A stretch of 37,575 nucleotides of DNA from assembly GCA_003230615.1 (NCBI GenBank), contig QIFK01000085.1:1-37575 (forward strand). The letters run 5' to 3'. This document shows positions 1 through 37,575 of this stretch, one piece after another (position 1 is the first letter of the stretch; each line of letters starts with the position of its first letter). The notes beneath the pieces were generated by a model. It made no database searches and was not told where the DNA came from. It was given only the letters and a program-made list of their open reading frames with translations. The position numbers and the translations under genes are program-made. Source of the DNA: Nitrosospira sp. Lineage in GTDB: Bacteria > Pseudomonadota > Gammaproteobacteria > Burkholderiales > Nitrosomonadaceae.

Positions 1-158
1 ACATTGATAGGGCATAGAGAACTTTCCAGGAATTTATAGATAGATACAGCGATCAAGTGAACGATATATTTAGTTTCATATTGTCAATGTGGATATAACT
101 CAATAGCAGCGTCGATAGAAGGGAAGATACACGTTAGGAAGCGAGTATCTGAGATTTA

Positions 159-1256
159 CTAAAGCTTAGCTCCGGTACCGATCATTTTTGCCGAGGTAAT
201 CATGTAAGAGAATTCTGCTGGTGACAAGCTGTCCTGTTGCTTTCCGCTAATTTCGGCGTGGGGATACATGAAAAACGGTAGCCTGCCCACATCGCTTTTA
301 TTTCCCAGTTTGATGTCATCGCCATGATTAAATGTCACCCAGTTCATCTCCCATGCACCAAACAATTTTTCTCTTAGCGAAACTACCTTGGGGTGATTGT
401 GTGTCAATTTTTCATCTAGTATTAACTGGTGTACGTCTGCAGGATCTACCGGCACCCAGCCCAAGCCAGCGAGATAAAATTCCGCACGGCAATGTTGCGC
501 ATTACTAAGATTGCCATATTTACCCAGACACTTATGTGCCACTGATTCATCTATGCGAATTCCGTACTGATTTCGTGCTGGAACACCTGCCGCGCGAGCT
601 AAACCTACGAAAAGTGTATTGAGATCAGCAGATTTACCACCCAAATTGTTTTTTTCTAGCATGGATTTGATGTCACCTCGCCCGCAGCCACGCGTTGCTT
701 GATCGCGATAAGCATTATCGACCACCCAGTCGTAAATGGAGCGCGCCTTTTCTAGAGGCGTATGGGCGTTGGCTATCTTGGTGATAGATAAAGCGGTCAT
801 ACGTACAATGCCGTTAAGCGGAGCATGTTTGGTGGGTTGGAGGAAGCGTTTTATATCCGCCGGGATTATTCTCTTGCTCTTTTCAGAATAATTGCGCAAA
901 TCGACAAAGCGATCCCTGGTCTTGACCACACTACTCACTGTTACTTTGCGCGGACCACTGCCATGCCACTCGGCGTGAAATGCTGGAAAAGCTGTTTTAG
1001 GAATGGTGTAAAATTTAGCTGTTTTTGCATTTCCACTCCACACGCTGCCTTGAGTAAATTGGTGGGACGTATCGGCCGTGTCCGGTAATGGTAGCCATAG
1101 AAGTGCTCTATTGCCTTTTTCTGGAAGATTGATTTGGTAAGTCAGACGATAGCTCTTCCACTTTGAAAGATTGGCTTGCTTGCCAAAAACTGATGGTGCG
1201 ATCGGAAATAAGGCAGCACTTGCTCCGGCTAGTTTGATAAAATCTCTGCGTTGCAT
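159..1256 (-). CDS. Tat-exported transglutaminase-like protein, catalytic Cys replaced by Ser
   Basis: The 365-residue protein opens with a twin-arginine signal (QRRDFIK at residues 3-8, then a short Ala-rich hydrophobic stretch to about residue 25), so export to the periplasm by Tat is likely. The C-terminal half resembles the transglutaminase-like (papain-fold) domain. His255 (AQHCRAEF) and Asp271 (WVPVDPADV) fit the catalytic His and Asp. The expected Cys lies in the segment GGKSADLN, where residue 209 is Ser (codon TCT at 630-632); from memory of the family this position is normally Cys (GGKCADLN). One base change (TGT to TCT) would explain it. The protein may therefore be inactive, or a binding protein rather than a hydrolase. 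The start is supported by AGGAGAAG just upstream of the ATG. The substrate is unknown. Confidence 0.8.
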   Translation of the reverse strand: MQRRDFIKLAGASAALFPIAPSVFGKQANLSKWKSYRLTYQINLPEKGNRALLWLPLPDTADTSHQFTQGSVWSGNAKTAKFYTIPKTAFPAFHAEWHGSGPRKVTVSSVVKTRDRFVDLRNYSEKSKRIIPADIKRFLQPTKHAPLNGIVRMTALSITKIANAHTPLEKARSIYDWVVDNAYRDQATRGCGRGDIKSMLEKNNLGGKSADLNTLFVGLARAAGVPARNQYGIRIDESVAHKCLGKYGNLSNAQHCRAEFYLAGLGWVPVDPADVHQLILDEKLTHNHPKVVSLREKLFGAWEMNWVTFNHGDDIKLGNKSDVGRLPFFMYPHAEISGKQQDSLSPAEFSYMITSAKMIGTGAKL

Positions 1257-1543
1257 AATCTTCTCCTATCAGTGAAACTCTATCTAAAATAGAAGTATGA
1301 ATCCATTCCCGCATAAATATGAATCTAACCCCACCTGTAGATTATGTCAATTCTTACCCTTTACGTGCGATGATAAGCGTTACCGAATAGCCTTTATTTT
1401 AAAGATCAATATTATTATTGGTGCACAGTAAAATATAAGTATATGATTTTTATTCTTTTCCAAAGAAACTACTCAAACCCTAATAAGTTGGGACGTCACT
1501 GGAAATTTGTTTGAATAGGTTTAACCTGCTCCAAAAATTGAAA

Positions 1544-2698
1544 TCACTCCATTACCGGCGGCAACTGTTTGGTAAGTAAATTCTTTTCTTTTGTTGCCGC
1601 ACCTAGCAGAGCATAACCCAGCAGCTTGCCTTCCACGTCTTGGAATAACGCTTTAACACCATCTTGAGATTCCTCGATCTGCCATTCACCTCTTGCACCC
1701 GGGTTAGGGGGTGAAACTACGGTTGGGCATGATGGGGTTTTTACCAACACTGGCATGGCTGGGTAGCGTGCTTGGGTTGGTTTGTTAGCTAGGATTGCAG
1801 CAAGGGCACGTGCTGCATGCATGATTGGCATGACGAAGGGCAGTACTCTGCCATCAACCTCTGCACAGTCCCCCAAAGCATAAACGCTCTCGTAACTAGT
1901 TTTTAGCAATCGGTTTACTACAATGCCGCGATTCACCTTGATACCTGCTGCTTTCGCAAGATCAATTCGTGGTATTAGTCCTACCGCTGTCAATAAAATA
2001 TCTGCTTTTATGGTTTCTCCACTAGCAAAAGTTAGTTGTAATTTTTCTCCCGATTTTTCAACACGTTGAGTGGTTGTATTCAGATGAAAAACTACACCAG
2101 CAGTTTCTAAACTACGTTGCAGAAAAATACCCCCTGCTTGTGGCAGCAATCTACCCAGAGGCTGAGCACTAATGTCGATCACGTGTACACGGTAACCTGT
2201 TACAGCAAGATCGTTAGCAAATTCGCAACCAATCAGACCGGCGCCAAGAATAGCGATTTCCTTTTTTATTGCTAGCGCATCTCGGAAACGATGGTAATCG
2301 TCCAGATCATTTATAGACAGTATTTCTTCTATCCCATCTCCCTCTAGAGGGAGGCGGATCTGATCCGCACCTAAGGCCAGAACAAGTTGATCGTAGTTTA
2401 GTTTTTTACCATTTTGCAAGACTAGATTTTTGTTCAATGGGTCGATAGAGATCACCCGACTATAAGGGCATATCATTGCCTTCATCTGATCGGCCATATG
2501 TTCCGCACTGCTATTTAGGAGTGAAGCAGGTGTCTTGCCTGTAGCCAAAGCGTTTGACAGCATTGGTTTGGAATAGAACCCACCATGGTCTGCAGAAAGA
2601 ATTAGTACAGGTGCTTCTACATCAAATTTGCGAAACTCACGAATTACAGCGTAGCCCGCAAGCCCACTGCCAATAATAACTATAGGCTTTCGACGCAT
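1544..2698 (-). CDS. rubB: Rubredoxin-NAD+ reductase-like FAD-dependent oxidoreductase
   Basis: This is a 384-residue two-dinucleotide-fold flavoprotein. The N-terminus has an FAD-binding Rossmann motif (IVIIGSGLAG, residues 6-15). A second glycine-rich motif (ILGAGLIGCEF, about 150-160) binds NAD(P)H, and the C-terminal FAD motif (VYALGDCAEVDG) is intact. Length and motif order fit rubredoxin reductases (AlkT/RubB class), which pass electrons from NADH to rubredoxin. No rubredoxin gene is visible in the window, so the partner is inferred. The gene lies 118 bp downstream of the pilG-like gene on the same strand and could be cotranscribed with it. Other pyridine nucleotide-disulfide reductase-fold enzymes, such as ferredoxin or nitrite reductase subunits, are less likely. 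Confidence 0.75.
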   Translation of the reverse strand: MRRKPIVIIGSGLAGYAVIREFRKFDVEAPVLILSADHGGFYSKPMLSNALATGKTPASLLNSSAEHMADQMKAMICPYSRVISIDPLNKNLVLQNGKKLNYDQLVLALGADQIRLPLEGDGIEEILSINDLDDYHRFRDALAIKKEIAILGAGLIGCEFANDLAVTGYRVHVIDISAQPLGRLLPQAGGIFLQRSLETAGVVFHLNTTTQRVEKSGEKLQLTFASGETIKADILLTAVGLIPRIDLAKAAGIKVNRGIVVNRLLKTSYESVYALGDCAEVDGRVLPFVMPIMHAARALAAILANKPTQARYPAMPVLVKTPSCPTVVSPPNPGARGEWQIEESQDGVKALFQDVEGKLLGYALLGAATKEKNLLTKQLPPVME

Positions 2699-2816
2699 AT
2701 TTAAACTTGTATCAACTCGAAACTAACCTTTTCCTTACCATAGTCAAGGTGGAAGCTGTATACCAAGTCTGCTCTATTATCATATTTTGTATCACAAGAA
2801 AATCGAGATTACTTGA

Positions 2817-3221
2817 TTACGTTGTCGCTTCACGCTTAAGTGCATATTTTTGTACGGCATTTACTAGGCTTTCTTTGGTGAAAGGTTTGGTCAAGTATTC
2901 ATCGGAACCGACCATTCTGCCACGAGCTCGATCAAATAACCCATCTTTACTTGATAGCATGATGACGGGAGTAGATCGAAAATCAGAATTCCTCTTGATT
3001 AAAGTACAAGTTTGGTAGCCATCAAGACGTGGCATCATTATGTCAATGAAAATAACGTCAGGATGACTATCAATAATTTTGGCCATTGCGTCAAATCCAT
3101 CTACAGCTAATATTATTTCGCACTTTGACTGGGTGAGAAAAATTTCTGCGCTGCGGCGAATAGTATTGCTATCATCAATTACCATGACTTTAACACCTGT
3201 CAAATCATCTGTATCGTCCAT
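2817..3221 (-). CDS. pilG: PilG-type single-domain response regulator
   Basis: A stand-alone receiver domain of 134 residues. The acidic pair Asp16-Asp17, phospho-acceptor Asp60 (FIDIMMPRLDGYQ), Ser90 and Lys112 (YLTKPF) are all present, so phosphorylation is expected. The signature KTIRR-like NTIRRSAE and the block VIMLSSKDGLFD closely resemble PilG of the Pil-Chp chemosensory system that controls type IV pili and twitching. A good ribosome binding site (AAGGAG) precedes the ATG. Usual Pil-Chp partners (pilH, pilI, pilJ, chpA) are not adjacent: trkH lies upstream and the rubredoxin-reductase-like gene downstream. It could serve a relocated pilus system elsewhere or a different output. The family call is strong; the exact role is inferred. 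Confidence 0.8.
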   Translation of the reverse strand: MDDTDDLTGVKVMVIDDSNTIRRSAEIFLTQSKCEIILAVDGFDAMAKIIDSHPDVIFIDIMMPRLDGYQTCTLIKRNSDFRSTPVIMLSSKDGLFDRARGRMVGSDEYLTKPFTKESLVNAVQKYALKREATT

Positions 3222-3341
3222 TCTTGCTCCTTAGATTTTTTGAATGTGGTCGCCATGTTTTGGTGACTTACTTCGTTTAAGCATATCAGTCTTGCTGCGT
3301 TAGGTAAAATTCTATGAATAATGGGTTGAAAATTCCTATAA

Positions 3342-4799
3342 TTACTTCCTCCAGAATGAAGGAATAAACACAACAAGCAAAGTAAAGAGCTCTAAACGTC
3401 CTAACAGCATGGCAAAGCTACATACCCAAGTCTGAAAATTAGTAAGCTCTGCAAATGTAGTAGCAGGACCGACTTGATTAAGTCCCGGACCCAGGTTGTT
3501 GATACAGGCTACCACTGTAGAAAAAGCCGTTATAAAGTCAAGTCCGCTAAAGGTAAGGATTAGCGTCATGGAGACTATGCTGGCTAAATAGATGGATAGG
3601 AAGGCCAATACCGCATAAACAATTCGGTTTGGTACCACGTTGTTGCTAACCTTAACAGGTGAGACTGCTTGCGGGTGCATGATTACAATCATTTCACGAA
3701 ATACTTGCTTGAACAGAAGCTGAGCACGGATCATCTTAACGCCACCACCAGTGGAGCCAGATGAAGAACAGAAACAACAAAGTAACAACATCCATAATGG
3801 CGCAAAAATTGGCCACAAATTATAATCGGTATTACTATAACCGGTAGTAGTAGCAACCGATACCGTATTGAAACTGGCATAACGCAATGCGGTAGGCAGG
3901 TCTGGATAAACCCCCATCATCCACAAGTAGAGGGTAAGCATTAGGCAACTTACTAAAATGATGGTAATGAACAGAAATGCTTCTGGGTCATAGCGGTAGG
4001 GTGATAAAGTCTTCTCTCGCCACACCAAAAAATGCGTGGCAAAATTCATCCCAGCAATCAGCATGAAAAATATAGCAATACTTTCGATCAGCGGCGAATT
4101 CCAATGGGCAAAGCTAGCATCGTGAGAAGAAAAACCGCCAAGTCCGATGGTGGTAAACGAATGCATCACTGCATCCAACCATGTCATACCAGCTAACTTG
4201 TATGCAGAGGCACAAGCAAGTGTTATTCCTGCATATACTAGCCATAGGCCTTTAGCAGTTTCCGCAATACGTGGTGTTAACTTGGTGTCTTTCATCGGCC
4301 CAGGGGTTTCCGCCTTGAACATTTGCCTACCGCCAACGCCGAGCAGCGGAAGGATGGCTATCGCCAGCACGATCAAACCCATCCCACCCATCCACACCAT
4401 CTCAGTACGCCACAGATTGATTGAAGGTGGCAGCATGTCGAGTCCTGTAAGAACCGTGCCACCGCTGGCAGTAAGCCCGGAAGTAGCTTCAAAATAAGCC
4501 TTAGAGAAACCCAAATTTGGTAGATGTAATAGCAGTGGAAGTGTGGCAAATGCTGGTAGTATCGACCAGACTAACACTACCAGCAAAAAGCCATCGCGTA
4601 CTTGTAATTCACGCTTGTAGCTACGTGTTGCTATCCACATTAATAAACCTGATGCAATAGTAATTGCGGCGGACTTATAGTAAACAGACTGTGCTGCGTC
4701 ATTTAGCCAGAGTGAAAGTCCAAGTGGTAAGAAAAGAGTGAATCCGAATATTAAGATTACTATACTAAGTACATTGAGGACTGCAAAAAGTCGATTCAT
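3342..4799 (-). CDS. trkH: Trk potassium uptake membrane subunit TrkH
   Basis: A 485-residue integral membrane protein with about ten hydrophobic segments, the usual TrkH size. It forms the K+ translocation pathway of the Trk system. Four pore-loop repeats can be seen: TSGLTASGGTVLTGLD (about 105-120), HSFTTIGLGGFSSHD (about 213-227), NTVSVATTTGYSNTDY (about 310-325) and INNLGPGLNQVGP (about 433-445), each with the selectivity-filter glycine. The gene follows trkA by 12 bp on the same strand and is preceded by an AGGATC-type ribosome binding site, so the two are cotranscribed and work as a complex, with TrkA as the cytoplasmic gating ring. No abnormality was seen. Confidence 0.93.
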   Translation of the reverse strand: MNRLFAVLNVLSIVILIFGFTLFLPLGLSLWLNDAAQSVYYKSAAITIASGLLMWIATRSYKRELQVRDGFLLVVLVWSILPAFATLPLLLHLPNLGFSKAYFEATSGLTASGGTVLTGLDMLPPSINLWRTEMVWMGGMGLIVLAIAILPLLGVGGRQMFKAETPGPMKDTKLTPRIAETAKGLWLVYAGITLACASAYKLAGMTWLDAVMHSFTTIGLGGFSSHDASFAHWNSPLIESIAIFFMLIAGMNFATHFLVWREKTLSPYRYDPEAFLFITIILVSCLMLTLYLWMMGVYPDLPTALRYASFNTVSVATTTGYSNTDYNLWPIFAPLWMLLLCCFCSSSGSTGGGVKMIRAQLLFKQVFREMIVIMHPQAVSPVKVSNNVVPNRIVYAVLAFLSIYLASIVSMTLILTFSGLDFITAFSTVVACINNLGPGLNQVGPATTFAELTNFQTWVCSFAMLLGRLELFTLLVVFIPSFWRK

Positions 4800-4811
4800 A
4801 AGTAGATCCTG

Positions 4812-6275
4812 TTACAGGAAGGCAACACCAACCTGAAACAATTTTTCAACCTGTCGAATCAGTTTTTTGTTGATCACAAATACAATAACATGATCTTCTG
4901 CTTCAATTACGGTGTCATGGTGCGCGATTAACACTTGCGTATCATAATCAGATGGAGCATCTTTTGATTTATTACTCTCATCATCATTACTCCATCTTCG
5001 ACTTTCTGTCACCGCTAGGCCGCGCACAATGGCACCAATAGTTGCCCCCTTGGGCAATTTGATTTCACCCACTTTTCGTCCCACCACGTTTGATGAATTG
5101 GCATCACCGTGAGTGACTAACTCTAGTGCTTCTGCCGCACCTCGCCGTAGGCTATGCACGGCTGCTACATCGCCACGTCGGACGTGGGCGAGCAGAGAGC
5201 CAATCGTGACTTGTGCAGGAGAGATGGCAATATCAATGTTGCCACTATGCACCAGGTCCACATATGCACTACGGTTGATGAGCGCGACTACTTTGCGTGC
5301 ACCCATACTTTTTGCCAGTAGTGCAGCCATGATATTGTTTTCGTCATCGTTGGTGAGCGCACAAAACATATCCATCTCTGCGATATTTTCGCTTTCCAAT
5401 AAATCTTCGTCAGTAGCATCACCATGTAATACTAATGTGTGATGCAGATCTGCTGCTAGATGCTGGCATACTCGTTTGTCGTATTCAATAAGCTTGACCT
5501 GGTAATCTTTTTCCTGCGCTTTATCCAATGCATTAGCTAGGCGCTTACCAATATTGCCACCCCCAGCGATCATTATACGTTCGACCGGCTTATCCATTCG
5601 TCGTAGTTCGCGCATAACACTTCGAATGTCGTTTGCTGCGGCAAGAAAGAATACTTCATCCTCAGCTTCAACCACGGTATTACCCTCTGGGATAATGGAA
5701 CGGTCTTTGCGGAAAATCGCTGCTACACGCGTGTCAACATTAGGCACGTGCTGACGTAATTCACGCAGTTCACGACCAACCAGAGGACCACCGTGAAACG
5801 CTCGTACAGCAACCAAACTCACTTTCCCATTGGCAAAATCAAGTACTTGCAAGGCTTCTGGAAACTCGATCAGTTTTTCGATGTATTCGGTCACAATCTG
5901 TTCTGGACAGATGACGAAATCAACCCCAAAATTTTCCGATGAAAAGATTTCTGGGTAGGCAAGGAAATTTGCCGAGTGAATACGAGCAATTTTAGTTGGA
6001 GTATTAAACATTGTAGCGGCGAGTTTGCATGCCACCAGGTTTGTTTCGTCATTTTGAGTTACAGCCAAAATCAGGTCGGCATCCTTGGCGCCGGCTTTAA
6101 TTAGAACTGACGGGTGGGAAGCGTTACCTACCACTGTGCGCAAATCAAGATGATCCTGCAGTAGCAGGAGTGTATCTGAGTTCACATCAACCAAAGTAAT
6201 ATCGTTGGCTTCACTTACCAGACTTTCTGCCACAGATGTACCAACTCGTCCCGCACCCAGAATGATGATTTTCAA
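4812..6275 (-). CDS. trkA: Trk potassium uptake NAD-binding regulator TrkA
   Basis: A 487-residue protein made of two tandem RCK units. Each has a Rossmann nucleotide motif (IILGAGRVGTSV near residue 4 and IMIAGGGNIGKRL near 235) followed by a TrkA-C domain (about 150-230 and 380-487). It binds NAD(H)/ATP and gates TrkH from the cytoplasm. It is about 30 residues longer than the E. coli protein; part of the excess is a hydrophilic insertion around residues 425-445 (SNDDESNKSKDAPSD) in the second TrkA-C domain. The start codon is TTG (complement of 6273-6275), which puts the glycine-rich motif at the normal distance from the N-terminus; a GGATGGG stretch upstream could act as ribosome binding site. 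trkH follows after 12 bp. Confidence 0.93.
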   Translation of the reverse strand: MKIIILGAGRVGTSVAESLVSEANDITLVDVNSDTLLLLQDHLDLRTVVGNASHPSVLIKAGAKDADLILAVTQNDETNLVACKLAATMFNTPTKIARIHSANFLAYPEIFSSENFGVDFVICPEQIVTEYIEKLIEFPEALQVLDFANGKVSLVAVRAFHGGPLVGRELRELRQHVPNVDTRVAAIFRKDRSIIPEGNTVVEAEDEVFFLAAANDIRSVMRELRRMDKPVERIMIAGGGNIGKRLANALDKAQEKDYQVKLIEYDKRVCQHLAADLHHTLVLHGDATDEDLLESENIAEMDMFCALTNDDENNIMAALLAKSMGARKVVALINRSAYVDLVHSGNIDIAISPAQVTIGSLLAHVRRGDVAAVHSLRRGAAEALELVTHGDANSSNVVGRKVGEIKLPKGATIGAIVRGLAVTESRRWSNDDESNKSKDAPSDYDTQVLIAHHDTVIEAEDHVIVFVINKKLIRQVEKLFQVGVAFL

Positions 6276-6341
6276 TTGAGTAGCCCATCCTAAAATGTTA
6301 TGATTTTATCCCCATTTTCCGGGAGCACCTACGGCGACTTC

Positions 6342-7145
6342 TTACCGGTGTAGGCGCACCCAATCACGCCACTGTACATACAAGCTGGGATTCAATGCGG
6401 CAATGATAGAGCGCTGCCACAGCGGTTCTTTCCAGAAATCGTCCTGTTCGAAACCACACATGTGTCCACCCGCTTCTTCTAAAATTAGACAGCCGGCGGC
6501 GTAATCCCATAGTTTTTGTCCGCCGTGTAGATAAAGGTCAAAACGACCAGCCGCAGTGAAACACCATTCCAAAGCACAGGCCCCGTAATTGCGCTGAGAA
6601 GAGAATGGGGGCACAGTAGAAATTGCAGTTCCTAGCTTATCACTATTAAGCCGTTTCAAATCTACACTTGCCATGGCATCGCCTAAAGTAGGAGTGTATC
6701 CCTTGATCGGTAACTTTTTACCGTTTAAATAAGCTCCTTTTCCTTTCTCAGCATAAAATGCTTCATCTGCCACCGGATCGTAAACTACACCGAGAACACT
6801 CCTGCCATGGCGCATCAGTGCTACCGAAACGGCAAAATAAGGCAAGCCGTTGACGAAATTGGTAGTGCCATCTATCGGGTCTATACACCATAGTCCAGCA
6901 TCACCCGCGATCCATTGATCAGTCTGCTGTCTCTCTGATATTTCCTCACTTACTATCGTACCTGGATAAATTTTTTGTAATTTGCGTACTAAAGCATTTT
7001 GCGCAGCAATATCAGCTTCAGTGCACAAACTGCCATCAGATTTATGATGATGTGCTACCTTCAGATAGCGTGGCATAATTTCTTGTTTCGCAACCTCTCT
7101 TACTACAGCAATAACGGTCTTTATCACGTTTGCTCTACTCGCCAC
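6342..7145 (-). CDS. suhB: Inositol-1-monophosphatase family protein (SuhB-like)
   Basis: A 267-residue member of the Mg2+-dependent inositol monophosphatase family, which removes phosphate from myo-inositol-1-phosphate and related sugar phosphates. Metal-binding motifs are intact: EE at 67-68, DPIDGTTNF at 89-97, and WDYAAGCLILEEAGG near residue 213. The start is a GTG (7143-7145) that overlaps the upstream thioredoxin-like gene by 22 bp. It lacks a clear ribosome binding site, so coupled translation or a start a few codons later (GTG at residue 7) is possible. In other proteobacteria SuhB also acts in rRNA antitermination. The gene symbol is used for the family, not as proof of that role. 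Confidence 0.85.
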   Translation of the reverse strand: MASRANVIKTVIAVVREVAKQEIMPRYLKVAHHHKSDGSLCTEADIAAQNALVRKLQKIYPGTIVSEEISERQQTDQWIAGDAGLWCIDPIDGTTNFVNGLPYFAVSVALMRHGRSVLGVVYDPVADEAFYAEKGKGAYLNGKKLPIKGYTPTLGDAMASVDLKRLNSDKLGTAISTVPPFSSQRNYGACALEWCFTAAGRFDLYLHGGQKLWDYAAGCLILEEAGGHMCGFEQDDFWKEPLWQRSIIAALNPSLYVQWRDWVRLHR

Positions 7146-7687
7146 TTGATCGAACAGCCAATGCTAGGAATCTGGATATTTGGCCCCTGACCGGTTTTTG
7201 CGATTTTTAGCATACCTTCAAAAAGGTCACGACGCACATCAACAGGCGCAGCTTCTTTACGCGAAGCGTCAAGTCGCCCACGGTATTGTAATTCGAATCT
7301 ATTGTTAAAACCAAAGAAATCCGGTGTACATATCGCACCATAAGCTTTGGCAACCTGCTGAGATTTGTCCAATACGTATGGGAAGGGAAAATCAAATTTC
7401 TTAGCTACTAAAACCATATTGTCAACCGAATCCTCTGGATAATCTGCAGGGTCGTTTGACATGATGGCAATCGCACCTATACCATGCTGATTTAGCTCTT
7501 TCACATCACGAATTATGCGATCTAGAACAGCTTTTACATAAGGACAATGATTGCATATAAACATTATCAGTAATCCATTTTTACCTTTTACGGACTCAAG
7601 ATCATAGCGTTTTCCGTCAATTCCCAGCAAATCAAAATTTTCTGCTTTCCAGCCAAAATCACAAATAGGTGTTTCTAAGCTTGCCAT
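7124..7687 (-). CDS. Thioredoxin-like (redoxin/AhpC-TSA fold) protein
   Basis: A 187-residue protein with a thioredoxin-fold redox site CNHC (in FICNHCPYV, about residues 45-53) at the normal distance from the N-terminus, and a TPDFF segment that supplies the cis-proline. This matches the redoxin-type thioredoxin family proteins of about 185-200 residues found widely in proteobacteria. No signal peptide is seen, so it is probably cytoplasmic. The ATG is preceded by an AGGAG ribosome binding site. The 3' end overlaps the inositol-monophosphatase gene by 22 bp, suggesting cotranscription. It is divergent from rsmE across a 79-bp spacer. The physiological substrate is unknown. Confidence 0.8.
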   Translation of the reverse strand: MASLETPICDFGWKAENFDLLGIDGKRYDLESVKGKNGLLIMFICNHCPYVKAVLDRIIRDVKELNQHGIGAIAIMSNDPADYPEDSVDNMVLVAKKFDFPFPYVLDKSQQVAKAYGAICTPDFFGFNNRFELQYRGRLDASRKEAAPVDVRRDLFEGMLKIAKTGQGPNIQIPSIGCSIKWRVEQT

Positions 7688-7766
7688 ATTCTTTCTCCTG
7701 TAATTCTGTAGAAAATTGCTGTTATATTATCATGGACAAAATACTTATTACCTTGCTTGAAAAACT

Positions 7767-8534
7767 ATGATGTTTCCGCGTTTTTACTACCCTGGTCAGA
7801 TTACTGCCGGCCAGGTTATTGAATTGCCTACTAACACTATGCATCACGCTATACGTGTGTTGCGGCTTGAACCAGGTAGTAAAGTTACTTTGTTCAACGG
7901 CAAGGGTGGGGAGTTTCCGGCATTCATTGAGTGTATTGGTAAAACTGGCGTTTTGGTTTTAACAGAAAATCATCTCGGTGTTGAGCGCGAATCACCATTT
8001 CATATTACATTGGCTCAGGGTATATGTAGCAGTGTAAAAATGGATTGGATCGTACGAAAAACAGTAGAGCTGGGTGTTGGTGATATCCAACCTATTACGA
8101 CAAAAAGAAGTTTGGTAAAACTTTCTGACGAGCGTGCAGGCAAGCGTGTACAACATTGGCGGCAAATAGCAATTTCCGCCTGTGAACAGTGTGGCAGGAA
8201 TCGTTTGCCACAAGTATTGTCGCCAATGCTTTTGTCTGATTGGCTTGAAAGACAGACGAGTGTGCAAAAAAATTTGAGAAATGAAATTTCTCAGAATTTG
8301 TTTTTTATGCTTTCACCCATAGCGGAAAAAAGGTTACGTGATTTCTCCAATTTTTCATCTGTTGCTAACTTAACTTTGTTGGTCGGACCAGAAGGCGGTT
8401 TTACATCAGAAGAAAATGCTATTGTTTTGGTTGCAGGATTTATTCCGCTACGCTTAGGGAGACGCATTCTCCGAACTGAGAGCGCCGCACTTGCAGCGAT
8501 TGCAGCGCTACAGGTTTTGTGGGGCGATTTCTGA
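7767..8534 (+). CDS. rsmE: 16S rRNA m3U1498 methyltransferase RsmE
   Basis: A 255-residue SPOUT-class methyltransferase that methylates N3 of U1498 in 16S rRNA, using S-adenosylmethionine. The N-terminal PUA-like part (MHHAIRVLRLEPG, VTLFNGKGGEF) and the C-terminal trefoil-knot motifs (LLVGPEGGFTSEE near 210 and LGRRILRTESAALAAIAALQ near 232) are complete. Two ATG codons are adjacent at the start (7767 and 7770) and there is no strong ribosome binding site, so the exact first residue is uncertain by one. It is divergent from the thioredoxin-like gene. Confidence 0.93.
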   Translation: MMFPRFYYPGQITAGQVIELPTNTMHHAIRVLRLEPGSKVTLFNGKGGEFPAFIECIGKTGVLVLTENHLGVERESPFHITLAQGICSSVKMDWIVRKTVELGVGDIQPITTKRSLVKLSDERAGKRVQHWRQIAISACEQCGRNRLPQVLSPMLLSDWLERQTSVQKNLRNEISQNLFFMLSPIAEKRLRDFSNFSSVANLTLLVGPEGGFTSEENAIVLVAGFIPLRLGRRILRTESAALAAIAALQVLWGDF

Positions 8535-8728
8535 TTTTGTAAAGAGATCATGCTTTAAATTCATGATTATGAATAGTAAACTACGGGAACTTTGTCTTTT
8601 TAGACAGATGCCATGTGCCCATGTATGTAAGAGTTTGCTAATCATTTCGTGACCTCTATGGTTTACTAAGTTTAACCGAATAGTCATAATAATAAAGCTT
8701 CACCTATTAATATAACTGGAGAAAATTA

Positions 8729-9001
8729 ATGGTAAGAATGGTTCAATGCGTCAAACTTGGACGCGAAGCAGAAGGGCTAGATTATCCACCCTATCCGGGT
8801 GAACTGGGTAAGCGTATTTATGAGAAGGTGTCTAGAGAAGCATGGGCTGGATGGATAAAACACCAGACCATGCTGGTCAACGAGAATCGATTGAATCTAG
8901 CCGATATCAAGGCGCGCAAATATTTGGCTGAACAGATGGAAGCTCATTTCTTTGGTGCTGGTGCAGAGAAACCTTTAGGTTATGTACCACCATCACAGTG
9001 A
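8729..9001 (+). CDS. yggX: Probable Fe(II)-trafficking / oxidative damage protection protein YggX
   Basis: A 90-residue protein of the YggX family. Family hallmarks are present: the single conserved Cys (Cys7), [18 protein letters not shown], and [19 protein letters not shown]. In enteric bacteria YggX helps protect iron-sulfur proteins from oxidation and may handle labile iron. A GGAGA ribosome binding site precedes the ATG. It lies 194 bp after rsmE and converges with the fba gene. The 194-bp spacer carries only small AT-rich inverted repeats (for example ATTCAT/ATGAAT at 8559-8574). Confidence 0.92.
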
Positions 9002-9189
9002 GGAATGATCAGATTACAATCTACCTTTTACAACTGAACCTCTTGCGCTCAGTAAATTCTTAAACTGCAAACTTCTTTAAATCGAATTTAATCAGCAAGC
9101 GCTTATTCACTCTGAGGTCACAAACAATTCACTTTTAAAAAAAAGCGACCAAAATCAGGATTTTCTAGATTTGTTTCTATTTCAATAGC

Positions 9190-10254
9190 CTACTTGACAA
9201 TAGCTTTTAATTCCCCTTTGGCGTATCTGTTTGCCATTTTTTCTAGCATGATAGGCTTGATTTTATTTGCCTGACCAGCACAGCCGAACGACTCAAAGCG
9301 AGCTTTACAGATATCTTTGGCGGCAGCAGTTGCATCCTTCAGGAATTTTCTTGGGTCAAACTCACTTTTGTTTTTAGCCAAGTGACGTCGAACTGCGCCA
9401 GTCATGGCGAGGCGGATATCAGTATCAATGTTAATCTTACGAACACCATGCTTGATGCCTTCCTGAATTTCTTTCACCGGTACACCGTAGGTTTCTTTCA
9501 TTTCTCCACCAAACTCTCGGATAATGTCGAGCCATTCTTGTGGGACCGAACTGGACCCATGCATAACCAAGTGCGTATTTGGAATTCGCTTATGAATTTC
9601 CTTAATGCGTTCGATGGCGAGAATATCGCCTGTTGGTTTGCGTGTAAATTTATAAGCACCGTGAGAAGTGCCGATAGCGATTGCTAATGCATCAACACCA
9701 GATTTTTTAACAAAATCAGCAGCTTCTTCTGGATCGGTCAGCAACTGATCATGGGTTAGCTTGCCTTCTGCGCCCTGGCCATCTTCTTTGTCGCCCATAC
9801 CGGTTTCCAATGATCCCAAACAACCCAACTCTCCCTCAACCGAAACACCAACCGAATGGGCCATCTTTACCACCCTAGCAGTAACATCTACGTTGTATTC
9901 GTAGGATGAGGGTGTTTTGGCATCAGCTTCCAGTGAACCATCCATCATGACACTGGAGAAACCGCTACGTATGGCGTTGGTACAAACGGCTGGAGTGGCG
10001 CCATGATCTTGATGCATGACCACAGGAATATGTGGGTACGATTCCACTGCTGCGGCGATCAGGTGGCGCAAGAAAGCTTCACCAGCATATTTACGCGCAC
10101 CTGCAGATCCTTGCATGATTACGGGGCTATCGCATTCATCAGCTGCCTGCATGATGGCCTGGATTTGCTCTAAGTTGTTTACGTTAAAAGCGGGCAGACC
10201 ATAGTCATTTTCCGCTGCATGATCCAAAAGTTGTCTCATAGATACGAGTGCCAT
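9190..10254 (-). CDS. fba: Class II fructose-bisphosphate aldolase (Calvin-cycle type)
   Basis: A 354-residue Zn2+-dependent aldolase that interconverts fructose-1,6-bisphosphate with dihydroxyacetone phosphate and glyceraldehyde-3-phosphate; in autotrophs the same fold also makes sedoheptulose-1,7-bisphosphate. The zinc and catalytic region HQDHG is at 81-85. Further metal or substrate elements are [18 protein letters not shown] and KINIDTDIR. Length and motifs fit the CbbA-like subgroup. An excellent ribosome binding site (GGAGGAAA) precedes the ATG. It is the last gene of the tkt-gap-pgk-pyk-fba set, 115 bp after pyk. It converges with yggX across 188 bp in which no convincing terminator was found. 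Confidence 0.95.
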
Positions 10255-10369
10255 TTAAGTTTCCTCCAAGAAAGAATCTGTAACCATGAATCGTAGTAAT
10301 AGAATAGTACAGTTTAAGGCTAGGAAAATCCAATGAATTACACCTTATCTTTCACTTCCTAATTTTTAT

Positions 10370-11821
10370 TCAAGTATTTATGTGCTCCCCAACTTTAACA
10401 ATCTTCATAGTGTTTGTCCCACCCGCCTTACCTACTGGTTCACCAATAGTCATGAGGATTAGATCATCTTTTTTTACTACCCCACGCTTGAGTAATTCGT
10501 TTTCTGCAAGGCTCAGTATTATCTCTGGATCACGCAATCCACCACCAAAGCTTACCGGATAAACACCGCGGAACAAAGTCATTTTGCGGCGGGAATCTAC
10601 CTGTGGGCTTAGCGCAAAAATCGGCACATTAGAGCTTTTTCGCGACATCAGCAACGCTGTCAGCCCACTTTGTGTGAGAGCAGCAATGGCAGAGATTTTC
10701 AGGCCACCCGCAGTGAACATGGCGGCACGGGCAATTGCTTCTTCGATGGTGTCAGGTATACCGTCTTGATTCCTTCTAAGGTCAAGGTTTACCAGATATT
10801 CTTTTTCCGCTTCAAGACATACTCTAGCCATAGCCTCGACCGCTTCTACTGGGTATAACCCGGAAGCAGATTCTGAGGACAGCATTACTGCATCGGTACC
10901 ATCTAGCACTGCATTGGCTACGTCAGACACTTCTGCTCGGGTAGGCATTTGACTGGCGACCATTGATTCCATCATCTGAGTAGCAGTCACAACTAGTTTG
11001 TTATTAGCTCGGGCGGTGCGGATCATACGTTTTTGTAATGCTGGCACCGCTGCATCACCCACTTCCACAGAAAGATCACCGCGCGCTACCATAATGGCAT
11101 CGGAGGCTTGTAAAATATCATCCAATGCTGAGATTGCTTCTGAACGCTCGATTTTTGCCATCAGTAAACTTTTGCCGCCGGCCTGGCGCATTAAATCACG
11201 TGCCTTGGAAATATCCTTACCAGAGCGCGGAAAGGATACCGCCAGATAGTCTGCTTTGAACGCCGCGGCCGTCTTGATATCTTCCATGTCCTTACTAGTT
11301 AATGCGGGCGCGCTAAGTCCGCCCCCTTTGAAGTTGATACCTTTGTTGTTGGTCAGCTCCCCCCCTTGTTTAACTGTACAATACACTTTGTGCCCCTTGA
11401 CTTTGGAAACACTTAATACAATGCGACCATCATCTAACATAAAAGTTACACCAGCTTCCACATCATTTGACAGTTCCTTATAATCGAGTCCCACACATTC
11501 TTGATTGCCAAGATCACAGTCAGCATCGAGCACAAATGTATCACCGGTTTTGAGGGTGATACTTCCATTCTCGAATTTTCCAATACGGATTTTTGGTCCC
11601 TGCAAATCTGCCAGCACCCCTATAGCGCGCCCGGCAGAACGAGCTAGCGAGCGTGTCAATTCAGTAATTTCGATATGTTCTTCCTTGGTACCGTGAGAAA
11701 AATTAATGCGTACTACATCTACACCAGCCTGGATCATACGTTCCAGAACTTTCGGGTTGCTAGATGCTGGACCAAGGGTGGCCACAATTTTTGTTCTTCG
11801 GAGCATTTGTCTTCGGATCAT
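10370..11821 (-). CDS. pyk: Pyruvate kinase
   Basis: Converts phosphoenolpyruvate and ADP to pyruvate and ATP. The protein has 478-483 residues, with the N-terminal RRTKIVATLGPAS block, the catalytic MAKIERSEA segment carrying the conserved Lys, the metal and substrate loop MVARGDLSVEVG, and TATQMMESM. All pyruvate kinase landmarks are present. Two in-frame ATGs occur, at 11821 and 11806, inside a near-duplicate sequence (ATGATCCGAAGACAA then ATGCTCCGAAGAACA). The second start gives the MLRRTKIVATLGPAS N-terminus common in the family and is preferred. Neither has a strong ribosome binding site. The gene follows pgk by about 32 bp. Confidence 0.94.
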   Translation of the reverse strand: MIRRQMLRRTKIVATLGPASSNPKVLERMIQAGVDVVRINFSHGTKEEHIEITELTRSLARSAGRAIGVLADLQGPKIRIGKFENGSITLKTGDTFVLDADCDLGNQECVGLDYKELSNDVEAGVTFMLDDGRIVLSVSKVKGHKVYCTVKQGGELTNNKGINFKGGGLSAPALTSKDMEDIKTAAAFKADYLAVSFPRSGKDISKARDLMRQAGGKSLLMAKIERSEAISALDDILQASDAIMVARGDLSVEVGDAAVPALQKRMIRTARANNKLVVTATQMMESMVASQMPTRAEVSDVANAVLDGTDAVMLSSESASGLYPVEAVEAMARVCLEAEKEYLVNLDLRRNQDGIPDTIEEAIARAAMFTAGGLKISAIAALTQSGLTALLMSRKSSNVPIFALSPQVDSRRKMTLFRGVYPVSFGGGLRDPEIILSLAENELLKRGVVKKDDLILMTIGEPVGKAGGTNTMKIVKVGEHINT

Positions 11822-11853
11822 TTTCTAGTAGAGGGTAAAATATTTAGTAGGTA

Positions 11854-13032
11854 TTAACATGCGCGTTTTTCCAATATTTCTACTGCAGGTAATTTTTTGC
11901 CTTCCAGAAATTCTAAGAATGCACCACCGGCAGTTGAAATGTAAGATATCTTGTCATAGATGTTGTATTTTTGGATTGCAGCGACAGTGTCACCACCGCC
12001 TGCAAGCGTGAAGGCTTTAGTGTTGGAGATGGCCATAGCAATGGTTTTAGTGCCGGCTCCAAATTGATCAAATTCAAACACGCCAACTGGGCCATTCCAC
12101 ACCACGGTTCCAGCTTTCATGATGATGTCAGCTAGTTCTTGTGCGCTCTTTGGTCCGATGTCAAAAATCATCTCCTCATCGGTAACCGAGCCAGCATCTT
12201 TTAATACAGCTGGTTCATTCGCATCAAATTTTTTTCCGACTACGACATCTACGGCAATAGGGATCGGAGCATTGCGTTTCGCCATCTTGTCCATCAGGGT
12301 TTTAGCTGTAGAGACCAAATCGTCTTCGCATAAAGATTTCCCAACATTCTTGCCAGTAGCTTTAAGAAAGGTATTGGCGATGCCGCCACCCACTACCATC
12401 TGATCTACTTTTTCGGACAAAGATTCAAGCACGGTCAGCTTGGTTGAAACTTTGGAGCCACCGACAATGGCTACCATGGGCCGTATCGGGTTTAATAAGG
12501 CTTTGGTTAGCGCTTCCAGTTCTCCCACTAAAAGGATTCCAGCACAAGCCACAGAAGCATATTTGGCAATACCATGGGTTGAGGCTTGAGCACGGTGCGC
12601 AGTACCAAAGGCATCCATTACGAACACATCACATAACTTGGCATATTTTTGTGCGGTTTCATCTGTGTTTTTCTTTTCACCTTTATTAAAACGGCAATTT
12701 TCTAATACCACCAGATCACCATTTTCAACCTCAAATCCGCCCTCTACCCAATCCTTGATTAAACGCACTGGTTTATTCAGACGCGTGGAGATGTTGTCAG
12801 CAACGGGCTTAAGGGAGTTTTCTATAGACCATACGCCCTCTTCAGGACGGCCTAGATGAGAGGTCACCATCACTTTGGCACCCTGTTTCAAGCAGTAATC
12901 AATCGTAGCCATGGAAGCAGTGATACGTGCGTCGGACGTTACTACTCCGTCTTTGATCGGTACGTTGAGATCAGCACGAATGAATACTCGTTTATTTTTG
13001 AGATTAAGATCGGTAAGTTTGATGGCTGACAT
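11854..13032 (-). CDS. pgk: Phosphoglycerate kinase
   Basis: Catalyses the reversible transfer of phosphate between 1,3-bisphosphoglycerate and ADP; in the Calvin cycle it runs toward 1,3-bisphosphoglycerate. The 392-residue form starts at ATG 13032 (MSAIKLTDL), the usual family length. An upstream in-frame TTG at 13065 would add 11 unrelated residues and is rejected. Motifs: [11 protein letters not shown] near the start, TSHLGRP, the substrate-binding arginine region, and the C-terminal nucleotide loop [12 protein letters not shown]. It sits between gap and pyk. A hairpin lies in the 147-bp gap-pgk spacer. Confidence 0.95.
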
Positions 13033-13084
13033 AGCATATCCAAATGTATCTGGTGAGAAGAACAACTTGGGAACTGTCGGTTAC

Positions 13085-13104
13085 ACTCTCATCTTAGTGA
13101 GAGT
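13085..13104. repeat. Perfect 7-bp inverted repeat in the gap-pgk spacer
   Basis: ACTCTCA and TGAGAGT flank a 6-nt spacer. In the minus-strand transcript this folds into a short hairpin about 50 nt upstream of the pgk start. No U-tract follows, so a simple terminator is unlikely; an mRNA processing or stability element is an inference. Confidence 0.45.
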
Positions 13105-13179
13105 TTGGAAGACGCGAGAAGAAATCGGGTGTGTATATCCCACTTAAAAACTTCTTGTCCTACGTTACTTACCATAGAA

Positions 13180-14250
<1,071 letters not shown>

Positions 14251-14258
14251 CTAACCGA

Positions 14259-16274
14259 TTAGATTATACTTTTCACTGTCTTCACAACATTTTCTATAGT
14301 GAAGCCAAAGTGTTTAAACAGGTCGCTAGCAGGAGCAGATTCGCCAAAAGTAGTCATACCCACAACCGCCCCTTCAAGTCCCACATATTTATGCCAGTAA
14401 TCAGCGATACCTGCTTCCACCGCAACACGCTTCACTCCCTTCAGTAGTACACTGTCCCGGTAGGCTACGTCTTGTCGGTCAAATAGACTGGTACATGGCA
14501 TTGAAACCACCCGGACCTGGATGCCTGTTTCGGCCAGCGCTGTTTGTGCGTTCATCGCTAGCCCAACTTCCGAACCTGTGGCGATAATGATTGCTTGTGG
14601 TTTACTGTCTGCTGCCTCTGAAAGAATATAACCACCTTTATCGATCAATTTAATTACAGCGGCATTCCGCTTTTGGAATGGTAGAGTCTGGCGGCTGAAA
14701 ATGAGTACTGAAGGACCATCCTTACGCTCAATCGCACGTGCCCAAGCTACGGTCGATTCGACCGAATCGCAGGGTCGCCACACGTCCATGTTAGGAATGT
14801 AGCGCAGTGTCGCAGTTTGTTCTACCGGCTGATGCGTCGGGCCGTCTTCACCTAAGCCAATAGAGTCATGCGTAAACACGAACAGGTTACGGATCTTCAT
14901 CAAGGCTGCCATACGCAAAGCATTACGAGAGTATTCTGAGAACATTAGGAACGTTGCCCCATAGGGTATGATGCCGCCATGCAGCGATAATCCATTCATA
15001 ATGGCGCTCATGCCGAACTCACGTACGCCATAATAAATATAGTTGCCACCGGTTTCTCGACTGATTCCTTTAGAGCCAGACCACAAAGTAAGATTAGATC
15101 CTGCCAGATCGGCGGAGCCACCGACTAGTTCTGGTAAAACTGAAGCCAAACCCTCGATGGCATTTTGTGAAGCTTTTCGACTAGCTATGGTTTCTTCTTT
15201 TTCATTGACGCGGCTAATAAATTTGTCTACATGTTCGTGCCAATTGGCTGGCAGTTCTCCCGCCATGCGGCGTTTGAACTCAGCGGCTTCACTTGGATAC
15301 TTCTTGGTATATTCATCAAGTTTCTGAGTCCATTCTGTTTCTAGCTTCTTACCTTTGGTGTGGCTATCCCACATGTCGTAGATTTCCTGGGGTATCTCAA
15401 AGGGCAAGTGGTTCCAGCCGATGTGCGGGCGAGAAGCGGCAACTTCCGCATCACCCAGCGCCGCGCCGTGGACTTCGTGGGTACCGGCTTTGTTGGGAGA
15501 ACCCATGCCGATTACAGTCTTGCAGCAAATCATTGAAGGCTTTCCGCTGGCCTGCTTGGCCGCTTCAATAGCTGATTCGATCGCTACTGGGTCGTGACCG
15601 TTGACGTTAGGCACTACGTGCCAACCATAAGCCTCAAAACGCTTAGGCGTATCGTCACTAAACCAACCTTCTACATGACCATCTATGGAAATGCCGTTGT
15701 CGTCGTAAAAACAGATTAGCTTGCCTAGTCCCAAGGTTCCTGCTAATGAGCAGGCCTCATGGGAAATTCCCTCCATCAGACAACCATCGCCAAGGAACGC
15801 ATAGCTGTAATGATTAACAATATCAAAATCGGGACGATTGAATTCGGAAGCAAGAATTTTTTCTGCCAGGGCCATACCCACCGCGTTAGTGAGACCTTGC
15901 CCTAAAGGACCAGTGGTGGTTTCCACGCCAGGTGTGTAACCATATTCAGGGTGACCTGGAGTTTTGGAGTGAAGCTGACGAAAGCGCTTGATCTCTTCTA
16001 TTGGCAAGTCATAACCAGTGAGGTGTAAGAGAGCATAAATCAACATCGAGCCATGTCCATTGGAGAGCACGAAACGGTCGCGATCAGCCCACATGGGATT
16101 GGCTGGATTATGACGTAGATGGTGAATCCATAGTACTTCAGCGATTTCAGCCATACCCATGGGCATGCCAGGGTGACCAGAATTGGCTTTTTGCACGGCG
16201 TCCATCGCTAGTGCACGAACAGCGCTGGTTAGGTTCTTAAACACTGGCGGGTCAAAGTCTTTAAATGTTCCCAT
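14259..16274 (-). CDS. tkt: Transketolase
   Basis: A thiamine-diphosphate enzyme moving two-carbon ketol units in the pentose phosphate pathway and Calvin cycle. It has 671 residues from ATG 16274 (MGTFKDFD); AGGGAG lies 9 nt upstream, which favours this ATG over the GTG two codons earlier (16280). Motifs: [14 protein letters not shown] and [14 protein letters not shown] in the N-terminal cofactor region, the GDGCLMEG...DDN metal/thiamine motif near 155-190, and the transketolase pyrimidine-domain block [18 protein letters not shown]. It is the first gene of the carbon operon and has its own candidate promoter upstream. Confidence 0.96.
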
Positions 16275-16345
16275 GGACACAAACTCCCTTGTTTAACAAG
16301 TAACTAAAGAAATAAAAAAACGTACAACACACTCGCACAAACAGG

Positions 16346-16374
16346 GTGACGATATTAACAGTGTGACGATATTA
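16346..16374. repeat. 12-bp direct repeat upstream of tkt
   Basis: GTGACGATATTA occurs exactly at 16346-16357 and at 16363-16374, 17 bp start to start. The pair lies in the tkt leader, just downstream of the candidate promoter. It could be a regulator operator, but no known motif was recognised. Confidence 0.6.
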
Positions 16375-16386
16375 TTGGGTAAAGGT

Positions 16387-16415
16387 ATTATCGCTTAAGA
16401 AACGAAGCCAGACAA
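16387..16415 (-). promoter_or_regulatory. Candidate sigma-70 promoter for tkt and the carbon operon
   Basis: On the minus strand, TTGTCT (complement of 16410-16415) and GATAAT (complement of 16387-16392) are 17 bp apart, matching the consensus boxes at 4 and 5 of 6 positions. Transcription would start near 16380 and give a leader of about 105 nt containing the direct repeats. Confidence 0.4.
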
Positions 16416-16448
16416 CTACGATGAACTTTAGAGCATCTCCTTTTGGCA

Positions 16449-17699
16449 TCAGTGACTTCGTAGCCTGATCCCTAATAGTTTGAGTTTACGATAAAGATGC
16501 GTACGTTCCAGTCCTGCCCGCTCTGCTACTCGGGTCATGTTGCCGCTTTCATGATCTATGAGTTGCTCAAAATATGATTTTTCAAATAAATCACGAGCTT
16601 CGCGCAAAGGGATGTTAAGCGGGATACTTGGAACAGACTGCATCGACGTTGTGGTTGCCAGTACCCGCTTCACGTCATCAGATGAAATTTCTTCGCCAGT
16701 ACAGGTTAGTGCTAAAGAACGTACCGTGCCCGTGAGCTGCATGAGATTGCCAGGCCAGTCGTAATTGCGCAAGGCATTAAGAGCAGCAGTATTAAACTGT
16801 TGTAGAGATGCGTCACCAGATTCAATACAGTGCGAGAGGATCTGGTTAGCTAGTTCGGGAACATCTTCTCGGTGTGCCCTTAATGCAGGCACATTGATAC
16901 GAAGGCCGCTTAAAGCTTCATATAATTTTGGATCATAGTCACCCTGTGCCGTTAACTCCGCCAATTCCAGGGATGTAACACAAACAAGCCGGACGTTGTA
17001 CTTATCCAGTTTGTCTAACAGTTGCAGTAAGCCCTTTTGTTCTAACCTGCTTAAGCTGCTTATTTCTTTAAGAAATAATAGCCCACCTCTTGCCTGCTCA
17101 AGTAAATCAAATGGAGTTTCCGCTAGAGATCTATATGTGTCCGGTTCTATCCAGGGTGTATTGGAGCGATGAACAAAGCGCGCACACAGTTCCATTCCTG
17201 CTCCTTGTTCGCCAGTGAGGAGTAGCGGTGTTTTCAGGTTGGAGATCTGTTCTAGTCTCTTTTTTAGATCCGTGATCAACGGTCCTTTTCCAAGACTAGC
17301 AAGAGAAAGAGTGGAGGAAGGTTTGCTTTGGCCGCTACGTAATGCGTGCTCCACCGTATTCAATAACATTTGTAGTGGCACTGGTTTTTCTAGATAGCCG
17401 AATGCACCAATACGCGTTGCTTCAACTGCAGTTGCTATGGTGCCGTGTCCCGACATTACTACTACGGGCATGGTAAGCAGCCCGTTACTTGCCCACTCTT
17501 TCAGCAGAGTGACACCGTCTGTATCTGGCATCCAGACATCCAGTAGTACTAGATCAGGGCGCGATTGGTTTCGCCAGATACGCGCCTGTTCAGCATTTTC
17601 TGCTAAAGCAACACGGTAACCCTCGTCACGTAAGATTTCAGATAGCAGTTCACGTATACCAATTTCGTCATCGACGACGAGTATTGTATTATTGAGCAT
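16449..17699 (-). CDS. ntrX: NtrX-type response regulator with degenerate AAA+ domain
   Basis: A 416-residue regulator. Residues 1-120 are a complete receiver domain (Asp10-Asp11, phospho-acceptor Asp54, Lys105). The middle resembles a sigma-54-activator AAA+ module but is degraded: the Walker A equivalent reads GEQGAGME (163-170, Lys replaced by Met169), Walker B reads LLFLKEI (Asp replaced by Lys211), and the stretch that would hold the GAFTGA loop is missing. The C-terminal Fis-type helix-turn-helix (GNMTRVAERAGLERTHLYRKLKLLG) is intact. It should still bind DNA when phosphorylated by NtrY but is unlikely to drive sigma-54 polymerase through ATP hydrolysis. It lies 43 bp after ntrY on the same strand. 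Confidence 0.85.
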   Translation of the reverse strand: MLNNTILVVDDEIGIRELLSEILRDEGYRVALAENAEQARIWRNQSRPDLVLLDVWMPDTDGVTLLKEWASNGLLTMPVVVMSGHGTIATAVEATRIGAFGYLEKPVPLQMLLNTVEHALRSGQSKPSSTLSLASLGKGPLITDLKKRLEQISNLKTPLLLTGEQGAGMELCARFVHRSNTPWIEPDTYRSLAETPFDLLEQARGGLLFLKEISSLSRLEQKGLLQLLDKLDKYNVRLVCVTSLELAELTAQGDYDPKLYEALSGLRINVPALRAHREDVPELANQILSHCIESGDASLQQFNTAALNALRNYDWPGNLMQLTGTVRSLALTCTGEEISSDDVKRVLATTTSMQSVPSIPLNIPLREARDLFEKSYFEQLIDHESGNMTRVAERAGLERTHLYRKLKLLGIRLRSH

Positions 17700-17742
17700 A
17701 ATTTATGAAATTTACTCCTCCACTATTAATGGTTGGCTGGGA

Positions 17743-19917
17743 TTAAGCGATCTCATGGTTAATAGTTGAATTGTCACCAGACGCAATTGGCAGGGTAATG
17801 GAAATATGAGCCCCGTGGGGGTGGATGTTTTCAATTTGAATCATACCATTATGTTCTTCTACGATTTTTTTTACGATCGGAAGTCCAAGCCCCGTACCTT
17901 TGAGTTTGGTGGTAACGTAGGGTTCAAACGCATGCGTTCTGACGTAATCGGGAAACCCCTTACCGTTGTCGCTCAGACTGAGTCGTACACCATCTTGTAC
18001 CATTTCTGTGCTCACGGTGATAACGGGCTCTACAGTATCAGCCAGAGTGTCTTGGGCATTTTGCAAAAGATTGTGAATTACTTGGCGTAACCTAGTCGAG
18101 TCTCCTCTCACTGGCGGCAAGCCAGGGGTTAAAGCTAAGTGTATGTGTGAGCGTAGCTCTCCACCTTTCGCTACACTTGTTGTTTCGTATAATGTTAATA
18201 CTTCCTGTACTAGTTTATTGAGATCCAGTAAGCGTAATTCTAGTTCTGGTGCGCGTGCATATTCGCTAAACTCATTGACCATTTTCTTCAGTGCTTCCAC
18301 TTGATTTACGATAGTTTCAGTAGATCGCTTCAAAATCTCTGCATCCTGCGATCCTAGTTTATCAGCAAGCTTTTGTTGTATACGCTCAGCGGAAAGTTGT
18401 ATCGGTGTGAGTGGATTCTTAATTTCATGGGCCAGGCGTCGAGCTACTTCACCCCATGCGGCAGTACGCTGTGCCTGTAGCAAATTAGTAATATCATCAA
18501 ATACTACGACACCGCCCCCTCCTGAGACATATGGAAGACGTGTTCCACGTAATAGTAACACTTGGTTGATACCGTTGCTTGGACACTCTACTTGCCGTTG
18601 CCAATCGCCGGTTTTTCCAGACTGGAATCCTTCCCGTATTCCAATTTCTAAGGCAAGGAGCTGAGGTTCTCGCTTAGTGCATTCCTCCATGGTTAATCCC
18701 TCAAGGCTAGCCAGCGGAACTTTCAGAATATACTCCGCGCTAAGATTTGCAGTGCGCATGCGCAAGCTTTCATCGAATACTAGGACGCCGGATGAAAGAT
18801 TTGCTAGGATGCTCTCCAGATAGGCCCTAGCACTCTCTACTTCATGCTGATTATGTTGTGCCGCCTTATGAGCCTCCTCCAGTTGCTGGGTCATGAGGTT
18901 AAATGATTCGGTGAGTACTCCCAGCTCATCTCGACTTTGTACCGGAAGGCGCCTGCTGAAGTCCCCCTGAGCTACAGCGCGAGTGCCTGCTGCCACCAAA
19001 CCTAGTGGTTTGCTGAGCCGTTCACTGATGAGGAACGCTGCAGCTAGCGCAGAAAAAAGTGAGAGCAGAAGCACCAGTGTTAAAGTTACTCCATAGAGCT
19101 CCTTCAATCCCTGGCGCGATAGCGACAATTCCTCATAATCACGATATATCGCTTGAACTATTTCCGCGTCTTCTGCAAGCTGCTTTGGTACTGGTTGCAA
19201 CAATTGCAAGATGCGGATGTCTCCCGCTAGATTCAGGACATTGACGGGAACTGGTTCAACCACCCGCAAATACAAACCTTTCCCTGGGATGGACTCAACG
19301 GCGCTGTAGGCCTTTTGCATTCTTACTTGGCGCATTACCGCCGCACTTGGCATATCCGGGAGTTCCATGCCCTCAGTATCAGAAAATGCGATTACCTTCC
19401 CATCTTTATTAAATAGAGTGGCTTCTTGCACCTGCGATTTCTCTAGCAGTTGGCTTAGCTCTGGTAGCGGCACAGAAGATTGTCCGGATAGAGTGAGGGC
19501 AGTGACTTGAGCTTTCTTCCGCAATTCTTCCAATCGGTTGTCTAACATGGCGCGCCCAAGGCTTAAACCTCCTTCTAGTGCTTGGTCTACCTTAACGTCA
19601 AACCAGGATTCGATGCTTTTTCCGAGGAATTGTACTGATGCGCTGTACACCAATACGCCAGGAACAACTGCCATCAGAGAGAAAATCAGCAACAGACGCA
19701 ACGCCAATCTAGAGCCCAATACTCCTGTTTTAAGCCTACGTCTAAGTCTCCACAGCAGATATCCTACTAATGCCATAAGAAATAGCACGAAGCCAACATT
19801 GAGCTGAATTAGAAGTTGATATTTTCGTTCAAAAAAATCAGAATCATCACCTGCTATAGCTAGCAAAAACAGCATCACCGCGCTTAATCCGACACCAATA
19901 ATAATGATATATTTCAT
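17743..19917 (-). CDS. ntrY: NtrY-type sensor histidine kinase
   Basis: A 724-residue membrane kinase and the partner of NtrX. Hydrophobic segments near 1-22, 35-60, 70-95 and 275-300 leave a periplasmic sensor region of about 180 residues. These are followed by a HAMP domain (SERLSKPLGLVAAGTRAV), a PAS domain (about 370-475), the dimerisation domain with phospho-acceptor His (RRLAHEIKNPLTPIQ), and the ATP-binding domain with its N box (HNLLQNAQDTL), G1 (DNGKGFPDYV) and G2 (GTGLGLPIVKKIVEEH). All kinase motifs are intact, in contrast to the degraded NtrX ATPase. The start overlaps the DUF4390 stop by 4 bp (ATGA type), so translation is probably coupled. Confidence 0.92.
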   Translation of the reverse strand: MKYIIIIGVGLSAVMLFLLAIAGDDSDFFERKYQLLIQLNVGFVLFLMALVGYLLWRLRRRLKTGVLGSRLALRLLLIFSLMAVVPGVLVYSASVQFLGKSIESWFDVKVDQALEGGLSLGRAMLDNRLEELRKKAQVTALTLSGQSSVPLPELSQLLEKSQVQEATLFNKDGKVIAFSDTEGMELPDMPSAAVMRQVRMQKAYSAVESIPGKGLYLRVVEPVPVNVLNLAGDIRILQLLQPVPKQLAEDAEIVQAIYRDYEELSLSRQGLKELYGVTLTLVLLLSLFSALAAAFLISERLSKPLGLVAAGTRAVAQGDFSRRLPVQSRDELGVLTESFNLMTQQLEEAHKAAQHNQHEVESARAYLESILANLSSGVLVFDESLRMRTANLSAEYILKVPLASLEGLTMEECTKREPQLLALEIGIREGFQSGKTGDWQRQVECPSNGINQVLLLRGTRLPYVSGGGGVVVFDDITNLLQAQRTAAWGEVARRLAHEIKNPLTPIQLSAERIQQKLADKLGSQDAEILKRSTETIVNQVEALKKMVNEFSEYARAPELELRLLDLNKLVQEVLTLYETTSVAKGGELRSHIHLALTPGLPPVRGDSTRLRQVIHNLLQNAQDTLADTVEPVITVSTEMVQDGVRLSLSDNGKGFPDYVRTHAFEPYVTTKLKGTGLGLPIVKKIVEEHNGMIQIENIHPHGAHISITLPIASGDNSTINHEIA

Positions 19918-20552
19918 GGTTTATCCACAAGAATAAGTCTTTGCGAAGGAAGCGTTATTCTCCACTGCAGCATACCGGAGCTCAAGTTCCACTCTTTGGA
20001 ACCAAGTGCTTCTACCTGGAACGGTTTTGGTAGTCGTGATAGATCGAGCCGCATACGCAACTTTGCGATATATTCTGTATCTTGCTGTAATTCGGAACTC
20101 TCGAAGATAGGACGATTACGCACTCGGCTCATGACTCGTAGCGCTTCCTTTAGAGTGCTGAAGCTTTGTGTTTGCAATAATGATCCGCCACTTAAACGGT
20201 ATTGGCGTGTAAGCGCATAATAGCTTAACGCATCTCGCCGTTTACTCCGGGCAATTTTTTTATCTAGCCAATACCAGCGTGAGCTTACTAATCTAAAATC
20301 AGTTACAAAGTAAAGCACGATACCTTTTTTGAGCGCTTTCTCCAAAACAGGATTCAACATTATTTCAAAATCAGCGTTGTACTGGTAGCCTTCGTCGGTT
20401 GTATCTAGTGCAACAAATTTTATCTGTATGTCTTTTGCATGGGCAGTGAAGGCTAACAAAAATATCGCAGTCAGCAATATTGTTGCGACCGTACGTAAAA
20501 GTTGCGCAATAGGGTTAAGCTTTGTGCAACAGGGTATAAAAGAAGCCATCAT
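19914..20552 (-). CDS. DUF4390 family exported protein
   Basis: A protein of unknown function found between rsmB and ntrY in related bacteria. The frame is open up to 20618, but starting at the MM pair (20552 or 20549) is more reasonable because it gives a normal signal peptide (LLRTVATILLTAIFLLAFTAHA) followed by a roughly 170-residue exported domain beginning KDIQIKFVALDT. This start overlaps the 3' end of rsmB by about 38 bp, and the stop overlaps the ntrY start by 4 bp. The tight packing suggests coupling to NtrY, perhaps as a periplasmic partner of its sensor region; that is inference. Confidence 0.75.
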   Translation of the reverse strand: MMASFIPCCTKLNPIAQLLRTVATILLTAIFLLAFTAHAKDIQIKFVALDTTDEGYQYNADFEIMLNPVLEKALKKGIVLYFVTDFRLVSSRWYWLDKKIARSKRRDALSYYALTRQYRLSGGSLLQTQSFSTLKEALRVMSRVRNRPIFESSELQQDTEYIAKLRMRLDLSRLPKPFQVEALGSKEWNLSSGMLQWRITLPSQRLILVDKP

Positions 20553-21792
20553 GCTGAGAGTCCGGCAACAGTTGTCCGTCAAGTACTTCCACCTTAGGTA
20601 GAGGTAAAGTACGGGCATCTGAATGATGATGCAAAAATTCTTTCACCTGCAGCTTGTTTTCCTCAATAAATACAGAGCAGGTAACGTAGAGCAATTTACC
20701 ATCTCTGGACAGGGTCTGCCATAATGCATCGAGAATTTTCTGCTGAATTTTGACAAATTGGGTAAGGTCACCCTTGCGTCGTAGCCATTTGATATCTGGG
20801 TGACGGCGCACCACGCCCGAGGCAGAGCATGGGACGTCAGCCAAAATTCGATCAAATGGTTTGCCATCCCACCACTCTGGCGGGTTTGCTGCATCTCCGC
20901 AGACGATGTGATATCTACTGAATACTAGGCGCGCAAGATTTTGTGTTACCAGGGCAAGTCGTTTAGGGTCATTGTCAAGTGCGGTTAATTCTACATCTGC
21001 TAACTCCAGGAGATGTCCGCTTTTACCGCCAGGAGCGGCACAAGCGTCCAGTATATGCATTCCATCGTGTATGTCCAAAAATGGGGCGGCTAATTGTGCA
21101 CCCGCATCCTGTACTGAAACCAATCCCTGGGAAAATCCGGGTAGCTTTTCTACAGTTACTGGTTGTTCCAGTCTGAGTGCGTTGTCCCATATTACCTGTG
21201 CACTCATGCCGTTCTTATATAGCTGTTCTTGATATTCCAACACACCAATTTTGTCTTGGTTGACGCGCAGCGTCATTATTGGGCGCTGATTACTTGTTTC
21301 TAGCACTGCCTTATAGTTTTGGGGATATTGCATACGGAGTTTGTCTATCCACCACTGTGGATAGGAATATTGCCCCACTTCGTTTTCAGCTGCTGCTTTC
21401 AGCAGAGTTTTGCGCTGACGTATGAAACCGCGTAACACTGCATTGACTAATCCCTGTACGCCCCTACCACAGTTTAGGCGCAAGGATGCGGTCACAGCAT
21501 GATCAACTACCGCATGAGCAGAAGTTCTGCTGTACTGCAGTTGATACAGGCCTACCAGCAACAAACTGCGCAGATCTTGGTTTCGCAGTGGTTTGTTCAG
21601 TAACAGCTCAAGCAAAGCATCAAGTTGCCCGTAAAATCGCAACACACCATAGCTTACATCTTGAATAGCTCCACGTTGTTGCTTAGAAAGAGTGGGGTGC
21701 ACACGCCATGATTCCTGCAATACTGCAGTCAGGCTCCCCCCCGCTAGTATCGTACCCACTGCATGCGCGGCTATACACTGAGTTTTAATCAT
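20515..21792 (-). CDS. rsmB: 16S rRNA m5C967 methyltransferase RsmB
   Basis: A 425-residue enzyme methylating C967 of 16S rRNA. The N-terminal NusB-like RNA-binding part (about 1-140) contains HAVVDHAV and VNAVLRGFIR. The C-terminal SAM-dependent domain has DACAAPGGKSGHLLEL, the DVPCSASGVVRRHPDIKW loop and the second catalytic cysteine in YVTCSVFIEEN, all as in the family. The start overlaps the fmt stop by 4 bp, a classic fmt-rsmB arrangement. Confidence 0.95.
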   Translation of the reverse strand: MIKTQCIAAHAVGTILAGGSLTAVLQESWRVHPTLSKQQRGAIQDVSYGVLRFYGQLDALLELLLNKPLRNQDLRSLLLVGLYQLQYSRTSAHAVVDHAVTASLRLNCGRGVQGLVNAVLRGFIRQRKTLLKAAAENEVGQYSYPQWWIDKLRMQYPQNYKAVLETSNQRPIMTLRVNQDKIGVLEYQEQLYKNGMSAQVIWDNALRLEQPVTVEKLPGFSQGLVSVQDAGAQLAAPFLDIHDGMHILDACAAPGGKSGHLLELADVELTALDNDPKRLALVTQNLARLVFSRYHIVCGDAANPPEWWDGKPFDRILADVPCSASGVVRRHPDIKWLRRKGDLTQFVKIQQKILDALWQTLSRDGKLLYVTCSVFIEENKLQVKEFLHHHSDARTLPLPKVEVLDGQLLPDSQHDGFFYTLLHKA

Positions 21793-22724
21793 TCTGGTAC
21801 CGTAAAACGGTCACCAGGTTCTAATGAATATCCTGAAAGAAATTGCATCGCACCCAGTTTTTGCCCGCCAGGTTTTTGTACAACTTCAAGCATCAACGTG
21901 CCAGTACCACATGCTACTGCTATGCCTTCTTGCCCTGTTGAAAGAATTTCACCTGGGTTGCCTGTGGTACTGGCAGTTACTCTCGTTTGAAATATTTTCA
22001 GAGAAAACCCATGTATTTTCGAGTGCGCGCCAGGATGGGGATTGAATGCTCGTACGCAGCGACTAATTTTCTCGGCGCTCAATCGCCAGTTTATGTCCGC
22101 TTCCTTTTTTTTCAGTTTTGGTGCGTAGCTTGCGTTCGTCTCATTTTGTGGGGTTGCAATGAGTTTTTCATTTGATAAGAGCTTGAGTACTTCTACAATG
22201 CAATGTGCTCCCAGTATGGTAAGTTTTTCGCACAGAGTCTTAGTGGTGTCATTATGTACAATAGGGATACTTTGCTGCATTAGTATGGCACCAGTGTCTA
22301 GACCTTGATCCATTTGCATGATGGTAATACCTGTTTCTCGTTCACCGGCCAATATTGCCCTTTGAATTGGTGCAGCACCACGCCAATGTGGCAACAAGGA
22401 AGCATGAATGTTGAGGCATCCGAAGCGAGGGATGCTCAAAACTGTTGTAGGCAAGATTAGCCCATAAGCTGCAACGACCATTACATCTACACCGATTGTT
22501 GTTAGCTGACCATGTATCCCAGGTTGATTTAGTAAGTGTGGTTGCAATAAAGTAAGTTCATACTTTTTTGCTAGCAATTTAACCGCACTAACTTTTAGTT
22601 TCATGCCGCGTCCAGCTGGACGGTCAGGCTGGGTCAGAACTAGTGCAACTTCATGCCCTGCAGCTATTAGTGCTTCAAGTGCATAAGCTGCAAATGTCGG
22701 TGTACCGGCAAAAATGATTTTCAT
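21789..22724 (-). CDS. fmt: Methionyl-tRNA formyltransferase
   Basis: Formylates initiator Met-tRNA with 10-formyltetrahydrofolate. It has 311 residues, the family norm. The N-terminal Rossmann-type domain begins KIIFAGTPTFAAYALEAL. Catalytic residues are in the NIHASLLPHWRGAAPIQRAI block, and the MQMDQGLDTGAIL segment is present. The C-terminal OB-fold tRNA-binding part spans about 205-311. It is the upstream partner of rsmB (4-bp overlap) and lies 128 bp downstream of def, with which it usually pairs functionally. Confidence 0.96.
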   Translation of the reverse strand: MKIIFAGTPTFAAYALEALIAAGHEVALVLTQPDRPAGRGMKLKVSAVKLLAKKYELTLLQPHLLNQPGIHGQLTTIGVDVMVVAAYGLILPTTVLSIPRFGCLNIHASLLPHWRGAAPIQRAILAGERETGITIMQMDQGLDTGAILMQQSIPIVHNDTTKTLCEKLTILGAHCIVEVLKLLSNEKLIATPQNETNASYAPKLKKKEADINWRLSAEKISRCVRAFNPHPGAHSKIHGFSLKIFQTRVTASTTGNPGEILSTGQEGIAVACGTGTLMLEVVQKPGGQKLGAMQFLSGYSLEPGDRFTVPE

Positions 22725-22852
22725 GTTTAGCCAATTTAGATATTGTGAGGAGTTTTGATTTCTACCTTATACCCCCAATCCGTTAAAAAACCATTTATCA
22801 TCAATCAAGTAGCTAAATTTCCCATGGTGTATATTCGTAAAAAGATTATCAG

Positions 22853-23356
22853 TCACATCACGCTTCGTTGTTGTTTTTTTAATTTTCTTAGAACACGTGT
22901 TTGTTTTAGCTGTGATAGGTATTCAACGAATATTTTTCCTATTAAATGGTCCATCTCATGTTGAATGCATACTGCCAGCAATCCTTTAGCTTCAAGTATA
23001 AAAGGATCACCGTTAAAATTCAGCGCCTCAACTGTAATTTGCTCAGCGCGCCGAATTTTCTCAAATATCCCTGGCACTGATAGACAACCCTCTTCACAGT
23101 CAGATTCGCCGATAGCGGCGGTAATTTCTGGGTTGATTAATACGTGTAGTAGGTCATGGGTGTCAGATGCGTCAATTACAATCACACATTGGTGCACATC
23201 TACCTGTGTCGCTGCTAAGCCAACTCCAGGAGCGGCGTACATTGTTTCTGCCATGTTGTGTACCAAAGTACGAATTTTGTCAGTTACTTCTGGTACTTTA
23301 GCCGCCACTGTATGTAGCCGTTCATCCGGGTATTGCAATATTTTCAGAAGAGCCAT
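22853..23356 (-). CDS. def: Peptide deformylase
   Basis: Removes the formyl group from nascent proteins. All three signature motifs are intact: GVGLAATQ (about 45-52), EEGCLSVPG (about 88-96, metal-binding Cys), and QHEMDHLIG (about 131-139, metal-binding His pair). The length of 167 residues is typical. It is divergent from the LysM gene. The upstream spacer has an AT-rich perfect inverted repeat close to the start. Confidence 0.96.
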
Positions 23357-23377
23357 AAAAGCATGCTTATTTAAGCT

Positions 23378-23399
23378 TATATTTAATAAACTAAATATA
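23378..23399. repeat. 8-bp AT-rich inverted repeat upstream of def
   Basis: TATATTTA and TAAATATA flank a 6-nt spacer, about 22 bp before the def start. It could be an operator or part of a promoter region. Because it is purely A/T, chance occurrence is not excluded. Confidence 0.35.
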
Positions 23400-23513
23400 G
23401 AATTTAAACCATACTAACCTATTTTTTCTATACATATTGCCGATAGTTAGCCCATGTGTCATTTTATATTACTGTGCCCAAAAATCGGGCTTTTTCAGTG
23501 ACTGAGGGTTTTC

Positions 23514-24680
23514 ATGCCTAATTCTATTATATCCATGATTTTGCTCGTGGGTTTGCTATATGGCCCATCTGCTAATGCTGCCAGTGTTGAGCTTCAGAAT
23601 AATATGCCTGATCGTTACATTGTTGTCCCTGGCGATACACTTTGGGGTCTCGCTTCACGTTTTTTGAAAGATCCTTGGCGCTGGCCGGAAATCTGGGGGT
23701 TAAATGAAGAAGAAATAAAAAATCCCCACAAGATTTATCCTGGAGATCTTATCGTACTAGAGAGGACCCCTGACGGAAACAGGTTGCGGTTAATCAAGGG
23801 GGAGACCGTGGAGGAAAGATTGTCTCCTCTTGTGCAAGTGGAGAAGACCGAAGTCGGGGCCATCCCAAGTATTCCAGTTGCGGCAATCGAGCCTTTCTTA
23901 AGTCAGCCCTTGGTGATCGAAAAAAACGGTCTTGAAAACGCACCATCAGTGCTAGGCGCTAGTGACTACCGTGTGGCGTTTAGCAAAGGCGATCTCGTTT
24001 ATGCCAAAGATATGCCAAAAGACAAAGGTTTATTGTGGCAAATCTTTCGTCCTGGAAAGGCTCTAACAGATCCTGAGCATGACACAACTTCGACTATATG
24101 GTCCGAGGTGGCAGAATATTTGGTCCTGACAAATCGTAATAATGACGTATATTTTTTTGACGAGTGGGGGCGCTCTGGCGAGATTCTAGGTTATGAGGCT
24201 ACTTATTTGGGAGATGCAAAGGTAGAAAAATTTGATGATGTTAGTTCCATTTCTATTGTTCGTTCCGTCCAGGAAATATATAAGGGCGATCGGTTGGTTC
24301 TAGCCCCCCCTACGATGTTCACTAACTATGTTCCACATGCTCCAGACAAGGAGATTGAGGGGCGTATCATTTCGGTCTATGGTGGTGTCACAGAAATTGG
24401 CAAAGATTCTATTGTTGTTCTAAGTAAAGGCAAACTTGATGGACTGGAAATGGGTAATGTAATGGCTATCTATAAAACAAACCAATCCCAAACAAGTGAT
24501 GATTCACAAGTTGTTAGTCGTAGTTACGAAATAGGAACGACCAAACGGGAGACCGTAGAGTTGCCCATAGAGCGTGCTGGTCTAGTATTTATTTTCCGAG
24601 TATTTGAAAGGGTGTCCTATGCGCTGGTGATGCAAACTACGCAACCGATTCGGATGCTTGATATAGTACAAACCCCGTGA
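23514..24680 (+). CDS. LysM-domain exported protein
   Basis: A 388-residue protein with a signal peptide (about 1-22, ending SANA-A) and one LysM peptidoglycan-binding domain (about 34-82, YIVVPGDTLWGLASRFL...NPHKIYPGDLIVL). A long C-terminal part follows that has no motif I recognise; its short blocks RISYVYGGV-like and IVVLSKGKLDGLEMGNVMAIYK are typical of this family. A GAGGG ribosome binding site precedes the ATG. The protein likely binds cell wall in the periplasm. In related genomes it sits upstream of dprA; here dprA is missing. Confidence 0.85.
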   Translation: MPNSIISMILLVGLLYGPSANAASVELQNNMPDRYIVVPGDTLWGLASRFLKDPWRWPEIWGLNEEEIKNPHKIYPGDLIVLERTPDGNRLRLIKGETVEERLSPLVQVEKTEVGAIPSIPVAAIEPFLSQPLVIEKNGLENAPSVLGASDYRVAFSKGDLVYAKDMPKDKGLLWQIFRPGKALTDPEHDTTSTIWSEVAEYLVLTNRNNDVYFFDEWGRSGEILGYEATYLGDAKVEKFDDVSSISIVRSVQEIYKGDRLVLAPPTMFTNYVPHAPDKEIEGRIISVYGGVTEIGKDSIVVLSKGKLDGLEMGNVMAIYKTNQSQTSDDSQVVSRSYEIGTTKRETVELPIERAGLVFIFRVFERVSYALVMQTTQPIRMLDIVQTP

Positions 24681-25301
24681 CATCTCTCAGATAATTTTGG
24701 CCATTCCTCTGGATATTGAGTCTATGCTTGTCCCTGGTTGTTTTGGCTTGTCCTTCACTGTATAAGGTTCTCATACGCTATTCAAGCGGAGAGAAAACTT
24801 ATAAACAGCGCTTATTTTTTTCTACTTGAAGCACCATTATCAGTTCCCACTAGATAATGTTAACAATATAAATAATTGGGTTTGGATGACGCGTTGTGGC
24901 ACAAATGTCATGACTAAGTTATTGTAGATTTTGACGTGCTGTGTTTCTGTAACAGCTTGACGGGAGAAACGGTATCCGCCATGCTGTTAATGTTTAGACT
25001 GGATGGCATAGTCGTTAAGTTAGTCAGGAGCCACTACCAGATTCGATAAAGCATGCGTGATCAGAACCCCATATTACCTATAACTAAATTCTAAAGAATC
25101 CACAAATTATATTAATTAAAGAGTAGCCTTAATTTTCATTTAAGTTACTAAACGAAACTACCGTAGCAAAATTAATTTACGAGTGATCACAGCCCAATCT
25201 TTTATCCAAGTGGTTCTTATCATATATCTTATATTTTGGTAGCTAGCTGCCACCCTTTTAAAAACAGTTGTTAACTATCTGCAGATACTTACAGGAGTCC
25301 C
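24681..25301. other. 621-bp spacer without a recognisable gene
   Basis: I find no open frame with family similarity on either strand and no DprA or Smg (DUF494) remnant readable by eye. It holds AT-rich stretches (for example 25080-25190) and a near-palindrome GGTAGCTAGCTGCC near 25238. The promoter of topB should lie in its distal part. Confidence 0.6.
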
Positions 25302-27827
25302 ATGGGTAAAACCTTAATCATAGCTGAGAAGCCATCCGTTGCCACAGACATTGCGCGGGTATTAGGTGGTTTCGTCAAGCACGCTAGCTATTTTGAAAGC
25401 GAAAAATATGTATTATCTTCGGCCATAGGTCACTTACTTGAACTAGCAGTACCAGAAAAATACGAGGTCAAGCGTGGTAAATGGAGTTTTGCAAATCTAC
25501 CTGTAATTCCCCCCCACTTTGATCTCAATCCCATTGAGAAAACTAAGCCGCGCTTGAAACTTCTAACTAAGCTTATTAAGCGTAAGGATGTTGATGGGCT
25601 CATTAATGCATGTGATGCAGGACGCGAAGGGGAATTAATTTTCCATTACATTACGCGTTATGTTGAAACAAAAAAACCAATCAAGCGCCTATGGCTACAA
25701 TCAATGACACCTACTTCGATCAGGGATGGTTTTACAAAATTACTTGATGATACTGCTGTACAGTCACTAGCAAAGGCTGCTGTAAGTAGATCTGAAGCCG
25801 ACTGGCTGGTTGGTATCAATGGCACTCGTGCGATGACTGCTTTTAATTCACAGGAGGGCGGATTTCATAAAACTACTGTGGGTCGAGTGCAAACACCCAC
25901 TTTAGCAATTCTAGTTGAACGTGAAGAGGTGATCAAAAAGTTTGTTCCACGTAGTTACTGGGAGATACATGGTACTTTTTCTGCAAAAATTGGTAAATAT
26001 AAGGGGCGTTGGTTTGATGAGAAATTTATAAAGGACAAAAAGGATGGTGAGCAAAAAACCGAACGTGTATGGGAGCAAAAATATGCCGAGTCTATTTGCA
26101 TAAAATGTCAGGGTAAATCAGGTGTAGTCAGAGAAGATAGCAAACCTACCACGGAAATCTGCCCACAACTATATGATCTTACTAGCTTGCAGCGTGATGC
26201 CAACGGTCGCTTTGGTTTTTCTGCCAAAGTAACACTTGGGCTAGCTCAAGCCCTATATGAAAAACATAAGGTGTTGACATATCCTCGTACTGATTCGCGC
26301 GCACTACCAGAGGACTACATTTCAACTGTGAAGGATACCCTGGGATCACTAGAATCCTCCCGTTATGGTAAGTTTGCCAAGCAGATCTTAAAAGATGGAT
26401 GGATCAAACTGAATAAGCGTATTTTTAACAATTCTAAAATTTCAGACCATTTTGCCATTATTCCAACCTCACTCGTGCCTAAGAATCTAAGTGATGCTGA
26501 GGAGAAACTTTATGATCTAGTTACCAAGCGTTTTGTAGCAATTTTCTATCCAGCTGCCGAATTTCTCGTAACTACCCGAATCACTCGAGTTGAAAATGAG
26601 TCATTCAAAACTGAAGGCAAAGTAATGATTAATCCTGGATGGCAAACAATCTATGGCAAGGGGGCGCAAGAAGCCGACGGAGCGGAGAATAACTCAACTT
26701 TAGTTGCTGTAAAACAGGATGAGATAGTTCTTGCTGACGAAGTAAAAGCCACCGTAAGTCAGACTCGGCCGCCAGCAAGATTTAATGAAGCCACGTTGTT
26801 ATCGGCTATGGAAAGTGCGGGCAAATTAGTAGAAGATGAGGAGTTGCGCGAAGCTATGAGCGCAAAAGGATTAGGCACACCTGCCACGCGTGCCTCGATC
26901 ATTGAGGGGCTAGTCTTTGAAAATTACTTGCAGCGCGTAGGACGCGAGTTGCATCCCACTGCTAAGGCTTTTTCTTTGATTATACTATTGCGCGGATTGA
27001 AGGTATCTGAACTTACATCACCTGAACTGACAGGCAATTGGGAATTCAAGCTGCGAGAGATTGAGCAGAGTAAACTTGAACGTAAGTCTTTCATGGAAGA
27101 GATCGCTGATATGACTCGCCATATGGTGGAGCAGGCGAAAGGGCATCGTGGTGAAACCATAAGCGGAGATTTTTCCACACTTAATTCACCGTGCCCTAAA
27201 TGTGGTGGTGTAATACAGGAAACTTACAAGAAGTTTCAATGTAAAGAATGTGATTTCGCGTTATGGAAAATTCTAGCGGGAAGACAATTTGAAGTAGCTG
27301 AAATGGAAGAACTGGTTACACGACGTGAAGTTGGACCATTGCAAGGTTTCCGTAGCAAAATGGGGCGATTATTCAATGCAAATATAAAGCTCACCGACGA
27401 GCATAAAATGAAGTTTGATTTTGGTGAAAGCAACGACGAAAGTACAGAGGACGTAAATTTTACTGGCCATGAATCTCTGGGAAAATGTATACGATGTGAT
27501 GGTCAGGTATTTGAGCATGGCATGAGCTACACCTGTGAAAAAGCTGTTGGTGTTACTCGAACTTGTGATTTCAAAACTGGAAAAATAATTCTTAAACGTC
27601 CAATCGAAAGAGAGCAAGTTGTAAAATTATTGCGCTTTGGAAGAACAGATTTGCTGTCTAGGTTCATTTCCAAGAAAGGAAGGCCATTTTCGGCCTATCT
27701 AGTAGCTGGTGAGAATGGAAAAACAAGATTTGAGTTTGAGCCGAGACAAGCAAAAATAGAACCTGAAACTAAGATAGCTAAGCCCAAAACAAAAATACCA
27801 ATAGCCAAGAAATCGATTGCTCGTTAA
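25302..27827 (+). CDS. topB: DNA topoisomerase III (type IA)
   Basis: An 841-residue type IA topoisomerase that passes and decatenates single strands. The N-terminal Toprim domain (TLIIAEKPSVATDIA, INACDAGREGELIF) supplies the acidic metal ligands. The active-site tyrosine is Tyr327 in LTYPRTDSRALP. Further landmarks are VGRVQTPTLAILV and SAKGLGTPATRASIIE. The C-terminal part adds two cysteine clusters (CPKCGG...CKECDF and CIRCDG...CDF) and a Lys-rich tail (KPKTKIPIAKKS), as in long betaproteobacterial TopB proteins and unlike the shorter E. coli enzyme. The start has an AGGAG site. Confidence 0.93.
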   Translation: MGKTLIIAEKPSVATDIARVLGGFVKHASYFESEKYVLSSAIGHLLELAVPEKYEVKRGKWSFANLPVIPPHFDLNPIEKTKPRLKLLTKLIKRKDVDGLINACDAGREGELIFHYITRYVETKKPIKRLWLQSMTPTSIRDGFTKLLDDTAVQSLAKAAVSRSEADWLVGINGTRAMTAFNSQEGGFHKTTVGRVQTPTLAILVEREEVIKKFVPRSYWEIHGTFSAKIGKYKGRWFDEKFIKDKKDGEQKTERVWEQKYAESICIKCQGKSGVVREDSKPTTEICPQLYDLTSLQRDANGRFGFSAKVTLGLAQALYEKHKVLTYPRTDSRALPEDYISTVKDTLGSLESSRYGKFAKQILKDGWIKLNKRIFNNSKISDHFAIIPTSLVPKNLSDAEEKLYDLVTKRFVAIFYPAAEFLVTTRITRVENESFKTEGKVMINPGWQTIYGKGAQEADGAENNSTLVAVKQDEIVLADEVKATVSQTRPPARFNEATLLSAMESAGKLVEDEELREAMSAKGLGTPATRASIIEGLVFENYLQRVGRELHPTAKAFSLIILLRGLKVSELTSPELTGNWEFKLREIEQSKLERKSFMEEIADMTRHMVEQAKGHRGETISGDFSTLNSPCPKCGGVIQETYKKFQCKECDFALWKILAGRQFEVAEMEELVTRREVGPLQGFRSKMGRLFNANIKLTDEHKMKFDFGESNDESTEDVNFTGHESLGKCIRCDGQVFEHGMSYTCEKAVGVTRTCDFKTGKIILKRPIEREQVVKLLRFGRTDLLSRFISKKGRPFSAYLVAGENGKTRFEFEPRQAKIEPETKIAKPKTKIPIAKKSIAR

Positions 27828-27932
27828 ATGTATGTAACTTAATTTAATATGTGTCAGAGAAGTTCGGTTGTTCTTAGCTTTAGCTCAGGGTAATAATATC
27901 CCCTTCCGTGTTGTTTTTGGAAGCAATGTTGT

Positions 27933-28190
27933 TTACATGTGCATTCCAAAAACAGCAGGAAACAAATATCTCAATATAGATCCCACGATCCAGATGATCA
28001 GTATCAAGCTAGAGAGAATAGCTAATCCTTCCCCAAGAGTTGAAATTAGCGTTGAACCCAGGCTTCCAAACTCCTCTTGTCCAGATTCGTTGCGTCTGCT
28101 TTTCTTACGCTTCCTAACCCAGATATGAATCCAGATAACAACAGGAATAAGGAGCAAAGAAATTAACAAATGAAATTCAGGGCTATCCAT
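27933..28190 (-). CDS. Small membrane protein of unknown function
   Basis: An 85-residue hypothetical with two likely membrane segments (about 6-24 and 55-77) separated by a very basic loop (RKRKKSRRNESGQ). A credible ribosome binding site (AAGGT, 9-10 nt before ATG) supports it. No family is recognised. It lies between topB (converging) and the mscL pseudogene. The opposite frame (27868-28128) has no such support. Confidence 0.5.
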   Translation of the reverse strand: MDSPEFHLLISLLLIPVVIWIHIWVRKRKKSRRNESGQEEFGSLGSTLISTLGEGLAILSSLILIIWIVGSILRYLFPAVFGMHM

Positions 28191-28422
28191 ATCTGATCTA
28201 CCTTTTTAGTAATATATTGTTACTAACATCTTAATTTTCATTTCTAACATTTAGTTTGATACGTGGCTGGTGGAGGAACAGGCTAAAGAAGCGTAGTAAA
28301 GCCACATTTCCAACTAATTCAAGCTCAAGTTATCACAGTTTCTACTGCAGGATTTTAATAGCAGACTAGTATTCTTTTTTAATTATGTTTAAGTCTTCGA
28401 TTGAAAACCCAATAATTTCAGT

Positions 28423-28836
28423 TCAAAGGCCTACCCTTTTTTCTTGTAGTATGTCTCGCATATCAGAAAGCAACACCTCTTCTTTTGAAGGACTAGGTGG
28501 GGGGCAGCACAACCTCCTCTTGTTTTCGTTTATGTGAATTAATCGCTCTTATCACCATAAAAATCACGAATGCTATAATTAGAAATCAAGGACTGTTTGT
28601 ATAAATTTACCATAGAGAAATAGCTACAGCAGCGACATCACCCGATGCTTTCTTCAATGTGAAAGCGAGTTTGTTAAAGTCTACCTCCCAATTAGTAGCC
28701 CAATTGGCGGCATGATTACATCATTGACAAAAGAAGAAACAATTTTGCCAAATGCAGCCCAAACGACGATACCAACCGCCATGTCGACTGCATTCCCTTT
28801 TATTGCAAACTCTTTGAATTCAGCCATCATGCTCAT
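28423..28836 (-). pseudogene. mscL: mscL pseudogene (large-conductance mechanosensitive channel)
   Basis: From ATG 28836 (with a GGGGGAG ribosome binding site) the frame reads [15 protein letters not shown]... and matches MscL up to PPIGLLIGR, then stops at 28681-28683. The rest of the channel is readable after successive frame changes: [15 protein letters not shown]..., then GKFIQTVLDF, then LIIAFVIFMVIRAINSHKRKQ, then PSPSKEEVLLSDMRDILQ, reaching a stop at 28423-28425. In-frame stops mark the breaks at 28607-28609, 28579-28581 and 28493-28495. At least four single-base indels are required. A usually conserved Gly is also Trp in [12 protein letters not shown]. Intact MscL opens under membrane tension to release solutes; this copy cannot be made. 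Confidence 0.9.
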
Positions 28837-29015
28837 AGTGCTCTCCCCCAGTAAGTTAATATGCTGAAAGACAAATTTTATTGATCTTATTGATGTTGCC
28901 AATGATGTTTTGTGATTATATCGAAAAATTTTATCTAAGCACAGTTGAACCGCTATGTAGGGAGTCTGATGATAAATACCCCGAAAATTAAATAATTCTA
29001 TATTCGCCTCATGTC

Positions 29016-30170
29016 ATGAATGAAAAATCTAGTCTACCAATTACAGCAGCGATTACTGTGCATCCAGTTACAAATCGTCATGAATTAAGAACATTCATTG
29101 ATATTCCATGGCGTGTTTACTCAGATGATCCCATGTGGGTGCCGCCGTTACGTCTCGAGAGACGCCTGCACTTTTCCAAATTTAATCCATATTTTAAACA
29201 TGCAGAATGGCAAGCATGGATTGCATACCGGGGTAATCTGCCGGTTGGGAGGATTAGTGCTCAAATAGATCAACTCCATCGTCAACGCTATGGTGCAGAT
29301 ACTGGTCATTTTGGCTTGCTAGAAAGCGTGGAGGATACAGAGGTATTCGCAGCACTTACGTACACTGCTGAGTCATGGCTTTCTGAGAGAAACACCAAGT
29401 ATGTTAGCGGACCGTTTAATTTTTCTATCAATCAAGAGTGCGGTGTCCTCGTAGACGGGTTTGATACACCTCCAATGGTCATGATGCCGCATTCGCCTAA
29501 ATGGTATGGGCGCTTACTTGAAGAACGAGGCTATCAACCGTTGAAGGATCTGCTTGCGTATTGGGTGAATTTGGACTTTAAGGTTCCCCAATTCATGCGT
29601 ACTTTGTTGGGGAAGTTTTCTAGTCGGATACATCTGAGAATGATACGCCGCAATCAATTTAAAGCAGAAATGGAGATATTACGTGATATTTTCAATGATG
29701 CTTGGTCAGATAACTGGGGCTTCATTCCATTTACTGAGGCAGAATTTTCCGAGCTTGGAAGCGTATTTCGTATACTTCTGAGGGATGAATATATGTGGAT
29801 TGCTGAGGTTGATGGTGTTCCAGCGGCTTTTTTGGTGGCGATCCCAAATTTGAATGAGATCTTTGCCAAATTTAATGGAAATCTCTTCCCTAACAACTGG
29901 CTCCGCTTGTATAAGCATGTTAAATACAGTGAATTTAGTTCGATCCGGGTGCCGTTGATGGGTGTGCGTAAGCAATTCCGAAATACTCCCTTGGGTATAA
30001 CGCTAGCTTTCATGGTGATTGATGTGCCACGACAACGTCCGCTTGCCATGGGAATACGAGAGGCTGAATTGTCCTGGATACTTGAGGATAATATAGCAAT
30101 GCGTACAATGCTCAATAGCATTGGTAGTAAGGAGTATAAGCGTTATCGAATCTATGGAAAAAAGTTGTAA
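29016..30170 (+). CDS. GNAT-fold acyltransferase-like protein (possible bacterial ceramide-synthase type)
   Basis: A 384-residue protein of a GNAT-related family. The N-terminal region (about 33-85) has WRVYSDDPMWVPPLRLE, NPYFKHAEWQAWIA and LPVGRISAQID, and the C-terminal half (about 215-370) looks like a second acetyltransferase-like fold. No signal peptide or membrane segment is seen. Members are often labelled just N-acetyltransferase. From memory, the ceramide synthase of Caulobacter belongs to this kind of protein, which N-acylates a sphingoid base; I could not verify orthology. It heads the plus-strand lipid cassette, 46 bp before the nucleotidyltransferase gene. No clear ribosome binding site precedes the ATG. 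Confidence 0.6.
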   Translation: MNEKSSLPITAAITVHPVTNRHELRTFIDIPWRVYSDDPMWVPPLRLERRLHFSKFNPYFKHAEWQAWIAYRGNLPVGRISAQIDQLHRQRYGADTGHFGLLESVEDTEVFAALTYTAESWLSERNTKYVSGPFNFSINQECGVLVDGFDTPPMVMMPHSPKWYGRLLEERGYQPLKDLLAYWVNLDFKVPQFMRTLLGKFSSRIHLRMIRRNQFKAEMEILRDIFNDAWSDNWGFIPFTEAEFSELGSVFRILLRDEYMWIAEVDGVPAAFLVAIPNLNEIFAKFNGNLFPNNWLRLYKHVKYSEFSSIRVPLMGVRKQFRNTPLGITLAFMVIDVPRQRPLAMGIREAELSWILEDNIAMRTMLNSIGSKEYKRYRIYGKKL

Positions 30171-30216
30171 TCAAATTTTTTGAGAGACAATCTAATGTTT
30201 CAAATTCAAATTTCAA

Positions 30217-31047
30217 GTGAAAAAAATAGATAAATTTGTCGCTCTGGTACTGGCTGCAGATCGTACGGCTAACGACCCTGTTGCCATCAAATCAGGTATG
30301 GTCTGCAAAGCATTCGCACCGATCTGTGGGATACCAATGATAATTCGTGTACTAGATGCGCTTGAGGCAAGCGGTATGATTAGATCGATTATTTTATGCG
30401 GTCCACCCGAATCCATGCTCCCTGGATGTACGGAATTGGAGCAACGGATAGGACGTGGGGATATAACCTGGGTACCCAACCTTGATTCTCCCAGCCGCAG
30501 TGCCAATAGGGGGCTTGAGCATATAGATGAGGGCGTTCCAGTATTATTAACAACGGCTGACCATGCCTTATTGACACCTGAAATCGTGCAGTATTTTTTA
30601 CGTGAGTCTAGTAAAGCGGATAGTGATGCTACTGTGGGATTAGTTAAACATGAAAATGTCATGGCTAAATTTCCAGGCACTAAGCGTACCGTAATACGGT
30701 TTCGTGATGGAAACTTTTGTGGTTGTAACCTCTATACTTTTCTTAACCACCATGGTCGTGATTTGGTTTCATTCTGGAGACGAGCAGAAGATTTGCGCAA
30801 ACACCCTTGGCGATTAGTTGGGGAGATACTGGGTCCAATGGCTATTTTGTTATATCTACTCAGGATATCAACACTTAATCAAGCGCTGAACGCTGTGTCG
30901 GCTAAAGCCGGCGTTAGATCACGGGCAGTTATCATCCCCTATGCTCGGGCTGGTGTCGATGTAGATAAGGCGGAGGATATAGTGCTTGTAGAATCTATTT
31001 TGGAGGAAGCAATGCCCCTATCTTTTAATAAGAATGGAACCTCGTAG
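30217..31047 (+). CDS. MobA-like nucleotidyltransferase
   Basis: A 276-residue protein with a nucleotidyltransferase (GT-A-like) fold. The N-terminus VALVLAADRTANDPVA...CKAFAPICGIPMIIRVLDAL corresponds to the NTP-binding loop, with a modified glycine-rich motif, and LLTTADHALLTPE (about 108-120) supplies the metal-binding Asp region. It probably activates a phosphorylated small alcohol with CTP or another NTP. In this setting a polar-head precursor (for example phosphoglycerate, as reported for Caulobacter CpgD, or inositol phosphate) is the logical substrate. The start is GTG with no evident ribosome binding site. A hydrophobic stretch near 205-222 could give membrane association. Confidence 0.65.
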   Translation: MKKIDKFVALVLAADRTANDPVAIKSGMVCKAFAPICGIPMIIRVLDALEASGMIRSIILCGPPESMLPGCTELEQRIGRGDITWVPNLDSPSRSANRGLEHIDEGVPVLLTTADHALLTPEIVQYFLRESSKADSDATVGLVKHENVMAKFPGTKRTVIRFRDGNFCGCNLYTFLNHHGRDLVSFWRRAEDLRKHPWRLVGEILGPMAILLYLLRISTLNQALNAVSAKAGVRSRAVIIPYARAGVDVDKAEDIVLVESILEEAMPLSFNKNGTS

Positions 31048-31100
31048 CGTTTTCCCATGTAGCAAGATGATTGCATTCCAAGGTTTGCAAGAGAGAGTTT

Positions 31101-32177
31101 GTGAAAATAATTGAGAAATATATCATACGTGAGCTATTGATGCCGTTCACGGTGATTATGGCGATTCTGGTCGGGCTATTTTCTGCTTTAAGCAGTGCCA
31201 ATTTTTTGGCGGGGGCTGTGACAGAATCGGTTGGTATTGCCGGCATGCTGAAGTTAGTACTACTTAAGACTTTAATCGCCTTAGAAGTGCTTGTACCAGT
31301 CGCTCTCTATGTTGCCGTAATCATCGGTCTTGGCAGAATGAATAAGGACCAAGAAATTAACGTATTACGTTCTGCAGGTATTAGCGAACTGCGCATAATA
31401 TATTCTGTGCTTTTAGTTGCAATTCCAGTCGGGATTATCAGTGGCGCACTTTCTATGTTTGTTCGCCCTTGGGCTTATGAAGAGAATTATATTTTGAATG
31501 CGCAGGCAGAAGCTGAGTTAAATACAGACAATTTCCAAGCTGGACGTTTCTATGGAAGCGAAAAAAGTGGCAGAGTAGTTTATATTAACTCTAAGGATGA
31601 ATCTGGTAAGCAGATGAGACAAATATTTCACTACATTAATGGAATTAACGGAAGGGAGATCCTGGTCGCTCAGGAGGGGATACAACAAAAGCCAGCTCGA
31701 GGTCATCGACCCCAAATACATTTATTCAACGGCCATATTTATCGACTCTCCCACTCTTCGACAAAAGATACTGTTACTCATTTTGGAAAACTAGTCTACT
31801 TCACTGATAGTGGTAATGAGCTAGATTACAAGCGAAAATCTGCCTCCACCATGGTGCTGATGAACTCGAGTCAACCACGTGAAATTGCCGAACTTCAATG
31901 GCGTCTTTCTCGACCTATAGCAACAGTTTTACTAGCTCTGATTGCCATACCATTTGCTCGTACTTCACCTCGACGAAAAGGGGGGGAGAGAGTCTTTTTT
32001 GTTGCAGCTCTTGTTTTTGCAATCTATTACATTTTGAACGGGTTGGCCCAAACGTGGGTGGAGCAGGGGATAATAGGTAGCGTACCTGGAGTTTGGTGGT
32101 TATACATTTTCATGCTCATTATTTCACTTAATTTGCTTTTCCCTGATTCCTGGAGACGGTTATTTCGTTCTAGATGA
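31101..32177 (+). CDS. lptF: LptF/YjgP-family permease
   Basis: An inner-membrane subunit of the LptB2FG-type extractor. The protein is 358 residues from GTG 31101 (MKIIEKYIIRELLMPF); an in-frame TTG at 31071 is less likely. It has three membrane segments at each end and a periplasmic beta-jellyroll of about 140 residues between them (about 125-265), the standard LptF layout. SAGISELRIIYSVLL is the cytoplasmic coupling-helix region. The stop overlaps the lptG start by 4 bp. In most betaproteobacteria lptF lies beside pepA; here it sits inside a lipid-synthesis cassette, so it may be the normal lipopolysaccharide exporter or a second copy for another lipid. Confidence 0.85.
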   Translation: MKIIEKYIIRELLMPFTVIMAILVGLFSALSSANFLAGAVTESVGIAGMLKLVLLKTLIALEVLVPVALYVAVIIGLGRMNKDQEINVLRSAGISELRIIYSVLLVAIPVGIISGALSMFVRPWAYEENYILNAQAEAELNTDNFQAGRFYGSEKSGRVVYINSKDESGKQMRQIFHYINGINGREILVAQEGIQQKPARGHRPQIHLFNGHIYRLSHSSTKDTVTHFGKLVYFTDSGNELDYKRKSASTMVLMNSSQPREIAELQWRLSRPIATVLLALIAIPFARTSPRRKGGERVFFVAALVFAIYYILNGLAQTWVEQGIIGSVPGVWWLYIFMLIISLNLLFPDSWRRLFRSR

Positions 32178-33259
32178 TCTTAATAATAAATCGATATCTT
32201 GCTTTTCAGGTTTTTATTGGCCTGTGTATTGCTACAGCGGTACTTTTGCCATTGATGGGTTTCCTAGATTTGTTAGGTCAACTCGATGATGTGGGTAAAA
32301 TGTCATATGAGCGCAAAGAGCTATATCGTGTCAAAGATGCTTTCCTGCACACTGCGCTAATGTTGCCACGCAGGTTAATTCAACTTGCTCCATTTATTGC
32401 ATTATTGGGTACTGTAATCGCATTAGGGCGATTAGCCATTAATTTAGAACTTACCGCATTACGAGTGGCGGGTATTTCTCCCACTCGTTTAAGCTTGGCT
32501 CCACTCGTAGTTGGCCTAATCTTTGTACTATTTATTGCCATACTGGAACAATTTGTTGCACCACAATTTCAGCAGAAGGCCCTTTTACAACGAGCTGTAG
32601 TGCTTGAGCAGAGCGTACATCTTGGTAAAAATCTTGGTATTTGGACACGAAACGAAAAAAATATATTACGTATTGGTGAGATGCTAAATGATAAGAGGGT
32701 GATAAATGTAGAGGTGTTACATTTTGATGACAACGGTGCTCTGCTAACTTATACCCATGCAAAATATGCCGACATCATTGATGACAATTTGTGGGAATTA
32801 AGGGAAGTAATTACTAAGACGTTTACAGAGAATCAAATTGTATCTGTAAGCACTAGTTCGATGAGTTGGAAATCATTCCTAAATCCAAGCGATATCTCGA
32901 CTTTAAATAAAACACCGGAGAGTCTGTCACCTCTTGAATTATTTCAACATGTACGTTTCTTACGAACTACAGGCCAAGAAGCGGATGCATATGCACTTGC
33001 TTTGTGGCGAAAAGCTGGAGGGGGCTTCACAACTATTGCAATGTTGCTCCTTTCCATACCTTTTGTTCTAGGATCTACTAGAGCTGGTATGGCCAACAAG
33101 TTGGTGCTTGCAGCCATGGCCGGCATTTGTGTCTATTTACTTGATCAGATTATAGCAAACGCTGGCCTGTTGTTACATTTGAACCCAGCTCTGACCGCTC
33201 TATTCCCAGGATTAGCGCTGATCGTCTTAGCTAATTTTTGGTTACGTAGGATTCCTTAG
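32174..33259 (+). CDS. lptG: LptG/YjgQ-family permease
   Basis: The partner of the preceding LptF protein (361 residues). Membrane segments are near 10-35, 65-85, 100-125 and, after the periplasmic domain (about 135-270), near 280-355. The coupling region LTALRVAGISPTRLS matches the family. The ATGA overlap with lptF implies coupled translation and an equimolar LptFG heterodimer that would need the LptB ATPase, not encoded here. A 200-bp spacer with an inverted repeat follows before the CDP-alcohol phosphatidyltransferase gene. Confidence 0.87.
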   Translation: MILIINRYLAFQVFIGLCIATAVLLPLMGFLDLLGQLDDVGKMSYERKELYRVKDAFLHTALMLPRRLIQLAPFIALLGTVIALGRLAINLELTALRVAGISPTRLSLAPLVVGLIFVLFIAILEQFVAPQFQQKALLQRAVVLEQSVHLGKNLGIWTRNEKNILRIGEMLNDKRVINVEVLHFDDNGALLTYTHAKYADIIDDNLWELREVITKTFTENQIVSVSTSSMSWKSFLNPSDISTLNKTPESLSPLELFQHVRFLRTTGQEADAYALALWRKAGGGFTTIAMLLLSIPFVLGSTRAGMANKLVLAAMAGICVYLLDQIIANAGLLLHLNPALTALFPGLALIVLANFWLRRIP

Positions 33260-33339
33260 TTGTTTGCCCAGTATCCTTTGGTAGGACTATAAAGCACAAA
33301 AATTTATTTTTGGATGACTTGTTGTTGTGGTAGTAATGT

Positions 33340-33359
33340 CGCAGATAATGTAATCTGCG
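33340..33359 (+). terminator. 7-bp inverted repeat followed by T-tract after lptG (possible weak terminator)
   Basis: CGCAGAT and ATCTGCG flank a 6-nt loop (AATGTA), about 80 nt after the lptG stop. A run of five T begins about 6 nt beyond the stem. The distance weakens the terminator reading; a partial terminator or an operator for the next gene are alternatives. Confidence 0.35.
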
Positions 33360-33459
33360 TGGTCCTTTTTAACTAAATAGATATTATTGAATGTGTTGCA
33401 GAACCATATTTCATGATTTCAAGCCAAGATAATATCTAAAAATAATTTAAAACCCGGAA

Positions 33460-34683
33460 ATGGCGATTTTTATTTATATCATTGGTAATAGTGAGATTGA
33501 CGTTTGGGATCTAAGTGGTCGAGAACGTTTGCAACGTATGTTAAAGGTTTTCAAGAATCAGGTTACCCTGGTTGATGACCTTAGCATTGTTCCAGAGGGG
33601 GCGCAGGTTTTGTTTCTATGCGCGGATCATTTGTTTGATGCGAGAGTGTTATCAGCATTAGTCCACACGCGAAAGAATTTTATGTTGGTTAGTGATAGTG
33701 ACGAAACGGTTGCTATCTGCATTGCTGATGGCAGCGCACCTAATGTACTTGCGGATTTTCTAGGTGAAGGTAGGGGACATACTATCTCTACTTTTTCTCG
33801 CTACACACTAGATGACTTAAATGTAGAGCTTCAGCAAAAGAATCTGAAGAAGAAAGCTGCGCCCTACGTGCTATTTATTAGTAGTTCTAACTACAAGCTT
33901 CTCGAATCAGAATTGTTTGCCGGATCATACAAGGGTGTAACTGATTTAGTTACGAAATGGATCTGGCCTGTGCCTGCATTTTGGTTTACTCACCTTTGTG
34001 TGCGCATTGGTTTGCAGCCCAATCATGTCACTCTAATTAGTCTAGTATTTGCTGTGTTGACGGGGATTGCATTTTGGCATGGCAATTACAGTATAGGATT
34101 GGTTATGGGATGGATCATGACTTTCTTGGATACCGTGGATGGAAAATTGGCAAGGGTGACTGTTACTACGAGTCGCTTTGGTGATGTACTTGATCATGGT
34201 CTCGATATAATTCATCCGCCACTTTGGTATATGGCATGGGGCGTGGGTTTAACTGCAGTATCAATATCGATACCCGACTTGCAAATACTAATGTGGTTGA
34301 TGTTTATTGGTTATATAGGTGGCAGGGTATGTGAGGGGGTATTCCAGTTTTGGATAGGGTCATTTGATATGTTTATCTGGCGCAAGTTCGATTCATTTAA
34401 CCGGTTGATTACTGCCCGGCGCAACCCTAATCTGATATTGTTGACATGTAGTTGGTTGATAAATCAACCAGAACTTGGCTTTTTGTCGGTAGTTATATGG
34501 CAACTGCTCTCTACGGCTATTCTTGTTATGAGAGTAGTTTTTGGCTGGCGTGAAAGACGGCATTATGGCCCGTTGAAGTCGTGGTTTGAAGAAATCATCC
34601 AAAGCCGAGATGAACGAGAGCTGGCAGTACGGATTTTTACACGAACACCGGTTAGTATAAATGACAGAAGAGTTACGAATTAA
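33460..34683 (+). CDS. CDP-alcohol phosphatidyltransferase with N-terminal degenerate nucleotidyltransferase-like domain
   Basis: A 407-residue protein. Residues about 170-370 form a multi-pass CDP-alcohol phosphatidyltransferase domain with the full family signature: Asp224, Asp227-Gly228, Ala231-Arg232, Gly241, Asp245 and Asp249. Such enzymes displace CMP from a CDP-activated lipid or head group to build a phosphodiester. Residues 1-165 are an extra soluble domain that looks like a worn-down nucleotidyltransferase (LSGRERLQRML, VLFLCADHLFDARVLSALV), similar in layout to fused inositol-phosphate cytidylyltransferase/phosphotransferase enzymes, but lacking a recognisable NTP loop. The separate nucleotidyltransferase at 30217 may supply that activity. 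The end overlaps the kinase gene by 23 bp. Confidence 0.82.
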   Translation: MAIFIYIIGNSEIDVWDLSGRERLQRMLKVFKNQVTLVDDLSIVPEGAQVLFLCADHLFDARVLSALVHTRKNFMLVSDSDETVAICIADGSAPNVLADFLGEGRGHTISTFSRYTLDDLNVELQQKNLKKKAAPYVLFISSSNYKLLESELFAGSYKGVTDLVTKWIWPVPAFWFTHLCVRIGLQPNHVTLISLVFAVLTGIAFWHGNYSIGLVMGWIMTFLDTVDGKLARVTVTTSRFGDVLDHGLDIIHPPLWYMAWGVGLTAVSISIPDLQILMWLMFIGYIGGRVCEGVFQFWIGSFDMFIWRKFDSFNRLITARRNPNLILLTCSWLINQPELGFLSVVIWQLLSTAILVMRVVFGWRERRHYGPLKSWFEEIIQSRDERELAVRIFTRTPVSINDRRVTN

Positions 34684-35653
34684 AAAAATACAAATGGGAG
34701 GGGCTAAAATTGGCTTACTTTTCAACCCTCTAAGTGGACGATTTCGCAAGCGTAAGGGCGTAATAATGCATGTGTTGGAAGAAATTCCCGGTGTAATTAT
34801 TCAAGAAGCTACGAGTGCTGATGAGTTTAATGCAACAGTGAGCGATTTCATGGCTACTGGTATTGATTTGCTGGTAATTGCAGGTGGAGATGGTACTGTA
34901 CAGGCAGTTATAAATCATTTGTTTATAACGCATCCTCTTGAAAATTGGCCGATTCTTGCAATATTACCCGGTGGCACGACCAATATGACGGCGCTTGATT
35001 TAATTAGTCACGATGTCCCAGAAGACGCTGCACGAAATTTAAGCAAATACTTGTTGACTCGGACATTACCCTCATTAGTACGACGACATGTATTGTGTAT
35101 AGAGCAAACAGGTTCTGTTAAAGTGTATGGTATGTTTTTCGGAGTTGGTATTATTGCTCGTGCTGTAATATTCTCCAGAAGCAGGATCAAGCAAATAGGA
35201 ATCACTGGAGAAGTTTATTCAGGCTTAATCATGTTTGGTTATATTGTTGGATTGATTCTTGGGTGCCGCAAAGGGGCATGGGCGCCAGCACAGACGACAA
35301 CGATCAGGGTAGGTGAAAAGACTTGCAATGGTGCCCAATTGATTTTGTTTGCCAGTACGCTTGATCGCTTGCTATTTAATATGCATCCGTACTGGGGACA
35401 GGAGCAGGAACCGATTCATGTTACATTTATCGAGCAGCGTCAGAAAAATCTTTTACGATCGATACCTTCAATAATTTCAGGAAAAGGTGCGACTCTCAAG
35501 GAGCATGACGGTTATCATAGTCACAACAGCAGTACGCTGGAGCTAGCGATAGATGACGATTATATTGTTGACGGTGAATCTTACCGAGCAGCAAGTCAGA
35601 ACGGGCCGTTAAAGATTTCGGCAGCTGGCCCTATCACTTTCCTGACTTGGTAG
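34661..35653 (+). CDS. Diacylglycerol / sphingoid-base kinase family protein
   Basis: A 330-residue lipid kinase of the DAGK catalytic (YegS/LCB5) family. Visible motifs are NPLSG (22-26), the ATP-binding GGDGT (75-79) and LPGGTTNMTA (about 102-111). The C-terminal beta-sandwich region ends DDDYIVDGE. The family phosphorylates diacylglycerol, ceramide or sphingosine-like bases; the sequence alone does not tell which. In Caulobacter a member acts as a ceramide kinase. The ATG overlaps the preceding gene by 23 bp; an internal ATG at 34694 would remove the overlap, but neither start has a ribosome binding site. A 30-bp spacer leads to the Tam41-like gene. Confidence 0.8.
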   Translation: MTEELRIKKIQMGGAKIGLLFNPLSGRFRKRKGVIMHVLEEIPGVIIQEATSADEFNATVSDFMATGIDLLVIAGGDGTVQAVINHLFITHPLENWPILAILPGGTTNMTALDLISHDVPEDAARNLSKYLLTRTLPSLVRRHVLCIEQTGSVKVYGMFFGVGIIARAVIFSRSRIKQIGITGEVYSGLIMFGYIVGLILGCRKGAWAPAQTTTIRVGEKTCNGAQLILFASTLDRLLFNMHPYWGQEQEPIHVTFIEQRQKNLLRSIPSIISGKGATLKEHDGYHSHNSSTLELAIDDDYIVDGESYRAASQNGPLKISAAGPITFLTW

Positions 35654-35683
35654 TACACAAACGGATTTCACGGACCTGTATCA

Positions 35684-36670
35684 ATGACAGATCATGTATC
35701 AACATTGGATAGAAAGATCCCGGATAGCTTAGTTTCCGAAGTCGCATCTATAGGATCAAGGGATGTGTCGGAAGATTTTTCAATCTTTGTTGAAGAACTG
35801 AAATCACGTTTTGAGTCATCACTAGATGCCATTATTCTTTATGGGTCTTGTTTGCGTTCCTATGAAATTGGCGATGGGGTAGTTGATTTTTATACCGTGG
35901 TGGACGATTATAGCAATGCTTACCAAGAACATTACTTGCGCTATTTCAATGCATGGTTACCGCCGAATGTGTTTTATCTTGAGGTATCTAGGCAGGAGAA
36001 AACATTTCGTGCTAAATATGCAGTTATTTCAATAGCAGACTTCGAGAAAGGAAACCAATATTGGTTTCATTCGTACCTATGGGCACGTTTTGCTCAACCT
36101 GTGCGGTTATTGTATGTTCGAAATGAAGCTATTCACCAGCGTGTTTACTATTCATTAGCGCATGCAGTAGTTGCATTTCTTACCCCTACTATTTCGGTGT
36201 TGGGCCCGCGTGTAATAACTGTGGAAGAAATTTGGGTCAGGGGTTTGACTCTCACCTATGCGGCTGAACTTAGGCCTGAGCAGGAATCGCGTGCTTGTCA
36301 GCTTGCTAAACTCAATTTGGATGATTACATAAGGCTGACCGAATATGCTTTGCCTTCTCTGGTGGGAATACTTGAGAAATTGCCGGAGGAGCATCAAGGA
36401 CAAGTCCACTACCGATGCTTAACTGATGAGGCTGAGCGCCGAAATTCTTTGAGGCGTTGGCGATTGCGTCGTTGGCAGGGACGGGTTCTTTCCGTGCTTC
36501 GGCTGATAAAGGCGACATTTACCTTCCGGGACTGTATTGATTATGCCGCATGGAAGATCGAACGTCACACTGGGATTCGTATTGAAGTTACTCCAAAACT
36601 ACGCCGTCATCCAGTATTATGGGGCTATAAAGTTTTTTGGAAACTATTGCGACGCGGTGTATTACGATAA
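35684..36670 (+). CDS. Tam41-like nucleotidyltransferase (possible CTP:phosphatidate-type cytidylyltransferase)
   Basis: A 328-residue protein with a nucleotidyltransferase core: YGS (53-55) then VDFYTVVDD (67-75) with the metal-binding acids. Further blocks match my recollection of Tam41/Mmp37, the mitochondrial CDP-diacylglycerol synthase: EHYLRYFNAW (about 82-91), KYAVIS (111-116), LWARFAQPV (132-140), then a helical C-terminus (IKATFTFRD). Unlike CdsA it has no membrane bundle. It could convert the product of the adjacent kinase (phosphatidate or ceramide-1-phosphate) into its CDP-activated form for the phosphatidyltransferase two genes upstream. The C-terminus is very basic, which suits membrane binding. 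The assignment needs a profile search. Confidence 0.65.
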   Translation: MTDHVSTLDRKIPDSLVSEVASIGSRDVSEDFSIFVEELKSRFESSLDAIILYGSCLRSYEIGDGVVDFYTVVDDYSNAYQEHYLRYFNAWLPPNVFYLEVSRQEKTFRAKYAVISIADFEKGNQYWFHSYLWARFAQPVRLLYVRNEAIHQRVYYSLAHAVVAFLTPTISVLGPRVITVEEIWVRGLTLTYAAELRPEQESRACQLAKLNLDDYIRLTEYALPSLVGILEKLPEEHQGQVHYRCLTDEAERRNSLRRWRLRRWQGRVLSVLRLIKATFTFRDCIDYAAWKIERHTGIRIEVTPKLRRHPVLWGYKVFWKLLRRGVLR

Positions 36671-36740
36671 CAATAAGTGACTTTATTTTGCCATGTGCGT
36701 TCAGGCGATATATAAGATCCCAGTATATGTTTTAGATAAA

Positions 36741-36750
36741 AAGGAGGTGA
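36741..36750 (+). other. Orphan perfect Shine-Dalgarno sequence
   Basis: AAGGAGGTGA is a complete anti-16S match but is followed only by a three-codon frame (TTG ACT ATC TAA at 36755-36766). It may be a relic of a lost gene or coincidence. Confidence 0.3.
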
Positions 36751-36810
36751 AATTTTGACTATCTAACTGGAATATATTTAAGTTCAAGAACTGTATTCTT
36801 TGTTGTCAGA

Positions 36811-37560
36811 TTAATTTCTTTCAAATACGAAACAAATCTCTCCCCAATTTTTTGTTGTTTTAGACTTTACTCTTAGGCCTGCCTGCGCCATCAGATTTAC
36901 TGCCTCTTGTTGTTCTTCATCAGTCCCTAATTCTACGATAACAGACCTAATAGCATGATTGCTGAGCACATTCTTTGCACCTTTAATAATAGAGACTTCT
37001 ATGCCATCAACATCAATCTTAATATAATTGGGAAATGGGAAATTCCACACCGCGCACAAGTCATCCAGCGTTACTCCAAACATGCCCTGTATATGATTGG
37101 CTGAAATCTTCATGTTTTTAAGATCTTCTTTTCCAAATTGTGAACGGTTACCACCGGGAATAAATTTAGGAATATACAGTTTAGAAAATTCACTATTTCC
37201 AGATACGGCAACACAATAGGACGTAATATTATTTTCAAGTTTATTTAGGTATATATTTTTATTAAGCAAATAATAATTTATGCTCTGAGGCTCAAAAGCA
37301 AACACATGAATTTTTTTACCATGTTTTTTGACAGGATACAGAGAATATTGACCGATGTTTGCACCCAGATCAAAATAACACGAATCAGGTTCAAAGCTAT
37401 CGAGCCAATCTAATGTATCCGGTTCTTTAACAGAATAAGTTTTTGCTCGTTTAAGGGTTCGCCAATTATCTACTGCAATACGTATTGATTGCCCTCTAAC
37501 GCTTACTTCTGTAAAGCCGCCTTTTATTCTATAAAGAGTTAATAGAAAACCTGACCAAAA
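36811..37560 (-). CDS. FkbM-family methyltransferase, start not resolved
   Basis: A SAM-dependent methyltransferase of the FkbM type, which often modifies sugars in polysaccharides or glycolipids. The frame is open from an upstream stop at 37561-37563 down to 36811. The SAM-binding motif (YFDLGANIGQYSLYP, complement of about 37335-37377) and the AFEP block lie upstream of the GTG at 37305, so a start there would cut the domain. The region above holds no ATG, GTG or TTG in frame. The 5' end is therefore outside the window in another frame (frameshift), uses an unusual start, or is lost. The C-terminal KIDVDGIEVSIIKGA block is typical. It converges with the Tam41-like gene across 140 bp. Confidence 0.75.
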   Translation of the reverse strand, partial: FWSGFLLTLYRIKGGFTEVSVRGQSIRIAVDNWRTLKRAKTYSVKEPDTLDWLDSFEPDSCYFDLGANIGQYSLYPVKKHGKKIHVFAFEPQSINYYLLNKNIYLNKLENNITSYCVAVSGNSEFSKLYIPKFIPGGNRSQFGKEDLKNMKISANHIQGMFGVTLDDLCAVWNFPFPNYIKIDVDGIEVSIIKGAKNVLSNHAIRSVIVELGTDEEQQEAVNLMAQAGLRVKSKTTKNWGEICFVFERN

Positions 37561-37575
37561 TTATTTTAAGAATAA

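Follow-up and report, generated by a model that had tools for sequence, protein, structure and literature searches.

A probable phosphosphingolipid cassette of seven genes with a Tam41-fold enzyme in Nitrosospira and the possible replacement of lipid A in Nitrosomonadaceae

Sphingomonads have a Gram-negative outer membrane with glycosphingolipid instead of lipopolysaccharide (LPS). In Caulobacter crescentus, a phosphosphingolipid system is encoded by the published locus CC_1152-CC_1168, whose kinase is a ceramide kinase (PMC10331486). Formation of an NDP-activated ceramide by CC_1161 was suggested in 2024 (PMC11324152), and the CpgC step, from ceramide-1-phosphate to ceramide-phosphoglycerate (CPG), was called unidentified as late as 2026 (PMC13228409). 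CPG itself forms in Caulobacter without CpgA. Nitrosomonas eutropha carries at least 13 of the 17 Caulobacter phosphosphingolipid genes in three genomic regions and is without CC_1168 (LptC2), CC_1167, CC_1166 (flippase) and CC_1158, as charted in Fig. 7 of PMC11324152. The cassette described here belongs to this system. The first-pass annotation held that activation by a Tam41-like enzyme would be new; neither this nor a new pathway is supported, as the published accounts came earlier.

The cassette lies in a window (the whole stretch of DNA analysed, 37,575 nucleotides) on contig QIFK01000085.1 of Nitrosospira sp. Its seven open reading frames (Table 1) run in one direction on the plus strand, as described at first pass, and the ORF list shows their order to be real. 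From gene 1 to gene 7 the joints measure, successively, 46 bp, 23 bp, a 4-bp overlap, 200 bp, a 23-bp overlap and 30 bp; the earlier description, by which most neighbours overlap or are closely spaced, holds with one exception, the 200 bp before the CDP-alcohol transferase gene. A gene-neighbourhood comparison, proposed at first pass as a check, found the order conserved in at least 80 named loci. Among the best 80 loci listed, it is kept throughout Nitrosomonadaceae and recurs in rearranged form in Gammaproteobacteria, Alphaproteobacteria, Nitrospirota, deltaproteobacterial groups and others, and because of this conservation the arrangement is not due to chance. The profile check of each protein, proposed likewise, placed genes 2 to 6 above their family cut-offs and genes 1 and 7 below. 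Promoter and terminator scans of the locus gave signals at shuffle level, and operon limits were thus taken from neither. Judged by sequence, the seven genes form one half of the bacterial CPG/CPG2 pathway, predicted to serve headgroup formation and export.

Table 1. Genes of the cassette (positions 29016-36670 of the window).
Gene	Predicted product	Position	Strand	Length	Start codon and remarks	Basis
1	cerS, GNAT-type ceramide synthase (YghO / CC_1154 type)	29016..30170	+	384 aa		similarity to YghO
2	MobA-like nucleotidyltransferase, CC_1153-like by position, not CpgD	30217..31047	+	276 aa	GTG start	NTP_transf_3
3	lptF, sphingolipid-cassette type	31071..32177	+		TTG start listed; profile match from residue 13	TIGR04407
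4	lptG, sphingolipid-cassette type	32174..33259	+			TIGR04408
5	CDP-alcohol phosphotransferase (CpgA / CC_1159 type)	33460..34683	+	407 aa	N-terminal cytidylyltransferase-like domain	PF01066
6	predicted ceramide kinase (CpgB / CC_1160 type), DAGK family	34661..35653	+	330 aa		DAGK_cat
7	Tam41-fold cytidylyltransferase-like protein (CpgC / CC_1161 position), proposed CDP-ceramide synthase	35684..36670	+	328 aa		fold

The gene 1 product is 45% identical over 373 amino acids to YghO of E. coli BL21, where yghO adjoins aasR-cerR-acp-spt. It matched no Pfam or NCBIfam family above cut-off, the GNAT profile giving a weak match of only 13 bits, and a PDB sequence search with it was without any match. 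On another contig of the host genome (C66), spt and the genes for ACP, a CerR-like epimerase-type reductase and a fatty acyl-AMP ligase lie in one run, so that a genome search for serine palmitoyltransferase and ceramide reductase, suggested at first pass, recovered both. Spt scored 595.5 bits against the equivalog model NF047599 (cut-off 500), and its best PDB match was the bacterial serine palmitoyltransferase 2x8u (E 7e-122); the ligase scored 857.7 bits against NF006624 (cut-off 600). Where the product had been left as sphingolipid-like or phosphatidyl-polyol, the sphingolipid agrees with spt and the other ceramide genes in the genome and with the YghO-like gene 1. The phosphatidyl-polyol was rejected, since ceramide genes are present and the co-occurrence of the Tam41-like gene with CerS is complete.

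Gene 2 scored 49.3 bits against NTP_transf_3 (cut-off 27) in the profile search and is 45% identical to a nucleotidyltransferase encoded beside lptF on the Pseudomonas plasmid pPNP1; the LicC/CpgD-like protein that this pPNP1 cluster also encodes was not matched. Its residues R16, K31 and D115, kept in at least 95% of 43 homologues, resemble R16, K26 and D112 of CpgD (PMC12275187). At first pass the protein had been compared with the Caulobacter cytidylyltransferase; by position it is CC_1153-like, and it is not the CpgD/LicC-like enzyme. Gene 5 scored 36.3 bits against CDP-OH_P_transf (cut-off 22), and its motif D224xxD227G228xxA231R232(8)G241xxxD245xxxD249 is intact, with all of its named positions invariant in 28 homologues. 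The gene 5 model (pLDDT 87.3) matched the AF2299 CDP-alcohol phosphotransferase with Z 22.4 and rmsd 3.7 over 320 residues. Several Nitrosospira cassettes are without gene 5, and for this reason the headgroup may vary within Nitrosomonadaceae. Gene 6, directly upstream of gene 7, scored 58.9 bits against DAGK_cat (cut-off 23.6) and has a GGDGT motif at residues 75-79, of which G76-D77-G78-T79 is kept in at least 95% of 63 homologues.

Because the profile resemblance of gene 7 to Tam41 is sub-threshold, a fold comparison was needed. The protein scored 18.0 bits against Tam41_Mmp37 (PF09139), below the cut-off of 24, and is not filed as a family member; only 2 of 20 relatives matched this model at E 0.1. 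The gene 7 model (pLDDT 91.7) matched Tam41 with CTP-Mg (7ecd) with Z 19.8 and rmsd 2.8 over 225 residues, and Tam41 6ig4 with Z 16.9, the next unrelated fold following at Z 7.4. The motif Y53-G54-S55 and D68 are conserved. Run against PDB sequences, the Tam41-like profile brought up no Tam41 chain; fold comparison alone found Tam41, and the first-pass term "Tam41-like" is borne out by the fold and not by the PF09139 score. The putative orthology of gene 7 to CC_1161 rests on gene order and on a domain remark in PMC11324152. In Alphaproteobacteria the Tam41-like gene lies between the ceramide kinase gene and spt, and in two Nitrosomonas records, N. supralitoralis (L071) and a MAG (L063), the kinase and the Tam41-like protein form one 682-aa frame. 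The Tam41-like gene was found in 27 of 398 genomes, all 27 being among the 43 with CerS (Fisher P about 5e-31). The Tam41 fold, the occurrence only with ceramide synthase and the kinase fusion together support CDP-ceramide as the activated intermediate and putative product of gene 7. For the CpgC step of Caulobacter, the fold and the natural kinase fusion give a directly testable answer, CDP-ceramide.

Genes 3 and 4 exceeded the equivalog cut-offs of TIGR04407 for LptF (308.5 bits, cut-off 230) and TIGR04408 for LptG (293.1 bits, cut-off 240). Gene 3 fell in the cassette clade of the LptF tree with 100/99 support, apart from the LPS-type LptF of other Betaproteobacteria, and gene 4 fell in the cassette clade of the LptG tree with 99/97 support. 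Re-use of the old betaproteobacterial LPS pair as the LptFG of Nitrosomonadaceae was rejected by both trees. Profile searches of the host genome, a 239-contig draft that is 95.6% complete, found genes 3 and 4 as the sole LptF/LptG pair, and no LpxC. LpxC was likewise absent from the relative G102 (one contig, 100% complete) and from ten further Nitrosomonadaceae-type genomes, and it was present in the genomes with two LptFG pairs; the same LpxC model detected LpxC in 361 of 398 Pseudomonadota genomes. LptD was found in all 25 genomes, with one LptD in the host. Ceramide synthase occurred in 27 of the 29 good-quality LpxC-less genomes among the 398 Pseudomonadota, 18 of these 27 belonging to one family. 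LpxC was missing from 18 of 27 genomes bearing the Tam41-like gene versus 19 of 371 others. A host that, by these searches and trees, would have neither LpxC nor an LPS-type LptFG pair is what goes beyond the first-pass annotation. In Nitrosomonadaceae LPS seems to have given way altogether to the sphingolipid, as neither the usual lipid A gene nor the usual export pair is present and the sphingolipid's own export pair remains. The lack of LpxC, the single sphingolipid-type LptFG pair and the retention of LptD suggest that the Lpt bridge in Nitrosomonadaceae most likely carries sphingolipid, which would fully take the place of lipid A.

We think it likely that the cassette makes the headgroup of a CPG-type phosphosphingolipid and moves the lipid to the outer membrane, where it replaces lipid A. 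Following the Caulobacter work, Spt, AcpR, AasR and CerR, together with CerS, would produce dihydroceramide, which the gene 6 kinase would phosphorylate to ceramide-1-phosphate. We propose that gene 7 would use CTP to convert ceramide-1-phosphate to CDP-ceramide, which would accept glycerate or phosphoglycerate to give CPG. As in Caulobacter, where the group is CDP-glycerate, gene 5 would then add a further CDP-activated group to yield a CPG2-type lipid, and gene 2 would supply another nucleotide-activated intermediate. LptF/LptG and the retained LptD would carry the lipid to the outer leaflet, where the phosphosphingolipid would stand in for the lipid A that Nitrosomonadaceae presumably cannot make. 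The first-pass logic, from lipid phosphate to CDP-lipid to polar head to LptFG, finds support in the predicted steps of the cassette: a lipid kinase, activation with CTP, transfer of a headgroup and export by LptFG. We infer both a CPG-type headgroup in Nitrosomonadaceae and sphingolipid as the sole Lpt cargo. A wider proposal has, in our judgement, about an even chance of being right: that in Nitrosomonadaceae, as in other Pseudomonadota without LpxC, lipid A has given way completely to a phosphosphingolipid for which a Tam41-fold enzyme supplies CDP-ceramide, that this lipid is the sole cargo of the bridge of sphingolipid-type LptFG and LptD, and that a second Lpt cargo permits the evolutionary loss of lipid A.

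The same kinase and activation logic could lead to a phosphosphingolipid with another head, if the CDP-alcohol transferase adds inositol-phosphate or another polyol-phosphate and not glycerate, which we consider unlikely. Among the nearest folds of gene 5 are indeed those of phosphatidylinositol-phosphate synthases (Z 19.5) and of the inositol enzyme in the AF IPCT-DIPPS fusion (Z 19.9), and no gene for a CpgD-type phosphoglycerate cytidylyltransferase, the CDP-glycerate enzyme, was found in the window or in the examined pieces of the host genome. However, the alcohol is not fixed by fold alone, and a LicC/CpgD-like gene follows downstream of the cassette in Nitrosospira sp. NpAV (locus L053, 13343-14152), with others at the edges of two further Nitrosomonadaceae loci (L048 and L056). 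Gene 5 also shares 44% identity with the CDP-alcohol transferase encoded beside a CpgD-like gene in the sphingolipid cluster on pPNP1. A glycerolipid cassette, with gene 7 an ordinary CDP-diacylglycerol synthase, gene 6 a diacylglycerol kinase and the ceramide link incidental, is hardly credible: phosphatidate is the known Tam41 substrate and gene 6 bears the DAGK family name, but every genome with a gene 7 homologue has ceramide synthase, the host itself has ceramide genes, and no pair of genes 6 and 7 was seen in genomes without them. The spt neighbourhood in Alphaproteobacteria and the ceramide kinase at the gene 6 position in Caulobacter argue in the same direction.

It is highly unlikely that lipid A is still made and shares the single LptFG pair, with LpxC too divergent for detection or in assembly gaps and the sphingolipid an extra as in Caulobacter. 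The draft state of the host genome and the retention of LptD would fit such a situation, but the single-contig G102 and the ten further genomes are without LpxC too, the LpxC model matches widely, and both trees assign the one LptFG pair left to the sphingolipid type. In an independent survey of lpx genes, too, lpxK alone was left in N. europaea and lpxA alone in Nitrosospira multiformis (PMC3087551). Replacement of lipid A by the sphingolipid, our preferred reading, would explain life without LPS in environmentally important ammonia-oxidising bacteria, and the loss of LpxC alongside a single sphingolipid-type LptFG pair would make these organisms a natural test of Lpt on sphingolipid alone. 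Caution is due with NCBI models, which label such permeases 'LPS export' in organisms apparently without LPS.

The cassette has in common with Caulobacter crescentus CC_1152-CC_1168 / cpgABCD the CerS, nucleotidyltransferase, LptF2/LptG2, CDP-alcohol transferase, ceramide kinase and CDP-DAG-synthase-like CC_1161 genes and, in the genome, Spt-AcpR-CerR-AasR (PMC11324152, PMC12275187, PMC10331486). Nitrosospira differs from Caulobacter in having its ceramide genes on a separate contig, a single LptFG pair in the genome and no LpxC, and the window is without a CpgD-like or phosphoesterase gene. N. eutropha belongs to the same bacterial family and the Nitrosospira genome is a different member of it; the accessible part of that survey connects the N. 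eutropha genes neither with the lack of lipid A nor with the number of LptFG pairs (PMC11324152). The likeness of gene 7 to Tam41, the mitochondrial CDP-DAG synthase (PDB 6IG2/6IG4, 7ECD), is one of fold over about 225 residues and of the YGS and Asp motif, whereas its sequence is below the Pfam cut-off, with about 16% identity over the aligned part, and it has a C-terminal helical part beyond the aligned range and occurs with ceramide genes. Sphingomonads and, on our reading, Nitrosomonadaceae both have sphingolipid in place of lipid A, the head being a glycan in the former and of a predicted phosphoglycerate type in the latter.

Gene content gives good support to a proposed loss of lipid A in which a phosphosphingolipid, moved by a dedicated LptFG pair, would have taken its place; of the inferences drawn from this locus, this is the more interesting. 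Spacing between the seven genes is overlapping or short, with a single exception of 200 bp. The window is the entire contig C3 of a draft genome (G000; 2.04 Mb, 95.6% complete), whose nearest named relatives, among the matches listed for the window, are Nitrosomonadaceae (Nitrosospira, Nitrosovibrio and Nitrosomonas).

Gene content of the cassette and its flanks
Feature	Coordinates	Strand	Remark
Housekeeping genes			5' flank: topoisomerase III, LysM protein, def-fmt-rsmB, carbon metabolism
Whole cassette	29016-36670	+	filled by seven genes
Gene 1		+	ceramide-synthase-like GNAT; first of seven
Gene 2		+	nucleotidyltransferase
Gene 3		+	LptF
Gene 4		+	LptG
Gene 5		+	CDP-alcohol phosphotransferase
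Gene 6		+	DAGK-type kinase
Gene 7		+	Tam41-like protein; last of seven
FkbM methyltransferase		opposite	3' of cassette

G000 encodes a single LptF and a single LptG, and the two genes lie in the cassette. Among 25 cassette-bearing genomes, all with LptD, the 16 lacking LpxC have one LptFG pair and the nine with LpxC have two. Those without LpxC include a complete single-contig relative (G102) and ten further Nitrosomonadaceae-type genomes. In both LptF and LptG trees, where some rows have very long branches, the Nitrosomonadaceae pair is nested in a cassette-pair clade spanning several phyla (support 100/99 and 99/97); other Betaproteobacteria, with LPS-type pairs, branch away from it. The cassette pairs of Alphaproteobacteria group on their own outside that clade, so the cassette-type label has arisen or moved on two or more occasions. 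L072, a MAG bearing the name Klebsiella pneumoniae, clusters in these trees with marine-type Gammaproteobacteria, and its title is probably wrong.

LpxC occurs in 361 of 398 Pseudomonadota genomes. Ceramide synthase is present in 27 of 29 good-quality genomes without LpxC, compared to 16 of 309 with it. The 27 span eight families, but independent LpxC losses must be far fewer, because 18 belong to one family. A 2010 study described N. europaea and Nitrosospira multiformis as having lost lpx genes and ascribed this to genome reduction (PMC3087551); a limited literature search, with subscription papers largely outside it, found no paper tying this loss to a sphingolipid cassette.

The first-pass annotation had suggested a sphingolipid-like or phosphatidyl-polyol product, and serine palmitoyltransferase and CerR-like reductase genes are both present in the window's own genome, in one run with fatty acyl-AMP ligase and ACP genes on contig C66; Spt and the ligase score above NCBI's own cut-offs. 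Gene 1 shares 45% identity with E. coli YghO, whose gene in BL21(DE3) adjoins the same four kinds of genes. Because of this likeness and the C66 genes, the substrate is, as read from sequence, ceramide. A glycerophosphodiester phosphodiesterase family gene immediately 3' of spt (L012:3308-3964) is possibly the counterpart of Caulobacter phosphoesterase CC_1158.

The Tam41-like assignment of gene 7 held at the level of fold but not of sequence, where the Pfam Tam41 model gave 18.0 bits (cut-off 24) and matched just 2 of 20 relatives at all. Compared with CTP-Mg-bound Tam41 (7ecd), the predicted structure (pLDDT 91.7) scores Z 19.8, with 225 residues aligned at rmsd 2.8; the best unrelated fold reaches Z 7.4. 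Tyr53-Gly54, Leu57, Asp68 and Lys111 are invariant in the 20 relatives, and Ser55 almost so. Kinase and Tam41-like protein form a single 682-residue frame in a Nitrosomonas MAG (L063:8948-10993) and in Nitrosomonas supralitoralis (L071:8927-10972). The fold match, conserved residues and fusion together lead us to favour consecutive steps, in which the gene 6 kinase would convert ceramide to ceramide-1-phosphate and the gene 7 protein would convert this to a putative CDP-ceramide. The biochemical logic of the first-pass annotation was largely right. Its claim of novelty was not upheld, since NDP-activated ceramide from CC_1161 was suggested in 2024 (PMC11324152); papers of 2025 and 2026 left that step open (PMC12275187, PMC13228409). 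Two Nitrospirales loci have a second CDP-alcohol phosphotransferase gene 3' of the Tam41-like gene (L081:11142-12392 and L085:11086-12381).

Gene 5 retains an intact CDP-alcohol phosphotransferase motif, and its predicted N-terminal domain is cytidylyltransferase-like, as in AF2299 (Z 22.4). R16, K31 and D115 are conserved in gene 2, which was ruled out as the CpgD/LicC-like enzyme; that is a separate gene elsewhere in clusters, for example in Nitrosospira sp. NpAV (L053, 13343-14152). No CDP-alcohol phosphotransferase was detectable between LptG and kinase in five Nitrosospira/Nitrosovibrio-type cassettes (L049, L050, L051, L054, L055), which would fit the enzyme's Caulobacter role after CPG formation. 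Since gene 2 is not CpgD/LicC-like and gene 5 is missing in several cassettes, the Nitrosomonadaceae headgroup assignment is tentative.

Of the 398 genomes, 27 carry the Tam41-like gene, and every one of these falls within the 43 with ceramide synthase (Fisher P ~5e-31, counting genomes as independent and ignoring kinship). Gene order is kept in relatives, being found again in at least 80 named loci of several phyla. Pseudomonas sp. JS425 plasmid pPNP1 (L181) carries an almost complete, annotated phosphosphingolipid set; a class 1 integron carrying sul1 lies close to the cluster, and an IS5 transposase occupies the expected position of the ceramide synthase gene. The E. coli BL21(DE3) spt cluster has its own extra lptF/lptG pair adjoining spt (L180:9921-12067), annotated as LPS export, and no kinase or Tam41-like gene in its annotation. 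In Kordiimonas, the order is kinase, Tam41-like gene, one peptidase gene and spt-acp-cerR-aasR, with CerS and LptGF close by, in agreement with the published Caulobacter order CC_1160-CC_1161-CC_1162 and onwards (PMC11324152). The cassette belongs to an already known kind of system.
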